From: Microbacterium oleivorans
Lineage (GTDB): Bacteria > Actinomycetota > Actinomycetes > Actinomycetales > Microbacteriaceae
NCBI RefSeq assembly: GCF_013389665.1
Contig: NZ_CP058316.1
Coordinates: 1,550,001-1,614,000 of the forward strand
Direction of reading: 5' to 3'
DNA length: 64,000 bases
A program made the translations under genes and the position numbers. The notes beneath the pieces were generated by a model, which had not been told where the DNA came from, did not search any database, and was given only the letters and a program-made list of their open reading frames with translations. This document shows positions 1 through 64,000 of the stretch, one piece after another. How positions within the stretch are numbered: the stretch's first letter is position 1; each line of letters opens with the position of its first letter.

Positions 1-361
1 CGACGCCTTCCTCGGCGGCACCCGCACTCGTGTAGATCGCGACCAGCGCGGTTTCACCCGCCCGCGCGAATCCGGCGGTGTTCCGCTCGTCCACCACCGC
101 GCTGCCCGAGAAGGCCATCTCGGTGGGCGTGAACCGGATCGCCACGTCACGCTCGTGCCAGGTCACCAGATCCGTCGAGGTCGCGTGCCCCCACGAGATG
201 TTGCCCCACGTGCTTCCGCACGGGTTGGTCTGGAAGAAGAGGTGATACGTCCCCTCGTGGTAGAGCAGTCCGTTCGGGTCGTTGAGCCAGGAGTCGTTCG
301 CGGTGAAGTGCGCGACCGGGCGGAGGTCGACGGCGGATGCTGCGGTCGGGAGGGTATGCAA
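1..361 (-). CDS. Glycoside hydrolase family 32 (levanase/beta-fructosidase), C-terminus beyond window edge
   Basis: Hydrolyses terminal or internal beta-fructosyl bonds in fructans or sucrose-like sugars. The visible 120 residues hold the canonical GH32 signature WLNDPNGL (Asp is the catalytic nucleophile), then FFQTNP and GHATSTDLVTW, all from the first beta-propeller blade. The start is a TTG at 361 preceded by AGGAG at about 6 nt; no ATG fits. It is the last visible gene of the transporter/LacI operon, about 90 nt downstream of the binding-protein gene. No secretion signal is seen, so an intracellular enzyme acting on imported fructo-oligosaccharides is likely. Family assignment is firm; exact substrate unknown. 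Confidence 0.9.
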   Translation of the reverse strand, partial: MHTLPTAASAVDLRPVAHFTANDSWLNDPNGLLYHEGTYHLFFQTNPCGSTWGNISWGHATSTDLVTWHERDVAIRFTPTEMAFSGSAVVDERNTAGFARAGETALVAIYTSAGAAEEGV

Positions 362-448
362 AGGGTCTCCTGAGGGGATGGTGGCTCACAGTGGCCGGAC
401 GGGATGAGAGGGCGGGCGGCGGTCGACGCTCCCCGCCCTCTCGGGTGG

Positions 449-2062
449 TCAGTCGCTCGTTTCGAGGAAGCGGTCGTATGCCTGCTGATAGGTGGCGACG
501 ACGTCGTCGATGCCCAGATCCCTCAGCTGTGCGACGTACGCGTCCCACTCGTCGTCGACGTTCGCGTTCACGACCCACGACGCGAACTTCTCCTTGACGA
601 GCGTGTTGATGTCGGTGTTGGCGAATGACACGACGTCGAGCTCCTCGTTCGAGAGGAGAACCGGGGGGTAGGCGTCGTTGGCCTGGAACGGTTCGTAGTA
701 CTCGGCCACGAGGTCCTGGCGCTCCTTCGCGCGCGGCTCCGGAGCCACGACGTTCTCGAAGTCCTCGGCCGTGATGATCCGCGGGCCGTTGGGGGCGACG
801 CTCTGGCGGCGCTCACCCTCCGACTCGCCGGGCCCGACCGGGATCTGAACGAGAACACCGTTCGCGTCCTCCTCGAGAGTGGTGCCGATGGGCCCCCAGC
901 TCGACTGCGCCGACATGACGGGATCGAGCAGACGATCAGCCCACCGCATGGTCGCGGCCGGGTACTCGTTCGCGCGGGTGATGGCCATCGCGCCGCGGCT
1001 CACGTCGGGGTAGTTCGAGGCGCTTGCGCGCTTCTCGCCGTCGCTTCCCTCCAGGATGCCCACGAGGGCGTAGTCGTCGACCCGGTCGGCGCCCACCATC
1101 TCCTTCAGCTCCCACCAGAAGAACGAGCCGAGGATCGGGGTCTCGGACTTGCCCTTGGACAGGTAGGCGACGTCGTCCTGCGAGAACGACTCCGGGTCGA
1201 TCAGTCCGTCCGCGTACCATTCGCCCAGTGCCGCCACGCCGGCCTTGTACTCCTCGGTGTCGGCGGTGAACTCCACCTCGCCGTCACGCACGATGCGGTG
1301 ATCGTTGTTCTCGGGCTGCCCCCCGAGCGCGGCGATGAGGTCGTGCGGGTTGGCGCAGAACGAGTCGGTGCGGAAGGACAGCGGGATCTCGTCTGCGACC
1401 CCGTTCCCGTTCGGGTCTTCGGTCTTGAAGGCCTGCAGCGCCGCGTGGTACTCCTCCACGGTGGTGGGGATCGGCAGTCCGACGGCATCCAGCCAGGACG
1501 TGTTGATGTACAGGAAGTTCGGATACGTCACGATGCCCAGCTCCTCGACGGAGGGCAGTGTGTAGATGTGCCCGTCGGAGGCGGTCAGGGCCGCCCGGAT
1601 GTCGGGCCGCTGCTCGAGGATCGCGCTCAGGGTCGGCGCGTGTTCCTCGATCAGGTCCTCCAGGGGAAGCAGGGTCCCGTTCTCACCGTTCTCGATGATC
1701 TCCGCATCCGTCAGCCCGGTGTTGAACAGCACGTCCGGAAGGTCCCCGCTGGCGAGCATGAGGTTCTTCTTCTCGGCGTACACCTGATCGGGCAGGTTCT
1801 CCCACGTGATCGCGATGTTGGTGTCGGCCTCCCACTGCTGCACCAGCTCCATCGTGGAGTAGTCCGGGGCCAGCGGCGCCTTGACTCCGCCGAAGGTGAG
1901 GGTCAGCTTGTCGTCGACGATGGGCAGCCCTTCGGCGTTGAATCCGAAATCGGCTGACTTGTCGGTCAGCTCGGTGTCACCGGCGCCGCCGGTGCAGCCG
2001 GCGAGGAGCACGGCACTCGTGACGGCGACGGCCGACGCGGTCAGGAAACGACTGTGTTTCAT
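449..2062 (-). CDS. Extracellular solute-binding lipoprotein of a sugar ABC transporter (LplA-like)
   Basis: Substrate-capturing component of a CUT1 carbohydrate importer, anchored outside the membrane by a lipid. The 537-residue protein starts at an ATG (2062) preceded by AAAGAAG; an upstream in-frame start would place residues before the signal peptide. A short MKHSRF n-region, hydrophobic segment and lipobox LAGC (about residue 22) mark a lipoprotein. Its length and the two downstream-style permeases beside it match the LplA-LplB-LplC type used for complex oligosaccharides. Neighbouring GH32 genes suggest that a fructo-oligosaccharide is the ligand (inference). Confidence 0.88.
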   Translation of the reverse strand: MKHSRFLTASAVAVTSAVLLAGCTGGAGDTELTDKSADFGFNAEGLPIVDDKLTLTFGGVKAPLAPDYSTMELVQQWEADTNIAITWENLPDQVYAEKKNLMLASGDLPDVLFNTGLTDAEIIENGENGTLLPLEDLIEEHAPTLSAILEQRPDIRAALTASDGHIYTLPSVEELGIVTYPNFLYINTSWLDAVGLPIPTTVEEYHAALQAFKTEDPNGNGVADEIPLSFRTDSFCANPHDLIAALGGQPENNDHRIVRDGEVEFTADTEEYKAGVAALGEWYADGLIDPESFSQDDVAYLSKGKSETPILGSFFWWELKEMVGADRVDDYALVGILEGSDGEKRASASNYPDVSRGAMAITRANEYPAATMRWADRLLDPVMSAQSSWGPIGTTLEEDANGVLVQIPVGPGESEGERRQSVAPNGPRIITAEDFENVVAPEPRAKERQDLVAEYYEPFQANDAYPPVLLSNEELDVVSFANTDINTLVKEKFASWVVNANVDDEWDAYVAQLRDLGIDDVVATYQQAYDRFLETSD

Positions 2063-2120
2063 GGTCTTCTTTCGTTGTGGTTGCGGATGGGTGAGGATCA
2101 CGAGGCGACCGGCGGTGCGG

Positions 2121-3098
2121 TCAGCTCTTCACCGCGCCGAGGAGCGCGCCCTTGGTGAAGTGCTTCTGCATGAACGGCAGCACGATGAGGAGGGGGACCG
2201 TGGAGACGACGATCATTCCGTACTTGATCAGCTCGCCCAGACGCTGCGCGGCCGCGTAGGAATCGAGCGCCCCCGTGCCCCCGGCGGCGGACACCTCCGA
2301 CTGGATGAGGACATTGCGCAGGACCAGCTGCAGCGGGTACTTGCTCTCGTCGTTGAGGAAGATGAGCGCGTCGAAGAAGGCGTTCCAGTTGGCGACGAGG
2401 TGGATCATGATCATCAGGAAGATCAGCGGCTTCGACAGCGGGAGCACGATCTGCAGGAAGAACCGGAAGTCGTTGGCGCCGTCCAGCTGTGCCGCCTCCC
2501 TCAACTCCGCAGGCACGTTGTTCTCGAAGAAGGCGCGCGCGATGATCAGGTTCCACACGCCGATGGCGCCGGGGAGGACCACCGCCCAGATGGTGTCGAG
2601 CATCCCCAGGTCGCGCACCACGAGGTACCGGGCGATCAGGCCGCCGTCGATGAACATCGTGATGATGAACAACAGCATGAAGAACGTCCGGCCGAAGAGG
2701 TCCTTGCGCGAGAGCGCGTACGCCGCGCACAGGATCGCCACGACGCTGATCGCCGTGCCCACGACGGTGTAGAGGATCGAGTTGCCGAAAGCCCGGACGA
2801 TGGTGGCGTCCGAGAAGATGCGGGCATACCCCTCCAGCGTGAAGCCGCGGGGCCACAGCCACACGTTCCCGTTCAGGATCTCGGAGGGCTCGCTGACCGA
2901 GGCGATCAGGATGAAGTACAGCGGGTAGAGGATCGCGACGATCGCGACGAGGAGCATTCCGACGGCGACGACGTTGAAGGCGGGGTCGGCGACGCGATCG
3001 GTCCAGCGGCGCGCGGCCGCGGCGGGCGGCGCGGCTTTCGGCCGGCGCGGGGAGGGAGGAGCCGTCGCGGTGCGCGGCGTCGGGGCGATGTCGGTCAT
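2121..3098 (-). CDS. Carbohydrate ABC transporter permease (LplC/MalG-like)
   Basis: Inner-membrane subunit of the sugar importer. It has 325 residues, a proline/alanine-rich cytoplasmic N-terminus of about 35 residues and six predicted hydrophobic segments. The EAA loop that docks the ATPase is visible as REAAQLDGAND followed by FFLQIVLPL at about residues 195-225. The start lies 7 nt after the stop of the partner permease, so the two are co-translated. No ATPase gene is present in the locus; CUT1 importers of actinobacteria commonly share a MsiK-type ATPase encoded elsewhere (general knowledge, not seen here). Confidence 0.9.
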   Translation of the reverse strand: MTDIAPTPRTATAPPSPRRPKAAPPAAAARRWTDRVADPAFNVVAVGMLLVAIVAILYPLYFILIASVSEPSEILNGNVWLWPRGFTLEGYARIFSDATIVRAFGNSILYTVVGTAISVVAILCAAYALSRKDLFGRTFFMLLFIITMFIDGGLIARYLVVRDLGMLDTIWAVVLPGAIGVWNLIIARAFFENNVPAELREAAQLDGANDFRFFLQIVLPLSKPLIFLMIMIHLVANWNAFFDALIFLNDESKYPLQLVLRNVLIQSEVSAAGGTGALDSYAAAQRLGELIKYGMIVVSTVPLLIVLPFMQKHFTKGALLGAVKS

Positions 3099-3105
3099 GA
3101 TGCCC

Positions 3106-4071
3106 TCACCAGAGAGTCGATTGTCCGGCCCGCTTCGCGACCCAGTTGAAGGTCATCAGCAGGATGAAGTTGATCAGGGAGTTGAACAGACCGATCGCCG
3201 CCGAGTAGCTGAACTGCGCCTGCTGCAGGCCGATCTTGTACACGTAGGTCTGGATGACCTCGGATGTGGAGAGGTTCAGGTCGGTCTGCATGAGCAGGAC
3301 CTTCTCGAAACCGAGGTTGAAGAGGTTTCCGATGGCAAGGATGAACAGGATCGTGATCACGGGCATGATCCCGGGGATGTCGATGTGCCGGATCCGCTGC
3401 CACTTGTTGGCGCCGTCCACGCGCGCGGCCTCATGCAGCGCCGGATCGATGGCCGTCAGTGCCGCGAGGTAGACGATCATCGAGAACCCGGCGGTCTGCC
3501 AGATGTCCGAGCCGATGTACAGCGGACGGAACCATTCGGGCGATCCCATGAAGAAGACCGGGTCGCCTCCGAACGCGACGATGGCGTTGTTGATGATCCC
3601 CGCGCGCGGCGAGAACAGCAGGAAGATCATCCCGACGACGACCACGACCGAGATGAAGGACGGCGAGTAGAGGACGGTCTGCGTGAACTTCTTGAACCGC
3701 TCGCTCTGCAGCTGGTTGACGATGAGCGCGAGGATGATCGGCACCGGGAAGGCGATGAGCAGGCCGAGCGAGTTGACCGTGAGCGTGTTGGCGATGAGTC
3801 GTTCGAACTGGAAGGAGCCGACGAACCGCGCGAAGTGCTCGAGACCGACCCAGGGGCTCCCCGCGAATCCCGACGCCGGGTTGTAGTCGCGGAAGGCGAT
3901 CTGGGCGCCGTACATCGGCCAGTACTTGAAGACGACGACGTAGATCAGGGCGGGCGTCAGTAATACGTATAACTGCCAGGACCGCACGGCGCGACGGAAC
4001 ACAGCCTTCGGCCTCTTGTCCCGGGGACGAGCCGCCGCAGCGCTGGTGCGATCGGAGGTCTGTGTTGTCAT
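3106..4071 (-). CDS. Carbohydrate ABC transporter permease (LplB/MalF-like)
   Basis: Partner permease of the sugar importer. It has 321 residues with six hydrophobic segments; the EAA loop reads HEAARVDGANKWQ followed by HIDIPGI. Its ATG overlaps the stop of the LacI regulator gene upstream (ATGA, 4 bp), so regulator and transporter share one transcript. The 5' part of the coding sequence (3959-3974) contains a near-palindrome that matches the two intergenic operators of this locus, suggesting repression inside the gene as well. Family assignment is firm. Confidence 0.9.
   Translation of the reverse strand: MTTQTSDRTSAAAARPRDKRPKAVFRRAVRSWQLYVLLTPALIYVVVFKYWPMYGAQIAFRDYNPASGFAGSPWVGLEHFARFVGSFQFERLIANTLTVNSLGLLIAFPVPIILALIVNQLQSERFKKFTQTVLYSPSFISVVVVVGMIFLLFSPRAGIINNAIVAFGGDPVFFMGSPEWFRPLYIGSDIWQTAGFSMIVYLAALTAIDPALHEAARVDGANKWQRIRHIDIPGIMPVITILFILAIGNLFNLGFEKVLLMQTDLNLSTSEVIQTYVYKIGLQQAQFSYSAAIGLFNSLINFILLMTFNWVAKRAGQSTLW
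3959..3974. promoter_or_regulatory. Putative intragenic LacI-family operator
   Basis: AGTAATACGTATAACT is 14/16 symmetric about its centre and shares the half-site CGTATAAC with the sites at 5123-5138 and 7363-7378. It lies about 100 nt inside the first permease gene, downstream of the regulator gene. LacI-family repressors often bind palindromes with a central CG. Intragenic auxiliary operators that permit looping are known in other systems; function here is inferred. Confidence 0.55.
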
Positions 4072-5108
4072 GTGCGCTTCCTTGCTCTCGCCACGGATCC
4101 GCGCTGGATCAGCGAACAGTCGATCGCCGTCCGAGCGGGCATCTTCGACGAATCGGTCAGCAGAATCTCCAGCGCCCGACGCGCCATCGCCTCGTACGGG
4201 AGCTCCACCGTGGTCAATCCCGGGTCCAGGAACGGGGCCACCATCTCGTGATTGTCGAAACCCACGATGGAGCAGTCCCGGCCGGCGCGCAGTCCGAGCG
4301 ACTCGAGCGCACGGTACGCGCCCCAGGCGGTGCGGTCGTTACCGCAGAAGATGGCCGTCGGCGGATCGGACTCGGCGAGAAGCTCCAGCGTGAGAGCCAG
4401 GCCGTCCTCGACGACGCCGTCGCCGCTGCGGATCAGGGCCTCGTCCTGGGGCAGGCCAGCCTCGTCGAGAGCACGTCGATAGCCCGCGAGTCGGCCGATT
4501 CCGGCCGGCAGGTCGCTCCCGGGCGGCTGGATGTTGATCATCGCGATGCGGGAGTGACCCGCTTCCACGAGGTGGCGCGTCGCCGCGTACCCGCCGCCCT
4601 CCTCGTTCGGGAAGACGCTGGCGACGGTGCCCGCTCGATCCTGCGCGTTGACCACGACCGTGGGGATCTCGCTCAACCTGTCGGGGACGTCCACCAGGCG
4701 GTGGTACATCGACGCGTACACGACGCCTTTGACGCGGTACGACAGCATCATGTCGAGCGCGGCGGCTTCGAGGTCCGGCTCGTTGAAGGTGTCGACGCTG
4801 AGGATGACGTTGCCCGTCTCCCACGCGTGATGCTGTGCGCCCTTCAGGAGCCGGCCGGCGAAGGGCGAGCTCGCCACCTCGTCGGAGATGAAGCCGATCA
4901 TCTCGGACTCACCACTGCGCAACGACTTCGCGAAGGCGTTCGTGCGGTAGCCCAGCTCCTCCACAGCCGCCATGACCCGCTCACGGGTGGCATCGTTGAC
5001 GCGCGTTCCGCCGACGTTGTTGAGCACAAGCGAGACGGTGGCCTGCGACACCCCGGCACGATCGGCCACCTGCCACATCGTCGCCGTGTTTCCCGCTTTG
5101 CGCGCCAT
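4068..5108 (-). CDS. LacI-family transcriptional repressor (fructan locus)
   Basis: 346 residues. The N-terminal helix-turn-helix reads VADRAGVSQATVSLVLNN (about residues 12-30), followed by a periplasmic-binding-protein-like ligand domain. The ATG at 5108 is preferred: upstream in-frame codons run through the operator and the 3' end of the next gene and precede any conserved sequence. It sits between the GH32 gene upstream and the transporter genes downstream, with an operator 15 nt before its start. Autoregulation and control of the sugar genes are therefore likely. The effector is unknown, probably a fructose-containing sugar. Confidence 0.9.
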   Translation of the reverse strand: MARKAGNTATMWQVADRAGVSQATVSLVLNNVGGTRVNDATRERVMAAVEELGYRTNAFAKSLRSGESEMIGFISDEVASSPFAGRLLKGAQHHAWETGNVILSVDTFNEPDLEAAALDMMLSYRVKGVVYASMYHRLVDVPDRLSEIPTVVVNAQDRAGTVASVFPNEEGGGYAATRHLVEAGHSRIAMINIQPPGSDLPAGIGRLAGYRRALDEAGLPQDEALIRSGDGVVEDGLALTLELLAESDPPTAIFCGNDRTAWGAYRALESLGLRAGRDCSIVGFDNHEMVAPFLDPGLTTVELPYEAMARRALEILLTDSSKMPARTAIDCSLIQRGSVARARKRT

Positions 5109-5122
5109 TGCCCTCGTCCTCG

Positions 5123-5138
5123 AGTTATTCGTATAACT
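5123..5138. promoter_or_regulatory. Putative LacI-family operator upstream of the regulator gene
   Basis: AGTTATTCGTATAACT is an imperfect palindrome around TCGT, with arms AGTTAT/ATAACT. It overlaps the stop codon of the upstream GH32 gene and lies 15 nt before the lacI start, a position suited to autorepression of the lacI-permease-permease-binding protein-GH32 transcript. The same half-site recurs at 7363 and 3959. Confidence 0.7.
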
Positions 5139-7338
5139 ACCGTACACGTCGCGGCTCTTCGCGCGCAACGGGCGGCATGGAGGACGGTGCGGCGGCACCC
5201 TCGGCCGCGCGGTCGAAGGCATGACCGAGGACGTGGATCTCCAGACGCTCGACGCGCGCCGCCGGAGCAAGACGCAGCCGCACCCCGTCGGCGTCGCCCG
5301 AGACGGGGTACGCACGCGTCGTCATCGACACGCGGTCGTCGATGTACATCTCGATCATCGAGCCGTCGATGACGATCCGTGCATGCACGGCCGGACGACG
5401 CCGCCGCGCGAGGCTGCGCCGCGCTTCGGTGTGCTCGTCGGCGAGGCTGCTGCGAGTCCGATCCACCCACACCGCCGTGTCGGAGACCCCCAGGACGGTG
5501 GCCTCCCGCCCGTCCGCGCTGCGAAGCACGTCGATCTCGAATCCGCCGCCGACGACATCGAGCTCGATGTCCAGGTGCCGGCCGCGTGCCAGGTCGTGGT
5601 CGGCGCCCGGCTCGCGTCGCTCGCGGCGCAGGGACGCGAGTTCGGCCACAGGCTTCACTCCGATCTCGCCGTCGGCGTGAAGCCCCAGCTGCAACGGCCA
5701 TCCGGCGTTGTGCGCCCAGCCGGAATCGGCGAGCTCCGTCATGCTGCGCTTGTCCTGAGTGATGCTCCACAGCACGGCGCGACCGTCCTCGAGCACGGTC
5801 CCACTCGGCCCGGTCAGGTGGCCGCCCCCGTCGAACTCCCGCGGTTCATCGTGGTCCGGTTCGAAGACCCCCGCCGCCGCATCCCAGACGCCGACCCAGT
5901 GCCACACGTGCTGGAGGTGGTGCTCGTTCGGACCGGCCCACCACGGTGCCACGAACAGAGCGTGTCGCGCCCGACCGTCGACTCCCACCCCGATGGGCAG
6001 CAGAACGGGCAGCTCCCACATGACCCCGGTCGCGGGGAACGCGCTCACGTCGCCCACGAGAAGCGGCGGCCGCTGCTCCCACCGCGTCCCGTCGGAGGAT
6101 GCGAACAGGAGCGCCACCCCGCCGACACCCGAGAGCCCGGCGCCCACGGTCAAGAACCAGCGCTCCCCCTCGCGCCAGACGAACGGGTCGCGGAACTGAC
6201 CGGGGATCAGCGGCTCCCTCCTGCCCGGGACCGAGTCGGGCATGCTCAGCACGGCGTGCCGATCCGCGTCCCAACCGCGACCGCGCGGCCGAGCCACGGC
6301 GATCGACTGATCCGGGGATCGCGACATATCGCCCGCCGTGAAGAAGAGCAGATGCTCGCCGCCCGCGCCGCGAACCGAACTCCCGCTCCAGATGCCGTGA
6401 GGCGCCACGGTGGTATCCGCGGGCGCGAGCGCCATCGGCTCATCCCGCCAATGGGCGAGATCAGTGCTCACCGCGTGCCCCCACGCGATGTCGCCCCAGT
6501 AGGGGCCCGTCGGATTGTGCTGCCAGAAGATGTGATGCACACCGCCGATCTGAATGGCCGCATGCGGCTCGTTCATCCAGCCCTGCGCGGCTGTCACGTG
6601 CGCGATCGGCCGATAGGGGTCGGCCCCGTAGCGTGACCGATCCGGGTCCGTGTCGACATCCCCGCCGACGACGGCCGTATCCGGCGGCCCCGGGAAGTTC
6701 GAGTCCGTCACGTCCGAGGAGATCATCTCGACAGTCGCGCGCGCGAGCGCGCCGTTGGCCACGGCGGTGCGCACGACCCCGGCGATGCGCGGCGCGTCCG
6801 CCGAGCGCCCGACGAGGATGACGGGCGGAACCGTCACCGCGGCCACTGCTGTCGCCCACACCCCGGCCGGGCGGCCGTCGAGATACAGGTGCACCGCGCC
6901 GTCCAGGACGAGGAGCTCAAGGTAGTGCCACCGGTCCCGTTCGAGTCGCAGCTCACCGACGAACAGCTCCCCTGCCACGGCGCCCGCGACATGACCTGTA
7001 CAGGAATGACCGAGGGCCACCCCTCCGGCCCCGTCCGTCGCATCGATGAGCGCCGTGAAGCCGCGCGCGTCGCCCCCGGCGATCGCGCGCGGCGCGAACC
7101 AGGTCGACAGTCGCACGTTCACGTCTTCGCGTGCGCGTCCGCGGCGCTCGACCCATGTCGTCCAGCCGTCGAGGTAGAGGGCTTCCTGGCCCGCCGCGGG
7201 GCCGCGCCGCGGCGATCGCAGTACGGCTTGCTGGGGTGCAGCCGCGTCGACGACGATCGTCGTCGTCCCGCCTGATACATCGGTGGCCTTCAGTGGATCG
7301 CCCGCGAACATCAGGTCGAAGATCATGCAGTGCCCCAT
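5137..7338 (-). CDS. GH32-family enzyme with N-terminal LamG-like domain and atypical nucleophile motif
   Basis: 733 residues if the first ATG (7338) is used; a second ATG at 7326 gives 729 and cannot be excluded. Residues about 20-205 look like a concanavalin/LamG-type beta-sandwich, 245-560 like the GH32 five-bladed propeller, and the rest like the GH32 C-terminal beta-sandwich. The catalytic block reads GWMNEPHA (Glu257), where canonical GH32 has WMNDPNG. The stabilising motif FRDPF (Asp384) and a Glu in VMWELP (Glu442) are kept. NEPH-type variants exist in the family as I recall. No secretion signal is evident. Fructosidase activity is likely; mechanism and substrate are uncertain. Confidence 0.82.
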   Translation of the reverse strand: MGHCMIFDLMFAGDPLKATDVSGGTTTIVVDAAAPQQAVLRSPRRGPAAGQEALYLDGWTTWVERRGRAREDVNVRLSTWFAPRAIAGGDARGFTALIDATDGAGGVALGHSCTGHVAGAVAGELFVGELRLERDRWHYLELLVLDGAVHLYLDGRPAGVWATAVAAVTVPPVILVGRSADAPRIAGVVRTAVANGALARATVEMISSDVTDSNFPGPPDTAVVGGDVDTDPDRSRYGADPYRPIAHVTAAQGWMNEPHAAIQIGGVHHIFWQHNPTGPYWGDIAWGHAVSTDLAHWRDEPMALAPADTTVAPHGIWSGSSVRGAGGEHLLFFTAGDMSRSPDQSIAVARPRGRGWDADRHAVLSMPDSVPGRREPLIPGQFRDPFVWREGERWFLTVGAGLSGVGGVALLFASSDGTRWEQRPPLLVGDVSAFPATGVMWELPVLLPIGVGVDGRARHALFVAPWWAGPNEHHLQHVWHWVGVWDAAAGVFEPDHDEPREFDGGGHLTGPSGTVLEDGRAVLWSITQDKRSMTELADSGWAHNAGWPLQLGLHADGEIGVKPVAELASLRRERREPGADHDLARGRHLDIELDVVGGGFEIDVLRSADGREATVLGVSDTAVWVDRTRSSLADEHTEARRSLARRRRPAVHARIVIDGSMIEMYIDDRVSMTTRAYPVSGDADGVRLRLAPAARVERLEIHVLGHAFDRAAEGAAAPSSMPPVAREEPRRVR

Positions 7339-7362
7339 CCGGTCGCCACCCCTGCGTGGCCA

Positions 7363-7378
7363 GGTTAATCGTATAACC
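7363..7378. promoter_or_regulatory. Putative LacI-family operator upstream of the second GH32 gene
   Basis: GGTTAATCGTATAACC is an inverted repeat with arms GGTTA/TAACC, 25-37 nt before the GH32 start codon depending on the start chosen. With the sites at 5123 and 3959 it defines the consensus RGTTAWWCGTATAACY. The remaining 7379-7509 stretch shows nothing else convincing. Confidence 0.7.
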
Positions 7379-7509
7379 AGACTATAGGGCGGCCCGCGGC
7401 GCAGTTCAAGGTCTCGACTGACCGCCTGCGCCGACTCTTCGGCGAGTCCCCCCGAGCGAACGTGTCGGCGCGTCGGTTCTGACGCGACCCACGGGGCGGC
7501 ACCCGTGCC

Positions 7510-8130
7510 TCAGCTTCCGTCGCGGGTGTCGCCGAGCAGTCCGTGGCTCAGGCGGATGTCGCTGAAGACCGCGTCGCACCGGTCGCCGAGCGGCGCTTGG
7601 CTGAGGAAGCCCACGTACGTCGTTCCGGACGCGACCGGCAGACGGAACAGGCGTACGAAGCTCCACCGCTCCCCGTCGGGCGAGGAGTGGAAGGCCCACG
7701 CATCGTCGCCGAGGAAGGCGACCCGCAGATGGATGCTCGTGCCGGTGACGAGGTGGGAGTTGACGTCGTCGGAGTACGTGTTCGTCACGACGCTGACGAC
7801 CATCGTGTCGCCCTCCGGAGAGTTCTCGAAGCAGACCTTGGCCCAGTGATCCCGATCCGACCAGATCGAGAGGGCACCGGCGTCGAAGGTGGAGCGTACG
7901 CCCGTGATGGACACCTTCGCCGAGAGCATGAACGGCCGGGACGGCGCCACGAAGGCCAGACTCGCCGCCCGATGCTGCTGCGCCCCGCCCGTCGCGTCGT
8001 TGGTCCAGTCGGCGCCGGGGGCGCTGCGGAGAGTGAGCGTCTGCGTCGACGGCTCCACCGTCGCGTCACCGTCGACGGGGACCCACGACAGGGCGGGGAG
8101 GGCATCGAGCACGAGGCGAGGACGGGTCAT
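7510..8130 (-). CDS. DUF1349 domain protein
   Basis: 206 residues forming one predicted concanavalin-like beta-sandwich of the DUF1349 type. Recognisable blocks are WTNDATGG, AGALSIWSDRDHWAKVCFE, SYVGF-like TTYVGFLSQAPLGD and the terminal AVFSDIRL. There is no signal peptide or membrane segment, so it is cytoplasmic. DUF1349 proteins often accompany sugar-utilisation genes and probably bind or trim carbohydrates, but no activity is established for this one. It lies between the amine-oxidase/peptide operon and the fructan locus, 33 nt after the membrane-protein gene, so it could be read with either. Confidence 0.82.
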   Translation of the reverse strand: MTRPRLVLDALPALSWVPVDGDATVEPSTQTLTLRSAPGADWTNDATGGAQQHRAASLAFVAPSRPFMLSAKVSITGVRSTFDAGALSIWSDRDHWAKVCFENSPEGDTMVVSVVTNTYSDDVNSHLVTGTSIHLRVAFLGDDAWAFHSSPDGERWSFVRLFRLPVASGTTYVGFLSQAPLGDRCDAVFSDIRLSHGLLGDTRDGS

Positions 8131-8163
8131 GACCCCATCCTCTCGTCATCGCTGCGAGCCCGC

Positions 8164-8709
8164 TCACACAGCGACGACGGCCGCCAGCATCGTCACCACC
8201 GAGACGACCATGGCGACAGCGTGCACACGGTGCAGAGGATGCGCCATCGCTCGGAGGTGACGCATGGTCGTCGCGACGTAACCGACCACGAGCGCACCGA
8301 CAGCCACGCTGAGCACTCCACCGGACATGTGACCGTGTGCACCCGGATCCGACGCGCCGGGGCCGGGGAAGGTCATGACGCTCATCAGCGCCGCCATCAC
8401 GATCAGCCCGAGCGCGACGTGCACGCCCAGCGGGCAAGCCGGCCCCCGCGAACCCCCCGCGGGGCGGCCGGCGCCGGCCGCGGCGCCCCGCCGGACGATC
8501 ACCGCGAGCACGAGCGCGAGCACGACCTGGACGGCGGCCCACCAGATCGTCGACCCCGAGCCCGACACGACACCGTCGATCATCGCGGCCGACATCGCGA
8601 CCGAACCGCCGATCGCCCCGGCGTGCGCCCAGCGCGGACGCAGCGCGAGGGCGAGCGTGCCCGCGAGCGCCGCGGCGAGCGCCGTCGCGTGCAGGAGGAT
8701 CGACAGCAT
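8164..8709 (-). CDS. Polytopic membrane protein of unknown function
   Basis: 181 residues with five or six hydrophobic segments (about residues 1-22, 28-50, 55-75, 95-115, 128-150 and 158-180), several small residues, and a His-rich patch GAHGHMSGG between the last segments. Arg clusters between segments suggest orientation by the positive-inside rule. It follows the C45 peptidase gene by 4 nt, so it is surely in that operon. No family is recognised; a role in export or in tolerating the operon's substrate is only a guess. Confidence 0.7.
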   Translation of the reverse strand: MLSILLHATALAAALAGTLALALRPRWAHAGAIGGSVAMSAAMIDGVVSGSGSTIWWAAVQVVLALVLAVIVRRGAAAGAGRPAGGSRGPACPLGVHVALGLIVMAALMSVMTFPGPGASDPGAHGHMSGGVLSVAVGALVVGYVATTMRHLRAMAHPLHRVHAVAMVVSVVTMLAAVVAV

Positions 8710-8713
8710 CCGG

Positions 8714-9775
8714 TCAGACCGCGGCGAACCGCCGCCAGGGAGCGGATGCCGCGTCCCGGGGCGCCGCGGCCGCGAACTCCAGCGACGGGTCGGCGACGTC
8801 GAGCGCGACGGTGAGCTTGGTCTCCCACCGAACGTGCGCGGGCTGATCCGCGCGCGGGCGCACCGAGATCCCCGGCCCGGGTACCGAGCCGAAAGCGAGT
8901 GCGCGTTCGCGCGACGCGGCGATACCGGCCAGATCGGCATTGTCGACGAGGCAGTCGTAGCGCGGGATGCTCGTCGTCTCGTACGGCGAGTACTCCCCCG
9001 CGGCGAGCGCCGGGTCGAGGAAGTGATTCGTGTGCGCGAAGGTCTCCCCCCGCGCCACCGGCAGCACGGCCACACCCGCCGGGGCCACCTCGATGGCTGC
9101 GGCCCCGTCGCGACCCACCACCGTGAGCACGCTCGATGCCGCCAGCGGCACCGATCGAGCGATCGAGACCGCCTCGTCGATGCTGACGGCGTCGTCGAGG
9201 ATCATCCGCGAGAGCACATGCACGGGCACGCCCGGCTGCGAGCCGTCGGAGCGGTGATGGAGGATGTTGAAGTGCACGCCCAGACCGCGGTCGTTCACGC
9301 CGATCTTGGCGGGCTGACCGAACTCGCAGAACGCCGCGACCCGCGTACCCGACGCACTGCGCCATCGGCGTACGACCGTCTCGTTCGAGAGCGTCTCGTG
9401 CCAGTCCCACGTCTGCAGCGTGCGCGGGGCATCCCCCGACGACGGCACGTGCACGATGGTCGAGCACTCCATCGAGGGCGTCATGCGGGCGAGGATCTCG
9501 GTGCGAGCGGTCAGCAGCAGGATGTCGGCGACGGCGAGTCCGCTGCCCGCTGCGACGCCCCGGAATTCGGCGGCGACCTCCGGGGCGTGCTCGAGGGTGG
9601 CCGCGCCGCTCTGGCGCGCGACCGAGCGCGCGACGTCCTCGGGCACCCCGGATCGGGCGAAGAGGTCGAGATAGGCATCCCGCGCTGCTCGCAGCTGCGG
9701 CGCCCAGGCGGCCCCGAACCGGCGCCCCTCGGCTTCGGTGTCCCCGTCGCCGGAGGCCCACTCGTGCACGATCAC
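8714..9775 (-). CDS. C45 family Ntn-hydrolase (isopenicillin-N acyltransferase-like)
   Basis: 353 residues. Members are made as precursors that cut themselves to expose an N-terminal Cys and then hydrolyse or transfer amide-bound acyl groups. The expected Cys is Cys104 in SMECSTIV; WDWHETL and GVNDRGLGVHFNIL match the family's core strands, and HTNHFLD resembles its late conserved His block. The start is GTG at 9775, whose GTGA overlaps the stop of the PaiB-like gene, so expression is coupled. Together with the P1 peptidase in the same operon it points to cleavage of an imported amide; a beta-lactam substrate is possible but not indicated by anything else here. Confidence 0.8.
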   Translation of the reverse strand: MIVHEWASGDGDTEAEGRRFGAAWAPQLRAARDAYLDLFARSGVPEDVARSVARQSGAATLEHAPEVAAEFRGVAAGSGLAVADILLLTARTEILARMTPSMECSTIVHVPSSGDAPRTLQTWDWHETLSNETVVRRWRSASGTRVAAFCEFGQPAKIGVNDRGLGVHFNILHHRSDGSQPGVPVHVLSRMILDDAVSIDEAVSIARSVPLAASSVLTVVGRDGAAAIEVAPAGVAVLPVARGETFAHTNHFLDPALAAGEYSPYETTSIPRYDCLVDNADLAGIAASRERALAFGSVPGPGISVRPRADQPAHVRWETKLTVALDVADPSLEFAAAAPRDAASAPWRRFAAV

Positions 9776-10413
9776 GAGGTCGCTCCGATGCGCTCGATGA
9801 GCGAGGCGACGTCGCCGTGGCCGCATCCGCGCTCGCGGGCGGCTGAGGCCACCCGCGAGCGGACATCGGCCGGCTTGTCCTGACTCAGCTTGAACACGGC
9901 ACGCTGATCGGTGATCTCGAAGCGGAACGACACGACCCCGCCGACGATGCGCTCGAAGGTCGGAAGGGAGGCGGTCGGGTCCCAGGCGGAGGGCTCCAGC
10001 GCCTCGAGCTCGTGCACGGTCCGGGTGACGACGTGCATGCTCGCCTGCGGGTCGTCGAGCACGGTCACGCGCGCAGTGAGGTGCACGGCGGCGTAGTCCC
10101 ACGTCGGCACGTTCGGGTCGTCGGCGTACGCGGTCGGGGAGACGTAGCCGTGCGGACCCGAGAAGATCAGCAGGATCGGCTGGCCGTCGCGCAGCGACAT
10201 CCACTGCGGGTTCTTCCGGGCGATGTGGCCGATCAGCTCACCGCCGACCAGCGCCTCGCCATCGGCGAGACGCTCGATGATCACGGGTGTATGGGTCGCG
10301 GTGGGCGCTTCATCGGCGCCGCCGCCCGAGACGACGAGGGCGAAGGGATTGCTGCGCACCAGATGCGTGACCTCGTGCTGCGAGGGGGCGCGGTAGGACG
10401 GGAACTCGTGCAC
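9772..10413 (-). CDS. PaiB-like FMN-binding protein
   Basis: 213 residues from a GTG at 10413; the opening VHEFPSYRAPSQHEVTHLV aligns with the usual PaiB beginning, which argues against the longer in-frame start that would overlap the P1 peptidase gene by 41 nt. Conserved blocks are NPFALVVS, GHIARKNPQW, ILLIFSGPHGYVSP and TWDYAAVHLTA, features of the split-barrel flavin fold. PaiB-type proteins are called negative regulators in Bacillus but many are plain FMN or heme binders. No DNA-binding motif is visible, so a redox or binding role is as likely as regulation. Confidence 0.85.
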   Translation of the reverse strand: MHEFPSYRAPSQHEVTHLVRSNPFALVVSGGGADEAPTATHTPVIIERLADGEALVGGELIGHIARKNPQWMSLRDGQPILLIFSGPHGYVSPTAYADDPNVPTWDYAAVHLTARVTVLDDPQASMHVVTRTVHELEALEPSAWDPTASLPTFERIVGGVVSFRFEITDQRAVFKLSQDKPADVRSRVASAARERGCGHGDVASLIERIGATS

Positions 10414-10417
10414 CGGC

Positions 10418-11437
10418 TCAGCCCGCCGCGCACAGGATCGCGTCCCACGCCGTCTCACCCGCGAGCGTGGCGACAGCGGTGGGGTTCAACGAGAGACGAC
10501 CGCTCGGGGTCGACGGGTCGACGGGGAGCTCCACCTCGTCCGTGGTCAGCGCGAACAGCGTGTCGCCGTCCATCGAGGTGTGGAACGGCTGGATGCCACG
10601 GTGCATCGAGCTGTGGACCTGCAGGGCGAACTGCTGCAGGTCGGTGTCGTTCAGGCGCACGTTGGTCACCACCGCGGTGATGGTCGTGTTACCCGACACG
10701 GGGGCGGCGAGACGCGCCTGGGAGACGGCGGCCTCGTAGTCCTCGGCCGGATGGCGCCGCGCGCCGGTGTGAGCGTCGTAGTTGCCGCGGACGATCCGAC
10801 CCGTGCGATCGACGATGACCCCGTAGGGGTTGAGCACGGTCACGACCAGGACCTTCACGTCGCCGATCTGCCGGAACGCCGCCCCTTGACCGGTGAACTC
10901 CACTCGCGCCGGGTCGACCTTGCCCGCGGAGGCCGAGGCGCCGCCGCCGACCCGTCCCACCTCCACGATGCCGGCCCGAGCGGCCCCGTAGGCCGAGCGG
11001 CCGAGAGCGGCGTCGGGGAAGACGCCGTTGTCGCGGACGGAGTAGTCGTAGATGATGGCGCCCGAGACCAGCTGCAGCTCGTCGAAGCCGGCGCGGTGGT
11101 CGACGCGGTCGAACAGAGCCTCCGACACCCCGGCGACCGCTGACAGGCCGTAGACCGATCCCCCCGCGAGGCAGATGGCGTGGTTGAAGCCGTACAGCCC
11201 GCTCGCCCCCACCGCACCCCCGCGGCGATCGGCGTACGTGCGGGCACCGTCGGGGATCGAGACGACCGTCGCCCCCGTGGGGCCCTCCGCGTACTCGGCG
11301 GTGCCGATCAGCACGCCCGGGAAGTCGTAGGCGATCTGTCCGCGATCTGTTCCATGGACGGCCTCCAGCGCGAAGTCGGCGTTGGAGGCACGTGCGCCCA
11401 GCGAACGGACGGGCGCGAGGCGGGGGGATGGGGTCAC
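10418..11437 (-). CDS. P1 family (S58/NylC-like) Ntn-hydrolase
   Basis: 339 residues. P1 enzymes (DmpA aminopeptidase, beta-peptidyl aminopeptidases, the 6-aminohexanoate-oligomer hydrolase NylC) autocleave before a nucleophilic Ser or Thr. The conserved core GFNHAICLAGGSVYGLSA (residues 84-101) is present, and SGNTTITAVVTN places Asn250/Thr251 as the likely self-cleavage site, as in NylC. The start GTG (11437) overlaps the stop of the ABC ATPase gene, so the enzyme is coupled to the transporter. Cytoplasmic hydrolysis of an imported N-terminal amide or omega-amino-acid oligomer is inferred. Neighbouring GabT-, aldehyde- and acyl-CoA dehydrogenases would fit an omega-amino acid product. Confidence 0.85.
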   Translation of the reverse strand: MTPSPRLAPVRSLGARASNADFALEAVHGTDRGQIAYDFPGVLIGTAEYAEGPTGATVVSIPDGARTYADRRGGAVGASGLYGFNHAICLAGGSVYGLSAVAGVSEALFDRVDHRAGFDELQLVSGAIIYDYSVRDNGVFPDAALGRSAYGAARAGIVEVGRVGGGASASAGKVDPARVEFTGQGAAFRQIGDVKVLVVTVLNPYGVIVDRTGRIVRGNYDAHTGARRHPAEDYEAAVSQARLAAPVSGNTTITAVVTNVRLNDTDLQQFALQVHSSMHRGIQPFHTSMDGDTLFALTTDEVELPVDPSTPSGRLSLNPTAVATLAGETAWDAILCAAG

Positions 11438-12204
11438 GATGAGAGCTCCTGGAACAGTTGACGCGAATAGGGATGAGCGGGTGAGTCGTAGAAAACCGCG
11501 GTCGGTGCGAGTTCGACGATCTCGCCCTTGCGCATGACGGCGACCCGGTGCGAGATGTAGCGCACGGCGGCCAGGTCGTGAGAGATGAAGAGCGCCGCGA
11601 ACGCGTGCTCGTGCTGCAGGTCGTGGATGAGGTTCAGGATCTGCGCCTGCACCGAGACGTCGAGGGCGCTGACGGCCTCGTCGAACACCACGAACGCGGG
11701 ATGGGTGACCAGTGCCCGTGCGACGCTGACCCGTTGCAGCTGACCGCCCGAGAGCTGGTGCGGCCGCCGCTGCTCGAACGAGCCGGGCAGGCCCACCGCC
11801 TCGAGCATGTCGCGGGCCCGCATCTCGAGCGCACGGCTGCGTCGCTCGTGCACCAGAAGCGGCTCGAGGACGGCATCGAGCACGCTGGAGCGGGGGTCGA
11901 TCGCCCATCGTGGATGCTGCAGCACCGCCTGGATGCGACCCGCTCGCGAACGCAGGCTGCGGGCCAGCGGCGCCCCCTCGAATCGGACGACACCCCGGTC
12001 GGGGCGCTGCAGACCGAGCACGACGGCGCCCGTGGTCGACTTGCCCGACCCCGACTCTCCGACGAGCCCCAGGGTCTCGCCGGGAGCGATGTCGAAGGAG
12101 ACCCCCGACATCGCCTGCACCGAACGCCGAGCCGGCCCGAAGCCCGACGTGAAGCGCACCGAAACGTCGTCGAGCTCGACGACGGCACGCGAGGAGACGC
12201 TCAT
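11434..12204 (-). CDS. Peptide/amide ABC transporter ATPase (DppF/OppF-like)
   Basis: 256 residues. Energises uptake by the adjacent permeases. Walker A GESGSGKST (about residues 46-54), signature LSGGQLQRVSVARAL, Walker B FVVFDEAVSALD and the switch SHDLAAVRYISHRV are all intact. The ATG at 12204 overlaps the stop of the partner ATPase (ATGA). Length is short for OppF because the C-terminal oligopeptide extension is nearly absent, whereas the partner carries a fuller one. Confidence 0.92.
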   Translation of the reverse strand: MSVSSRAVVELDDVSVRFTSGFGPARRSVQAMSGVSFDIAPGETLGLVGESGSGKSTTGAVVLGLQRPDRGVVRFEGAPLARSLRSRAGRIQAVLQHPRWAIDPRSSVLDAVLEPLLVHERRSRALEMRARDMLEAVGLPGSFEQRRPHQLSGGQLQRVSVARALVTHPAFVVFDEAVSALDVSVQAQILNLIHDLQHEHAFAALFISHDLAAVRYISHRVAVMRKGEIVELAPTAVFYDSPAHPYSRQLFQELSS

Positions 12205-13178
12205 GCCGACACCTCCGTGGGGTTCCCGCTCCGCACGAGCTCGTCGGTGCGGATGCACAGGCTCGCACGCACCGGACCCGGCTGCGGCCGGGTGGTCGCG
12301 CAGGCCGCGACGCTCACCGCGCAGCGCTCGCTGAAAGCACAGCCCGCCGACTCGCCGTGCAGCACAGGGGGCGCTCCGGGGATGCTCGCCAGCCGTTCGC
12401 CCTGCCGCATCCGCGAGGGGTCGGTTGCGGCGAGTGCCCGGGAGTAGGGGTGCACCGGGGTACCGAGCACGTCACGGGCACGACCGCGCTCGACCACCCT
12501 GCCGGCGTACATCACCGCCACGTCATCGCACCAGCGCGCGACGGCGGGCAGGTCGTGGCTGAGCCACAGGATGGTGGTGCCGAGCGCGCGAGCCTGGGCG
12601 AACATCAACCGCACCACCTCTTCGCGTACCTGGCTGTCGAGGGCGGCGGTCGGCTCGTCGGCGATGAGCAGACGCGGACGCCGGCACATCGCCAGGGCGA
12701 TCGCGACCCGCTGCGCCATCCCGCCGGAGACCTGGTGCGGGAACAGCGGCAGCACGCGGTCGGGGGCGTCGATCTGCATCTCTTCGAGCAGCTCGCGTCG
12801 GCGGGAGGTCGAGGCATCCTGGCCGGTGCTGCGGAGCACGAGCTGGAGCTGCCGGCCGATCCGCATGGTGGGGTCGAGCGAGCCGATGGGATCCTGGGCG
12901 ATGTAGGCCAGCTCGTCGCGCCGATATCGGCGGAGCGCCGCGGTGCCGAGGCCGAGCACGTCGATGCCCGCCACCTCGATGCCGCCTCGGACGATCCTCG
13001 CGGAGGGGGGTTGGAGGCGGCCGAGGACGGACGCCAGGGTCGACTTGCCCGAACCCGACTCGCCCACCAACGCCAGCGAGGAACCCTCGTCGATCTCGAG
13101 GTCGACGCCGTCGAGGGCTCGCACCGTGGTCGACCCGACGAAATCGAGGGCCAGGTCTCGGATGGTCACGGCGCTCAT
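12201..13178 (-). CDS. Peptide/amide ABC transporter ATPase (DppD/OppD-like)
   Basis: 325 residues. Walker A GESGSGKST (about 35-43), signature VSGGMAQRVAIALA, Walker B LLIADEPTAALD and the switch LSHDLPAV are intact. The C-terminal oligopeptide/dipeptide extension contains the Cys-rich element CAFSERCAVSVAACATT, which in OppD-type ATPases can hold an iron-sulphur cluster; three Cys are seen here. The ATG (13178) overlaps the DppC-like stop. Assignment to the Opp/Dpp class is firm, substrate not. Confidence 0.92.
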   Translation of the reverse strand: MSAVTIRDLALDFVGSTTVRALDGVDLEIDEGSSLALVGESGSGKSTLASVLGRLQPPSARIVRGGIEVAGIDVLGLGTAALRRYRRDELAYIAQDPIGSLDPTMRIGRQLQLVLRSTGQDASTSRRRELLEEMQIDAPDRVLPLFPHQVSGGMAQRVAIALAMCRRPRLLIADEPTAALDSQVREEVVRLMFAQARALGTTILWLSHDLPAVARWCDDVAVMYAGRVVERGRARDVLGTPVHPYSRALAATDPSRMRQGERLASIPGAPPVLHGESAGCAFSERCAVSVAACATTRPQPGPVRASLCIRTDELVRSGNPTEVSA

Positions 13179-14059
13179 GTCAGGGACCTCGTTTCGCGGG
13201 GCTCGAGCCGGTCTCGCAGGCTGTCGCCGATGATGTTGATGCACAGGATCGACGCGACGAGCACGGCGCCGGGGACGATCAGCAGGTGCGGGGCCAGGGT
13301 CATGTAGAGAGTCCCCTGCTGGATGAGGAGGCCGAGCGAGGCCTCGGGAACCTGGACGCCGAAGCCGAGGAAGCTCAGGCCGCCCTCGACGAGGATCGCC
13401 ACCGAGAGCGCATAGCTGGCCTGGACGATCACCGTGCCGGCGATGTTCGGCAGCAGGCGCCGGACGAAGACGACCGGGGTGCGCACGCCGCTGATGCGCG
13501 CCGAGACGATGAAGTCGCGTTCGGCGACGGCGCGGGTGGCGATGCGGACGACGCGTGTCATCAGAGGGATGGTGATGGCCACGATGCTGATGATCGCCGC
13601 CGGCCGGCCGGGGCCGAGCAGGGCCGAGACGAGGATGGCGAGCACGAGGGCGGGAAACGCGTAGAGCACGTCCACGATGCGCATCACGACCTCGTTCGCC
13701 GACCCGCCGAAGTACCCCGCGATCATGCCGAGCAGGGTGCTGACCGCAGCGGAGCAGAGCACGGCGGCGATCGACACGACCAGCGTCGTGGCGATGCCCT
13801 CGAACAGACGCGGCAGGAAGGAGCGTCCGAGGTTGTCGGTGCCCAGCGGCGCGTCGAGGCTCGGCGGTTGGAACCGGGCGCCGATCGTCGCGCTCGTCGA
13901 TCCGGTCGCTCCGGTGAGGGTGGCGACGACGGTCACGAGCACGACGACGGTCAGCACCAGGATCGCGCCACGGGTCAAGGCGTCGATGTCGCGCCAGACG
14001 AGCCGGGTGCGTCGGCGCGCGCCGACGAGCCGTTGTGTCGTGGTCGGGGTGACGGTCAT
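13175..14059 (-). CDS. Peptide/amide ABC transporter permease (DppC-like)
   Basis: 294 residues. Has the long N-terminal arm before the first membrane segment (about residues 28-50) typical of DppC/OppC, then LGTDNLGR, a DppC hallmark, and six hydrophobic segments in all. The ATPase-contact loop reads ARISGVRTPVVFVRRLLPNI. Overlaps its neighbours by 4 bp at both ends, so it is translated with the full transporter. Confidence 0.92.
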   Translation of the reverse strand: MTVTPTTTQRLVGARRRTRLVWRDIDALTRGAILVLTVVVLVTVVATLTGATGSTSATIGARFQPPSLDAPLGTDNLGRSFLPRLFEGIATTLVVSIAAVLCSAAVSTLLGMIAGYFGGSANEVVMRIVDVLYAFPALVLAILVSALLGPGRPAAIISIVAITIPLMTRVVRIATRAVAERDFIVSARISGVRTPVVFVRRLLPNIAGTVIVQASYALSVAILVEGGLSFLGFGVQVPEASLGLLIQQGTLYMTLAPHLLIVPGAVLVASILCINIIGDSLRDRLEPRETRSLT

Positions 14060-15021
14060 CGCCGGCTCCCTCCGGTCAGGCGCAGGCGGGGGTCGAGCGC
14101 GTTGGAGACGAGGTCGACGACCAGGGCCGCGAGGATGAACACCATCGCCGCCAGGAGCACGGCGGCCTGGATGATCGCGTAGTCGCGACGGCCGAGCGCG
14201 GTCTGGAGGTACGACCCCATCCCGGGGACGTTGAACACGAACTCGACGATGACGGTGCCGCCCAGGAGGACGGCGACCAGCGCTCCGACGATGGTGAGGA
14301 TCGGGGCGGCCGCGTTGCGCAGGACGTGGTGGCGGACGATGGACAGCGGGGTCTCGCCGCGCGCCACGGCGGCCTGGACGTGCGGCTCCACGAGGACGTT
14401 CAGCACGGCGTCGCGGGTGTTGCGGGCGACCACCGCCACGCAGCCCACCGACAGCACGACGATCGGCAGCACGAGCGAGCCGAAGAACCTGCCCGGGTCG
14501 ACCGCGAAGGGGGCGAACTGGCCGACCGACAGCCCCAGACCGAGCGTCGAGACGGCGAAGACGAGGAGACCCGCGAGCAGGAATTCGGGAAGGCTGATGC
14601 CCAGCGCGCTGAGCAGCTTTCCTGCGGCGCCGGCCGACCCGCCCGAGCGCAGCGCTGACGCGAAGCCGAGCGGGATGCCGATCACCAGGGTGACGACGAT
14701 CGTGATCGCGGCGATCGTCGCCGTCACCGGCAGGCGGGCGGCGAACTCCTCCGACACCGACACGTTGGAGACGAAGGAGTACCCGAGGTCACCGGTGAGC
14801 ACGCCGCCGACCCAGCGGAAGTACTGCTCGACGATCGGAGCGTCGAGCCCCGACGCGGCCACGGCCTGGGCCCGCTGCGCCTCGGTGGCGAGCGGACCCA
14901 GGACGAGGTCGGTGTAGTCGCCCGGCATGAGCCGCACGGAGGCGAAGATGAGCACGGAGACCCCGATCAGCGTGACCAGCGCCGCCAGCACGCGCCGGAG
15001 CGACCACAGGATGACGGTCAT
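14056..15021 (-). CDS. Peptide/amide ABC transporter permease (DppB-like)
   Basis: 321 residues. The DppB N-terminus is clear (a membrane helix ending in FASVRLMPGD), and the contact loop reads ARGETPLSIVRHHVLRNAA. The late GGTVIVEFVFNVPGMG block is diagnostic for the family. The gene starts one nucleotide after the binding-protein stop (15023), so translation is almost certainly coupled. Confidence 0.93.
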   Translation of the reverse strand: MTVILWSLRRVLAALVTLIGVSVLIFASVRLMPGDYTDLVLGPLATEAQRAQAVAASGLDAPIVEQYFRWVGGVLTGDLGYSFVSNVSVSEEFAARLPVTATIAAITIVVTLVIGIPLGFASALRSGGSAGAAGKLLSALGISLPEFLLAGLLVFAVSTLGLGLSVGQFAPFAVDPGRFFGSLVLPIVVLSVGCVAVVARNTRDAVLNVLVEPHVQAAVARGETPLSIVRHHVLRNAAAPILTIVGALVAVLLGGTVIVEFVFNVPGMGSYLQTALGRRDYAIIQAAVLLAAMVFILAALVVDLVSNALDPRLRLTGGSRR

Positions 15022-15022
15022 G

Positions 15023-16633
15023 TCAGCCGGCGCGGAACTCGGTGATGCGCCGGAGGACGTCGCCGTAGCCCTCGTCGCTGCTGATGCTCGGGCTCAACGA
15101 GCCGGTGTTCCAGCCGATGATCGAGGGACGCAGCACCAGCGGCACCATCTCGCTCTGCTCGTCGGCCAGCGAGCACAGCTGTGCGAAGGCATCGGCGCGA
15201 TCGTCGCCGGGCTGTGCCGAGGCTCCGGTCGCGATGAGCTCGTCGAGCTCGGGGGAACCCGACATGTACACGGACGAGAAGCCGGCGAGCGCGGGGCTCC
15301 ACCACGTGGTGACCATCGCCGGATCGGCGTAGCCCGCGAACCAGCTGAGGGCGAGGTCGAAGTCGGACGGGTCGGAGTAGACGCGGCCCGAGTACGTCGC
15401 GTAGTCGAGCTGCTCGATCGAGACGTCGACCCCGATCTCGGCGAGGTTCTGCTGGATGACCTGCGCGATCTGGGCGAGGACCGGTTCGTCCGTGTACACG
15501 AGCAGATCGAGCTCGAGTCCGCCGACGGCGTCGATCGCGCTCGTGGCCGCCGCGAGGTCGCGATCGGCGGAGGGCAGATCGGCGGGGTCGCACGAGTCGG
15601 GAAGACTCACCGGGGTCACCCCCGACGCCGAGGCCGAACCGCCGAAGACGAGATCGTTGATCGTCGCGCGGTCGATGGCCGAGTTGATCGCGAAACGCAC
15701 CCCCTCGTCGGTGAGGGCGGGATCGCCGCCGATCGAGTTGATCATCAGGTAGTGGAAGTCGGTGTTGCGCTGCGTCGCGACCCGAACGTCGGATGCACTC
15801 GTCAACAGCGCGGCCGAGTCCGTCGAGTTCAGGATCGCCAGGTCGGCGGAGCCGTCGCGCAGGGCCGCTGCGCGGGTGGCCTCGTCGCCGACGATGTCGA
15901 TCGTCAGCGACGAGAAGCCGAGGTCGGCCGCATCCGGGTGATGCTCGTTCGGAACGAAGGTCCACTGCTCGTCCTGGCGGTGGGCCGACGCGACGAGGGG
16001 GCCGGTGCCGAGCATCTCCTGTGTGATGTCGACCTCGCCCGACGCGATCTCGCTCATCGGCAGGATCGCCGCGGGCGTGTTGGCGAGGGCGGCGAGGAAG
16101 GGCGTGTAGGGCTCCGACAGCGTCACGGTCACCTCGCCCGCTCCCGTCGCCGCCACCGACGCGACCGGGCCGAGCTGGCCCGTCCAGGTGACGGGGTTGT
16201 CGATGAGCCGCTGGATGCTGCCCACGACGTCGTCGGCGGTCATCGCGCGCCCGTTGGAGAAGACGGCGTCATCGGCGAGGGTGAAGACGTACTCGGTGTC
16301 GCTCGCGGTCTCCCAGGAGGTCGCCAGACCGGGGGCCACCTCGAGGTTCTCGTCGATGGTGGTGAGGGTCTCGTAGACGAGCCCTTCGAGCATCCAGGAT
16401 CGTGCGGTCGCCGCCCCCTGGGGATCGAGCCCGCTCGCCTCGGCGGTGTCGTAGTCCACCTGGACGACGAGCTCGCCTCCGGCGGGAGCAGCGCTGTCGG
16501 CCACCGCGAGGAAGCCGGGGGCGACCTCCTCGGAGGTGGCGGCGGGCGCGGGGGCGGATGCGGCGCTGCATCCGGTGGCGGTCAGAAGCGCGACCGTGCC
16601 GATCGCGACTCCGATTCGTGTGCGTTTTCTCAT
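15023..16633 (-). CDS. Family 5 solute-binding lipoprotein (DppA/OppA-like)
   Basis: 536 residues. Binding component of the peptide-type importer. A basic MRKRTRIG start, short hydrophobic core and lipobox TATGC (Cys22) mark a lipoprotein; the Ser/Ala/Pro-rich stretch after it is a typical linker. Family 5 landmarks are LVYETLTTIDENLEVAPGL and YVFTLADDAVFSNG. It is the first transporter gene, 31 nt after the amine-oxidase stop. Family 5 proteins bind peptides, nickel or varied amides, so the ligand stays open. Confidence 0.9.
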   Translation of the reverse strand: MRKRTRIGVAIGTVALLTATGCSAASAPAPAATSEEVAPGFLAVADSAAPAGGELVVQVDYDTAEASGLDPQGAATARSWMLEGLVYETLTTIDENLEVAPGLATSWETASDTEYVFTLADDAVFSNGRAMTADDVVGSIQRLIDNPVTWTGQLGPVASVAATGAGEVTVTLSEPYTPFLAALANTPAAILPMSEIASGEVDITQEMLGTGPLVASAHRQDEQWTFVPNEHHPDAADLGFSSLTIDIVGDEATRAAALRDGSADLAILNSTDSAALLTSASDVRVATQRNTDFHYLMINSIGGDPALTDEGVRFAINSAIDRATINDLVFGGSASASGVTPVSLPDSCDPADLPSADRDLAAATSAIDAVGGLELDLLVYTDEPVLAQIAQVIQQNLAEIGVDVSIEQLDYATYSGRVYSDPSDFDLALSWFAGYADPAMVTTWWSPALAGFSSVYMSGSPELDELIATGASAQPGDDRADAFAQLCSLADEQSEMVPLVLRPSIIGWNTGSLSPSISSDEGYGDVLRRITEFRAG

Positions 16634-16664
16634 GGCGGTTCCTCTCGAGGTGCCGGCCCGCGGT

Positions 16665-18713
16665 TCAGGGTGCGGGGCTCGACGGCGGGACGGTGAGGTG
16701 GTGCTGATGGTGCGCGTGGAGCGAGTGGTGCGGGCTGGACCCCGAGCCGGCCGCCTCGTGGGCGCAGGAGCAGGAGGTCGTGGACGCCGGGACGTCCAGG
16801 GTCGGGTTCCGGTCGAAGAAGTCGTGGGGCTTGAGGGTGAACCCGCACGAGTCGACCGGCATGATGGGCCAGTCCTCCAGTCGCGGGAAGTGGGTGAGTC
16901 CGAAGGTGTGCCAGAGCACCAGTTCGGCGGGCTCGATCGTCGCGTCGTCGGCGATGAAGGCGGGGAGCCCCTGCTCGCCGACGCTCTGATTGACGATCGT
17001 CCCCGCGGGGTAGCGCTCGTCGGGGTCGTAGGCGGTGACCCAGAGGTCGGCGGTGGCGAATCGGGCCCGCGAGGCGATGACCGACTGCGGGTGAGCCTGC
17101 AGCACCGGCTTGCCCTCGGGCGTCAGGACGTACGACACGGGGCGGCCGAAGCGGTTGCGTGCGGTGGCGCTGCTCACGCGCCAGGTGCGGTCGACCGACG
17201 CGTCCGCTCGACGCACCGCGTCGCTCTCGCGCGTCAGGCGGGTGGCGGTGAAGCCGATCGCGGTGCCGTGCGGATTGCCGTCGTCGATGGGCACGGTCGT
17301 CACATCGACCTCGTCGATCACGGCGGGCCCGTCGTCGACGGCCATGTCGAGCCGCGCGCAGAAGAGGTGCTGGTGGTAGGGCGCGGCCAGGCCCGGGGCG
17401 AGTTCGCTGGCGAAACGGCTCGTCCGCTCGTCGTAGGCCGCGGTGAAGACGAGGCCCGTCGCCTTGGCCTCGAACTCGATCTTGCCGTCGAGGTACAGAT
17501 ACCAGTAGAAGCCGTAGTCGTAATTGCCGACGGTGACGAAGAACGACACCACCAGACGCCGCTGACGGCGGACGTCGCTGGTGCCGGTGAACTGCTCGGT
17601 GTGCTTCCAGAGCACGCCGGCATCCTCCTCGTGGATGCAGATGGCGTTGGGCAGCACCTTGACGTCGCCACGGGCGTCGGCGATCGGCACGTCGAGGTAG
17701 GTGATGTCGCCGACGCAGTCGCAGCCGAGCTCGAGGGAGTTCACCAGACGACCCAGGAGGTACTCGCCGGTGTCGAAGTAGTTCTGCCAGAACCGCACCG
17801 GCCCGGGGTCGCCGTACGGCACGAGCATCTCGGCGATCGAGGCGCGGTGCACGATCGGACGTACCCGATCGGCATCCTCGAATCCGATGCCGTGCAGAAC
17901 CAGGCCTTCGCGCATGTCGTAGCCGATGCGCAACGACCACTTCTCCCAGGTCAGCACATCGCCCTCGAAGGAGAAACTCGGCCCCTCCGGCTGCTGGATG
18001 ACGATCGGCCGCTGCGTCGTGCGCTCGGGGCCGAAGGTTCCGGGCACATGGTAGTCGGCGGTCTCCTGCGGGATCGGCATGACCCCGGTGTCGACGACCT
18101 GCGCGACGGCGCGGGCGGCCAGATCGACGTAGGCGACGAGGCCGTCGATCGGGTGCGCCCACGGCATCGTCTGCGGGGTCGGCTGGTGGTGCGCGAGCAC
18201 CCGCGCGAGCCGCCTGCCGTCCTCGCCCTCGATCGGGTAGCGCCCGGCCGAGAGTCCGGCCAGCGCGACCGTCGACGGGTCGGTGATTCCGCGCAGCGCC
18301 AGCGCGGCGAGCCAGCGTTCGTCGACGGCGAGGAGGTCACGGATGAGCGCGTGCTCCTCCTGCAGCAGCGGAACCTGACCGCTGACGTCGTGTTCGATGG
18401 GGGCGTCGTACGCGAGAAGCTCCGCGTCGAGGTCGACCGCGATGTCGCGGGCAGTCCCGCTCGCGATGTCGAGCAGCTGCACGCGGGCGCGGCGCGCGAC
18501 CGGCCGGCCGGCGGCGACCTCGCGGCGATCGGGCTCATCGAGGCCGATGTAGGCGATGCGGTGCCCGTCGTCGAGCGCGCCGTTCGCGCGGAGGATCTGT
18601 GCGGCGCGCTGGAGTTCCCGCTCAGAAAGCGTGGCGAAGGGGGCGCCCGACTCGTCGCCGAGACGGCGCGAACGCTGGGTGTGCGTGCTGGTGGTGGTGC
18701 AGGAGCAGGTCAT
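16665..18713 (-). CDS. Copper-containing primary amine oxidase
   Basis: 682 residues; oxidises primary amines to aldehydes, releasing ammonia and hydrogen peroxide. The cofactor site TVGNYDYG gives Tyr398 as the residue converted to topaquinone. Copper ligands are His447 and His449 in YHQHLF and probably His608 in GLTHF; the catalytic base is Asp314 in NYFDTGEYL, close to the phenylethylamine oxidase of Arthrobacter. ATG at 18713 has GGAG 5 nt upstream. Unusual CxC elements occur near both termini (CSCTTTS and CSCAHE) and a His-rich tail follows; copper acquisition is a possible use. No signal peptide is seen. First gene of the operon facing the LacI gene. Confidence 0.95.
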   Translation of the reverse strand: MTCSCTTTSTHTQRSRRLGDESGAPFATLSERELQRAAQILRANGALDDGHRIAYIGLDEPDRREVAAGRPVARRARVQLLDIASGTARDIAVDLDAELLAYDAPIEHDVSGQVPLLQEEHALIRDLLAVDERWLAALALRGITDPSTVALAGLSAGRYPIEGEDGRRLARVLAHHQPTPQTMPWAHPIDGLVAYVDLAARAVAQVVDTGVMPIPQETADYHVPGTFGPERTTQRPIVIQQPEGPSFSFEGDVLTWEKWSLRIGYDMREGLVLHGIGFEDADRVRPIVHRASIAEMLVPYGDPGPVRFWQNYFDTGEYLLGRLVNSLELGCDCVGDITYLDVPIADARGDVKVLPNAICIHEEDAGVLWKHTEQFTGTSDVRRQRRLVVSFFVTVGNYDYGFYWYLYLDGKIEFEAKATGLVFTAAYDERTSRFASELAPGLAAPYHQHLFCARLDMAVDDGPAVIDEVDVTTVPIDDGNPHGTAIGFTATRLTRESDAVRRADASVDRTWRVSSATARNRFGRPVSYVLTPEGKPVLQAHPQSVIASRARFATADLWVTAYDPDERYPAGTIVNQSVGEQGLPAFIADDATIEPAELVLWHTFGLTHFPRLEDWPIMPVDSCGFTLKPHDFFDRNPTLDVPASTTSCSCAHEAAGSGSSPHHSLHAHHQHHLTVPPSSPAP

Positions 18714-18745
18714 CGCATCTCCGGTCTGGGGCATCCGCGGTCGGG

Positions 18746-18763
18746 TGCCGGAACGTTCCGGCA
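18746..18763. promoter_or_regulatory. Perfect 18-bp palindrome, probable LacI operator
   Basis: TGCCGGAACGTTCCGGCA is exactly self-complementary with a central CG, the usual form of LacI/GalR operators. It lies 33 nt before the amine-oxidase ATG and 86 nt before the divergent LacI start, so it could control both. The rest of the 136-nt intergenic region shows no other strong symmetry. Confidence 0.78.
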
Positions 18764-18849
18764 AAAGTATGCGAGACGTCGGTTACGGCGCAAGACCCCA
18801 AATGTTGCGAGCGCGTTACGGTCGGATCGGTGTGATTAGACTCGGCCGC

Positions 18850-19872
18850 ATGCACGGGTCCGGCAGAGCGCGCCTCATCGACGTGGCCCGCCGCGCAGGC
18901 GTGGCGAAGACGACGGCGTCGGATGCGCTCAGCGGCAGCGGTCGGGTCTCGTCGGCCACCCGCGAGGCCGTGCTGGCAGCCGCCGCGGAGCTCGGGTACA
19001 CCGTCAACGCGGCTGCTCGGCATCTTCGCACCGGTTCCGTCGGCACGATCGGCATCGTGCTGCCCGAGGTCGTCTCGCGCTCGTCGTACTACATGGCCTT
19101 CACCTTCGGCATCGTCACGCACGCCGCCGCCCACGACGTCGACGTCACGATCGTGAGCCCCTCGGTCTCCTCGGGCCGGTCCCGTCCGCTGCGCGCCGAC
19201 GGGCTCATCATCGGCGACCCCCTCGCCGGCGATCCCGCGCTGCCGGCGCTCTTCGCATCCGGCATCCCGATCGTCACCCAGGAGCACCTGCCGGCGGGCG
19301 TCGACGGCGATCCGGTGGGTGTCGTCTGGTCGTCGCACGAGACGGGGATGCTGCGCCTGTTCGACGAGATCGACCGAACCGGCAGCCGGCATCCCGCGCT
19401 CGTCGTCGCCCCGGACTCGTCGGACTGGGGACGCCAGCTCGTCGCAGGCTACCGGCGCGCCTGCGCCGACCGAGGCCTCGACCCCGTCATCGCGCCGGTC
19501 TCGTTCGAGTCGCCGTGGATCGAGGTGCGAAGTCGCACCGAGGCCCTTCTGGCCGAGCGGCCCGAGACCGACGTCATCGTGTGCGGTCCCGATTCCAGCG
19601 CGATCGAGGTCGTCGCGACCCTCGAGCGACTCGGCCGCGTCGTCGGCGAGGACATCACCGTGGTCTCGTGCGTCGACCACCCGTCGCTGCCGTTCCTGCG
19701 CCCGTCGATCACCTCGATCGACCTGCGGCCCCGCGAGTCCGGCGTCGCCTGCGCGAGCCTGCTGCTCGACGTGCTCGAGGGTCGGCGCTCCCGCGGTGCC
19801 GACGTGGAGTTCCCCATCGCCGTCGTGGCTCGCCAGTCGACGGCTCGCGAGCTCGGGCGGGTCCGCGCGTGA
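18850..19872 (+). CDS. LacI-family transcriptional regulator (amine oxidase/peptide operon)
   Basis: 340 residues. The helix-turn-helix is IDVARRAGVAKTTASDALSG (about residues 9-28) followed by VSSATREAV and a type-1 periplasmic-binding-like effector domain ending in PFLRPSITSIDLRP. The ATG at 18850 is the first start before the HTH; no strong ribosome site is seen. Divergent from the amine-oxidase operon across a perfect palindrome, and its stop overlaps the CoA-transferase start (GTGA), so regulator and CoA-transferase share a transcript. The likely inducer is the imported compound or a breakdown product. Confidence 0.9.
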   Translation: MHGSGRARLIDVARRAGVAKTTASDALSGSGRVSSATREAVLAAAAELGYTVNAAARHLRTGSVGTIGIVLPEVVSRSSYYMAFTFGIVTHAAAHDVDVTIVSPSVSSGRSRPLRADGLIIGDPLAGDPALPALFASGIPIVTQEHLPAGVDGDPVGVVWSSHETGMLRLFDEIDRTGSRHPALVVAPDSSDWGRQLVAGYRRACADRGLDPVIAPVSFESPWIEVRSRTEALLAERPETDVIVCGPDSSAIEVVATLERLGRVVGEDITVVSCVDHPSLPFLRPSITSIDLRPRESGVACASLLLDVLEGRRSRGADVEFPIAVVARQSTARELGRVRA

Positions 19873-21023
19873 GCGCCCCACTCGAGGGCGTCGTGATCGC
19901 CGACTTCTCGCGCGTGCTGGCCGGCCCCCTCGCGACGATGACGCTCGCAGACCTCGGTGCGCGCGTCATCAAGATCGAGCGGCCCGGCAGCGGCGACGAC
20001 ACCCGCGCCTGGGGACCGCCGTACGCGCCCTCGGGCATGACCACCTATTTCGAGTCGGCGAACCGGGGCAAGTCGTCCATCACGCTCGATCTCACCGATC
20101 CTCCGGACCGCGAGCGCGCCTCCGAGATCATCGCCCACAGCGACGTCGTGATCGAGAACTTCCGTCCGGGGCAGTTCGCGCGTCTCGGATTCGCCTGGGA
20201 GACGCTCTCGGCGCGACATCCGGGTCTCATCTACGCCTCGATCAGCGGATTCGGCACGTCGGGCGGCGCCGACCTTCCGGGGTACGACTTCGTCGCTCAA
20301 GCCGTCGGCGGCCTCATGCACATCACGGGCGAACGCGACGGCGCGGCGATGAAGGCGGGCGTCGCGCTCGTCGACGTGCTCACGGGCAAGGACGCGGTGA
20401 TCGGTGTGCTCGCCGCGCTGCGTCGCCGCGAGCTGACCGGCCGCGGCTCGCGCGTGGACGTCAACCTCCTCTCCAGCCTGCAGGCGGCCCTCGTCAACCA
20501 GGCCTCGGCGCACCTCGGGGCGGGCGCCGAGCCCGCGCGACTGGGCAACCGGCATCCCTCGATCGCGCCCTACGAGGTGCTGCGCTGCGCTGACGGGCCG
20601 CTCGCCGTCGCCTGCGGCAACGACGTGCAGTTCGCCCGGATGACCGCGGCGCTGGGCGTCCCGGAGCTGGCCGGACAGGAACGCTTCGCCACCAACGCCG
20701 CGCGCGTGGGCAGTCGCGACGACCTCGCGTCGGCCCTCGAGCATGCTCTCGCCGCTGACACCGCGGCGGCATGGGCGCAGCGCCTGAACGCCGTCGGGGT
20801 GGCCGCGGGCGTCGTCAACACGATCGGCGACGGGATCGCGCTCGCCGAGGATCTCGGGCTCGATCCCGTGTACGACACCATCGGTGAGGATGGACGCGTG
20901 TCGCGTCAGGTACGGCCCCCGATCGTCTGGCAGCCGCCGGTCGCGAGCGCCCCCACGGCGCCTCCCCGACTCGGTGAGCACACCGACGACGTCCTGGCCT
21001 GGCTCGCCGGTTTCAGCGACTGA
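19869..21023 (+). CDS. Type III CoA-transferase (CaiB/BaiF family), probable glutarate CoA-transferase
   Basis: 384 residues from GTG at 19869. Moves CoA between carboxylic acids through an aspartyl-CoA intermediate. The N-terminal FSRVLAGPLATMTLADLGA and IKIERPGSGDDTR are hallmark CaiB blocks; YDFVAQAVGGLMHITGE follows, and the first Asp of VDVLTGKDAVIG is a candidate nucleophile. Because glutaryl-CoA dehydrogenase is encoded 2.7 kb away, succinyl-CoA:glutarate CoA transfer is the most economical role (inference). Its 3' end overlaps the convergent PucR gene by 11 bp. Confidence 0.85.
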   Translation: MSAPLEGVVIADFSRVLAGPLATMTLADLGARVIKIERPGSGDDTRAWGPPYAPSGMTTYFESANRGKSSITLDLTDPPDRERASEIIAHSDVVIENFRPGQFARLGFAWETLSARHPGLIYASISGFGTSGGADLPGYDFVAQAVGGLMHITGERDGAAMKAGVALVDVLTGKDAVIGVLAALRRRELTGRGSRVDVNLLSSLQAALVNQASAHLGAGAEPARLGNRHPSIAPYEVLRCADGPLAVACGNDVQFARMTAALGVPELAGQERFATNAARVGSRDDLASALEHALAADTAAAWAQRLNAVGVAAGVVNTIGDGIALAEDLGLDPVYDTIGEDGRVSRQVRPPIVWQPPVASAPTAPPRLGEHTDDVLAWLAGFSD

Positions 21024-22341
21024 CCGGGCGCAGTGCGATCCACAGCTCGGCGGCGACGTCGGGGTCGGCCAGGCTCGCACCCATCGCGCGCTCGGCTGCG
21101 GCGACCCGCTGCCGGACGGTGTTGCGGTGGACGCCCAAGTGGCGCGCGGTCTGCTCGATCCGCCGACCCTCCGCGAGGTGGGCTCGCACCGCCGTGCGCA
21201 GCTCCGGCGTGAGCACGGCCAGCCACGCCGCCGCCCGGTCGTCGGGCTCGACCACCGAGACGCCCGGCGGAGTGCTGCCGTGCAGCGCGATCGTGCGCGC
21301 TGCTACGACGGCGACCTCGGCGAGCGGCACCGGGGCGCTCGTCGCCCCCGGCTGGGGCAGGTCGTCGACCTCCACGAGGGCGAGCCGGCGACCGTCCTCG
21401 ACGATCGACAGCGGATGCGGCGGGGCTTCGGCGCCGGCGACGGTGACCCGGACGACCCGCGGCACCTCGACGCCCGCCTCGCGTGCGAGGGCGCGGGCCG
21501 CGTCGGCCTCGCCGGCGAAGGCCAGTCGAGCGACCCACTCCGCCGGCTCGGAGCCGCGGTCGAACGCCGATCCCGCGCGCAGCAGAGCCGTAGCGGTGAG
21601 CGCGAGCTGCCGGTCGACGCGCGAGAGCGGCCGACCCGAGCCGATCGCGAGGGCCCCGGCGGTGCGACCGCGCACCTCGACGGGGAAGACCACGGCGACC
21701 GCACCGTGCGCGGCGAACGAAGCGGCGGCGACACCGGACCGGCGGAGCGATCGCTGGACGTCGGCGACGACGGACGGCAGCAGGCCCGACAGACCGGGTG
21801 GGTGGAAGTGGGCGGCGCCGTCGCGAGGCGACGCCGGCACCCACGCGGCCCAGCCGCCGACCGCTTCGGCCACGGTGCGCACGATCGCCGCGTGGGGCTC
21901 GTCTCTCGCGGCGGCCTCGGCGAGACGGGTGTGGGCGGACGCGGCCCGCAGGCCGGCGTCGCGCTCGACCCGGCGTTCGAGGGCGGTGAGCGCGCGGGAG
22001 ACGGCCAGGAACGGCACGCCGTCGGGGACGACGAACAGCGGGATGCCCGCCTCACGGCAGCGGGCCGCGAAGCCGGGAGGAGGCGCATCCCACCCCTCTC
22101 CGAGGCCGAGGCCGAGCGCGCCGATGCCCTGTTCCGCGAGGGCGCTGACGTACGCGTCATCGCCCGGACCCCCGGTCACCGGAATGCCGGTGGTGAGCAG
22201 GAGCTCTCCGCCGGCGAGATAACGCCCGGGCGCAGCGAGCTCGGAGACGTGCACGCCGGTGACCGCGCGCGACGGGTCGAAAGGTGTCACGGGGACGAGT
22301 GCACCGTCGGCGGACTCGAGCAACTGGGCCAGGGTCGTCAC
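21013..22341 (-). CDS. PucR-family transcriptional regulator
   Basis: 442 residues from a GTG at 22341 (an in-frame TTG at 22356 would add 5). Residues about 1-120 are the PucR ligand-sensing domain (LAQLLESADGALVPV, GGELLLTTGIPV), the middle is GGDEF-like, and the C-terminus holds the helix-turn-helix HLGVHRNTVRQRVAAAE. PucR proteins usually activate catabolic operons in response to the substrate. It is divergent from the aminotransferase-gcdH-aldehyde dehydrogenase operon, with an inverted repeat covering its 5' end, which makes that operon the likely target. Confidence 0.9.
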   Translation of the reverse strand: MTTLAQLLESADGALVPVTPFDPSRAVTGVHVSELAAPGRYLAGGELLLTTGIPVTGGPGDDAYVSALAEQGIGALGLGLGEGWDAPPPGFAARCREAGIPLFVVPDGVPFLAVSRALTALERRVERDAGLRAASAHTRLAEAAARDEPHAAIVRTVAEAVGGWAAWVPASPRDGAAHFHPPGLSGLLPSVVADVQRSLRRSGVAAASFAAHGAVAVVFPVEVRGRTAGALAIGSGRPLSRVDRQLALTATALLRAGSAFDRGSEPAEWVARLAFAGEADAARALAREAGVEVPRVVRVTVAGAEAPPHPLSIVEDGRRLALVEVDDLPQPGATSAPVPLAEVAVVAARTIALHGSTPPGVSVVEPDDRAAAWLAVLTPELRTAVRAHLAEGRRIEQTARHLGVHRNTVRQRVAAAERAMGASLADPDVAAELWIALRPVSR

Positions 22342-22349
22342 GCCCCTAT

Positions 22350-22364
22350 TGTGCAATCCGCACA
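22350..22364. promoter_or_regulatory. Inverted repeat between divergent PucR and aminotransferase genes
   Basis: TGTGC-AATCC-GCACA, a perfect 5-bp inverted repeat with a 5-nt spacer, directly upstream of the PucR GTG and 66 nt before the aminotransferase ATG. Short, so chance cannot be excluded, but the position between a regulator and its probable target supports an operator. Confidence 0.45.
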
Positions 22365-22417
22365 GGTTATCTGCCAGTCCGGTGCGAACCGCCCTGCCGA
22401 CGGCGTCGAGCGCGTCC

Positions 22418-22423
22418 TACAGT
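22418..22423 (+). promoter_or_regulatory. Probable -10 box of a leaderless aminotransferase transcript
   Basis: TACAGT matches TAnnnT, and its last base is 6 nt before the A of the ATG at 22430. There is no ribosome-binding purine run in the intervening sequence. This spacing is characteristic of leaderless genes in actinobacteria, where transcription starts at the ATG. No clear -35 box, which fits an activator-dependent promoter. Confidence 0.5.
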
Positions 22424-22429
22424 CGGCTC

Positions 22430-23764
22430 ATGACCCTCCCCCGCCTCGTCACCGAGATCCCCGGACCCGTGTCTCGCCGCCTCCAGGCCGAGCGCGCCCA
22501 GGCCGTGCCGCCGGGATTCGGCGTCACGCTGCCCGTGTTCGTCGCCCGCGCCACCGACTCGACCCTCGAGGACGTCGACGGGAACGAGTTCATCGACTTC
22601 GCATCGGGCATCGCCGTCACGAGCGTCGGGGCGGCGAATCCGCGGGTGCGCGAGCGCATCGCCGCCCAGGCGGAACGATTCACCCACACGTGCTTCATGG
22701 TCACCGAGTACGAGGGTTACGTGCGCGTGGCGCAGTGGCTCAACGACCGTGTGCCCGGCGACCACGAGAAGCGTACGGGGCTGTTCACCACCGGCGCGGA
22801 GGCCGTCGAGAACGCCGTCAAGATCGCACGGTCCTACACCGGCCGTCCCGGCGTCCTCGTCGTCGACGAGGCCTATCACGGTCGCTCGCTGCTGACTCTC
22901 GGCATGACGGCGAAGGAGCATCCCTACAAGACGTCGTTCGGGCCGTTCCCCGCCGACATCGTGCGGGTTCCCAATGCGAATCCGCTGCGCGGCCGGCCCG
23001 TCGCCGAGGTCCTCGCCGAGATCGAGCGGATCGTCGACGAGCACGGCGGAGAGGCGTTCGCCGCGCTCGTCGTCGAGCCGATCCAGGGCGAGGGCGGCTT
23101 CGTCGTCCCCGCACCCGGGTTCCTCGCCGGTCTCCGCACGATCGCGGACCGACATGGCATCGTGCTGGTCATCGACGAGATCCAGAGTGGGCTCGGGCGC
23201 ACCGGCCGCCTCTTCGCGAGCGAGCACGAGGACGTGACGGCCGACCTGCTGCTGACCGCCAAGGCGCTCGGCGCGGGGCTGCCGCTGAGCGCCGTCACCG
23301 GGCGGGCCGACATCATGGACGCCGTCCACCCCGGCGGCCTCGGCGGCACCTACGCCGGCAACCCCCTCGCCTGCGAAGCGGCACTGGCGGTCTTCGAGAT
23401 CCTCGAGGAGCCCGGTGTCCTCGAGGCCGTCGCCGACATCGAACGCACCGTGCGAGCAGCCCTCGAGCCGCTGCGGCACGAGATCGGTGTCGTGGCCGAC
23501 GTGCGAGGACGCGGCGCCATGATGGCGGTCGAGTTCGCCGACCCCGACACGCTCGCCCCCCGTGCCGATCTCGCCCAGCGCATCTCCGCCGCTTGCCACG
23601 CCGCCGGCGTCCTCACCCTCACCTGCGGGACCCACGGCAACGTCATCCGGCTCCTGCCCCCGCTCGTGATCGACCCGCAGATCCTGCGGGCCGGTCTCGA
23701 CATCCTGGTCGGCGCGATCCGCACGGCCACCGCCGACCCGACCGACCCCGAGGGGGAAGCATGA
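22430..23764 (+). CDS. Omega-amino acid aminotransferase (GabT/DavT-like)
   Basis: 444 residues of the class III PLP aminotransferase family. Landmarks are TTGAEAVENAVKIAR (phosphate-binding), DEAYHGRS, EPIQGEGG, VIDEIQSG (Asp249 holds the pyridine nitrogen) and LLTAKALGAG, with Lys278 as the Schiff-base lysine. These match 4-aminobutyrate/5-aminovalerate transaminases. The following glutaryl-CoA dehydrogenase favours 5-aminovalerate, giving glutarate semialdehyde. The ATG follows a -10 box by 6 nt, suggesting a leaderless mRNA; the stop overlaps the next start (ATGA). Confidence 0.88.
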   Translation: MTLPRLVTEIPGPVSRRLQAERAQAVPPGFGVTLPVFVARATDSTLEDVDGNEFIDFASGIAVTSVGAANPRVRERIAAQAERFTHTCFMVTEYEGYVRVAQWLNDRVPGDHEKRTGLFTTGAEAVENAVKIARSYTGRPGVLVVDEAYHGRSLLTLGMTAKEHPYKTSFGPFPADIVRVPNANPLRGRPVAEVLAEIERIVDEHGGEAFAALVVEPIQGEGGFVVPAPGFLAGLRTIADRHGIVLVIDEIQSGLGRTGRLFASEHEDVTADLLLTAKALGAGLPLSAVTGRADIMDAVHPGGLGGTYAGNPLACEAALAVFEILEEPGVLEAVADIERTVRAALEPLRHEIGVVADVRGRGAMMAVEFADPDTLAPRADLAQRISAACHAAGVLTLTCGTHGNVIRLLPPLVIDPQILRAGLDILVGAIRTATADPTDPEGEA

Positions 23765-24945
23765 GCGCCACGCCCGACCTGCTCGATTTCGACGAGCTCC
23801 TCAGCGACGCCGAGCGCGATGTGCGCGACCGGGTCCGCGCCTTCGTCGACTCCCGGGTGAGACCCCGGATCGCCCACTGGTACGACACCGCCCACTTCCC
23901 GGCGGAGCTGATCCCCGAGCTCGCCGAGCTCGGGGTGCTCGGGATGCACCTGACGGGCTACGGATGCCCGGGCCGGAGCGCGGTCGAGTACGGTCTCGCC
24001 GCGCTCGAGCTCGAGGCGGGCGACTCGGGCCTGCGGACGTTCGTCTCTGTGCAGGGGTCGCTCGCCATGAGCGCGATCCACAAGCACGGCAGCGAGGAGC
24101 AGAAGCAGACGTGGCTCCCGCGCATGGCACGAGGCGAGGTGATCGGGTGCTTCGGCCTGACCGAGCCGAACTCGGGATCCGATCCCTCGAGCATGACGAC
24201 CTTCGCCCGGCAGGAGGGCGACGAGTGGGTGATCAACGGGGCGAAGCGGTGGATCGGCCTCGCCTCCATCGCCGACATCGCGATCATCTGGGCGCAGACC
24301 GACGAGGGGGTGCGTGGGTTCGTCGTCCCCACCGACACCCCCGGCTTCACCGCCACCCCGATCGCCCCGAAGATGTCGATGCGGGCGTCGATCCAATGCG
24401 ACATAGCACTGGCGGACGTACGCCTGCCCCTCGATGCGCGCCTTCCGGAGGCGCGCGGCCTGCGCGCTCCCTTCTCCTGCCTCAACGAGGCCCGCTACGG
24501 CATCGGCTGGGGTGTCATCGGCGCGGCGCGTGACAGCTACCAGACGGCCCTCGCATACGCCGGCGAGCGGATGCAGTTCAACCAGCCCATCGCCTCGTTC
24601 CAGCTGACGCAGAGCAAGCTCGTCGACATGGCGATCGAAATCGAGAAGGCTCAGCTCGTCGCGCTTCGCCTCGGCCGCCTCAAGGATGCGGGACGCTTGC
24701 AGCCGCACCAGATCTCGGTGGCCAAGCTCGCGAACACACGGGCCGCCATCGCCGTCGCCCGCGAGGCCCGCACCGTTCTCGGCGGCAACGGGGTGACGTC
24801 GGACTACTCGCCCATGCGGCATGCGGCCAACCTCGAGTCCGTCCGCACCTACGAGGGCACCGACGAGATCCACACCCTCGTGCTCGGCGCCCACATCACC
24901 GGCATCCCCGCCTTCCGCACCGCGTCCCCCGAGGAGAAGCGATGA
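23761..24945 (+). CDS. gcdH: Glutaryl-CoA dehydrogenase
   Basis: 394 residues. A flavoprotein that oxidises and decarboxylates glutaryl-CoA to crotonyl-CoA. It follows the human/bacterial GCDH pattern closely: GYGCPGRSAVEYGL, DSGLRTFVSVQGSL (the Arg binds the substrate's distal carboxylate in GCDH), GCFGLTEPNSGSDPSSM, and the catalytic Glu365 in YEGTDEIH. These blocks separate GCDH from ordinary acyl-CoA dehydrogenases. Its ATG overlaps the aminotransferase stop and its stop overlaps the aldehyde-dehydrogenase start, so the three enzymes are made together. Confidence 0.9.
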   Translation: MSATPDLLDFDELLSDAERDVRDRVRAFVDSRVRPRIAHWYDTAHFPAELIPELAELGVLGMHLTGYGCPGRSAVEYGLAALELEAGDSGLRTFVSVQGSLAMSAIHKHGSEEQKQTWLPRMARGEVIGCFGLTEPNSGSDPSSMTTFARQEGDEWVINGAKRWIGLASIADIAIIWAQTDEGVRGFVVPTDTPGFTATPIAPKMSMRASIQCDIALADVRLPLDARLPEARGLRAPFSCLNEARYGIGWGVIGAARDSYQTALAYAGERMQFNQPIASFQLTQSKLVDMAIEIEKAQLVALRLGRLKDAGRLQPHQISVAKLANTRAAIAVAREARTVLGGNGVTSDYSPMRHAANLESVRTYEGTDEIHTLVLGAHITGIPAFRTASPEEKR

Positions 24946-26393
24946 GCACGACGACCGAGATCCGGCACCTCATCGACGGCCGCTGGCAGAGCGGCGGAGG
25001 CGACGAGCTCGTCGACGTCAATCCGAGCCGCCCCTCCGACGTCGTCGCGCGGGGCCCGGGCGCCTCGGCGGCCGATGTCGATCGCGCGTTCGCGGCCGCG
25101 CGGGCCGCGGCCGACGGCTGGCGTCGCACTCCGGCACGCGCTCGCGCAGCCATCCTGCTGCGGGCGGCCGACATCGTCGCGGCGCACCGCGACGAGTGGG
25201 GACGCGAGCTCGCCCGCGAAGAGGGGAAGACCCTCGTCGAGGCGGTCGCCGAAGTCGGACACGGAGCGAACATCCTCCGCTACCACGCGCAGGAGATCGA
25301 ACGCGCCTCGGGCGAGGTCTACGAGTCCCCCACCCCCGGTGAGCGCATCCTCGTCGTCCGCAGACCGGTGGGCGTCATCGGCGCGATCACCCCCTTCAAC
25401 TTCCCGTTCTCGATCCCCGCGTGGAAGCTCGCCCCCGCCCTGGTCTGGGGCAACACCCTGGTCTGGAAGCCGGCGGAGGCCGTGCCGGTTCTGGCGATGC
25501 GTCTGGCCGAGGCGCTCGTCGAGGCGGGGCTCCCCGACGGCGTGCTGAACCTGGTCAGCGGCTCCGCGGCGGTCGGCGAGGCCATCGTCGGTCATCCCGA
25601 CGTCGACGCGGTGACCTTCACCGGCTCCACCCGCGTGGGCCGGCACGTCGCTGCCCGGCTCGCTGCGCGCGGCATCCCGTTCCAGGGCGAGCTCGGCGGC
25701 AAGAACGCCTCACTCGTGCTCGACGACGCAGACCTCGATCTCGCCGTGGAACAGGTCGCGATCGGGGCGTTCCGGGCCGCCGGGCAGAAGTGCACGGCGA
25801 CCTCCCGGGTGGTCGTTCACGACGCCGTCGCCGATGCCTTCCTCGATCGCCTCGCCGAACGCACCCGCGCGGCCGTCGTCGGAGACGCTCTCGCCGCGGG
25901 GGTCGAGGTCGGGCCGGTCGTCGATGCCCGCGCGCGCGACCGCGTGGTGGGCGCGCTCGGCCGGGCCGCGGCGTACGCCACGCCGATCGTCGCGCCGGAT
26001 CCCTACCGTGACGGGCCGCTCGCCGAGGGCTTCTTCGTCCCGCCCTCCGTGTTCGCGCTGCCCGACGACGATCCCGGCGAGCTCTGGCGCGACGAGCTCT
26101 TCGGCCCGGTGGTCGGCGTACGGCGGGTGGACTCCGCCGCGGCAGGGTTCGCTCTCGTCAACGACAGCGAGTACGGGCTGTCGACGGCGGTCTTCACCAC
26201 CGACCTCGGCCGGGCCCTCGCCGCGATCGACGACATCCGGGTCGGGGTCGTGCACATCAACTCCGCCTCCGCCGGCGCCGACCTGCACGTGCCGTTCGGC
26301 GGGTCGCGCGGAAGCGCCCTCGGCCCCAAGGAGCAGGGAGCGGTGGCGCGCGACTTCTTCACCGAGACGGCGACGGTCTACCTGCGCGGATAG
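24942..26393 (+). CDS. NAD(P)-dependent semialdehyde dehydrogenase (GabD/DavD-like)
   Basis: 483 residues of the aldehyde dehydrogenase superfamily. Active-site Cys284 lies in AGQKCTATSR, the general-base Glu250 in FQGELGGKNA, and the cofactor loop is FTGSTRVG. The last gene of the operon starts in an ATGA overlap. By context it would oxidise glutarate semialdehyde to glutarate after transamination; succinate semialdehyde or 2-oxoglutarate semialdehyde dehydrogenases look alike at this level, so substrate is inferred. It ends 24 nt before the convergent MOSC gene. Confidence 0.87.
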   Translation: MSTTTEIRHLIDGRWQSGGGDELVDVNPSRPSDVVARGPGASAADVDRAFAAARAAADGWRRTPARARAAILLRAADIVAAHRDEWGRELAREEGKTLVEAVAEVGHGANILRYHAQEIERASGEVYESPTPGERILVVRRPVGVIGAITPFNFPFSIPAWKLAPALVWGNTLVWKPAEAVPVLAMRLAEALVEAGLPDGVLNLVSGSAAVGEAIVGHPDVDAVTFTGSTRVGRHVAARLAARGIPFQGELGGKNASLVLDDADLDLAVEQVAIGAFRAAGQKCTATSRVVVHDAVADAFLDRLAERTRAAVVGDALAAGVEVGPVVDARARDRVVGALGRAAAYATPIVAPDPYRDGPLAEGFFVPPSVFALPDDDPGELWRDELFGPVVGVRRVDSAAAGFALVNDSEYGLSTAVFTTDLGRALAAIDDIRVGVVHINSASAGADLHVPFGGSRGSALGPKEQGAVARDFFTETATVYLRG

Positions 26394-26417
26394 CGGGCCG
26401 GCGCGAGCCGCGCAGCC

Positions 26418-27245
26418 TCAGCCGGCCTCGACCGTCACCTCGTCGCCCACCCGGACCGCGCCGCCGCCCTCGGAGGGAAGCAGCAGGATGCCGAGGGTCG
26501 GCTCGGCCTGGTCGAACTCGGAGGTGAGCACCCGCAGCAGTCGTGCGTCGCGCTCGCCCGTGTCGGGGTTGGCCATGATCGCGGCGCACCGGCCGATCGG
26601 GCGCTGCACATCGAACAGCACCGAACCCACACGCACCCGGCCGGTCCAGCCGAGCTCGTCCCAGGCTGGGACACCCTCGAGGACGATGTTCGAGCGGAAC
26701 CGGCGACTGTCGATAAGCGCGGACACCGCGGCATCCACCTCCTCGACCGATGCAGCGCCGTGGAGCGAGACGTAGCCGCGGGCGCGGTCCTGGAAGCGGG
26801 AGGTCACGCCGTCGCCGACCAGCCGGAGCGGCAGCACGCCGCCCCGCTCGAGCCGCCGGACGTCGGGCGATCGCTGGACGTACGCGGTCACCGCCTCTTC
26901 GAGCTCGCGGCGCCCGGCCTCGTCCAACCCCGCCTCCGCGAGCACGCGTCCGTCGACGCTCACCCTCACCGTGCGGGCATCTTCGTCGTAGCCCAGCTGC
27001 ACCCGGGCGAGCGCGGGGAAGTCCATGAGCGCGAGGCCGCGGCTCTTCGGCCACGACTCCAGCCCGTCGGCGTCCTCGGGCGAAGTGGCGTCGGCGAAGC
27101 GGAACGCGAGCACGCGATCGCCCGCGATCCGGCCGTCGGGCTGGACGACGAGCTCGTCGCGGTGTTCGGGCGTGAAGCCTTTGACGGGGTAGCGGTACAG
27201 CGCGGAGACGACGGGCACACCGCTACTCTGCACCACCGCCGGCAT
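26418..27245 (-). CDS. MOSC domain protein
   Basis: 275 residues from ATG 27245 (a GTG one codon earlier is possible). The N-terminal barrel begins LYRYPVKGFTPE and the MOSC domain occupies about residues 110-270, with RFRSNIVLEGVPAWDE and the Cys of IGRCAAIMANPDTGERD as the expected molybdenum-cofactor-binding cysteine. MOSC proteins bind or transfer molybdenum cofactor sulphur, or reduce N-hydroxylated compounds when paired with electron carriers. No partner gene lies nearby, so the substrate is unknown. The neighbour on the left is convergent. Confidence 0.85.
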   Translation of the reverse strand: MPAVVQSSGVPVVSALYRYPVKGFTPEHRDELVVQPDGRIAGDRVLAFRFADATSPEDADGLESWPKSRGLALMDFPALARVQLGYDEDARTVRVSVDGRVLAEAGLDEAGRRELEEAVTAYVQRSPDVRRLERGGVLPLRLVGDGVTSRFQDRARGYVSLHGAASVEEVDAAVSALIDSRRFRSNIVLEGVPAWDELGWTGRVRVGSVLFDVQRPIGRCAAIMANPDTGERDARLLRVLTSEFDQAEPTLGILLLPSEGGGAVRVGDEVTVEAG

Positions 27246-27266
27246 CACGGCGATGGTCGTGGAGCG

Positions 27267-27926
27267 CTACCTCGCCGCGACCGCCCATCCTGCGAGGGCC
27301 GCGACCAGCGTCCGGTGACCAGAGGACTCGAACGCGCGGGCGTCGTGGCCGAGAACGTCGACGGCGATGCGACCCCCCTCGTGCTCGCGCACCCAGGCCG
27401 CGGCTTCCTTCGCTCCGTCGCCCTCGTGCCAGGCGACGACGGTGCGGTGCCCCAGTCGCTGCAGCGCGCAGTACCGCTCATCGTGCGTGTGGAACGTCGT
27501 CGGCACCTCGGCCGGCACCGTGTCGGGCTCGACCTGCACCGTCATCTCTCCCGCCTCGGGGTGGTACGACAGGCCCGGCACCCACATCGCGCCGAGCGCC
27601 GGCGCCCATTCCGGATAGTCCCGCAGTGACGACACCGCCGCGTGCACCGCCAGCACGCCGATGCCGCGATCCAGAGCCGCGGCGAAGCCGGCGACCGACG
27701 CCGGCGGTGCACCGCGGGATCCACCGCGCCACGGGTCGCCCGCGCACACCGCGACCAGGTCGTACCCGTCGAGATGGGCCATCCCGTCGTCGACCTCGTC
27801 CGAGACGGCGACCTCCCAGTCCCGTTCGCGCAGGATGTCGGCGACCTGCGCTCCGACCTCGGCGAATGGATGCCAGGGGTCGGCGTATCGGCCCGATCCG
27901 GTGAGAACGAGTGCTCGGTGTGCCAT
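27267..27926 (-). CDS. ThuA-like domain protein
   Basis: 219 residues with a class I glutamine-amidotransferase-like flavodoxin fold of the ThuA type. Visible blocks are MAHRALVLTGSGRYADPWHPF, DLVAVCAGDPW, GVLAVHAAVSS and TFHTHDERYCAL. A GGAAGGGA ribosome site precedes the ATG by 7 nt. ThuA relatives act in sugar catabolism, but the catalytic residues are not settled and no sugar gene adjoins this copy. It may be transcribed together with the MOSC gene 21 nt downstream. Confidence 0.82.
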   Translation of the reverse strand: MAHRALVLTGSGRYADPWHPFAEVGAQVADILRERDWEVAVSDEVDDGMAHLDGYDLVAVCAGDPWRGGSRGAPPASVAGFAAALDRGIGVLAVHAAVSSLRDYPEWAPALGAMWVPGLSYHPEAGEMTVQVEPDTVPAEVPTTFHTHDERYCALQRLGHRTVVAWHEGDGAKEAAAWVREHEGGRIAVDVLGHDARAFESSGHRTLVAALAGWAVAAR

Positions 27927-28038
27927 GGACGGTCCCTTCCCGCGCGTGCTCCTACGCTACGGGGCCGCGGCGCCGAGCGCGCAGCCGCTTGAACAAACCG
28001 CGTCGGGTGTGCGAGGGAGTTGCCCGGTGCGGATGCGG

Positions 28039-28668
28039 CTATCGGCGCGCGGCCAGCACCCCCGGCGTGAGCCCGAGCATCGCCTCCACGGCGGTCGACA
28101 TCAGCGCGATCCGGGCGTCGGCGTCGCGCCACGAGACGAGCGCATGAGCGTTGAGCCCGTCGATCATGCCCAGCAGCTGAGCGGCGACCGCCGCAGGATC
28201 CTCGACGCGGAAGCCGCCGCGCGCCACGCCGTCGCGCACGATGCGCTCGAGGAACTCGACCCAGGCGTCCGTCTGAGCGCGCACGCGCTCGGCGAGCGCG
28301 TCGTTGCGCCCGCCGAGCGCCCACGCCTGCACCCAGATGAGCGTGACGTCCGAGCGAGTGCCGTCGAGCAGTGTCGCCAGCAGCGCTCCGATGGCTGCGA
28401 CGGGGTCGCCGGCCGCGGCTCGCAGCAGCTCGAGGTCGGCGAGCTCGGCGGCGACGATCGCCTCGAAGGCCCCCGCGACCACGGCGTCCATACTCGGGGC
28501 GTGGTGTGCCACCAGTGCCGACCCGACGCCGATCTCGGCCGCGACGGCGCGCAGGGTGACGGCGCCGAGCCCGTGCTCGCGAGCGATGCGTTCGGCGGCA
28601 TCCGCGATCTGCGCGCGCCGCTCGGTGCCGCTGCGACGCGAGCGCACCGCGGGATCCTTTGACGCCAT
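28039..28668 (-). CDS. TetR-family regulator (BetI-like)
   Basis: 209 residues. The helix-turn-helix covers AEIGVGSALVAHHAPSMDAVV (about 34-54, preceded by GLGAVTLRAVA). The ATG at 28668 is chosen because upstream codons run into the intergenic operator. The C-terminal domain is of the TetR_C_6/BetI type (LLAT.LDGTRSD, MIDGL). Divergent from the agmatine deiminase operon with a 16-bp palindrome between them, so it probably represses that operon and itself; the effector could be an amine or its guanidino derivative. Confidence 0.88.
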   Translation of the reverse strand: MASKDPAVRSRRSGTERRAQIADAAERIAREHGLGAVTLRAVAAEIGVGSALVAHHAPSMDAVVAGAFEAIVAAELADLELLRAAAGDPVAAIGALLATLLDGTRSDVTLIWVQAWALGGRNDALAERVRAQTDAWVEFLERIVRDGVARGGFRVEDPAAVAAQLLGMIDGLNAHALVSWRDADARIALMSTAVEAMLGLTPGVLAARR

Positions 28669-28696
28669 GCCCGCCAGTCTGTACGCTTCCGAGAAA

Positions 28697-28712
28697 TTGA
28701 TCAAGTGATCAA
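28697..28712. promoter_or_regulatory. Perfect inverted repeat, probable TetR operator
   Basis: TTGATCA-AG-TGATCAA, 7-bp arms with a 2-nt spacer, between the divergent TetR and agmatine deiminase genes, 28 nt from the TetR ATG and 17 nt from the deiminase ATG. Its AT-rich composition stands out in this genome. Confidence 0.75.
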
Positions 28713-28729
28713 CTAACGGGAGGACCGCT

Positions 28730-29842
28730 ATGTCGTGGAGGATGCCGGCCGAGACCGCCCCGCACGAACGCACCTGGATGGCGTTCCCCCGCGAAGGCAT
28801 GACCCTGGGCGGCACCGATGCCGAGCGCGACGAGGGCTACGCCGCGTGGAGCGCCGTCGCCCGAGCCGTCGCGGAGTTCGAGCCCGTCGCGATGCTCGTC
28901 GACCCGAGCGAGACCGTGCGCGCCCGGAGCCTCCTCGGCGACACGGTGGAGCAGATCGCGGCCCCGGTCGACGAGTTCTGGATGCGCGACCACGGCCCGA
29001 CCTTCGTCGTCGACGACGAGCGGCCCGGGGTCCTCGGCGCCGTGGACTGGATCTTCAACGGCTGGGGCGCGCCCGGCTGGGCCGACTGGCGGCTCTCGGC
29101 CGAGCACGCCCGCGCGGTCGCCGCCCACGTCGACGCCGAGCTCGTCAGCTCGGTGCTCGTCAACGAGGGCGGCGGCATCCACGTCGACGGCACGGGAACC
29201 GTGCTGCTGACCGAGACCGTGCAACTCGACCCGCGCCGCAACCCGTTCGCCGACCGCGCGCGCGTCGATGCCGAGATGCTCCGGACGATCGGCGCGACGA
29301 CGGCGATCTGGCTGCCGCGCGGCCTCACGCGCGACTACGACGAGTTCGGCACGAACGGCCACGTCGACATCGTCGCGACCTTCGCCGCCCCCGGGCTGGT
29401 GCTCCTGCACGCGCAGCCCGACGCCGCCCACCCCGACCACGCCGTGATGCCCGAGATCCGCGCCGCGCTCGACGGGGCGACGGATGCCGCCGGCCGCGGC
29501 CTCGAGATCATCGAGCTCCCCGCCCCCGCACAGCTGCGCGACGCCGAGGGGTTCGTCGACTACAGCTACGTCAACCACCTCGTCGTCAACGGCGGCGTCA
29601 TCGCCTGCGGTTTCGGCGACGCCACCGCGGACGACCGCGCGCGCGGCATCCTCCGCGACGCCTATCCCGGACGCCGCGTGGTCACCGTCGACGCGCGTCC
29701 GCTGTTCGCCCGAGGCGGCGGCATCCACTGCATCACCCAGCAGCAGCCGGCCCTCCCCCGCGTCGACCCGCCGCGTTCGGCGGATGACGCTCCGGGAGCA
29801 CCGGCGATTGCCGGGGAGTCGACCGAACAGGTGCAGCGGTGA
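28730..29842 (+). CDS. Agmatine deiminase family protein
   Basis: 370 residues. Converts agmatine (or a related guanidino compound) to a carbamoyl derivative plus ammonia. The guanidine-modifying fold is shown by FWMRDHGPTF (Asp87), NEGGGIHVDG, GTNGHVDIV (His211) and the nucleophile Cys334 in GGGIHCITQQQP. GGGAGGA stands 6 nt before the ATG. The C-terminal 30 residues after the core are low-complexity. Next comes an amidase gene in a GTGA overlap, and then a decarboxylase, which suggests catabolism of arginine-derived amines. Arginine-like substrates other than agmatine remain possible. Confidence 0.9.
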   Translation: MSWRMPAETAPHERTWMAFPREGMTLGGTDAERDEGYAAWSAVARAVAEFEPVAMLVDPSETVRARSLLGDTVEQIAAPVDEFWMRDHGPTFVVDDERPGVLGAVDWIFNGWGAPGWADWRLSAEHARAVAAHVDAELVSSVLVNEGGGIHVDGTGTVLLTETVQLDPRRNPFADRARVDAEMLRTIGATTAIWLPRGLTRDYDEFGTNGHVDIVATFAAPGLVLLHAQPDAAHPDHAVMPEIRAALDGATDAAGRGLEIIELPAPAQLRDAEGFVDYSYVNHLVVNGGVIACGFGDATADDRARGILRDAYPGRRVVTVDARPLFARGGGIHCITQQQPALPRVDPPRSADDAPGAPAIAGESTEQVQR

Positions 29843-31560
29843 TCGACGTCACGGAGGCCGGGATCGCGCAGCTCGCGGCCGCGCTCGCGAGCGGCGAGAC
29901 CACCGCGGCCGACCTCGTCCGGGCCTACCTCGTGCGCGTCGACGCCTACGACGGCCCCGACACCCCCACGGCCCTGAACGCCGTGGTCGTGCGCAATCCG
30001 GACGCTCGTGCCGAGGCCGCCGAATCGGACGCGCGGCGGGCGCGGGGCGCGTCCCGCGGCCCGCTCGACGGCATCCCCTACACCGCGAAGGACAGCTACC
30101 TGGTGCGCGGTCTCACCGCCGCGGCGGGAAGCCCCGCCTTCGCCGACCTGGTCGCCCGGCGCGACGCGTTCACCATCGAGCGGCTGCGGGATGCCGGGGC
30201 GATCTGCCTCGGCCTCACCAACATGCCCCCGATGGCCAACGGCGGCATGCAACGCGGCCTGTACGGGCGCGCGGAGAGCCCGTACAACGCGGACTACCTC
30301 ACGGCTCCGTTCGCGTCGGGCTCCTCGAACGGGTCGGGCACCGCGACGGCCGCGAGCTTCGCGGCGTTCGGACTGGGCGAGGAGACCTGGTCGAGCGGCC
30401 GCGGACCCGCCTCGCACAACGCACTGTGCGCCTACACGCCCTCACGCGGGGTCATCTCCGTGCGCGGCAACTGGCCCCTCGTGCCGACGATGGACGTCGT
30501 GGTGCCCCACACCCGCACCATGGACGACCTGCTGGCCGTCCTCGACGTCATCGTCGCCGACGACACCGACACGCGCGGCGACTTCTGGCGCGCACAGCCG
30601 TGGGTCACCCTCCCGGCCGCGTCGACCGTGCGCCCGGAGAGCTACGCCGAGCTGCGCGTGCCGAGCCGGGACGCCGCCCGGCGCACCCTGTCCGGCCGGC
30701 GCCTGGGCGTCCCGCGCATGTACATCGGCGCCGACCTCGACGCGGGCACCGCCGCCGAACCCGGCATCGGCGGCCCCACGGGTCGGCGCATCGAGACCCG
30801 CCCGAGCGTGGTCGCGCTGTGGCGTACCCTGCGCGCCGAGCTGGAGGCCGCCGGGGCCGAGGTCGTCGAGACCGACTTCCCCGTCGTGTCGAGGTACGAG
30901 AACGACCGACCCGGCGCCGGGTCCATCGCCACCGCCGGACGGGTGAGCCCCGACTACCTGCGGCGCGAGATCGTCGACCTCTCGGCCTGGGCGTGGGACG
31001 ACTTCCTCCGGGCGAACGGCGACCCCGCCTTCCCGGGGCTCGCGGGGATCGACGGGGCGCGCATCTTCCCGCACCCGGCCCGAGCCCTGCCCGACCGCTA
31101 CACCGGCTTCGACGACGACATCGCGGAGTACCCCGCGTGGGTCGCCGCGCACCCCGACATCACGCTCGAGGGCATCCCCGGGCTCGAGGCGGGGCTGCGC
31201 GGGCTGGAAGAGACCCGCCGCGTCGATCTGGAGGACTGGATGGATGCCGCCGGCCTCGACGCCGTCGTCTTCCCCGCCGTCGCCGACATCGCCCCGGCCG
31301 ACGCCGACACGAACCCCGAGTCGGCCGACCTCGCCTGGCGCAACGGCACCTGGATCGCCAACGGCAACCTCGCCGTCCGCCACCTCGGCATCCCCACGGT
31401 GACCGTTCCGATGGGCATGCTCGCCGACATCGGGATGCCGGTGGGCCTGACCATCGCCGGTCGCGCCTACGACGACAGCGCGCTGCTCCAGCTCGGCGCG
31501 GCCATCGAGACGCTCACCCCGAGGCGGACCGCGCCGCCGCGCACGCCGCCCCTCGCCTGA
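29839..31560 (+). CDS. Amidase signature family hydrolase
   Basis: 573 residues from GTG at 29839, overlapping the deiminase stop. The Ser-cisSer-Lys triad is readable: Lys84 in YTAKDSYLV, the cis-Ser in GSSNGSGTA (about 163), and the nucleophile Ser186 in WSSGRGPAS. The last is diverged from the textbook GGSIR block. It is larger than typical amidases by about 80-100 residues. It might hydrolyse the carbamoyl product of the upstream deiminase, though N-carbamoylputrescine amidases are normally of the nitrilase family, so this would be a non-orthologous replacement (inference). Confidence 0.85.
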   Translation: MIDVTEAGIAQLAAALASGETTAADLVRAYLVRVDAYDGPDTPTALNAVVVRNPDARAEAAESDARRARGASRGPLDGIPYTAKDSYLVRGLTAAAGSPAFADLVARRDAFTIERLRDAGAICLGLTNMPPMANGGMQRGLYGRAESPYNADYLTAPFASGSSNGSGTATAASFAAFGLGEETWSSGRGPASHNALCAYTPSRGVISVRGNWPLVPTMDVVVPHTRTMDDLLAVLDVIVADDTDTRGDFWRAQPWVTLPAASTVRPESYAELRVPSRDAARRTLSGRRLGVPRMYIGADLDAGTAAEPGIGGPTGRRIETRPSVVALWRTLRAELEAAGAEVVETDFPVVSRYENDRPGAGSIATAGRVSPDYLRREIVDLSAWAWDDFLRANGDPAFPGLAGIDGARIFPHPARALPDRYTGFDDDIAEYPAWVAAHPDITLEGIPGLEAGLRGLEETRRVDLEDWMDAAGLDAVVFPAVADIAPADADTNPESADLAWRNGTWIANGNLAVRHLGIPTVTVPMGMLADIGMPVGLTIAGRAYDDSALLQLGAAIETLTPRRTAPPRTPPLA

Positions 31561-31609
31561 CCTGACCCGACCCGCACCCACGAACTACCCTCGGACCCAG
31601 GAGGTCCCC

Positions 31610-32977
31610 ATGACCGAGCACTTCCCGGCCCGCATGCACGACATCACCGACGAGACCCGCGGCATCGTCGACCTCGTGCTGGAGTACTCCCGCGGGCGCC
31701 TGCTCGCCGAGGACACCCCGCTCGACAAGCCTTTGCCGCCGGCGGAGCTGCGACGCCTGACGGGGCGGACGATCGTCGAGGAGGGCATCGGCGCGCGCAA
31801 GGCGATCGGGGTGTTCGAGCACATCCTCGCCCCCTCGTGCATCTCGACCGACGACCCGCGCTATCTGTCGTTCATCCCGAGCGCCCCGTCGAAGGCGGCC
31901 GCCGCGTTCGACGTCGTCGTCTCGGCGAGCGCGCTCTACGGAGGGTCGTGGCTCGAGGGCGCCGGCGCGGTGCACGCCGAGAACGAGGTGCTGCGGTGGC
32001 TCGCCGACGAGTTCGGCCTGCCGGCCGGTGCGGGCGGGGCGTTCGTGCAGGGAGGCACGCTCGGCAACCTCTCGGCGCTCGTCGCCGCGCGCGAGACCGC
32101 GCGCTCGCGCGGCATCCGTCCCGACCGCTGGCGGGTCGTCTGCAGCGCTGAGGCGCACTCGTCGATCGCGTCGGCGGCGCGGGTGATGGACGTCGAGGTG
32201 GTGGCCGTCCCCGTCGCCGACGACGGCGTGCTGCGGGGCGAGGCCGTGCGGGCCGCGCTCGACGAGCACGGCGACAGCGTGTTCGCCGTCGTCGCGACCG
32301 CGGGATCGACCAATTTCGGCATCGTCGACGACATCGCCTCGGTGGCCGCGGTCACCCGCGAGCGGGATGTCTGGCTGCACGTCGACGGCGCGTACGGGCT
32401 CGCGGCGATGCTCTCGCCCGTCGCCCGCCACCGCTTCGCCGGCGTCGAGCACGCCGACTCGGTCATCGTCGACCCGCACAAGTGGCTCTTCGCGCCGTTC
32501 GATGCCTGCGCGCTCATCTACCGCGACCCGGAGCTCGGCCGGCGCGCGCACACCCAGCACGCGGAGTACCTCGACACCCTCACCGAGACGGGCGACTGGA
32601 GCCCGTCGGACTACGCGGTGCACCTCACCCGCCGCCCGCGCGGACTGCCGCTGTGGTTCTCGCTCGCGACCTACGGCACCGACGTGTACCGCGCCGCCAT
32701 CACCCGCTCGATCGAGCTCGCCGAACGCATCGCCGACGAGATCGATCGGCGACCCGAGCTGACGCTGGTGCGACGCCCGCAGCTGGGGGTCGTGGTGTTC
32801 GAGCGGGACGGTTGGGAGCGCGCCGACTACAGCCGCTGGTCATCCGATCTGCTCGAGCGGCAGCACGCCTTCGTCACGCCCAGCAGCCACGCCGGCAGGA
32901 CGAACGCCCGCTTCGCCATCCTGAACCCTCGGACCACGTTCGACGATCTCACCGGCATCCTCGACACGATGTCGTGA
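31610..32977 (+). CDS. PLP-dependent group II amino acid decarboxylase
   Basis: 455 residues. Fold-type I decarboxylase: Lys291 in VDPHKWLFAPFD binds PLP, His183 in SAEAHSSIASAA stacks on the ring and Asp259 in HVDGAYG contacts the pyridine nitrogen. The overall pattern fits the aromatic-amino-acid/2,4-diaminobutyrate decarboxylase branch. AGGAGG lies 6 nt before the ATG. The gene is 49 nt after the amidase and probably in the same operon; it would supply or interconvert amines handled by its neighbours. Substrate cannot be read from sequence by eye. Confidence 0.88.
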   Translation: MTEHFPARMHDITDETRGIVDLVLEYSRGRLLAEDTPLDKPLPPAELRRLTGRTIVEEGIGARKAIGVFEHILAPSCISTDDPRYLSFIPSAPSKAAAAFDVVVSASALYGGSWLEGAGAVHAENEVLRWLADEFGLPAGAGGAFVQGGTLGNLSALVAARETARSRGIRPDRWRVVCSAEAHSSIASAARVMDVEVVAVPVADDGVLRGEAVRAALDEHGDSVFAVVATAGSTNFGIVDDIASVAAVTRERDVWLHVDGAYGLAAMLSPVARHRFAGVEHADSVIVDPHKWLFAPFDACALIYRDPELGRRAHTQHAEYLDTLTETGDWSPSDYAVHLTRRPRGLPLWFSLATYGTDVYRAAITRSIELAERIADEIDRRPELTLVRRPQLGVVVFERDGWERADYSRWSSDLLERQHAFVTPSSHAGRTNARFAILNPRTTFDDLTGILDTMS

Positions 32978-33013
32978 GAGCGGGCGAGCGGTCGGGAGCG
33001 GTGCCGGGAGCGG

Positions 33014-33484
33014 TCAGGCCGCCGGCGTCGAGCACGACGAAGTGACCCCCAGCGCGATGGAGATGAACCCGACCGCGGCGGTGTTCGTCGCGGCGCGCTC
33101 CCATCCGCCGGGACCCACCGCATAGAGAGTGAAGGTCGACGTGCCGAGCTCCACCGCGTTGGCGTTGAGGGTGACCGAGGTCGCCGTCGCGGCGAGCGTG
33201 CCCGACCGGTTGGACGCGCCGACGAGGGTCCAGCGGTAGCCCGTCACGTTGCCGCCCGCCGGGGCGGCGTTCCATCCCAGTACGGCCGGCACCAGCAGGC
33301 CCGACTGCACGCAGCGCACCGCCCCGGGCGAGGCGACCGTGAGCGCCGACACGGACGAGGAGCCGAACTCGCTGTCCGACCAGGCGGCGTCCGTCACGAC
33401 GGGCGGTGCCGTCAGGGCGAGCGCGATCGCACCGGCGGCGGCCAGCGTGGCTGCGGCGCCCGTGATGCGACGGCGACGACGCAT
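33014..33484 (-). CDS. Small secreted protein with SipW-type signal sequence
   Basis: 156 residues from ATG 33484 (GTG 33487 also possible). An RRRRR start, a hydrophobic segment (about residues 10-27), then AAWSDSEFG, the sequence found after cleavage in SipW-dependent exports. The remainder looks beta-rich, with GWNAAPAGGNVTGYRWTLVG resembling an Ig/fibronectin-like strand pattern. One Cys in the middle and one near the end could pair. It starts in an overlap with the signal peptidase stop, so the two are co-expressed. Confidence 0.75.
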   Translation of the reverse strand: MRRRRRITGAAATLAAAGAIALALTAPPVVTDAAWSDSEFGSSSVSALTVASPGAVRCVQSGLLVPAVLGWNAAPAGGNVTGYRWTLVGASNRSGTLAATATSVTLNANAVELGTSTFTLYAVGPGGWERAATNTAAVGFISIALGVTSSCSTPAA

Positions 33485-34107
33485 CACGGAGACCCCTCGT
33501 CGTCCCCGCCGGTCGGCGCCGGGCTCGACGCTCCCGGCCTCGGTGCATCACGGCGCCGCGACCGGGGCCAGAACACCCCCACCACGAGTGCCGTCGCGGC
33601 GATCGTGACCGCCGCAAGCACGGGCGGCGTCCCCGCGGCCGACAGCAGCGGAGCGACGCCGGGCACCGAGAACACCACGACCCGCACGCGTTCGACGTCG
33701 TACGGGAACGGGTCCTCGACGGCGTTGGCGTCACCGCGCATCGTGATCCTGCGCGCCTGGGGCGCTCCGTCCGGCACGGCGGCGACCTCGGTCACGCGGT
33801 GGGTGATGGGCAGCTTCCCCGGTCGTTCGACGGTGACGACATCGCCCACCTGGATCTCCGCCGCCGGGATGCCGCGGGCGATCGCCGCTGCACCGGCCGG
33901 AATGGTCGGCGACATCGATCCGGTGCTGAAGAGGGTGACCCGCACGTCGAGCAGCACCGTCGCGAGCGCCAGCACGACGCACAGCGCCCCCGCGACGCCC
34001 GCGACGGCGAGGGCGGTGTCGGCGACCAGGGCACCCCAGCGGCGGGGACGGGCAGGTGCGGGCTGCGGCTCACGGGCCTGCCTCCGGGTCAGCGGGGGTG
34101 CGCTCAC
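33484..34107 (-). CDS. sipW: Signal peptidase I of the SipW/endoplasmic-reticulum type
   Basis: 207 residues; cleaves signal peptides of the neighbouring secreted proteins at the outer face of the membrane. Two hydrophobic helices (about 26-55 and 150-175) flank the catalytic domain. The nucleophile is Ser64 in STGSMSPT; the partner is His103 in ITHRVTEV, instead of the Lys used by ordinary bacterial signal peptidases; RGDANAVED (Asp126) completes the ER-type signature. It sits between genes for SipW-type substrates, as sipW does beside tasA in Bacillus. Confidence 0.88.
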   Translation of the reverse strand: MSAPPLTRRQAREPQPAPARPRRWGALVADTALAVAGVAGALCVVLALATVLLDVRVTLFSTGSMSPTIPAGAAAIARGIPAAEIQVGDVVTVERPGKLPITHRVTEVAAVPDGAPQARRITMRGDANAVEDPFPYDVERVRVVVFSVPGVAPLLSAAGTPPVLAAVTIAATALVVGVFWPRSRRRDAPRPGASSPAPTGGDDEGSP

Positions 34108-34114
34108 GGCGGGC

Positions 34115-34756
34115 TCAGCTCGCCGAGGTTCCGGTGAAGGTCCAGGTGACCGTCGCGCCGGCGCCCTGGAAGGTGCTGGCCGCCGTCGGCGCGATGCGCA
34201 CCTCGACGCAGAACCCGAGCTGCGCGCCGGCGGCGTCGATCGCGCTGGCGACGACCGGCGTGGGCGCTGTGGTCACCGGCAGCCAGGTCGAGCTCCCCCC
34301 GGCGATGAACGTCGGGGTCCCCGTCGTGAAGGCGGCGGCGTTGCAGGTCGAGGTCGGCACCGCAGCCGCGAGCCGCACCGCGCGGTACTCGAGCACCGTG
34401 GCCAGCGTCCCGGAGGCGGTCGCACCGGTGAGCGTGATCGAGCCCCCGACCGTCGAGGTGGGCGACGTACGGATGTTGAGCCACGCCTGGGTGGTCGCCC
34501 CGGGCGAGAGCCCCGCGCTGGTGAAGGTCAGCGCGGCGCTCGTCGCCGAGGTCGCGTGGCTCGCGTAGGTGGGCGACGCCGCGCTCTGCGACTGCGTGTC
34601 GAAGGTGCTCGCGTTGAACGCGCCGGTGACGACCTCGGTGTCGGTCCAGGCGGCGATGGTCGAGATCATCCCCACCCCGAGGACGCTGCCCGCTGCCAGC
34701 ACCGCGAGGACGCGCCGACGCCGCAGGCGCCGCCGCGCGTCCCGTCTCGCGCCCAT
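34115..34756 (-). CDS. TasA/CalY-like SipW-dependent secreted protein
   Basis: 213 residues. Arg-rich cytoplasmic start (about 15 residues), hydrophobic core, then AAWTDTEVVTGAF, the usual cleavage-region pattern, followed by a Ser/Thr/Ala-rich beta domain. A later Cys pair (STCNAAAF and LGFCVEV) is shared in position with the next protein. TasA-type proteins assemble into biofilm fibres; CalY is a camelysin. Whether this one forms fibres is inference. It is separated by 7 nt from the upstream gene and by 7 nt from the peptidase gene. Confidence 0.8.
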   Translation of the reverse strand: MGARRDARRRLRRRRVLAVLAAGSVLGVGMISTIAAWTDTEVVTGAFNASTFDTQSQSAASPTYASHATSATSAALTFTSAGLSPGATTQAWLNIRTSPTSTVGGSITLTGATASGTLATVLEYRAVRLAAAVPTSTCNAAAFTTGTPTFIAGGSSTWLPVTTAPTPVVASAIDAAGAQLGFCVEVRIAPTAASTFQGAGATVTWTFTGTSAS

Positions 34757-34762
34757 CAGCCG

Positions 34763-35389
34763 TTACAGCGTGTCGCCCGAGGTTCCCGCGAACTCCCAGG
34801 TGATGGTGCCGGTCTCGCCCTGGCCGATGTCGCCGGCGGTGACGACGAAGCAGAGGTTCACGGGGTCGGCGGCGGCGGTGAGGTCGAAGACGTCGACGAG
34901 CCCGGTCGCGTCGGCCGCACGGTCGGCGACGACCTCGGGGCCCGTCGGGGGCGCGGCGTCCGAGCACGTGGTGCCGAAAGCGTCCTCGACGAAGACCGAG
35001 TACGTGAGGTCGTCGCCGATGGCTCCGCCGATGACGTTCTCGATCGTCACGGCCGCCTCGTTGGTCGACGCCGCCGACAGCTGCACGGCGAAGGGCGCGT
35101 AGACGACGTCGTCGGGAGCCAACGTGTCGGCATCGACGGTGAACGTCAGGGTCTTGCCCGGCGCGGTCGGGTCGCTCGTGAAGGCGGTGCCGTCCGTGCT
35201 GCCCTGAAGATCGAACTGCCCGGAGCCGAAGGTACCGGTGACGAACTCCGAGTCGTTCCACACCGCCAGCGTGACGATGCCGCCGACGCCGAGCACGAGG
35301 CCGCCGGCGGCCAGCGCGAGCGCCATCCGGCGGCGGCGCGACGGGCGTTCGCGATCGGTGTCGGAGGCGGGGGCGTGGCTGATCGTCAT
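34763..35389 (-). CDS. TasA/CalY-like SipW-dependent secreted protein
   Basis: 208 residues from ATG 35389, preceded by AAGGAGA at 7 nt; first gene of the four-gene group. N-terminal RRRR, a hydrophobic segment (about 21-42) and AVWNDSEFVTGTFGSG match the SipW pattern. The acidic, Asp/Thr-rich exported part contains two Cys (TTCSDA and NLCFVV) and ends with TGTITWEFAGTSG, close to the ending of its neighbour, so the two are probably diverged paralogues. A -10-like TACAGT lies at 35438-35443 on this strand. Confidence 0.8.
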   Translation of the reverse strand: MTISHAPASDTDRERPSRRRRMALALAAGGLVLGVGGIVTLAVWNDSEFVTGTFGSGQFDLQGSTDGTAFTSDPTAPGKTLTFTVDADTLAPDDVVYAPFAVQLSAASTNEAAVTIENVIGGAIGDDLTYSVFVEDAFGTTCSDAAPPTGPEVVADRAADATGLVDVFDLTAAADPVNLCFVVTAGDIGQGETGTITWEFAGTSGDTL

Positions 35390-35563
35390 GGCGGGTTCTC
35401 CTTCTCGGCGCGGTGCAGGGCGACCGGGGTCCTGTGGACTGTAGCCCCGCCGTTCCGCGCGCCGAGAGGGGTGCGGGCACAACCCGGTAGCCTGGCTTCC
35501 CCGCCTCAGCACTGCCTAGGCATATTGAGCGACTACTGAGGTGATCGTCCCCGCACCCCGACC

Positions 35564-36301
35564 TCAGCCGAGGATGCCGACCCGCTGCTCGTCGCCGGTC
35601 GCCGAGACGAGCACGATCTCGCCCGGGCGCGCGTCGCCCGAGACCCCGGGGATCTGCAGCACGCTCAACTGGGGCGCGTAGTCCGCCGTGCAGACCTGGT
35701 CGGCCGGCGCTGCGGCCTCGACGGCTCGGATCTCTTCGGCCGAGACCGCGTCGACGCTCTCGAAGACCGGCGGACAGGTCGACGAGCCGTAGGTCAGCAG
35801 CACGATGCCGTCGTCGTCGAACCATCCGGCGCTCGGCGTCATCTCGGCCATCTCACCCTCGGTGTCCGGCGCTGTCAGGCCCGCCACGCCGTCGAGGTCG
35901 GTGTCGCCCGCATACGTGCCGGTGACGAAAACCTCGACGTCCTGAGCCGGATCCACGCCCGCGGGCAGCATGACGTACGAGGCGCGCGGCACGTAGTCGC
36001 GGGTGCAGGCGACCCCCTCGGGATCGGTGATCTCGACGGTGACGGTCTGACCCGCGGCCGTCGCCTCACCGACCACCGGTGCGCACGACGAGCTGCCGAA
36101 GGTGACGACGCCGATCGCACGACCCGCGTCGAGCCACGCGGCATACAGTTCGGCGTCACCGGCGGGGGCTGAGGCATCGCCGCCCGGGGCGGCGGTCTCG
36201 GGCACCCCCGCCCCCTGCCCGGGCGAGGTCGCGCAGCCCGCCAGTGCGAGTGTCGCGAGAAGCAGGAGAGCGGATGCGGTTCCGGTGCGAGTTGTCTTCA
36301 T
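35564..36301 (-). CDS. Lipoprotein with an internal duplication
   Basis: 245 residues from the second ATG (36301), which has GGAAGG at a proper distance; the first ATG (36310) abuts that site directly. Lipobox LALAGC gives lipidation at about Cys23. The mature part has two related halves: VVTFGSSSCAPV followed by CTRDYVPRASYVMLP, and LLTYGSSTCPPV followed by CTADYAPQLSVLQIP. Each half thus has a pair of Cys likely to be disulphide-bonded. No known family is recognised. Envelope location is certain from the lipobox; function is unknown. Confidence 0.8.
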   Translation of the reverse strand: MKTTRTGTASALLLLATLALAGCATSPGQGAGVPETAAPGGDASAPAGDAELYAAWLDAGRAIGVVTFGSSSCAPVVGEATAAGQTVTVEITDPEGVACTRDYVPRASYVMLPAGVDPAQDVEVFVTGTYAGDTDLDGVAGLTAPDTEGEMAEMTPSAGWFDDDGIVLLTYGSSTCPPVFESVDAVSAEEIRAVEAAAPADQVCTADYAPQLSVLQIPGVSGDARPGEIVLVSATGDEQRVGILG

Positions 36302-36485
36302 GAGAGTCATCCTTCCGTCTTCGTCACAGTGTCGCGACGGGGCCGATCGTCTCGGAATCGGCTGGATCAGATGACTCGGTCACCCGCGGACCGTGACCGG
36401 CGGCCACCGACTGCACCACGAACTCGTCCTCGTCGATCAGACCGAGGCCTGCGACGTCGTCGCCGCGCAAGCCCCTCGGCGCGGG

Positions 36486-37961
36486 CTACTGCAGCGCGGA
36501 GGTCAGCCGCGCGAGGTTGTCGAGCACGGTGGAGCGCAACGGCTGCTTCATCCACTCCTCGAGCGTCAGCTCGCGGGCGAGATCCCGGTACTGATCCTCG
36601 ACCGCGCGCAGTTGCGAGACGAACTCCTCGCCTCGCACGAGCATCGAGATCTCGAGGTTCAGACCGAACGAGCGCATGTCCATGTTGCTCGAGCCGATGA
36701 TGGCGACGTCGTCGTCGATCGTCAGGCTCTTGGTGTGCAGGATGTAGGGCTTGGGGTACATCCAGATCTTCACGCCCGCCCGCAGCAGCGCCTCGTAGTA
36801 GCTGCGCTGGGCGTGGTAGACCATCGCCTGATCGCCTTCCTCCGAGACGAACAGCTCGACCTGCAGCCCGCGCTGGCAGGCCGTCTGCACGGCCAGCAGC
36901 AGCCCTTCGTCGGGCACGAAGTACGGGCTGACGATGATGACGCGCTGCTGCGCGGCGAACAGGAGCGCGGTGAAGAGCTTGAGGTTGTTCTGGAACTCGA
37001 ATCCGGGACCGGACGGCACGATCTGACAGTCCAGGTCGCCCGGTCCGCTCTCGAGCTCGAACAGCCCGACGTCCTCCGACGGGGCCGAGCCGGTCTCGCT
37101 GTACCAGTCCGAGAGGAACACGGCGTCGATGCTGGCGACGACAGGCCCCTGCACACGCACCATCAGGTCGACCCAGTGGAGGCCACGCTTGATGTTCTTC
37201 TTCAGGTTGTAGGTCGAGTCGGTCATGTTCTGCGAGCCCGTGAATGCCACCGTGCCGTCGACGACGATGAGCTTGCGGTGATTGCGCAGATCGGGACGCT
37301 GGTACTTGCCGCGCAGCGGCTGCACCGGGAGCATGTGGTGCCAGTCCGCCCCCATCGCGGTGAGCCGCTTCACGGTGGCGCGATAGCAGGGCTTGCCGCG
37401 GTTCGCCCAGTAGTCCAGCAGCACGCGGACCGTCACGCCCCGCGCAGCGACCTCCTCGAGCGCGGCGAAGAAGACGTCGGTCGTCTTGTCGGACTGCAGG
37501 ATGTAGAACTCGACGTGCACGTACCGCTCCGCCCGACGCACCTCCTCGGCCATCCGGCGGATGCTCTCGTCGTACTCCGAGATGATCTCGGCACCGTTGT
37601 CGCCCGCCAGGGGCATCGCGCCGAGGTTGCGGTTGAGGGTGACGACGGAGGTGAACCACGCGGGCGCATCGGGGCGGAGCGTGCCGAAGTCGAGCCCCTC
37701 ACTGGTCTCGCGGATGTACTGGTTGATCTCGCGCTGCATCCGTCGTCGCTTGCGCGGCAGCCGCGGGTTGCCGATGAGGAGGAACAGCAGCACGCCGACG
37801 AAGGGGATGAAGTAGATCGCGAGCAGCCAGGCCATCGCGGCCGTGGGGCGCCGGTTGCGCGGAACGACGACGATCGCGGTGATGCGCACGATCAGGTCGG
37901 CGACGAAGACCAGGAAGAGCCACCACCCGGGGAGCTCTAATGCCGTCACCTCGATCGTCAC
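36486..37961 (-). CDS. cls: Cardiolipin synthase (phospholipase D superfamily)
   Basis: 491 residues; joins phosphatidyl groups to make cardiolipin in the membrane. Two N-terminal transmembrane helices (about 10-33 and 43-64), then two HKD motifs: HRKLIVVD (His228, Lys230, Asp235) followed by GSQN, and HTKSLTIDD (His409, Lys411, Asp416) followed by GSSN. Length and layout match ClsA. Isolated gene, about 185 nt from the lipoprotein gene; nothing notable was found in 36302-36485. Confidence 0.93.
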   Translation of the reverse strand: MTIEVTALELPGWWLFLVFVADLIVRITAIVVVPRNRRPTAAMAWLLAIYFIPFVGVLLFLLIGNPRLPRKRRRMQREINQYIRETSEGLDFGTLRPDAPAWFTSVVTLNRNLGAMPLAGDNGAEIISEYDESIRRMAEEVRRAERYVHVEFYILQSDKTTDVFFAALEEVAARGVTVRVLLDYWANRGKPCYRATVKRLTAMGADWHHMLPVQPLRGKYQRPDLRNHRKLIVVDGTVAFTGSQNMTDSTYNLKKNIKRGLHWVDLMVRVQGPVVASIDAVFLSDWYSETGSAPSEDVGLFELESGPGDLDCQIVPSGPGFEFQNNLKLFTALLFAAQQRVIIVSPYFVPDEGLLLAVQTACQRGLQVELFVSEEGDQAMVYHAQRSYYEALLRAGVKIWMYPKPYILHTKSLTIDDDVAIIGSSNMDMRSFGLNLEISMLVRGEEFVSQLRAVEDQYRDLARELTLEEWMKQPLRSTVLDNLARLTSALQ

Positions 37962-38019
37962 GTCACCCTCCGCTCTCGTCGGGATCAGCGTATCGGGCGC
38001 GACCGCTGCTCCCGCGGAG

Positions 38020-38211
38020 TCAGGTCGTCGGACGCTCGGCGGCAGCCGCCGGCAGACCGCGCGCAGCGCGCTCTTCGGCCTCGATCTTCGCGTACGCGCG
38101 CCGCTCCGTGCGATCCATGCGCAGGATGCCGCGGAGGACGAAGACGAACAGCACCGACACCACCAGGGTCGGCAGCAGCGACCAGATGACCGCGCCCACG
38201 TACTCGTCCAT
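38020..38211 (-). CDS. Small single-pass membrane protein, 63 aa
   Basis: One hydrophobic helix (about residues 6-29) followed by a charged tail rich in Arg, Glu and Ala (DRTERRAYAKIEAEERAARG). AGGAGG precedes its ATG by 3 nt and it lies 5 nt after the DUF4192 stop, so it is a genuine co-transcribed gene. Similar short proteins are found in other actinobacteria from memory, without known function. Confidence 0.75.
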   Translation of the reverse strand: MDEYVGAVIWSLLPTLVVSVLFVFVLRGILRMDRTERRAYAKIEAEERAARGLPAAAAERPTT

Positions 38212-38216
38212 GCCTC

Positions 38217-39377
38217 CTATCGTACGTGCCCGCGCCTGCGAAAGGCCCAGTCGGGCAGGTGCCCGACCTGCACGAACGACGCCATGATCTCGGCCAGCCC
38301 GTGGTCGGGATCGATCTCGAGAGCTCGCTGGGCGTACGACGCCGCATGCGTCGAGCGCCCGAGCGCCCACGACAGCCACGCGCACAGCGCGAGCGGACCG
38401 GGGCGCAGCCGCCGGGGTGCCAGCGCCGCGACATGCCGGACGAGCGCGAGGGCGGCGCCCAGTCGTTCGGCATCGGGGCGGGCGCCGTCGCCCCACATGA
38501 TCGCGCCCAGCCGCTCGGGATAGTCCTCGCCCTCCTCCCACCGCAGCTGGGCGTCGAGCGCGTCGTCCCCGCCGTCGCGGCTCGTGGCCCATTGCACGAG
38601 GGCGACGTCGCGCAGCCCGGGGCGCGAGAGACACCAGACCAGCAGCGCGACGCGCGCCGGATCGAGGGCCTCGGGGCCCAGCGCGAGGGCATCCTCGAAC
38701 ACCCGCGGCGGATCGTCGAGCTCGCACGCGATCGCCAGCGAGGCCGGGTCGACGCCGCGACCGCCGGCTCGGTCCCGCCTTCGACCGCCCCCGACCCGCG
38801 GCATCCCGCTGACCACGGCGAGCGCGTCCTCGAGCGACCGGAGGGCCCCGCCGATGACCCGCCGCTCCGAGGCGCTCCGGTGGGGCAGGTCGGCTCCAGC
38901 GGCCTGATGCTCCAGCACCGGCGGCGTCTCGAACGCGGTCGGGTGCTGGGCCGCGGCATCCGCGATCCGCGACAGAGGACGCCCGCCGGCGGGGTGCTCG
39001 ACGTCGAGATGCGACCCCCAGCCGTCCGAGGCGACGGTGAGCAGATCGACGACGCGGATGCCGCACACGTCGGCCGCACGCCCCACCGCCGCGAGCACGC
39101 GTGCACCGGGCAGGCCGTCGGCGGCGGAGTCGGCGGTGTAGACGACGGCGGTGGCGGCATCGGCGTCGGGGATGCGGCAGACCATGCCGATGATGGTCGC
39201 CGCGGCGCTGTCGAGCTGGTCGAGGCCGCCCCCGGGGAGGTCGACGCGCATCGCGCCGAGGCTGCGCGACCCGGCGAACGGCACGACGACGAGGCTCTGC
39301 TCGGGGCGGAACCCGAGCAGGTGGGGAACGAGGGACAGGAAGTGCGCGGCATCCGCAGCGGCGACGGTGGTGGTCAT
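38217..39377 (-). CDS. DUF4192 domain protein
   Basis: 386 residues. The opening DAAHFLSLVPHLLGFRPEQSLVV and FAGSRSLGAMRVDLP are characteristic of DUF4192, an actinobacteria-restricted family of unknown role. The C-terminal half (about 220-380) is helical and reads like TPR-type pairs (SWALGRSTHAASYAQRALEIDPDHGLAEIM). No signal peptide. Function unknown; its conservation in Actinobacteria suggests a housekeeping part. Confidence 0.85.
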   Translation of the reverse strand: MTTTVAAADAAHFLSLVPHLLGFRPEQSLVVVPFAGSRSLGAMRVDLPGGGLDQLDSAAATIIGMVCRIPDADAATAVVYTADSAADGLPGARVLAAVGRAADVCGIRVVDLLTVASDGWGSHLDVEHPAGGRPLSRIADAAAQHPTAFETPPVLEHQAAGADLPHRSASERRVIGGALRSLEDALAVVSGMPRVGGGRRRDRAGGRGVDPASLAIACELDDPPRVFEDALALGPEALDPARVALLVWCLSRPGLRDVALVQWATSRDGGDDALDAQLRWEEGEDYPERLGAIMWGDGARPDAERLGAALALVRHVAALAPRRLRPGPLALCAWLSWALGRSTHAASYAQRALEIDPDHGLAEIMASFVQVGHLPDWAFRRRGHVR

Positions 39378-39509
39378 GTCGACCAGAGTCGTCGGCGGCG
39401 CCCGGCGGCCGGCCGCGGATCAGCTCATCTGTGGACGGGCGCGGGGCCGCCCCCGGTCGGGGAGAGAGCGCGGCCCGGCCCGGAGCCGGCGGCCGCTCTC
39501 ACCGCGGGG

Positions 39510-41027
39510 TCATTTGACGAGGGGGAAGAGGATCGTCTCGCGGATGCCCAGACCCGTGATCGCCATCAGCAGGCGGTCGATGCCCATGCCCATGCCGCCC
39601 GTCGGCGGCATGCCGTGCTCGAGCGCGCGCAGGAACTCCTCGTCCACCCGCATCGCCTCGTCGTCGCCGCGTGCGGCGAGCTTCGCCTGCTCGACGAAGC
39701 GTTCGCGCTGGATGACGGGGTCGACGAGCTCCGAGTAGCCGGTGGCGAGCTCGAAGCCGCGGACGTACAGATCCCACTTCTCGACCACACCGGCGATCGT
39801 GCGGTGCTCGCGCACGAGCGGGCTCGTGTCGACGGGGAAGTCCATGACGAACGTCGGCCGCTCGAGTCCGTCCTTGACGAAGTGCTCCCACAGCTCCTCG
39901 ACGAGCTTGCCGTGCGTGGCGACCTTCTCGGGCACGACGACCCCCACCTCGGCGGCGAGCGCCTGCAGGTCGGCGAGCGAGGTCCCGGGCGTGATGACGC
40001 ACCCGGCCGCGTCGGACAGCGAGTCGTACATCGAGATGCGGTCCCACTGGCCGCCGAGGTCGAACTCGGTGCCGTCGGCCCACGTGACGGTGGTCGATCC
40101 TGCGACGGCGATCGCGGCGTTCTGGATGAGCTCCTGCGTCAGGTCGGCGATGCCGTTGTAGTCGCTGTAGGCCTGGTAGGCCTCGAGCATCGCGAACTCC
40201 GGGCTGTGCGTGGAGTCGGCCCCCTCGTTGCGGAAGTTGCGATTGATCTCGAACACCCGGTCGATGCCGCCGACGACGGCACGCTTGAGGAAGAGCTCGG
40301 GCGCGATGCGCAGGAACAGCTCGGTGTCGAACGCGTTCGAGTGCGTGACGAACGGGCGCGCGGCCGCGCCGCCGTGCTGCACCTGCAGCATCGGCGTCTC
40401 GACCTCGAGGAAGTCGTGCTGGTCGAAGGTGCGGCGCAGCGACGCGTTGACCTTCGCGCGGGCCACGACGGTCTCGCGGGCGGTGTCGCGCACGATGAGG
40501 TCGAGGAACCGCGAGCGCACGCGACTCTCCTCGCTGAGCTCGGAGTGCAGGTTCGGCAGCGGCAGCAGGGCCTTGGCGGCGATCTGCCAGGCCGAGACCA
40601 TGATCGACAGCTCGCCGCGACGACTCGAGATGACCTGTCCGGTGACCGAGACGTGGTCGCCGAGGTCGACGAGCTCCTTCCAGGCCTGCAGCGACTCCTC
40701 GCCGACCTCGGCGAGCGAGACCATGGCCTGGATGCGGCTGCCGTCGCCCGACTGCAGCGCGGCGAAGCAGAGCTTGCCGGTGTTGCGGCTGAAGACGACG
40801 CGTCCGGCGACGGAGGCGGTGATCCCGGTCTCGGCTCCGGCCTCGAGGTCGGCGTAGCGCCGGCGGAGCGCCGGGATGGTGTCGGTGACCGCGACGGCGA
40901 CGGGGTAGGCGCCGCCGGCGGCATCCGTCCGTTCGTTCAGCAGACGCTCGCGCTTGGCGAGGCGGACGGCTTTCTGCTCGATGACATCGTCGACGTCGTC
41001 GGTGGTGGGCGCGGGCGCGTCGCTCAT
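39510..41027 (-). CDS. lysS: Lysyl-tRNA synthetase, class II
   Basis: 505 residues. Charges tRNA-Lys. The N-terminal OB-fold (about 60-165) includes [17 protein letters not shown]; class II motif 2 is [20 protein letters not shown] and motif 3 is [13 protein letters not shown]. The ordinary bacterial length and no extension indicate the housekeeping enzyme rather than a LysX fusion. 41028-41189 upstream is non-coding and shows no recognised signal; 39378-39509 downstream likewise. Confidence 0.96.
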
Positions 41028-41189
41028 GGCAGAAGAACTCCTCGGGATTCGACGTGCCAGTCTACTGAGAGCGCCGGGGGCACTTCGCGTTACACCCGTC
41101 GGACCGGCGGTGCCGGTGCGGTCTCAGCGCCGCGCCGGGGCCGCACGCGCACCGCGCGTCCGCTGAACGTGCACCCCGCCGCGGGCTCG

Positions 41190-41849
41190 CTAGGCCGGGG
41201 CTAGGCCCGAACCGGCGACCGGCCCGCGTGCGACGCGCAGGCCGATGTCGTCGTGGGTACTGCTCGGCGGCGCGCCGCGACGGGTGCCGGCACGCACCGA
41301 CGCGGGAGCATCCGCGAACCCGCCGCCGCGGAACACCCGGTCGCGCGACCCGGTCGCGGGCGCGAAGAGGTCCCAGCACCACTCCGAGACGTTGCCGAGC
41401 GTGTCGAAGAGCCCGAAGAGGTTCGGATGCCGGCCGCCGACGGGCTGCGGCGATGAGACACCGTCCGACGCCGTCCAGGCGATCTCGGCGAGCGGTCCGT
41501 AGTACGAGGCGCCCGAACCCGCGCGGCAGGCGTACTCCCACTCCAGCTCGGTCGGCAGCCGGAAGCCGTCGGAGTCGTCGTACCAGCGCACCTCGTCGCC
41601 GTCGACCGCGTAGGCGGAGTCGAGCCCCTCCCACTCCGAGAGCGCGTTGCAGAAGCGCACGGCCCTCAGCCACGACACCGCCACCGCCGGACGCCGGGGG
41701 TGCGAGGCGGTGACCCCGAGCACCTCGCCCACCTGCTCCTCCGTCACCGGGTAGACGCCGATCTCGAAGGATGCGACCCTCGGCCCGCGACCGGCGCCCG
41801 CGACCGGCAGCTCGCCCGAGGGGATGCGGGCCAGCTCGACGTCGCTCAC
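41190..41849 (-). CDS. SUMF1/formylglycine-generating-enzyme-like protein lacking the catalytic cysteines
   Basis: 219 residues from GTG 41849, overlapping the DUF2520 stop. The fold is clear: GVYPVTEEQVGEV, AVSWLRAVRFCNALS, FRLPTELEWEYACRAG and LGNVSEWCWDLF, then RVFRGGGFADAP. True formylglycine-generating enzymes carry two cysteines in the segment after RGGS; here that segment reads DAPASVRAGTRRG with none, so sulfatase activation is unlikely. The family also includes ligand-binding and EgtB-like members. Its place beside DUF2520 and lysS is where panC is often found in relatives. Confidence 0.8.
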   Translation of the reverse strand: MSDVELARIPSGELPVAGAGRGPRVASFEIGVYPVTEEQVGEVLGVTASHPRRPAVAVSWLRAVRFCNALSEWEGLDSAYAVDGDEVRWYDDSDGFRLPTELEWEYACRAGSGASYYGPLAEIAWTASDGVSSPQPVGGRHPNLFGLFDTLGNVSEWCWDLFAPATGSRDRVFRGGGFADAPASVRAGTRRGAPPSSTHDDIGLRVARGPVAGSGLAPA

Positions 41850-42550
41850 AGCAGCTCGTCCTCGGGACCCGGACCGCGCCCCGCCGCGGCGAGCGCTCGT
41901 TCGACGGTGGAGTGCACGAGCGTCGAGAGGAACCGCCCCGGAGCCGGAACACCGGCCTGCCCGAGGAGGTCGGCCGACTGCTGCACGATCGATGCCGCGA
42001 ACTGCGTCGCGGTCGCGATGGCCTCGCCGTACGCGGGGCGGTCGGCGTCGACGACGACGACGGGCTCGCAGCCCAGCTCGACGGCGAGCGCCTGCGCGAT
42101 CGGCAGCACGGCCGCCGGCGCGGTCACCGCGGCATAGGCGCCCGTGAGCTGGCGCAGGTCGAGGGTGGACCCGGTGAACGCGATCGCGGGGTGCACAGCC
42201 AGGGGGATCGCCCCGCGAGCTGCGGCCGGCGCCAGGACCCCGAGCCCGTGCGCGGGGTCGGTGTGGAGCACGAGCTGTCCCACCTGCCAGGCCCCGAGCT
42301 CGGCGAGCCCGGCCACGATGGGCGCGAGCTGCTCGTGCGGCACGGCGAGCACGACCAGCTCGCTGCGGCGCACGATCTCGTCGGCATCGAGGACCGGCAC
42401 CCCCGGCAGCACCGCGTCGACCCGCTCGCGGTCCGAGCCCGCCGTGATGCCGGTCACCGCGTGGCCGGCCCCGGCGAGCGCCGCACCGATGACCGGTCCG
42501 ACGCGTCCGGCGCCGATGATCCCGACCCCGAGGCGCGATCCCGGCGTCAT
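41846..42550 (-). CDS. Rossmann-fold plus DUF2520 protein
   Basis: 234 residues. NAD(P)-binding motif VGIIGAGRVGPVIGAAL at the N-terminus, then LVVLAVPHEQLAPIV and GAIPLAVHPAIAFTG, and a C-terminal helical DUF2520 domain. The pattern resembles pyrroline-5-carboxylate/ketopantoate-type reductases, and in many actinobacteria this gene precedes panC, so a pantothenate-related function is suspected but unproven. Start ATG overlaps the PH-domain stop (ATGA). Confidence 0.85.
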   Translation of the reverse strand: MTPGSRLGVGIIGAGRVGPVIGAALAGAGHAVTGITAGSDRERVDAVLPGVPVLDADEIVRRSELVVLAVPHEQLAPIVAGLAELGAWQVGQLVLHTDPAHGLGVLAPAAARGAIPLAVHPAIAFTGSTLDLRQLTGAYAAVTAPAAVLPIAQALAVELGCEPVVVVDADRPAYGEAIATATQFAASIVQQSADLLGQAGVPAPGRFLSTLVHSTVERALAAAGRGPGPEDELL

Positions 42551-44397
42551 CGGTCCGGCCCCGAGCCGTCGGTCGCGCCCTCCGCCGGGCGGGGAGCAGG
42601 CGCCGGATCGGCGGCGGGCGCGGGTGGCGTCGGCGTCGGCGGGACGTAGGGCGGCGGCGGGACCGCACCGGGCGGAAGAGCGGTGGCGCGGGCCGGTGGC
42701 GGCGGGACGGACTCCGGCGACGCGGACTCCTCGGCCCACCGGTGCGACCGGTCGGAAGCGGCGGCCGAGACGGCGACCGCGGCGACGCGCTCGAACGAGG
42801 CGATCGCATCGTCCCGGTCGATTCCGGTCACCGAGGCGATCACGGGGCCGGTGACGGTGTGGGCACGCAGGGTGGCCACGCGCAGCGCCCGATCGATCGG
42901 CCCCTGCTGCAGGGCCATCGACTGCATCCTCGCCAGCGGGAGCACGGCGAGCCGGCGCCACACGATGCCGCGGCGCAGCAGCAGCAGGTCGCCGTCGACG
43001 GCCAGACCGTTCCGGCGCCACGACAGCGGTCGGAGGATCCGGGCGCGCCCCGGCGTCGTGACGTAACCGCCGCTCCCGCTCCCGCTCCCGCGGATGCCCT
43101 CGCTCATGATGGCGGCGCGCTCGGCCTCGCTGACCGCCGGGAGGATGAGTCCGAGGACGCGCTCGACGTCGGCGAGCGTGCCGACCGGCAGCACCGTCGT
43201 GAACTGGTCGGTCGTGGTGTCGGCGGCGCTGCGACCGGTCATGCGGTTGATGCGAACCGTCCACCAGCCGAAGCCGCGCCAGAAGATCGACTGCGACACC
43301 TCCACGGCGTGGATCCGGCCGGGGGGCAGGATCTCCGACACCGTGGTGAACAGGCCGAACGTGACCCGCACCCCGTCGCGCGTCGGTGCGATGGAGTAGC
43401 GGAGCGACCGCACGATCGTCCGGATCCAGTACGCGCCGAGGCCCAGAAGAGCCGGGAAGTAGGCGAAGAGCACCCAGAAGACGCCCTGCGAGAGCGCGAT
43501 GGCCAGCGCCGTCGCGCCGGCGAGGATCATGACGGTGCCCCAGCTCGCGGCCTGCGACCCGATGAGGCGCCCCGCCGGGATGCGCACCACCGAGGCGGGC
43601 TCGTCGGCGTCGGAGTCGTCGCCGTCGATGAGGCCGCTGATGCCGCGCGCGACCGTGTCGGTGACGGCCGGACGGCCTCCCCCTCCCCCGGTCGCGGCGC
43701 GGGACTCGGCGAGGCGCCGTCCCGAGGCGAGCCTCAGGATGTCGGCGCGGATGGTCTCGGCGTTGCCCGTTGAGAGGTATTCGAGCTTGACGTTCGCGTC
43801 GGCGCCCGCACCGACGATCTCGAGCTTCGCCGCGCCCAGCAGCCGCGCGATCGCCGGCCGGGTGAGGTTGACGCCCTGCACCCGGTCGAGCGGCGCGCGC
43901 CGCTGCGTCCGAGAGAGGATGCCGCTGCGCACTTCGACGTCGTCGTCGGTGATGCGGAAGGTGTGGAACCGCCACGACAGGTAGAAGCCGCCGATGATGA
44001 GCGCCAGCACGCCGAGGGTGACCAGCAGGGCGATGAGGATGAGGTTGTTGGCCAGCACCCAGCCGATCGGATCGCCCGCGGCCTCGTACTCCTCCCACTC
44101 CTCGATGGGCGCGTCGGGCGCGAGCGCCGGCACGAAGATCGAGATGAGCCGGTCGCGCATGTTCGCCACAACGATGCCGAGCACCACGAGCAGCGCAAGT
44201 CCGCCGCGCAGCAGCGGGGTCAGCGGGTGCAGCCGGTGCCACTCCCCGTCGCTCAGGGGTGAGCGCACCAGCTCGGCGGGCGGCGCCGACGTGGCTTCGC
44301 CGACCGGCGCAGCGGCCGCGATCCCGTCCGCGCCGCCGACGGCATCGGCATCCGGGGTTCCGCCGACGGGCGGCGGGGCGGCGTTCGGGTCGGTCAC
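42547..44397 (-). CDS. Bacterial PH domain membrane protein (YdbT-like)
   Basis: 616 residues from GTG 44397. Contains a Pro/Ala-rich N-terminus, then pairs of membrane helices each followed by a bacterial PH-like (bPH2) domain: WRFHTFRITDDDVEVRSGIL, then LRYSIAPTRDGVRVTFGLF, and a third WRRNGLAVDGDLLLLRRGIV. A Pro-rich tail of about 55 residues ends the protein. It pairs with the smaller YdbS-like gene it overlaps, as in Bacillus ydbST, which is linked to resistance to certain bacteriocins; role here unknown. Confidence 0.85.
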   Translation of the reverse strand: MTDPNAAPPPVGGTPDADAVGGADGIAAAAPVGEATSAPPAELVRSPLSDGEWHRLHPLTPLLRGGLALLVVLGIVVANMRDRLISIFVPALAPDAPIEEWEEYEAAGDPIGWVLANNLILIALLVTLGVLALIIGGFYLSWRFHTFRITDDDVEVRSGILSRTQRRAPLDRVQGVNLTRPAIARLLGAAKLEIVGAGADANVKLEYLSTGNAETIRADILRLASGRRLAESRAATGGGGGRPAVTDTVARGISGLIDGDDSDADEPASVVRIPAGRLIGSQAASWGTVMILAGATALAIALSQGVFWVLFAYFPALLGLGAYWIRTIVRSLRYSIAPTRDGVRVTFGLFTTVSEILPPGRIHAVEVSQSIFWRGFGWWTVRINRMTGRSAADTTTDQFTTVLPVGTLADVERVLGLILPAVSEAERAAIMSEGIRGSGSGSGGYVTTPGRARILRPLSWRRNGLAVDGDLLLLRRGIVWRRLAVLPLARMQSMALQQGPIDRALRVATLRAHTVTGPVIASVTGIDRDDAIASFERVAAVAVSAAASDRSHRWAEESASPESVPPPPARATALPPGAVPPPPYVPPTPTPPAPAADPAPAPRPAEGATDGSGPDR

Positions 44398-45002
44398 AGT
44401 CCGGTCCGCCGCGACTCGGCGACCGACATGAGGTGGTCGCGCAGCGCATCCGCCGCCTGCTGGGTGAGTCCCGGGATCACGACACCGGTCGCGGCGGCGG
44501 CGGTGACGAACTTCAGCTGCGCGATGCCGAAGCCCCGGTCGAGCGGGCCGTGGGTGATGTCGACGAGCTGCATGCGGCCGTACGGCACCGCCACCATGCG
44601 CTGCCAGAGGATGCCGCGCCGGAACACGAGGTCGTCCTCGCGCAGCTGGTACCCGATGGAGCGGACCTGCCGCGGGAGGATCGCCATGCCCGCGATCGTC
44701 GCCGCCGACAGCGCGAGACCCGGCCAGATCGCCCAGGTCTGGTCGAGCGCGAAGACGAGCACGAGCGCCACGGCCACGATGACCGCCAGCCAGATCGCGT
44801 TGCCGATGAGCTGCACGACGAGGTACTTGCGCGAGATCTGGTGCCACACCCCCTGCTCGAGGGCGAGGCGGCCGGCGCTGCGGGGCTCGACGATCCGGTC
44901 GTACGTCCCCGCGTCGAGCGTCTGCTCGATCGCCCCCGGGGCCGCGGCCTCAGTGGTGGGAGGGAGTGGCGTCGGGCTCGGGTGGTCCGGGCTGGTCGTC
45001 AT
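44394..45002 (-). CDS. Bacterial PH domain membrane protein (YdbS-like)
   Basis: 202 residues with two membrane helices (about 63-100) and one bPH2 domain beginning IGYQLREDDLVFRRGILWQ, then YGRMQLVDITHGPLDRGFGIAQL. The start at 45002 overlaps the upstream gene by 53 nt, longer than elsewhere in this operon, so the true start may lie downstream; no better start codon is evident. Partner of the larger PH protein. Confidence 0.85.
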   Translation of the reverse strand: MTTSPDHPSPTPLPPTTEAAAPGAIEQTLDAGTYDRIVEPRSAGRLALEQGVWHQISRKYLVVQLIGNAIWLAVIVAVALVLVFALDQTWAIWPGLALSAATIAGMAILPRQVRSIGYQLREDDLVFRRGILWQRMVAVPYGRMQLVDITHGPLDRGFGIAQLKFVTAAAATGVVIPGLTQQAADALRDHLMSVAESRRTGL

Positions 45003-45438
45003 CGTCGTCCTTCCGAATGGTGCAGAGCTGCTCTGCGATCACGCCCGCCGCGATGAGCACGACCGCTCCGGCGATCGTCGCGGTGACCGCTCCTGACGAG
45101 CCTACTGAGGGGGGCACCGGACGCGTGAGGAGGAAGACCAGCAGACCGCCGCCGATACCGCCGACGAGCGCGCCCACGATGCTCGATGCCTTCGCGAGCA
45201 TTGCCACCCGGACCGCGCGGAAGGGATCGACCGGCGGCGCCATGCCGCGCGTGGCCCGTCGGATCGGCAGCGCGAGCACGATGAGGGCGACTCCGAGGAG
45301 CACGAACAGGATCGGCAGCATGATCGACGGCGTGAAGGTCGGCCGCCCCGACGCGGTGAGCGCCTGGTCGATGACGAAGCCGACGGCCAGGCCGATCACG
45401 ACGGCGATGACGAGGGCCGTAGGAGAGGTGCGTCTCAC
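44950..45438 (-). CDS. DUF3180 membrane protein
   Basis: 162 residues from GTG 45438, overlapping folK. Four hydrophobic segments (two N-terminal, two after about residue 70) and a strongly acidic C-terminal tail (DDDDD then PGPPEPD). DUF3180 is actinobacterial and almost always placed directly after folK, as here. Function unknown; LVIAVVIGLAVGFVIDQAL and FRAVRVAMLAKASSIVGA are the best conserved parts as I recall. Confidence 0.85.
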   Translation of the reverse strand: MRRTSPTALVIAVVIGLAVGFVIDQALTASGRPTFTPSIMLPILFVLLGVALIVLALPIRRATRGMAPPVDPFRAVRVAMLAKASSIVGALVGGIGGGLLVFLLTRPVPPSVGSSGAVTATIAGAVVLIAAGVIAEQLCTIRKDDDDDQPGPPEPDATPSHH

Positions 45439-45998
45439 GGCGCCTCTCCCGTCGATCGGATGCCGCGCCGTGCCGCGGCGAGCGCGTCGACACGGCCGTG
45501 TCCCGGGAGCTCCGCGTCGGGGTCGACGGCGAGCCACGGGGCGAGCACGAAGTCGCGCTCGAAGGCGCGGGGATGCGGCAGCGTGAGCGCGGGGGTGTCG
45601 CAGACGACGTCCCCGTGCACGATCAGATCGAGGTCGAGGGTGCGGTCCTGCCAGCGCGGCTGAGCGGCCGACCGCGGCGCACGGCCGTGCCGCTCCTCGA
45701 TCGCGTGCAGATAGCCCAGCAGCACGCTCGGTGCCAGCCGGGTGTCGACGAGGGCGACGGTGTTGAGGTACGCCGGCGCGGCGGCATCCGGTCCGGTCAG
45801 GGTGAGGGCGACCGTCTCGATCGGTTCGGCTGCGCGCACGACGCGCGACAGCGGCAGCCGGTCGAGGTCGGCGAGGGCGCCCGCGAGGGTCGCGGCCCGG
45901 TCGCCGAGGTTCGCGCCGAGCGCCACGACGGCGCGCTGCGCGGGCTTCGCGGATGCCGGGCGCGGCTGCGGTGCGTCCTGGGCGAGGCGGCGGCTCAT
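45435..45998 (-). CDS. folK: 2-amino-4-hydroxy-6-hydroxymethyldihydropteridine pyrophosphokinase
   Basis: 187 residues. Transfers pyrophosphate from ATP to the hydroxymethyl pterin in folate synthesis. ALGANLGDR opens the fold, with the signature RWQDRTLDLDLIVHGD and PHPRAFERDFVLAPW. ATGA overlap with folB and GTGA overlap with DUF3180. About 20 extra residues precede the conserved start. Confidence 0.95.
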   Translation of the reverse strand: MSRRLAQDAPQPRPASAKPAQRAVVALGANLGDRAATLAGALADLDRLPLSRVVRAAEPIETVALTLTGPDAAAPAYLNTVALVDTRLAPSVLLGYLHAIEERHGRAPRSAAQPRWQDRTLDLDLIVHGDVVCDTPALTLPHPRAFERDFVLAPWLAVDPDAELPGHGRVDALAAARRGIRSTGEAP

Positions 45999-46363
45999 CG
46001 GGGCTCCCGTCGTCGGGTGAGGGTCACGCTCACGTCGCCGAACGGCACCGCGATGGGCGCCTGGGGCTTGTGCACCGTGACGGATGCGGCATCCACCCGC
46101 TCGAACGCGAGCGCCGCGCGCACGATGCGATCGGCCACCGTCTCGAGCAGGCCTGCCGGCTCTCCCGCGAGGATCGCGACGACCCGCTCCGCGAGCTCGC
46201 CGTAGTGCACGGTGTCGGCGACGTCGTCGCTCGCGGCGGCGTCGGCCAGCGACAGCTCGAGCTCGACGTCGGCGACGAACTCCTGCCCGTCGCGGCGCTC
46301 GTGCTCGTAGACGCCGTGGTGACCGACGGCGCGGATGCCGGTGAGGGTGATCCGATCGCTCAT
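45995..46363 (-). CDS. folB: Dihydroneopterin aldolase
   Basis: 122 residues. Cleaves dihydroneopterin to hydroxymethyl-dihydropterin and glycolaldehyde. Typical blocks: GIRAVGHHGVYEHER, DTVHYGELAERV, LLETVADRI and VTVHKPQAPI (catalytic Lys). Start and stop overlap folP and folK by 4 bp. Normal length. Confidence 0.95.
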   Translation of the reverse strand: MSDRITLTGIRAVGHHGVYEHERRDGQEFVADVELELSLADAAASDDVADTVHYGELAERVVAILAGEPAGLLETVADRIVRAALAFERVDAASVTVHKPQAPIAVPFGDVSVTLTRRREPR

Positions 46364-47160
46364 GCGCCACCGTCCCGCCACAGTCGCCGCACGGCGAGTG
46401 CGTCGCGGGTCGCGGCGACGTCGTGCACGCGCACGCCCCACGCCCCCGCGTCCGCGGCCAGCACGCTGGTGACGGCCGTCGCGGCATCCCGTCGGTGCAG
46501 GCCGGGCTCGTCGCCGAGGGCGTCGCGCAGGAAGCCCTTGCGGCTGGTGCCGACGAGCACGCGCTTGCCGAGTCCCACGATGCGGTCGAGGTCGCGCAGC
46601 ACCGTCCAGTTCTGATCGCCGCGCTTGCCGAAGCCGACACCGGGGTCGAGCACGATGCGCGACGGGGCGATGCCCGCCGTGGCGGCGGCGCCCACGCGGT
46701 CCTGGAGCTCCGTGACGACCTCGGCGACGAGGTCGTCGTACCGTGCCGCCGCGTACATGTCGGCCGAGTGACCGCGCCAGTGTCCGATGACGATGTCGGC
46801 GTCGGTCGCTGCGACCGCGGCGAACATGTCGGGGTCGGCCAGACCGCCCGACACGTCGTTGACGATGCGGGCGCCGGCGGCGACACCGGCCGCGGCGGTC
46901 GCGGCGTTCATCGTGTCGATGCTCACGACGACGCCCCGGGCGGCGAGCGCCTCGATCACCGGCAGCACACGCTCGCGCTCGACCTCGGGCGCGACGCGCT
47001 CGGCACCCGGGCGGGTCGATTCGCCGCCGACGTCGATGATGCCGGCGCCCGCGGCCCGCAGCGCGGCGGCGTGGGCCACCGCGGCATCCGCATCGAGGTA
47101 GCGGCCGCCGTCGCTGAACGAGTCCGGCGTGGTGTTGAGGATGCCCATGATGACCGTCAC
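46360..47160 (-). CDS. folP: Dihydropteroate synthase
   Basis: 266 residues from GTG 47160. Condenses hydroxymethyl-dihydropterin pyrophosphate with p-aminobenzoate; target of sulfonamides. Signature IMGILNTTPDSFSDGGRY, then DVGGESTRPGAERV, SIDTMNAATA and ILDPGVGFGKRGDQN-type VLDPGVGFGKR, ending VRVHDVAATRDAL. Start overlaps the folE stop (GTGA), giving a translationally linked folE-folP-folB-folK series. Confidence 0.96.
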   Translation of the reverse strand: MTVIMGILNTTPDSFSDGGRYLDADAAVAHAAALRAAGAGIIDVGGESTRPGAERVAPEVERERVLPVIEALAARGVVVSIDTMNAATAAAGVAAGARIVNDVSGGLADPDMFAAVAATDADIVIGHWRGHSADMYAAARYDDLVAEVVTELQDRVGAAATAGIAPSRIVLDPGVGFGKRGDQNWTVLRDLDRIVGLGKRVLVGTSRKGFLRDALGDEPGLHRRDAATAVTSVLAADAGAWGVRVHDVAATRDALAVRRLWRDGGA

Positions 47161-47747
47161 GACGCACCGCCCGAGATGAGCGACACGAGCTCGGCCCGCG
47201 CGGCCGGATCGGTGAAGGCGCCGCGGGCGGCGACGGTGACGGTCGTCGCGTCGGTCTGACGGCCGCCGCGCATCGTCACGCAGTCGTGGGCGGCATCGAG
47301 CACCACCAGGACGCCGCGGGCGTCGAGAGCCGCGGCGATCGTGTCGGCGATCTGCTCGCCGAGCCGCTCCTGCACCTGCGGACGCGCGGCGAGGATGTCG
47401 ACCACCCGGGGCAGGGCCCCGAGGCCCACGACCTGCTCGCCGGGGAGGTAGGCGATGTGCGCGTGCCCGGCGAACGGCAGCAGGTGGTGCTCGCAGAACG
47501 AACGGAAGCGGATGCCGCGCAGCATCACGGCCCCCGACGGCAGCGTGTCGGGGGCGGGTCCGCGCGCGATCGAGATGATGTGCGCGAGGGGCTCGGCAGG
47601 GTCGGCGCCCACACCCGAGAAGAACTCGGTGTAGGCGTCGGCGACCCGCTGCGGGGTCTGCTTGAGCCCGGGACGATCGGGATCCTCCCCGATCGCCTCG
47701 AGCAGGTCGCGCACGAGGGCGGCGACGCGTTCGCGATCGACGGCCAC
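47157..47747 (-). CDS. folE: GTP cyclohydrolase I
   Basis: 196 residues. Commits GTP to dihydroneopterin triphosphate. FRSFCEHHLLPFAG gives a zinc Cys and His pair, HDCVTMRGGRQ the second Cys; GHAHIAYLPGEQVVGL and RLGEQIADTI complete the family pattern. First folate gene, starting 9 nt after the ftsH stop. Confidence 0.96.
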   Translation of the reverse strand: MAVDRERVAALVRDLLEAIGEDPDRPGLKQTPQRVADAYTEFFSGVGADPAEPLAHIISIARGPAPDTLPSGAVMLRGIRFRSFCEHHLLPFAGHAHIAYLPGEQVVGLGALPRVVDILAARPQVQERLGEQIADTIAAALDARGVLVVLDAAHDCVTMRGGRQTDATTVTVAARGAFTDPAARAELVSLISGGAS

Positions 47748-47756
47748 GCCCCGAGC

Positions 47757-49772
<2,016 letters not shown>

Positions 49773-49860
49773 GGTGCGATCAGGCTACCCCGCGCGGACT
49801 ATGCGAGTTCTGTGCGTTCGTCCTGGGCGTACCGGACGAGGAAGCGCGCCGCCGGAGCGC

Positions 49861-50412
49861 TCAGCTGTAGACGTGGGGGGCGAGCACCGCGACGTCGCGG
49901 AGGTTGCGGTACTTCTCGGCGTAGTCGAGGCCGTAGCCCACGACGAAGTCGTTCGGGATGTCGAAGCCCACGTACCGGCAGTCGATCTCGACCTTCGCAG
50001 CCTCGGGCTTGCGCAGCAGCGCGAGCACCTCGAGCGACTCCGCGCCGCGGGACTGGAAGTTCTCGAGCAGCCAGCTCAGGGTCAGTCCCGAGTCGATGAT
50101 GTCCTCGACGATGAGGACGTGCTTGCCGTGGAGGTCGGCATCGAGGTCCTTGCGGATCTGCACCACACCGCTCGACTTCGTGCTGGCCCCGTACGACGAC
50201 ACCGCCATCCAGTCCATCGTGATGTCGCGCTTGAGAGCGCGGGCGAAGTCGGCCATGACCATGACCGCCCCCTTGAGCACGCCGACGAGAATGAGGTCCT
50301 TGCCCTCGTAATCGGCCTCGACCCGAGCGGCGAGCTCGACGAGCTTGGCCTGGATCTCCTCCTCCGTGACGAGGACGTCGGTGAGCTGGTCGGCGATCTC
50401 GGCGGCACGCAT
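49861..50412 (-). CDS. hpt: Hypoxanthine phosphoribosyltransferase
   Basis: 183 residues. Salvages hypoxanthine and guanine to IMP and GMP. The PRPP-binding motif VLIVEDIIDSGLTLSW is intact; GVLKGAVMVMADFARAL and VGFDIPNDFVVGYGLDY are the expected flanking blocks. It starts 9 nt after tilS; the tilS-hpt-ftsH order is widely conserved. 49773-49860 toward ftsH is a short gap that may hold an ftsH promoter. Confidence 0.95.
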   Translation of the reverse strand: MRAAEIADQLTDVLVTEEEIQAKLVELAARVEADYEGKDLILVGVLKGAVMVMADFARALKRDITMDWMAVSSYGASTKSSGVVQIRKDLDADLHGKHVLIVEDIIDSGLTLSWLLENFQSRGAESLEVLALLRKPEAAKVEIDCRYVGFDIPNDFVVGYGLDYAEKYRNLRDVAVLAPHVYS

Positions 50413-50421
50413 GCGACGAGT

Positions 50422-51423
50422 TTAGGCGTCGCCCGCACCCGCCGAGAACTCCACGAGCCCGCCGACGCGACGCGCGCGGCATCCGGGGAGGCCGATCGGC
50501 CCCTGACCGGAATAGTCGGTGGCCAGGCGTGAGACCTCGAGGGTCTGCACCCGGGTGAGGCTCTGATGGAACTCGCTGCGCACGACGTGGCGGATGATGC
50601 GGTGCCGAAGCGCGGGCGGGTTGGCGGCGAGGGCGGCGGCAGAGATCGCGATGCCGGCCTCAGCGTGCTCGACGATGTCCTCGATCGTCTCGGCGATGAT
50701 CTCGTCGAAGGCCTCGGCGTCCTCGCGCAGCTGCTCGGCCGTGCGCGCCAGCGCCGCGGCGATGCCCGGTCCGAGCTCGCGCTCGAGCACCGGCAGCACC
50801 CGATCGCGCACGCGGACCCGGGAGAACCGCCCGTCGTCGTTGTGGGGGTCGTGCCAGGGGTCGAGGCCCGCCGCGGCGCACGCGGCGGCGGTGGTCTCGC
50901 GGCGGACGGACAGCAGCGGCCGCAGCCACCGCACGCCCGAGGCCTCCTCGACGCGGTCGGCCGCCATCCCCGCCAGGCTCGTCGCCCCGGCGCCGCGCGC
51001 GAGGCCGAGCAGCACCGTCTCGGCCTGATCGTCGAGCGTGTGACCGAGCAGCGCGGCGGCGGCGCCGATGTCGCGGGCGGCGTCGCGGAGCGCGCCGTAC
51101 CGGGCGTCCCGGGCGGCCGCCTCGGGTCCGCCCTCCCCGCCGACGTCGACGCGGACGACGAGGGGATCGAGGCCCAGGCCCGCCGCGGCGCGGGCAGCGG
51201 CGAGCGCGACCTCGTCGGAGCCCGCCTGCAGCCCGTGGTCGACGGTGACCGAGGCCGCCCGGAGCCCCAGCTTGGGAGCCTCGAAGGCCGTCGCCGCTGC
51301 GAGGGCGAGCGAGTCGGCGCCGCCCGAGAGCGCGACGACCACCACGGCGCCCTCCGGCAGGCCCGACAGCGAGTCGCGCACGGCGCGGCGGATCTCGGCG
51401 ATGGCGGGGTTCAGCGACGGCAC
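50422..51423 (-). CDS. tilS: tRNA(Ile)-lysidine synthase
   Basis: 333 residues from GTG 51423, chosen because residues before it are unrelated to the family. Adds lysine to C34 of tRNA-Ile(CAU). The PP-loop is LSGGADSLALA; LGHTLDDQAETVLLGLARG and HDPHNDDGRFSRVRVR are diagnostic. The N-terminal half is standard; the C-terminal domain is reduced as in other actinobacteria. Divergent from ppa; the 194-nt gap must contain both promoters, none clearly consensus. Confidence 0.93.
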   Translation of the reverse strand: MPSLNPAIAEIRRAVRDSLSGLPEGAVVVVALSGGADSLALAAATAFEAPKLGLRAASVTVDHGLQAGSDEVALAAARAAAGLGLDPLVVRVDVGGEGGPEAAARDARYGALRDAARDIGAAAALLGHTLDDQAETVLLGLARGAGATSLAGMAADRVEEASGVRWLRPLLSVRRETTAAACAAAGLDPWHDPHNDDGRFSRVRVRDRVLPVLERELGPGIAAALARTAEQLREDAEAFDEIIAETIEDIVEHAEAGIAISAAALAANPPALRHRIIRHVVRSEFHQSLTRVQTLEVSRLATDYSGQGPIGLPGCRARRVGGLVEFSAGAGDA

Positions 51424-51617
51424 GCCCCCACGGTATCCGTCCGGGTCGGTGCCGGCGACCTCGCCCGAACTCCCCACTTTCCGGCTACGACGGGTCGGAA
51501 CCGGCTTCTCGGCGAGCCGACGGGCCCGCGGCTGAGGAGTTGGTGCGATGAGGCCGGCCGGCCCGCCGCCAGTAGGCTGGGGGCGGCATTCCGCCGTCTC
51601 ACCGAAGGAGCACAGGT

Positions 51618-52151
51618 ATGGGCGCGTACGACGCCGTCATCGAGATCCCCCGCGGCAGCCGCGTGAAGTACGAAGTCGACCACGGCACCGGCCGGGTCTT
51701 CCTCGACCGCGTGCTGTTCACCCCCATGGGATACCCCAGCAACTACGGCTTCTTCGAGAACACCCTCGGCGAAGACGGCGACCCGCTCGACGTGCTCGTG
51801 CTGCTCGACCGCGACATCTACCCCGGCGTGCTCGCGAAGGTCCGCCCCGTCGCCGTGCTCAAGATGAGCGACGAGGCCGGCGGTGACGACAAGGTCGTCG
51901 CCGTGCTCGCGAAGGACCCGCGCTGGGCGCACATCCAGGACGTCGGCGACATCGACGAGTGGACCAAGAACGAGATCGGCCACTTCTTCGAGCACTACAA
52001 GGACCTCGAGCCCAACAAGTGGGTCAAGGTCGACGAGTGGGCCGGCGCCGCCGAGGCCGAGCGCCTGGTGTCCGAGGCGTTCGAGCGCTTCGAGGAGCAC
52101 GAGGGCCAGACCAAGACGCAGGGTGAGGGCGAAGCGCCCAACTCGCTCTGA
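51618..52151 (+). CDS. ppa: Inorganic pyrophosphatase
   Basis: 177 residues, family I. Hydrolyses pyrophosphate, pulling biosynthetic reactions forward. Signature EDGDPLDVLVLLD carries the metal-binding aspartates; YPSNYGFFENTL and KVRPVAVLKMSDEAGGDDKVVAV are conserved. AAGGAG lies 8 nt before the ATG. A strong hairpin follows 18 nt after the stop. Confidence 0.96.
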   Translation: MGAYDAVIEIPRGSRVKYEVDHGTGRVFLDRVLFTPMGYPSNYGFFENTLGEDGDPLDVLVLLDRDIYPGVLAKVRPVAVLKMSDEAGGDDKVVAVLAKDPRWAHIQDVGDIDEWTKNEIGHFFEHYKDLEPNKWVKVDEWAGAAEAERLVSEAFERFEEHEGQTKTQGEGEAPNSL

Positions 52152-52169
52152 GCCTGGACAGACGACAGA

Positions 52170-52195
52170 GGGGCGGATGCTGCGGCATCCGCCCC
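52170..52195. terminator. Hairpin terminator between convergent ppa and M23 peptidase genes
   Basis: GGGGCGGATGC-TGCG-GCATCCGCCCC: a perfect 11-bp stem with a 4-nt loop, followed by TCTTC on the plus strand. Located between two convergent genes (stops at 52151 and 52227), so it probably serves both. Confidence 0.85.
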
Positions 52196-52226
52196 TCTTC
52201 GCGTGTCTGCGCCGGTGACGCGTGGG

Positions 52227-53684
52227 TCAGATCGAGATGCCGCGGTTGCGCAGGAACGGCGCAGGGTCGATGCGCACGCCGTTCTGGTAGATCTCGAAGT
52301 GCAGGTGGCAGCCCTGCGAGACGCCGGTGTTGCCCGCGTACGCGATGACCTGTCCGGCCGACACGCGCTGGCCGTAGCGGACGTTGTAGCCGCCGTTCTG
52401 GATGTGCGCGTAGCCCGAGATGATGCCACCGCCGTGGTCGACCTTGACGTAGTTGCCCCAGTCGGCGGTGTACGCCGCGTGCACGACGGTGCCGCTGGCG
52501 GCCGCGTAGATGGGGGCGCTGCATCCGCCGGCGAAGTCGATGCCGCGGTGACCCGACGTGCAGTATCCGTTCGAGCAGATCGTGCCGCGGTTGCCGAACC
52601 ACGAGCTGATGTAGCCGGGGCCGGGGCGCACCCAGCCCGACGGCTGCACCTGTCCGGCACCGCCGCCGCTGCTGCCGGCCGGAGTACCGCCGCCGCCACC
52701 GCCACCGCCACCACCGCCGCCGTTGTTGTTGTTGTTGGCGGCTGCAGCTGCAGCCGCTGCGGCGGCCGCTTCCTGTCGGCGGCGCTCTTCTTCGGCGGCG
52801 CGTCGGGCGGCCTCCTCGCGCTCGCGGCGCTTGCGCTCCTCCTCGCGACGGCGCTCTTCCTCGACACCGGCCTGGTAGCCGGCGACCGTCGTCGCGGTCT
52901 GGTCCTTGAGCGCGGCCAGCTGTGCCTGCAGCGTCGCCATGTTCGCGGTCTGCTCCTCGAGGGCCGCTTGCGCGACGACGGCGGCCTCCTGGGCTGCGAT
53001 GAGCGTCTGCTCGGCTTCTTTCTGCAGGCGGTCGCGCTCGTCGCGGGCGACGCCGGCCTGGTCGCTGAGGCTCTGCGCGGTCTCGCGGGCGGTCACGGCA
53101 TCCGTGTACACGCCGCGGTTCGCCTGCAGCAGCTTGTCCATCGTGCCGAGGCGGGCGAGCAGGTCGTCGGCGCTGGCAGCGGAGTCCGAGAAGAACAGCT
53201 TCAGGCTCGTGTCGTCGCCGCCGTTGCGGTACAGCTGCGCGGCGAGCTTGCCGGCCCGGCGCGCGGATTCGAGCGCAACGGCCGACTGCGCATCGGCCTC
53301 GGCCTGCAGGGCGTCGGCGCGGTAGGCGGCATCCTCGAAGTCGGCCTGCGCCTTGGCGTAGACGGCGGCCAGGCGTTCGGCCTCGGCCTGCTTGTACGCG
53401 ACATCGGCCGTCAGATCGGCGATGAGCTTCTCGATGCGCGAGATCTCGCCGGCCTTGGCCGACTCGTTGGCCAAGGCGCGCTGCACGTCGTCCCACGACG
53501 GGTAGCCCTCGATACCGAAGGCCGACGGGATGCCGGGGGCCAGGAACGCCGTCGCAGCGACGAAGCCGACGGCGCCGAGTCCGAGCGCACCTCGGCGCGA
53601 GATCAACTGTGAGAGCTTCCGGCTCTCTGCGGGCGTCGGGGCGCAACCGCAGTCTTCGGGAGATTCGAGGCTCTCGTATCGCAC
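52227..53684 (-). CDS. Tat-exported M23 peptidoglycan endopeptidase with coiled-coil region
   Basis: 485 residues from GTG 53684, with GGAGG 9 nt upstream. Residues 28-57 form a signal with twin arginine (ISRRGALGLG, Arg30-Arg31), pointing to Tat export. About 60-310 is heptad-rich coiled coil like the PcsB/EnvC group. Then comes a charged Arg/Glu stretch and a low-complexity run of alanines, asparagines and glycines (about 310-355). The C-terminal LytM/M23 domain has zinc ligands His379 and Asp383 (GHRGIDF) and HLH (His460, His462). All catalytic residues are present, so cleavage of cross-links during division or growth is likely. Confidence 0.9.
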   Translation of the reverse strand: MRYESLESPEDCGCAPTPAESRKLSQLISRRGALGLGAVGFVAATAFLAPGIPSAFGIEGYPSWDDVQRALANESAKAGEISRIEKLIADLTADVAYKQAEAERLAAVYAKAQADFEDAAYRADALQAEADAQSAVALESARRAGKLAAQLYRNGGDDTSLKLFFSDSAASADDLLARLGTMDKLLQANRGVYTDAVTARETAQSLSDQAGVARDERDRLQKEAEQTLIAAQEAAVVAQAALEEQTANMATLQAQLAALKDQTATTVAGYQAGVEEERRREEERKRREREEAARRAAEEERRRQEAAAAAAAAAAANNNNNGGGGGGGGGGGGTPAGSSGGGAGQVQPSGWVRPGPGYISSWFGNRGTICSNGYCTSGHRGIDFAGGCSAPIYAAASGTVVHAAYTADWGNYVKVDHGGGIISGYAHIQNGGYNVRYGQRVSAGQVIAYAGNTGVSQGCHLHFEIYQNGVRIDPAPFLRNRGISI

Positions 53685-53835
53685 GCGGGTGATCCTCCAT
53701 ATCGCGTGGGCAACTTCGTTCACAGTAGCAACACACGTCACAACACCGGTAGCGCCGTCATCGGCACTCCGGAGCGAGCGAACCCGGCCATTGTGACCCC
53801 GAGACACGCCCGGCCGGCGGACGCCACGCGCTCGA

Positions 53836-53865
53836 TTCGCACATCCGCGGCGGATCGCATATGCT
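53836..53865 (+). promoter_or_regulatory. Candidate promoter of the tRNA cluster
   Basis: TTCGCA (-35-like, 53836-53841) and TATGCT (-10-like, 53860-53865) with 18 nt between them, 47 nt before tRNA-Glu. Only a moderate consensus match. The rest of 53685-53912 shows no gene; the M23 peptidase promoter must also lie here on the other strand. Confidence 0.35.
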
Positions 53866-53912
53866 TGACCCTCGGTAAGCGTGAACGGAGACTCCCGGGT
53901 CTGGGTTCGCTC

Positions 53913-53985
53913 GGCCCCATCGTTTAGCGGCCTAGGACGCCGCCCTTTCACGGCGGTAGCACGGGTTCGAATCCCGTTGGGGTCA
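53913..53985 (+). tRNA. tRNA-Glu (TTC anticodon)
   Basis: 73 nt. Cloverleaf readable by eye: acceptor GGCCCCA with TGGGGTC, anticodon stem CCGCC/GGCGG around loop CTTTCAC (anticodon 53947-53949), T-loop GGTTCGAATCC, discriminator A. No CCA is encoded. Confidence 0.95.
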
Positions 53986-54006
53986 CTCCCACAATTTAAT
54001 AAGCAT

Positions 54007-54080
54007 GGCCCTGTAGCGCAGTTGGTTAGCGTGCCGCCCTGTCACGGCGGAGGTCGCGGGTTCAAGTCCCGTCAGGGTCG
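54007..54080 (+). tRNA. tRNA-Asp (GTC anticodon)
   Basis: 74 nt. Acceptor GGCCCTG pairs with CAGGGTC, anticodon loop CTGTCAC, T-arm GGGTTCAAGTCCC, discriminator G. Starts 21 nt after tRNA-Glu, so the two are probably transcribed together. Confidence 0.95.
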
Positions 54081-54093
54081 CTCTCAAGCGACG

Positions 54094-54116
54094 GGCCCTT
54101 TGGTTTCCAGAGGGCC
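54094..54116 (+). terminator. Hairpin after tRNA-Asp
   Basis: GGCCCTTTGG-TTT-CCAGAGGGCC, a 10-bp stem with one G-U pair, then TTTCGTTT. It ends the Glu-Asp transcript, so tRNA-Phe downstream may have its own promoter or rely on read-through. Confidence 0.65.
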
Positions 54117-54150
54117 TTTCGTTTAGGACGTGGCATCTTTGACGCCATGC

Positions 54151-54223
54151 GGCTCTGTAGCTCAGTTGGTAGAGCGCACGACTGAAAATCGTGAGGTCAC
54201 GGGATCGACGCCCGTCGGAGCCA
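54151..54223 (+). tRNA. tRNA-Phe (GAA anticodon), target of island insertion
   Basis: 73 nt. Acceptor GGCTCTG/CGGAGCC, D-arm AGCTCAGTTGGTAGAGC, anticodon loop CTGAAAA, discriminator A. The T-loop GGGATCGACGCCC carries ATCGA in place of the usual TTCGA/TTCAA. Its 3' part from the anticodon loop onward recurs at 60748-60791, so an element entered here while keeping the gene intact. Confidence 0.93.
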
Positions 54224-54224
54224 C
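54181..54224 (+). repeat. Left attachment-site repeat (3' part of tRNA-Phe)
   Basis: 44 nt, from the anticodon loop to one base past the acceptor. Matches 60748-60791 at 40 of 44 positions, in the same orientation. Integrases commonly use the 3' half of tRNA genes as attachment sites. Confidence 0.75.
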
Positions 54225-54249
54225 ACGGATGATCATTACGTCATCCCAG

Positions 54250-54290
54250 AAACCCTCGCCTAGCTTCTACATGGCGGGGGTTTTGCTTTT
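54250..54290 (+). terminator. Rho-independent terminator after tRNA-Phe
   Basis: AAACCCTCGCC pairs with GGCGGGGGTTT (11 bp, one G-U) around a 12-nt loop, followed by TTTTGCTTTT. It is just inside the island's left end; 54291-54506 after it shows no gene. Confidence 0.85.
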
Positions 54291-54506
54291 CCCTGATGTG
54301 GCGGGGTTTCGGCCCCACCGATCGCGCCCGCAGAGAGGTCGGAAACCCGCGTCCCGGAGCCGGTCGACGTACAGCCAAAGCAGGACAACCCCGGGCTCAT
54401 CAGAGGCGTTCGGGCCGGCCTGGGGCCGGTCAAGGCTCGAAGCAGAGGGCGCTAGGCCGCTTCTGCCCATCGTTCGAACGGTGCGCCCGGCCGATAACGT
54501 ACGTGC

Positions 54507-55628
54507 ATGCCTTCGCTGACGCCGGCCCAGCTGTCGCTCGAACTGCGGGTGCCCCAGAAGCGAATACGTGACGTCCTCCGGCAGCTATACGGCACCTTGC
54601 CGGACGATCAGCCACGGTGGCAGCTTGATGAGAACCAGGCCGAGCGCGTGCGCACCCACTTCGACAAGACCGCCGCGGATCCCCTGGAGGCATGGCTGCT
54701 TGAGCCTGGGGACGTTGTCCGTCGACGCTCCATCCATGAGACCTACGGCGGTCAGCAGCAGGGCGGAATCTCGACACCAAGGAGTATCCCGGAGATCCTG
54801 ATCTTCACGGACCCGGATGCCGGCGCCAAGTTCGGCTATAACCAGTTCGAGGGGCTCCGGGAGGACGGTTCATACTCCTACACCGGGGAAGGGCAGTACG
54901 GACCTCAGGTCTTCGTCCGCGGAAACAAGGCAGTCCGCGACGCCGCGAAGGATGGCAAGATCATCCGGCTTCTTCGCACAAAGGGTATCCTCGCGACTTA
55001 CGTCGGCGCTTTCACGACCGGCGATCCGGCCTTCACGATCGAGACGATTCCTGACGCGGATGGAGATCCGCGCGACGGCATCATCTTCAACCTGCTCCCG
55101 CTCGATGCATTGATTGAGCTCCTGCCCGCATATGGCGGACAGCTCGGGCCCACGGGCGATCTGACAAACTATGCCGCTACCCCGCGGATCTGGACGCCTC
55201 CCGAATTTAGCGATGTCGTCGTGCCTGAGACTAAGCACGTGCAGGATGAGCGAACCGTTTCACGGGTCGAGTTCGAACTCCAAGCTGACTTCGGCGTATG
55301 GCTCGGCTCGCAGGGTGCAACCCCCAAGCGCTTACCGCTACGGGCGGGAAGTACACTGATCGAGCCGGATATGTTCGTGCCCGAGCGAAACTGGATCGTC
55401 GAGGCCAAACGCTCAACAGCCCGCGGACACGTGAGGACTGCCATCGGTCAGGTACTCGACTATGTACACATCGCGGCGAAGGCGGGCTTGCTGGCGGCTC
55501 CGGTCATCTTGCTTCCGGGCACTCCCGAGCTAGACCTGCAAGAACTCATGCACGAGCTCGGCATAACGCTGGCCACGCGAACGAGCGATGGGTTTCGGAT
55601 CCTGGACCCTAAGCCCTCTCAGACATGA
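54507..55628 (+). CDS. Putative modification-dependent (type IV) restriction endonuclease: SRA-like plus PD-(D/E)XK
   Basis: 373 residues. N-terminal 55 residues are helix-turn-helix-like (LSLELRVPQKRIRDVLRQL). About 70-160 resembles the SRA/YDG base-flipping fold: IHETYGGQQQGGIS, then IFTDPDAGAKFGY and GSYSYTGEGQYG, where SRA proteins show a similar SGGY...YTG pattern. The C-terminal part is a PD-(D/E)XK nuclease: Glu255/Glu257 on the leading helix, Asp288 in IEPDMF, Glu299 and Lys301 in VEAK, and Gln315 in IGQVLDY. All catalytic residues are present. By analogy with PvuRts1I/MspJI-type enzymes it may cut DNA with modified cytosine; specificity is inferred. It ends 20 nt inside the convergent NUDIX gene. 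Confidence 0.7.
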   Translation: MPSLTPAQLSLELRVPQKRIRDVLRQLYGTLPDDQPRWQLDENQAERVRTHFDKTAADPLEAWLLEPGDVVRRRSIHETYGGQQQGGISTPRSIPEILIFTDPDAGAKFGYNQFEGLREDGSYSYTGEGQYGPQVFVRGNKAVRDAAKDGKIIRLLRTKGILATYVGAFTTGDPAFTIETIPDADGDPRDGIIFNLLPLDALIELLPAYGGQLGPTGDLTNYAATPRIWTPPEFSDVVVPETKHVQDERTVSRVEFELQADFGVWLGSQGATPKRLPLRAGSTLIEPDMFVPERNWIVEAKRSTARGHVRTAIGQVLDYVHIAAKAGLLAAPVILLPGTPELDLQELMHELGITLATRTSDGFRILDPKPSQT

Positions 55629-56007
55629 GCATCTCGACTGCAGGCAGGTCAGGCATCGCCCAGTCGAGGCTCCCGAGTTCCTCGACTGGAATCCACACCA
55701 TACGGTCATGATCTGTGCTGGATAGCGGCGGGTCACTCATAAGCTGAGCACGGAGACAGATCAGTCGAATCGTGACCTCACCGACCTCTGTGTCAGCTGT
55801 CGTCAACTCGCCGACGACCCGAATATCGGTCGCGAGCTCCTCACAGATCTCACGGCGCACCGCTTCCTCGGGAACCTCACCAGCCTCAACCTTCCCGCCA
55901 GGAAACTCCCACTGCCCTCCTGCAGCCTTATCGGGGCTACGCCGGCACGCCAGCACGCGATCACCGTCGAAAATGACCGCCGCCGCGACGAGGAGAACCT
56001 TGCGCAT
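55609..56007 (-). CDS. NUDIX hydrolase (NudG/MutT-type nucleoside triphosphate pyrophosphatase)
   Basis: 132 residues. The Nudix box is complete: GGKVEAGEVPEEAVRREICEEL (given in two parts: GGKVEAGEVPEE then AVRREICEEL), residues about 37-58. The opening VAAAVIFDGDRVLACRR and WEFPGGK match the MutT/NudG group that removes oxidised or 5-modified pyrimidine nucleotides. The C-terminus STDHDRMVWIPVEEL is nearly the same as in the NUDIX gene at 60207, so the two are paralogues at opposite ends of the island. Convergent with the endonuclease gene. Confidence 0.88.
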   Translation of the reverse strand: MRKVLLVAAAVIFDGDRVLACRRSPDKAAGGQWEFPGGKVEAGEVPEEAVRREICEELATDIRVVGELTTADTEVGEVTIRLICLRAQLMSDPPLSSTDHDRMVWIPVEELGSLDWAMPDLPAVEMLMSERA

Positions 56008-56237
56008 GCATCGACGTTAGACCAGCGTGCGCTGGGGCATCTCCGGCTTGCCCGCCGAGCGCTCGGATGCACGCCCGGTGGGTCAGCCCAGCGGCATCCT
56101 CCGACCGTTCTTCCGCCACAAGGTCGACACCGAGCTTGCCCGCCGGCTCGTCACAGGGATTGCGATGCCTCGCCGCGATCCTTCAATGATTTCGATGCAA
56201 GCTGACCGCTACCGTCGACCACACGACGTCTCCTCGT

Positions 56238-56417
56238 GTGACAACGGATCCGTCCGAGATCGACTTCGGCGTTGTGCACCGTTGGCTATCCGAGGACGCG
56301 TTCTGGGCGATCGGACGCAGCCGAGAGACCGTCGATCGAGCTGCTCGCGGATCCTTGAACTTCGGGGTGCGCGATACCGACGAAGACCTGAGGCAGCTTC
56401 ATGGAGCGAACACCTAA
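56238..56417 (+). pseudogene. GNAT acetyltransferase fragment (N-terminal 59 residues)
   Basis: Reading from a GTG, the peptide contains VVHRWLSEDAFWAIGRSRE and RAARGSLNFGVRD, the typical first helix and strands of GNAT acetyltransferases. It stops before the acetyl-CoA-binding motif, so the protein is too short to work. The following sequence does not restore the frame. It appears to be a decayed gene in the island. An inverted repeat (ACACGA-7 nt-TCGTGT) directly precedes it. Confidence 0.6.
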
Positions 56418-56795
56418 GCAACGAGACCCCTCGCTACTCAGCGTGTTTCAGGACTGACGCAGTCGGTTCGACGCACGCGAGATCAAGGGCAACGAAGATG
56501 CCAAGGCAACCCGCGTCCGCCGACCGCCAGGCGCCCGTTGACTCCGCAACCCAGAGCTGTGAGAACTTTCTTTACTCGTTCAAGGCCGGCCTGACGGCCG
56601 GCCCCGCCACCTGCGGTGCGTCCGGTCCTCGCTCCGCTGCGGTCCGGGCGCTCCTCGGCGGCTACCGCAGCCGACACGGCGCGGGCAGCGTAGCCAATCC
56701 CCCAGGATGGGTTTGAGGCCCCACTAGGCTGCAGCACGTGGTCAATCTGTTCCTGCCCCGAGGCCCCCAATGACCCAGCGATTGCAGAGCGCGTT
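56418..56795. other. Gene-free stretch of the island
   Basis: No convincing gene on either strand. It contains a GC hairpin, GGCCGGCC-TGAC-GGCCGGCC (56584-56603), without a T-run. The short section 56008-56237 on the other side of the GNAT remnant also shows nothing beyond possible promoter space for the divergent NUDIX gene. Confidence 0.6.
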
Positions 56796-57116
56796 ATGCA
56801 GCTGAGTTTTGGGGGAATCGCGATACGAACAATCTGTCTCCGCGGTCAGGTTGACTCGTTCGGAAGTGCAACAGGCGAGTCACTTCGAGCGACGATTGCG
56901 GAGTTGCAGGCCGCGCCCACGTTCGCCGATCTTCCGTTCGGCGCGGATGTCCTGGACGTTGGTCACGGATCAGTTACGGTTGCACTAGACCAAAAGGCGG
57001 AGCTCTTAGGCGCGCTCCTTCTCCGACCTGGTCGGTCCGCACCCACGACTCCCGCGGAGTGGGGCGTCGCTCGAAGGATACGAATCGACGAGATCCGGGC
57101 AAAGGAGGATCGGTAG
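56796..57116 (+). CDS. HigB-like (RelE/ParE fold) putative toxin
   Basis: 106 residues. The order IRTICLRGQ, ATGESLRATIAELQAAPTFADLP, then WGVARRIRIDEI follows small killer proteins that sit before HTH/ImmA-IrrE partners, where relatives show LRxxCE, a helix with LRxRLADL.AA and a closing W..V.RI.I..I. The usual Arg/His residues of ribosome-dependent RelE enzymes are poorly kept, so activity is uncertain. It ends one nucleotide before the next ATG, the classic toxin-first HigBA arrangement. Start chosen as the first ATG; no strong ribosome site. Confidence 0.6.
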   Translation: MQLSFGGIAIRTICLRGQVDSFGSATGESLRATIAELQAAPTFADLPFGADVLDVGHGSVTVALDQKAELLGALLLRPGRSAPTTPAEWGVARRIRIDEIRAKEDR

Positions 57117-58214
57117 ATGTCCACAACCACCTTCGAACCGCGTTGGGCTTCGGCCCCCGCCGTCAGCATCCATCGTGCACTGCGCCGCCACAACTGGACT
57201 GTCGACGACTTGTCGGATCGTCTTGGCGTGGGGGACCCGGAGACTCGGCGAATCCTCAACGGGGACCGCCCAATCGACGCCCACCTTGCCGAGCTTTTGG
57301 CACGCACTCTCGGAGGGTCATCCGACTTCTGGCTGCAGCGAGAGAGCCAGTTCGCGGCAAGCGTCCGCGCGCTGTCGGATGAGGAATTCGCCCAGCGCCT
57401 CCCGCTGAAGCAGATGGTTCGACTTGGATGGATCGAATCCTCCACCAGTTGGAGATCGCAAGCACGTAGCGCGCTCGATTTCTTTGACGCAAAGACCCCA
57501 GCCGAGGGGACGTCCCGCATTGAGAGCACTCTCCAAGAAGCGAGGTACCGCGCGTCCGCGTCCTTCGACTCCGATGCCATCGCACTAGCCACGTGGATGC
57601 GGCAGGTAGACCGAATCGCGGACGCTCAGACTCTCAGTTCGTGGGATCCTGCCGCGTTGTCCGATCAGCTGCGCAACCTCCGGGATCTGACGAGACTTGC
57701 CGATCCGCGCGACTTCCTCCCGAAAACTCAAGCGCACCTCGCCGCTGCCGGGGTAGGTTTCGTGGTTTTGAGGCCGCTCGAGGGTATGCGGATCAGTGGC
57801 GTGTCATTCTGGAGCGCCAGTAGAGCCCCACGCATAGCACTCACCGCAAGACACATGACCGATGACCACCTGTGGTTCACGCTTTTCCACGAGATCGGGC
57901 ATTTGCTAATTCACCCCGAGGGTGATGTCTTCGTGGATGAGTTCGTCGCGGGGCAAGATGTCTCCCATATGGAGCAGGAGGCAAACACCTTTGCGGCAGA
58001 CAATCTCTTGCCCTTCGGGACCGCGGATCTGAATTCCAGAAGGACGAACGGGCCGACTATGCGCGAAGTGACGAAATTCGCCTCGAGGAATGAGGTCGCT
58101 CCTGGCATTGTTGTTGGTCAGCTACAGCATTCTGGCGCGCTACGCCCAAATCAGCTCAATGGCCTTAAACGTCGATACCGCTGGGACGGTACAGATCTGT
58201 CACGCCGCCCTTAG
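57117..58214 (+). CDS. HigA-like HTH protein fused to ImmA/IrrE metallopeptidase
   Basis: 365 residues. Residues about 15-75 are an XRE/HigA helix-turn-helix (LSDRLGVGDPETRRILNGDRPID). Residues about 200-300 form an ImmA/IrrE peptidase with HEIGH (His258, Glu259, His262) and the downstream MEQEANTFAADNLLP that supplies the third zinc ligand. Such proteins act as antitoxins or cleave repressors during stress. AAAGGAGGA (overlapping the previous gene's end) precedes the ATG by 5-6 nt, so it is coupled to the toxin-like gene. Its stop overlaps the convergent gene by 4 bp. Confidence 0.85.
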   Translation: MSTTTFEPRWASAPAVSIHRALRRHNWTVDDLSDRLGVGDPETRRILNGDRPIDAHLAELLARTLGGSSDFWLQRESQFAASVRALSDEEFAQRLPLKQMVRLGWIESSTSWRSQARSALDFFDAKTPAEGTSRIESTLQEARYRASASFDSDAIALATWMRQVDRIADAQTLSSWDPAALSDQLRNLRDLTRLADPRDFLPKTQAHLAAAGVGFVVLRPLEGMRISGVSFWSASRAPRIALTARHMTDDHLWFTLFHEIGHLLIHPEGDVFVDEFVAGQDVSHMEQEANTFAADNLLPFGTADLNSRRTNGPTMREVTKFASRNEVAPGIVVGQLQHSGALRPNQLNGLKRRYRWDGTDLSRRP

Positions 58215-59146
58215 CCGGAGAACCGCTGATAAGCATCGGGAGACTTCTGCCAGTTACAAACTGCGTCTTCCATCACGTCACCACGAATCCCAATCGACTG
58301 CGACAGCACTTGCAACTCCCGCTGCAAATCGCGCGCGAGCCCTTCGCCAACCTTGCCTCTGAGCAAAAGTTGCGCGCCGCGGAGCGGGCCCGTTGCACCG
58401 ACAAGGTAGGAGTGCGGCACGTCTAGCTGCACTAGCTCAAGCTTTAGCAAGGTGGTCAGGTAGTCGAAGCGCGCGATACGCCCGAATCGCGCGACAGCGG
58501 ACATCGATCGATATAGCGCATCAAATCTGTCGGCAGGATCCAGGACGTCGAATTGAGCGAAGAAGGCAGCATGGTCGCCGCCGCCAGACAAGATCCAACG
58601 CACATAGCTCTCGAATGCTTCGCCGGTTCCCGTCTTCTCCCAAGCGTTGAGACTCTCGTACTTTCGATGGTTGCTAAATCCCCGCGGTCCCGGGGCGGCC
58701 AATAGTTCCTGCTGATGATCGTCGAGCCAGTACCGGAACCCGATCGGGTCCGCGGACACCGACGGCCAATCCCAAAGCCGTCCGTCGCCTAACCTTCCAT
58801 AAACGTCGCGCACATATCGCCAACCAGCAAGGCGATGACGACCGAAGTGAACGAAAAGGAAGACGAGCCAAACAGCTTCGTCATAGTTCCCCCGCTCCGC
58901 GTGAATTATGGACGCACGCAACGGGTCGAAAGACGTGCTCCCCGGATCTGCACTGTTGGCGTCGAGAGTGCGGCCACGCAGCCGCGCGAAGTAGGCAACT
59001 CTCTGTTCGGAGTCGATAATTTGATCGATTAACCCCTCACGGAAGCTCGGATCGAGGATTCCCGGCAACGCTCCGTATTCGGCCTCGAATGCGTCCAAAG
59101 CCGCGCCGATGCGCTCCGCATCTCGGCGATAATTATTCCTGATCAT
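58211..59146 (-). CDS. Helical protein possibly related to aGPT-PPlase/ADDT DNA base-modification families
   Basis: 311 residues, almost entirely alpha-helical by composition. Distinctive segments are LWDWPSVSADPIGF (about 124-137), GFSNHRKYESL (156-166), FGRIARFDYLTTL (221-233), VGATGPLRGAQLLL (249-262) and VMEDAVCNW (291-299). From memory these resemble helical families predicted by comparative genomics to act in hypermodified thymine/cytosine synthesis of phages (alpha-glutamyl/putrescinyl thymine pyrophosphorylase and amino acid:DNA transferase groups). I cannot verify that match. Its ATG overlaps the hydroxymethylase-like gene's stop, so the two surely act together. Confidence 0.5.
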   Translation of the reverse strand: MIRNNYRRDAERIGAALDAFEAEYGALPGILDPSFREGLIDQIIDSEQRVAYFARLRGRTLDANSADPGSTSFDPLRASIIHAERGNYDEAVWLVFLFVHFGRHRLAGWRYVRDVYGRLGDGRLWDWPSVSADPIGFRYWLDDHQQELLAAPGPRGFSNHRKYESLNAWEKTGTGEAFESYVRWILSGGGDHAAFFAQFDVLDPADRFDALYRSMSAVARFGRIARFDYLTTLLKLELVQLDVPHSYLVGATGPLRGAQLLLRGKVGEGLARDLQRELQVLSQSIGIRGDVMEDAVCNWQKSPDAYQRFSG

Positions 59147-60093
59147 CGGGATTCCTCCAGCTGCTGCCGTCGGTCGCGCAAGTACGGTGAGTAGAAGGAA
59201 TTTGTCAGCTGACCCTCGATCGCCTCGATTTCCTCCGCTCTTTTAGCCGCGACAGCCCGCAGCAACAAGACGACGTCGCCCCAGTAGCTGTCGGAGGCTA
59301 GTTCCGGATCCACAGCCGCCTGAGACCCTGACGTGCGTATCGCGACCTCAGCAGATAAGAGCTTCGACAAGAAATCATCCACTCGGTCTGGCGGCATTAT
59401 CGGCATTGCGCCCGGGTACTGCCAACCTTCGACGTCCAGATAACGATCAATCTGGGCCATATTCTCTTCGTAAATGTGCATACTTCCCACGAAGTGAACA
59501 TAACGTCCGAGCGAGAGACCAAGCTGGCACGCAACGATCTCTTGAAGCATGGTGAACGCAAATACGTCATGTGGGAAGCCAAGGTAAGCATCGTTCGAGC
59601 GCATACTCACAACGAGGTTAAGTTCGCCACCCCGAGATAGGAACTGCATTGAGGTGGTGCACGGAACGTCGGCAACATTCACCAGGTCAGCATGATCAAA
59701 GATCTGGACTACAGCGCGACGCGAGTCACGGTTGTCTCTGAGTATTTGAACGACATCCGCAAGTCTCGCCCCGACGCCAAAAAGCCTTGGACCATAGCCC
59801 CCCTCGACCCGACCTTCATGGGCCGAATGGACATACGCGGGGATGTAGTAGCTGATCATTTCGACGTCGTCAGTGCCGCCGAGATACCACAGCAGCTCGC
59901 CGAGGGCGCTGAATATTCGGCCACGTGTCTGGCTGCGGCTGACTCGAGATCGTGGATCCGAGATCTCTATGCTCGCCCCAATGATTTCGCGCGCGGGTCC
60001 CTTTCTAGGATGGATCGGCTCGCCGCCCGTTCGCAGCCCGGCGAACACATCGTTCAAGGCGTCGTCCAGAGACTCCTGCCGCACTATGAGCAT
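59143..60093 (-). CDS. Thymidylate-synthase-fold protein, predicted (d)CMP hydroxymethylase
   Basis: 316 residues from ATG 60093 (a GTG at 60120 would add 9). The fold is unmistakable: GELLWYLGGTDD (catalytic Glu66), ADVPCTTSMQFLSRGG (nucleophile Cys145), VSMRSNDAYLGFPHDVFAFTML, and VGSMHIYEEN (His206, Tyr208, sugar contacts). Thymidylate synthases have Asn in the LPFN position that reads the uracil ring; here it is Asp176 (GFPHD), as in dCMP/CMP hydroxymethylases such as T4 gp42 and MilA. A cytosine substrate and hydroxymethylation are therefore predicted. The host presumably has a separate thymidylate synthase. A consensus -10 box lies just upstream. Confidence 0.75.
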   Translation of the reverse strand: MLIVRQESLDDALNDVFAGLRTGGEPIHPRKGPAREIIGASIEISDPRSRVSRSQTRGRIFSALGELLWYLGGTDDVEMISYYIPAYVHSAHEGRVEGGYGPRLFGVGARLADVVQILRDNRDSRRAVVQIFDHADLVNVADVPCTTSMQFLSRGGELNLVVSMRSNDAYLGFPHDVFAFTMLQEIVACQLGLSLGRYVHFVGSMHIYEENMAQIDRYLDVEGWQYPGAMPIMPPDRVDDFLSKLLSAEVAIRTSGSQAAVDPELASDSYWGDVVLLLRAVAAKRAEEIEAIEGQLTNSFYSPYLRDRRQQLEESR

Positions 60094-60131
60094 CTCCGCG
60101 CCTCGCCTTCGTATGTGCACGCCTCGGGCCG

Positions 60132-60139
60132 ATTATACT
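60132..60139. promoter_or_regulatory. Overlapping divergent -10 boxes between hydroxymethylase-like and NUDIX genes
   Basis: On the minus strand TATAAT (60132-60137), a perfect -10, with TCCACA 18 nt upstream as a 4/6 -35 match; it drives the hydroxymethylase/helical-protein pair. On the plus strand TATACT (60134-60139) could serve the NUDIX gene, with no clear -35. Such a strong -10 is unusual in this genome. Confidence 0.55.
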
Positions 60140-60206
60140 GAGCGCCTTTGACTCGTGTGGAGCCGACGTGCTGGGTCTCGACGGACGGATGGGCGACAAT
60201 GAAGCC

Positions 60207-60620
60207 ATGAGTACCCCTATGCGAGTTGCTGCGGCGATCGTCGTGAATGATGCAGGCCGCGTGCTCATCGGGCGACGCCGGCCGGGGCTACGGAGCGCGG
60301 GTTGCTGGGAGTTCCCGGGAGGGAAGCTGGAGGCAGGAGAGGCGCCCCCCGACGCGATCGTGAGGGAGCTTCGGGAGGAACTGTCAATAGAGGTCAAGCC
60401 GGGCGAAGAGCTGTGTCGGTCAATTGCCGTAGACGAGAACATCGAACTGATCTGTGTGTGGGCGACACTCGTCTCCGCTGCGCCACTTAGGAGCACTGAC
60501 CACGACATTTTCCTGTGGGAGTCCCCGGAATCACTTCCTCTCTCCGGTTGGTGCGCCCCTGACCTCGAGGCGGTAGCGCTCCTTCGGCGTGGTGCGACAT
60601 CCCCCACCACTTACACGTGA
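60207..60620 (+). CDS. NUDIX hydrolase (NudG/MutT-type), divergent from the hydroxymethylase-like gene
   Basis: 137 residues from ATG 60207, where the conserved sequence MRVAAAIVVNDAGRVLIGRRR follows in a few codons (quoted as MRVAAAIVV then GRVLIGRRR). Nudix box GGKLEAGEAPPDAIVREL then REELSIEV is intact. STDHDIFLWESPESLPL mirrors the left-end NUDIX. NudG-like enzymes prefer 5-modified cytosine nucleotides such as 5-methyl- and 5-hydroxy-dCTP, which fits a neighbour that may make 5-hydroxymethyl-dCMP (inference). The gene ends 127 nt before the right attachment repeat. Confidence 0.85.
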   Translation: MSTPMRVAAAIVVNDAGRVLIGRRRPGLRSAGCWEFPGGKLEAGEAPPDAIVRELREELSIEVKPGEELCRSIAVDENIELICVWATLVSAAPLRSTDHDIFLWESPESLPLSGWCAPDLEAVALLRRGATSPTTYT

Positions 60621-60747
60621 CCGGGCCGGTCCAGGGCCGGAAGCTCGGCTGAGACTGTCGAGAACCAGCCATCACCAACGAACACGACTTCCGCGGAATC
60701 ACGCGGCAAACGAGCACTCGTGAGCACCCGTAAACCCGCCGCATACA

Positions 60748-60791
60748 ACTGAAAATCGAGAGGTCACGGGGTCGACGCCGGCCGGAGCCAC
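60748..60791 (+). repeat. Right attachment-site repeat (degenerate copy of tRNA-Phe 3' part)
   Basis: Starts with the anticodon-loop sequence ACTGAAAATCG and ends GGAGCCAC, 40/44 identical to 54181-54224. The 5' half of a tRNA is absent, so it is not a functional tRNA. One change alters the T-arm stem. The surrounding 60621-61094 stretch has no other recognisable feature. Confidence 0.78.
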
Positions 60792-61094
60792 TGGTCCTTC
60801 TTCAGGCTTCCACCGGAGGAGGGTCTTTTCTCTTGCTCGGCCAACGGCGTGTCTCGACTTGATCATCGAACGAGCGATTCGAGACGAACCGCCTGCATCG
60901 GATGCCATCTGGTCGCCAGACGAGACGAGTTGCGCGTTCGCATGTAGGCCGAGCAGGTGCCCATTGCAACCGGCTTCGGTGGCCGCCCCCCGCAGCGATC
61001 CTGGCGGTCTTCACCCTCGAGACCCCTGCACTGGCGACAGCAACGTTTCGGTCTCAGTTCCGCCGTTCGCCATCCTGCGTGAAAACGTCGTCGT

Positions 61095-61508
61095 GTGAGA
61101 CAGCCCCCCGTTGTGCCGTCAGTCATTGCGGCGCTCGCGATGAGCTTCATGCTGACCAGTTGCGGGGGAGCCTTCGCCTGCCCGGCCATCGGGTGGTCGA
61201 ACACGCTCATCGTCGAGGTCCACGAAGAAGATGTCGCCGCCACGATGGTGGAAGTGTGCGACGAGCGCGGCTGCTCCAGTGAGCCTTCGCCCGACGGTCT
61301 GACCGGCTTCTCTTCACCGCAAAGGACCGGCGAGGGATGGGTCCTACACCTGCCGGACATGTCAACCCCGGACAACTTCATCGTGCGGGCTCTTGATGCG
61401 GAGGGCAACGTCATACGTGAGATGACAGTCGCGGCCGAGTGGAAGCGCTCCGGCGGGAGTGAACAGTGCGGCGGGCCGGGTGAGGCACGAGTCAGGCTCG
61501 TGCTCTGA
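61095..61508 (+). CDS. Small lipoprotein of unknown function
   Basis: 137 residues from a GTG at 61095. Hydrophobic N-terminus ending in the lipobox MLTSC (Cys23), so it is exported and lipidated. The mature part has paired Cys (CDERGCSS) and one near the end (EQCGG), and looks beta-rich with alternating charged residues. No strong ribosome site is seen. No family recognised. First gene outside the island on the right. Confidence 0.65.
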   Translation: MRQPPVVPSVIAALAMSFMLTSCGGAFACPAIGWSNTLIVEVHEEDVAATMVEVCDERGCSSEPSPDGLTGFSSPQRTGEGWVLHLPDMSTPDNFIVRALDAEGNVIREMTVAAEWKRSGGSEQCGGPGEARVRLVL

Positions 61509-61614
61509 GCGTCCATCAGAACGCGGATGCGGGTGCGGATGACCATCGGTTCGTGACGAAACGAGAAGCCGCAAGACCGTGGGGGTACCGCGCCGCCGCG
61601 GATCCTCGTCCCCG

Positions 61615-61752
61615 TCAGCTGGGAGCGGTGACGCGCACGAGACCGCAGTTCAGGCACGACCACGCGACCGTGAACGACTCGTCGTCGAGGATCTCGAACC
61701 GCAGGGGATCGCCGCAGGTCGGGCAGGTCCACCCCGCGGCGGAGCGGCTCAT
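61615..61752 (-). CDS. Zinc-ribbon microprotein, 45 aa
   Basis: Starts MSRSAAGWTCPTCGDPLRF; a second CLNCG near residue 34 completes a CPxCG...CLxCG zinc ribbon. The ATG overlaps the stop of the TetR gene (ATGA), which supports its reality despite the small size. Such ribbons can bind nucleic acid or a protein partner; here it may assist the regulator. Function unknown. Confidence 0.68.
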   Translation of the reverse strand: MSRSAAGWTCPTCGDPLRFEILDDESFTVAWSCLNCGLVRVTAPS

Positions 61753-62339
61753 CGGACCAGGTCTCTGAAGGTGACCAGGAGCAGATTTTGAACGGACCGG
61801 TCCTCTCCCGCGTCGCCCCAGGTCGTCAACGCCAGGGTGAAGGCACCGAGGCTGGCCTGCACCAACGCGCGTGCGCGCAGATCGACGTCATCCCCCGACA
61901 GGCGCTGCGCCACGATCGGCGCCAACATCTCCGACCAGAGCGAGTGCTTCTCCATGTTGCGAGCGCGCAATGCGGGAGTCGCGGACATGAGGCGCATCGC
62001 GACTCTGTCTCGCTCGGTCTGCGCCCGACTTCCCATCATCGCCGTATAGGCGGCCAGCAGGGAGCGCATGACGGGCTCGTCGGCGGGACGATCCTCCAGC
62101 GCGACGCGCACCAGGTCGCCGTAGCTCTCGGGCACCCCGATGACCATGTCCTCCTTCGAACGGAAATAGCGGTGCAGGCTGCGCGCCGAGATGCCGGCCG
62201 CATCCGCGACCTGCTCCACGGTCACCGCGTCGAAGCCGTGCTCGGCGAAGAGGTCGAGCGCGATATCCGCCAGCCGTTGACGGACTGCTTCGCGGGTGAA
62301 TCCGCGAAGCCCATCGCGCGACGGCTCAGTGGCGGGCAT
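61749..62339 (-). CDS. TetR-family regulator
   Basis: 196 residues. Classic N-terminal helix-turn-helix: HGFDAVTVEQVADAAGISARS followed by LHRYFRSKEDMV (quoted in parts; about residues 34-66). The C-terminal ligand domain is not of a recognised subfamily. Divergent from the aldo/keto reductase remnant, with an inverted repeat in the 83-nt gap, which suggests it once controlled that enzyme. The downstream zinc-ribbon gene is translationally coupled. Confidence 0.9.
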   Translation of the reverse strand: MPATEPSRDGLRGFTREAVRQRLADIALDLFAEHGFDAVTVEQVADAAGISARSLHRYFRSKEDMVIGVPESYGDLVRVALEDRPADEPVMRSLLAAYTAMMGSRAQTERDRVAMRLMSATPALRARNMEKHSLWSEMLAPIVAQRLSGDDVDLRARALVQASLGAFTLALTTWGDAGEDRSVQNLLLVTFRDLVR

Positions 62340-62363
62340 TCGATCATCTTACGCTGTCACGGG

Positions 62364-62378
62364 TGTCAGACACTGACA
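62364..62378. promoter_or_regulatory. Inverted repeat, probable TetR operator
   Basis: TGTCAG-ACA-CTGACA, perfect 6-bp arms with a 3-nt spacer, between divergent TetR (ATG 62339) and the aldo/keto reductase remnant (ATG 62423). Further TGTCA-type half-sites lie nearby on both sides (GCTGTCAC and GCTGTCATT). Confidence 0.7.
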
Positions 62379-62422
62379 TGACAGGCGCACGCTGTCATTC
62401 ACACTCCTGGAAGGACGACAGC

Positions 62423-62873
62423 ATGCAGCAGCGCGCCATCGGCAACCTCGGTCTCACCTCGTCGGCGATCGGATACGGCGCCATGGGCACCGTGTTCGGA
62501 TACGGCCCGAGCGATGACACCGAATTGATCGCGGCGATCCGCCGCGCCCACGACGACGGCGTCACGCACTTCGACACCGCCGAGCTGTACGGCTGGGGCA
62601 CCGGCGAGGAGCTGCTCGGTGCCGCCTTGGCGCCGATTCGACGCGAACCTGACGACCGCCCAGCAGCTCTCCGCACTGGCCGAGAGCAAGGGCGTGTCGC
62701 TCGCGCAGCTCTCGCTGGCCTGGCTGCTGGCTCAGCGGCCCGACATCGTGCCGATCCCGGGGTCTCGCAACCCCGACCGTGTCAGTGACAACAACGCCGC
62801 CGCGGGTGTCGAGCTGTCCGCCGACGACCTGACGCGCATCGACGCGATCATCGCCGCCGGCCCCGCCCAGTAA
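62423..62873 (+). pseudogene. Aldo/keto reductase with large internal deletion and frameshift
   Basis: Begins normally after GGAAGGA: MQQRAIGNLGLTSSAIGYG, then HFDTAELYGWGTGEELLGAALAP with the catalytic Asp/Tyr region. At about 62640 the sequence jumps, in another frame, to the family's C-terminal part: RFDANLTTAQQLSALAESKG, LAWLLAQRPDIVPIPGSRNPD and the closing ELSADDLTRID. Only about 150 codons remain of some 325, so roughly 170-180 codons are missing. The two parts meet at a short CGATTCGAC, compatible with a deletion between repeats. No functional enzyme is expected. Confidence 0.85.
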
Positions 62874-63068
62874 GTCCCGTCCGACGCGGGCGAACCCGCC
62901 CGACTCGGACGGGCGGGACGGTATCCGCCGAGACGGGATTCCGCAATCTCATTCCGGTGAATGGAAACGGGCGTAGCGTTGACCATGGTCGACCCACAAC
63001 GGCCGACCCGACCGGCGCTCCACGCGGACGGGGCGCTGATCGTCACATCTCGAGCCCAGGAGGCAGAT

Positions 63069-63857
63069 ATGACGGACGCCCGTTTCACCGACAAGACCAT
63101 CCTCATCACCGGAGGCGGTTCCGGATTGGGTCGGGCCACCGCGGTCCGACTGGCGACCGAGGGCGCGAACCTCGCGCTCGTCGATGTGTCCGAACCGGGC
63201 CTCGCCGCCACGGTCGACGCCATCCGCGAGGTCGCACCGAACGCCCGCGTCATCACGACGACCGCCGACGTCTCGGACGAGGCGCAGGTGAAGAACTACG
63301 TCGACGCGGCGAAGAACGAGTTCGGCCGCATCGACGGCTTCTTCAACAACGCCGGCATCGAGGGCAAGCAGAATCTCACCGAGGACTTCACCGCCGACGA
63401 GTTCGACAAGGTCGTGGCGATCAACCTCCGTGGCGTCTTCCTCGGGCTCGAGAAGGTGCTCCCGATCATGCGCGAGCAGGGCTCGGGCGCCGTCGTGAAC
63501 ACGGCGAGCGTCGGCGGCATCCGCGGCGTCGGCAACCAGTCCGGCTACGCGGCCGCGAAGCACGGAGTCGTCGGCCTCACGCGCAACTCCGCCGTCGAGT
63601 ACGGCCGGTACGGCGTTCGGCTGAACGCGATCGCTCCCGGAGCCATCTGGACCCCGATGGTCGAGAACTCGATGAAGCAGATCGACGCCGAGAACCCACG
63701 CAGGGCCGCCGAGGAGTTCATCCAGGCGAACCCGACCAAGCGCTACGGCGAGGCGCCCGAGATCGCGGCGGTGGTCGCGTTCCTGCTCTCGGATGACGCG
63801 TCGTACGTCAACGCGACGGTGCTGCCGATCGACGGCGGGCAGTCCGCCGCGTACTGA
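63069..63857 (+). CDS. Short-chain dehydrogenase/reductase (SDR)
   Basis: 262 residues from ATG 63069, with AGGAGG 6 nt before. Cofactor motif TGGGSGLGRATA, then NNAGIEG, the Ser of NTASVGGIRG, and the catalytic YAAAK (Tyr and Lys). The C-terminal IDGGQSAAY is usual for classical SDRs. An NAD(H)-type enzyme is suggested by an acidic residue in ALVDVSE. The substrate is unknown. The 195-nt region before it holds no gene. Confidence 0.9.
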   Translation: MTDARFTDKTILITGGGSGLGRATAVRLATEGANLALVDVSEPGLAATVDAIREVAPNARVITTTADVSDEAQVKNYVDAAKNEFGRIDGFFNNAGIEGKQNLTEDFTADEFDKVVAINLRGVFLGLEKVLPIMREQGSGAVVNTASVGGIRGVGNQSGYAAAKHGVVGLTRNSAVEYGRYGVRLNAIAPGAIWTPMVENSMKQIDAENPRRAAEEFIQANPTKRYGEAPEIAAVVAFLLSDDASYVNATVLPIDGGQSAAY

Positions 63858-63878
63858 CGTAACGCTCGCAGCTGAAGG

Positions 63879-63903
63879 AGGCCGGCCCGATCGGGCCGGC
63901 CTT
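63879..63903 (+). terminator. Rho-independent terminator after the SDR gene
   Basis: AGGCCGGCCC-GATC-GGGCCGGCCT, a perfect 10-bp stem with 4-nt loop, starting 21 nt after the stop codon and followed by TCG with only a weak T-run. 63904-64000 shows no further feature. Confidence 0.75.
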
Positions 63904-64000
63904 CGTCGTGGCCGGACTCCCCCGGCCACGACCGACGTGTCCGGCCCGCGGCGCCCCATAGGATCCGAAGGACGGACGACCACGCCGCACAGGGGAGAGA

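Follow-up and report, generated by a model that had tools for sequence, protein, structure and literature searches.

Gene content of the tRNA-Phe island

A four-gene module (56796-60120) was identified inside a small mobile island of Microbacterium oleivorans. The window, which is the whole stretch of DNA analysed, covers 64,000 nucleotides. The island begins at a tRNA-Phe gene (54151-54224, plus strand; ARAGORN and Rfam), a likely integration site, and its right end is an att-like repeat (60745-60791, plus strand), an imperfect distal copy (89% identity) of the last 47 bases of this tRNA. The earlier note had taken tRNA-Phe repeats as the island bounds, in agreement with these two features, and its gene positions were correct. 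A scan of positions 53500-64000 with Rfam gave three tRNAs and no further match. The segment 60621-60793 shows an 89% match to the end of a second tRNA-Phe island in another genome (G457, locus L097).

Genes 1 and 2 of the module, on the plus strand, encode a HigB-like protein of 106 aa (56796-57116) and an HTH-ImmA/IrrE protease of the HigA-ImmA type (57117-58214), respectively. Genes 3 and 4, on the minus strand, encode a protein of aGPT-Pplase clade 3 (aGPT-Pplase3; 58211-59146) and a TS-fold enzyme (59143-60120), a predicted dCMP 5-hydroxymethylase. The island also carries a gene for a probable SRA-type modification-dependent nuclease (54507-55628, plus strand) with a convergent NUDIX gene (NUDIX A; 55609-56007, minus strand), and a second NUDIX gene divergent from gene 4 (NUDIX B; 60168-60620, plus strand). 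The unit is the four-gene module and not the whole island.

Conservation of the four-gene module

Loci were collected via aGPT-Pplase3. At the selection step 80 of 127 confirmed loci were kept, and the final set comprised 83, from which L001, L002, L084 (own genome again), L086 (weak match) and L087-L091 were excluded. The TS gene was present in 81 of the 83 loci, the HTH-ImmA gene in 80 and the small HigB-like family in 79, and this recurrence of the four genes together indicates that their association is not due to chance. Among the five incomplete loci, four were truncated by contig ends (L018, L028, L065 and L082), and the fifth (L064), seen in full, contained aGPT-Pplase3 alone. The aGPT and ImmA genes lie tail to tail, overlapping or at most 30 bp apart, in 73 of 78 convergent loci. 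The stop codon of the TS gene overlaps the start of the aGPT-Pplase3 gene as ATGA in the window (59143-60120(-) and 58211-59146(-)), the coupling that had been described earlier, and in one locus (L004) the two genes are fused. The distribution of the module is patchy and extends over nine phyla; it is a rare yet widely scattered bacterial unit. No description of the four-gene set was found in the literature searched, although Iyer et al. 2013 and Burroughs et al. 2015 may cover it.

A family adjoining the small gene in nine loci gave no convincing Pfam family in the eight of nine that were scanned. A shared operator in the regions upstream of the TS and HigB-like genes was rejected, with barely any excess over mismatched loci; the sole exact match (L036) was artefactual, produced by slicing next to a contig end.

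The TS-fold enzyme

Gene 4 matches PF00303 (E = 1.4e-25), and its closest solved structure is the CMP 5-hydroxymethylase MilA (5.8e-44). According to PMC5175136, Asp in place of the TS Asn (Asp179 in T4, Asp186 in MilA) confers specificity for cytosine, and Ser goes with deoxyribose, Ala being the MilA-type residue for ribose. The alignment held the 78 of 80 module proteins of at least 250 aa, and Asp185, Ser175 and Cys154 are conserved in all 78, none having Ala at the Ser position. At the position of MilA Lys133, where a dCMP enzyme would be expected to carry Arg instead of Lys, the window protein has Arg134; Arg is found in 67 of the 78 proteins and Lys in 11. With both Asp and Ser invariant, the enzyme is predicted to be a dCMP hydroxymethylase, that is, a cytosine-type deoxynucleotide hydroxymethylase, as had been proposed from the Asp. 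It shares the active-site Cys and the cytosine-specific Asp with the T4 dCMP hydroxymethylase and MilA, and the Ser with T4; unlike these, the module enzyme is bacterial and accompanied by ImmA and aGPT-Pplase3. The host genome contains ThyX and no other ThyA, so gene 4 is dispensable as the thymidylate synthase of the cell.

aGPT-Pplase3 and the UDG-like partner

Gene 3 is a member of aGPT-Pplase clade 3 (PF18746; E = 3.9e-84), a family of HhH-glycosylase/PUGT-like fold, with 282.8 bits against a cut-off of 25 and alignment to profile positions 3-279 of 279. It also matches PF18724 (ADDT, amino acid:DNA transferase; 2.1e-56), and the closest viral model is likewise an amino acid:DNA transferase (6.3e-5). 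These are phage hypermodification families, which bears out the earlier description of a hypermodification-like helical protein. In a second structural comparison the closest solved structure was PUGT (8z2n), a match of a kind that helical models can attain, with such Z, through a common arrangement; Foldseek alone gave no PDB match below 0.001. Sequence searches against the PDB with aGPT-Pplase3, the SRA-type nuclease and the profile of the mid gene described below gave nothing useful. At E 0.01, aGPT-Pplase3 was found in none of 50,697 phage records, and it was present on one IMG/VR contig (L003). The net charge of the protein was considered as a hint of DNA binding and proved uninformative (-5 in the window; mean -1.2 in A1 and +5.4 in the 83 longest frames).

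Phage thymidine hypermodification of the ViI, M6 and PaMx11 types employs a TS-superfamily hydroxymethylase and an ADDT/PUGT-fold enzyme, and the module contains both kinds. The module TS carries Asp (cytosine), whereas the two phage TS proteins compared carry Asn (uracil), and no kinase was noticed with the module among the matches listed.

A mid gene present in 37 of the 83 loci has the fold of the UDG superfamily and encodes an enzyme of the TDG/family-4 kind; its model was built from 23 of the 37 sequences. Its presence changes 12 times on the aGPT tree, which indicates repeated loss or gain. The gene is absent from the window and was not visible to the reader who wrote the earlier note.

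The HTH-ImmA and HigB-like pair

The product of gene 1 (family A3) showed no convincing Pfam or PADLOC family. A profile of its family, from an alignment of 33 of 79 sequences, aligned to HigB with an hhalign probability of 87.7%, against less than 1% for three unrelated controls. Gene 2 matches PF06114 (7e-12), HTH_3 and the PADLOC model PD-Lambda-2_B (4.6e-34), and the HExxH motif is kept in all 79 aligned HTH-ImmA proteins (79 of 80 within the length limit). The HigB/HigA-ImmA pair of the earlier note was thus recovered; it came last in that list, though the two proteins are constant partners.

PD-lambda-2 is described by Vassallo et al. 2022 (PMC9519451) as an anti-phage system of a HigB-like protein, an HTH-peptidase (HigA-like plus peptidase) and a relative of the P4 antitoxin. 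The module shares the HigB-like and HTH-peptidase pair, its HTH-ImmA protein being assignable to the B component, and differs in having a dCMP-hydroxymethylase-like enzyme and aGPT-Pplase3 where PD-lambda-2 has the P4-antitoxin relative. For the A component, no PD-Lambda-2 model occurred among the PADLOC matches (E 1) of 33 small proteins, and the C component (P4-antitoxin relative) had no PADLOC match among seven island proteins.

NUDIX genes and the SRA-type nuclease

NUDIX A (PF00293, 7e-20; PDC-S07, 6.2e-40) and NUDIX B (PF00293, 4.5e-15; PADLOC PDC-S07, 1.6e-30) are 47% identical. Two NudG-like NUDIX genes had been placed at either end of the island; the family and the likeness to each other stand. 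The scores against the NCBIfam model of NudG (PRK10546) are 68.6 and 67.1 bits, below the cut-off of 156, and the proteins are NudG-like only. The scan of 303 script-called neighbours covered 174 of the 175 proteins of 140-1500 aa. In that scan, relatives of NUDIX A flank the module in four loci, all at most 700 bp away (9.5% of the flank searched); the NUDIX counts of the scan are biased by seven short proteins added to it deliberately. A further NUDIX A relative lies in L096. A divergent NUDIX gene occupies the place of NUDIX B in L006, L010 and L096, and the remaining scanned loci had no relative of NUDIX A or B at E 0.01. NUDIX genes recur beside the coupled TS and aGPT-Pplase3 genes in a minority of loci in other genomes; the outcome that the earlier note named as refuting its proposal (no such neighbours elsewhere, together with an ordinary thymidylate synthase) was not obtained. 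NUDIX B is an accessory gene retained next to the module in some relatives.

The nuclease had been described as SRA-like with a PD-(D/E)XK domain. Its probable SRA part is suggested by a precomputed PF26348 assignment, by relatives named ScoMcrA-like SRA or YDG-SRA, and by two relatives that match the SRA family PF02182 below the cut-off; the protein itself has no direct match to PF02182. The PD-(D/E)XK motif was read by eye, and profile and PDB searches gave no match to it. The nuclease resembles the SRA-HNH type IV enzymes (TagI, ScoMcrA; PMC6212794) in its probable SRA part; it differs in having a convergent NUDIX partner and a C-terminus that looks PD-(D/E)XK-like on visual inspection. Two of the 83 loci have an SRA-type nuclease close to the module: the window and L061, where an SRA-HNH gene is 1.8 kb away. 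The family sample included 13 other SRA-nuclease loci, of which three (L114, L115 and L116, those with the best three E-values) pair the nuclease with a convergent NUDIX gene, with no module gene within about 1.5 kb on either side of the pair. The nuclease and NUDIX A are probably an independent second restriction unit in the island, which could act on the same base as the module.

Proposed role of the module

The conserved gene set, residues, folds and mobility were computed here; we infer every activity and the anti-phage role of the module. That 56796-60120 is a toxin-antitoxin-gated anti-phage module acting via 5-hydroxymethyl-dCMP is a tentative reading, to which we give slightly less than an even chance. 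In the first step, judging from the published specificity residues, the TS-fold enzyme would convert dCMP to 5-hydroxymethyl-dCMP. Phage relatives of aGPT-Pplase3 attach amino groups to a DNA pyrimidine substituted at position 5, and the family and fold suggest that aGPT-Pplase3 would act on the hydroxymethylcytosine product, joined in 37 of 83 loci by the UDG-superfamily enzyme. By analogy with PD-lambda-2, the HTH-ImmA protease and its HigB-like partner may gate the TS/aGPT pair, and infection would release the chemistry or toxicity. The net effect might be poisoning, draining or base-excision attack on the cytosine pool or newly made phage DNA. Neighbouring NUDIX (window) or MazG (E. coli) enzymes may exclude 5-hydroxymethyl-dCTP from host DNA, or feed dCMP. 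The full scheme, in which a phage hydroxymethylcytosine trick has been turned into a bacterial weapon, with ImmA-gated synthesis of 5-hydroxymethyl-dCMP upon infection, attack on the base or nucleotide by glycosylase-fold enzymes (aGPT-Pplase3 and often the UDG-like one), ruin of the cytosine pool or phage DNA and protection of host DNA by NUDIX or MazG, is possible and rather doubtful as a whole.

Modification of host DNA is an unlikely alternative, in which 5-hydroxymethyl-dCMP would be incorporated and hypermodified by aGPT-Pplase3 as an epigenetic mark or as protection from restriction, ImmA/HigB being the addiction part. The ADDT match, the viral amino acid:DNA transferase model and the PUGT structure all agree with it, but no kinase for a nucleotide or DNA 5-hydroxymethylpyrimidine was noticed among the matches listed, modified DNA would be at risk from an SRA-type nuclease encoded on the island itself, and the base-excision-fold enzyme of 37 loci would oppose a stable mark. 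It is improbable that the whole island (54.2-60.8 kb) is a single 5hmC system for the synthesis, removal and recognition of the base, as the earlier note proposed. The NUDIX A relatives close to the module and the SRA-HNH gene of L061 speak for such a system; the constant partners, however, are HTH-ImmA and HigB-like, an SRA-type nuclease accompanies the module in two of 83 loci, its pair with NUDIX recurs separately, most scanned loci have no NUDIX A or B relative, and the G457 island shares the right end and carries other cargo. The observation in that note is confirmed, and its interpretation is partly supported.

A remnant of secondary metabolism of the MilA/BcmA kind, yielding a nucleoside product, would explain why MilA is the closest solved relative of the TS enzyme, but is very improbable given the Ser that replaces the ribose-type Ala throughout and the constant HTH-ImmA partner. 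Hardly credible is a spare thymidylate synthase lying by chance beside a toxin-antitoxin pair: the TS fold would fit, but the invariant Asp185, the linkage across nine phyla and the TS-aGPT fusion all argue against it.

In excerpts of the DefensePredictor report (PMC13092281), aGPT-Pplase appears among the defence domains that are predicted and not validated, the validated ones include a TS domain, and no mechanism is stated for the candidate; the module resembles these candidates in its aGPT-Pplase domain. The aGPT family can now be placed in a defined set of genes that travels as a unit: TS, aGPT-Pplase3, HTH-ImmA and HigB-like, with a UDG-like gene as an optional member. The family is named for a phage thymine reaction, and its constant partner here is predicted to act on cytosine. 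If the anti-phage reading is true, hydroxymethylation of a base serves bacteria as a means of attack, besides being something that restriction targets. A version of the module is carried by 226 of 5426 complete E. coli genomes, so it can be tested directly in laboratory E. coli.

Organization of the four-gene module

An alignment of the aGPT-Pplase3 family (PF18746; alignment A1) was used to search one genome per species. This confirmed 127 places, and 80 of them were retained. These, together with one viral contig, a genome of another genus (G148) and the window, make up 83 loci, in which the partner genes were detected by profiles built in this analysis. The TS-fold gene was found in 81/83 loci, the HTH-ImmA gene in 80/83 and the small HigB-like gene in 79/83. 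Five loci are incomplete; four of them stop at a contig end, and in L064 the partners are missing although the flanks are fully visible. The commonest order is TS-aGPT facing ImmA-small (42 loci), followed by TS-UDG-aGPT facing ImmA-small (31 loci), UDG being a UDG-fold gene absent from the window. The aGPT and ImmA gene ends overlap or lie ≤30 bases apart in 73 of the 78 convergent loci (two further loci are non-convergent), and in L004 a single reading frame encodes TS and aGPT. The loci form 77 clusters at 90% aGPT identity and occur in nine phyla (Actinomycetota, Acidobacteriota, Chloroflexota, Pseudomonadota, Gemmatimonadota, Planctomycetota, Myxococcota, Bacteroidota and Verrucomicrobiota). 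The viral contig (L003) is weak evidence for phage carriage of the module because its aGPT protein is identical to that of a Rhizobium locus (L073).

The TS genes of L013 and L075 and the HTH-ImmA gene of L032 lie in two pieces in different reading frames and are perhaps broken copies. One further gene family adjoins the small gene in nine loci (L003, L053, L056, L059, L066, L071, L073, L080 and L081), alphaproteobacterial wherever named; no convincing Pfam family was found for the eight of nine scanned.

The TS-fold enzyme

The nearest solved relative of the TS-fold enzyme is MilA, a CMP 5-hydroxymethylase (5.8e-44), with thymidylate synthases far behind (1.2e-20). According to two studies (PMC5175136; PMC6400193), Asp specifies cytosine, and Ser and Arg specify deoxyribose. 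Asp185, Ser175 and Cys154 are unchanged in 78/78 module TS proteins, and the Arg place is occupied by Arg in 67/78 and by Lys in 11/78. The position of Asp185 is Asp in a T4-like dCMP hydroxymethylase and Asn in two canonical TS and in one ViI-like and one M6-like phage enzyme. These two phage groups use dUMP. The host contains ThyX and no other ThyA. The MilA match, the specificity residues and the host ThyX thus support well, as a prediction, the central proposal of the earlier note that this enzyme is a dCMP hydroxymethylase. Given a predicted cytosine-type TS enzyme, the Pfam name of its partner probably misleads, as far as this module is concerned, in referring to "thymine".

The regulator pair

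The HTH-ImmA protein matches PADLOC PD-Lambda-2_B at 4.6e-34, and HExxH is kept in 79/79 HTH-ImmA proteins. The small protein was aligned to HigB through profile comparison only. The pair therefore resembles PD-lambda-2 but is not a member of it. In PD-lambda-2, as described in PMC9519451, the B protein is toxic by itself and rescued by A, and defence required a third gene.

Distribution and neighbours

At class level, 2/394 genomes exceeded the cut-off, the window's own among them, and a third genome gave a weak match that fell short of it; among relatives there was a match in 1/58, the window's own genome. A large database holds 2158 related proteins, and 8 of 72,556 plasmids gave matches, one plasmid copy sitting amid phage structural genes. 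Matches covering ≥80% of the query module were obtained in 226/5426 E. coli genomes, and 226/231 matching records show ≥99% identity to a single variant. Three E. coli places were inspected: the first has tRNA-Leu, an integrase and type I restriction genes, and the other two adjoin type I restriction genes and dGTPase-like genes, with SIR2 present in addition at one of these two. A MazG-like gene lies at the small-gene end in all three and in L077; enterobacterial versions with this arrangement are L087, L088, L089 and L077. Among the matches listed for 181 neighbour proteins of a wider set, there was no dominant family (integrase 4/117, ResIII 3/117, Shedu 2/117 and others).

The tRNA-Phe island

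The genome carrying the window is a single contig of 3.35 Mb. Its island is bounded on the left by tRNA-Phe (54151-54224) and on the right by a copy of the last 47 bases of this gene (60745-60791, 89% identity). Seven convincing genes lie between them, and no integrase was recognised within the island. Leftmost is the SRA-type nuclease gene (54507-55628, plus strand; SRA part probable), whose 3' end meets NUDIX A (55609-56007, minus strand) tail to tail. A stretch of some 0.8 kb in which no gene call is convincing (56008-56795) precedes the module (56796-60120), in which the HigB-like and HTH-ImmA genes on the plus strand lie tail to tail with the minus-strand aGPT-Pplase3 and TS-fold genes, coupled via ATGA. 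NUDIX B (60168-60620, plus strand) is divergent relative to the TS gene.

The tRNA cluster was matched, wholly or partly, in 59/59 sampled genomes of the genus. At least five (G453, G006, G011, G457 and G455) contain a second copy of the tRNA-Phe end (44-83 bases) ≤40 kb away, and the G457 island has 173 bases in common with window positions 60621-60793 (89% identity) and different cargo. G148 (locus L096) carries the same tRNA cluster, the four-gene module, a NUDIX gene divergent from TS and, by eye in the ORF list, a tyrosine-integrase-like gene. The second copies and the G457 and G148 islands therefore identify the tRNA-Phe cluster as an island hot spot, with the module travelling with islands.

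The G457 island (L097:3384-7769), whose right end is common with that of the window, includes DUF262-like and cyclase-like proteins by eye; a clear integrase was not seen. Window positions 61615-61752 (minus strand) contain a reading frame of 45 aa that, by eye, resembles a zinc ribbon and includes two CxxC pairs. Its DNA has ~75-94% matches in many genus genomes; in G459, G015 and G440 the matching DNA flanks the tRNA-Phe cluster on the same side as in the window.

Predicted role and target

Together, the conserved core, mobility and regulator suggest that the module is a conflict system. Its predicted product, to judge from the published residues, is 5-hydroxymethyl-dCMP, and the folds of the partner enzymes suggest base-directed chemistry. 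The target may be the nucleotide pool, which is favoured by the absence of a noticed kinase among the neighbour matches listed, or DNA, which is favoured by the family of aGPT-Pplase3. A defence role for aGPT-Pplase is not a new idea, since DefensePredictor (PMC13092281) places it among predicted, unvalidated defence domains. No account of the module's gene set, or of a cytosine substrate, was found in the literature searched.

NUDIX and SRA-type nuclease genes

Four relatives of NUDIX A were found in the flanks of L003-L083 (1.14 Mb scanned), all four <700 bases from the module, a zone comprising 9.5% of the flank. NUDIX is therefore a true yet uncommon companion of the module. Relatives of the SRA-nuclease occur in 14/199 family genomes, its own included. 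A NUDIX A relative lies at the convergent end of the nuclease gene in its own genome and in the three top-scoring others by E-value (L114, L115 and L116; 49-59% identity), and was not found in the stretch examined around each of the ten weaker relatives. Since NUDIX A is kept beside the closest relatives, the two genes look like a separate pair, in which a NUDIX destroying modified dCTP would shield host DNA from its own SRA-nuclease. In L114, L115 and L116, an SRA-type nuclease and a convergent PDC-S07-type NUDIX recur as a two-gene unit, which may pair modification-dependent cutting with modified-dCTP clearing. In L061, an SRA-HNH gene lies 1.8 kb away from the module.
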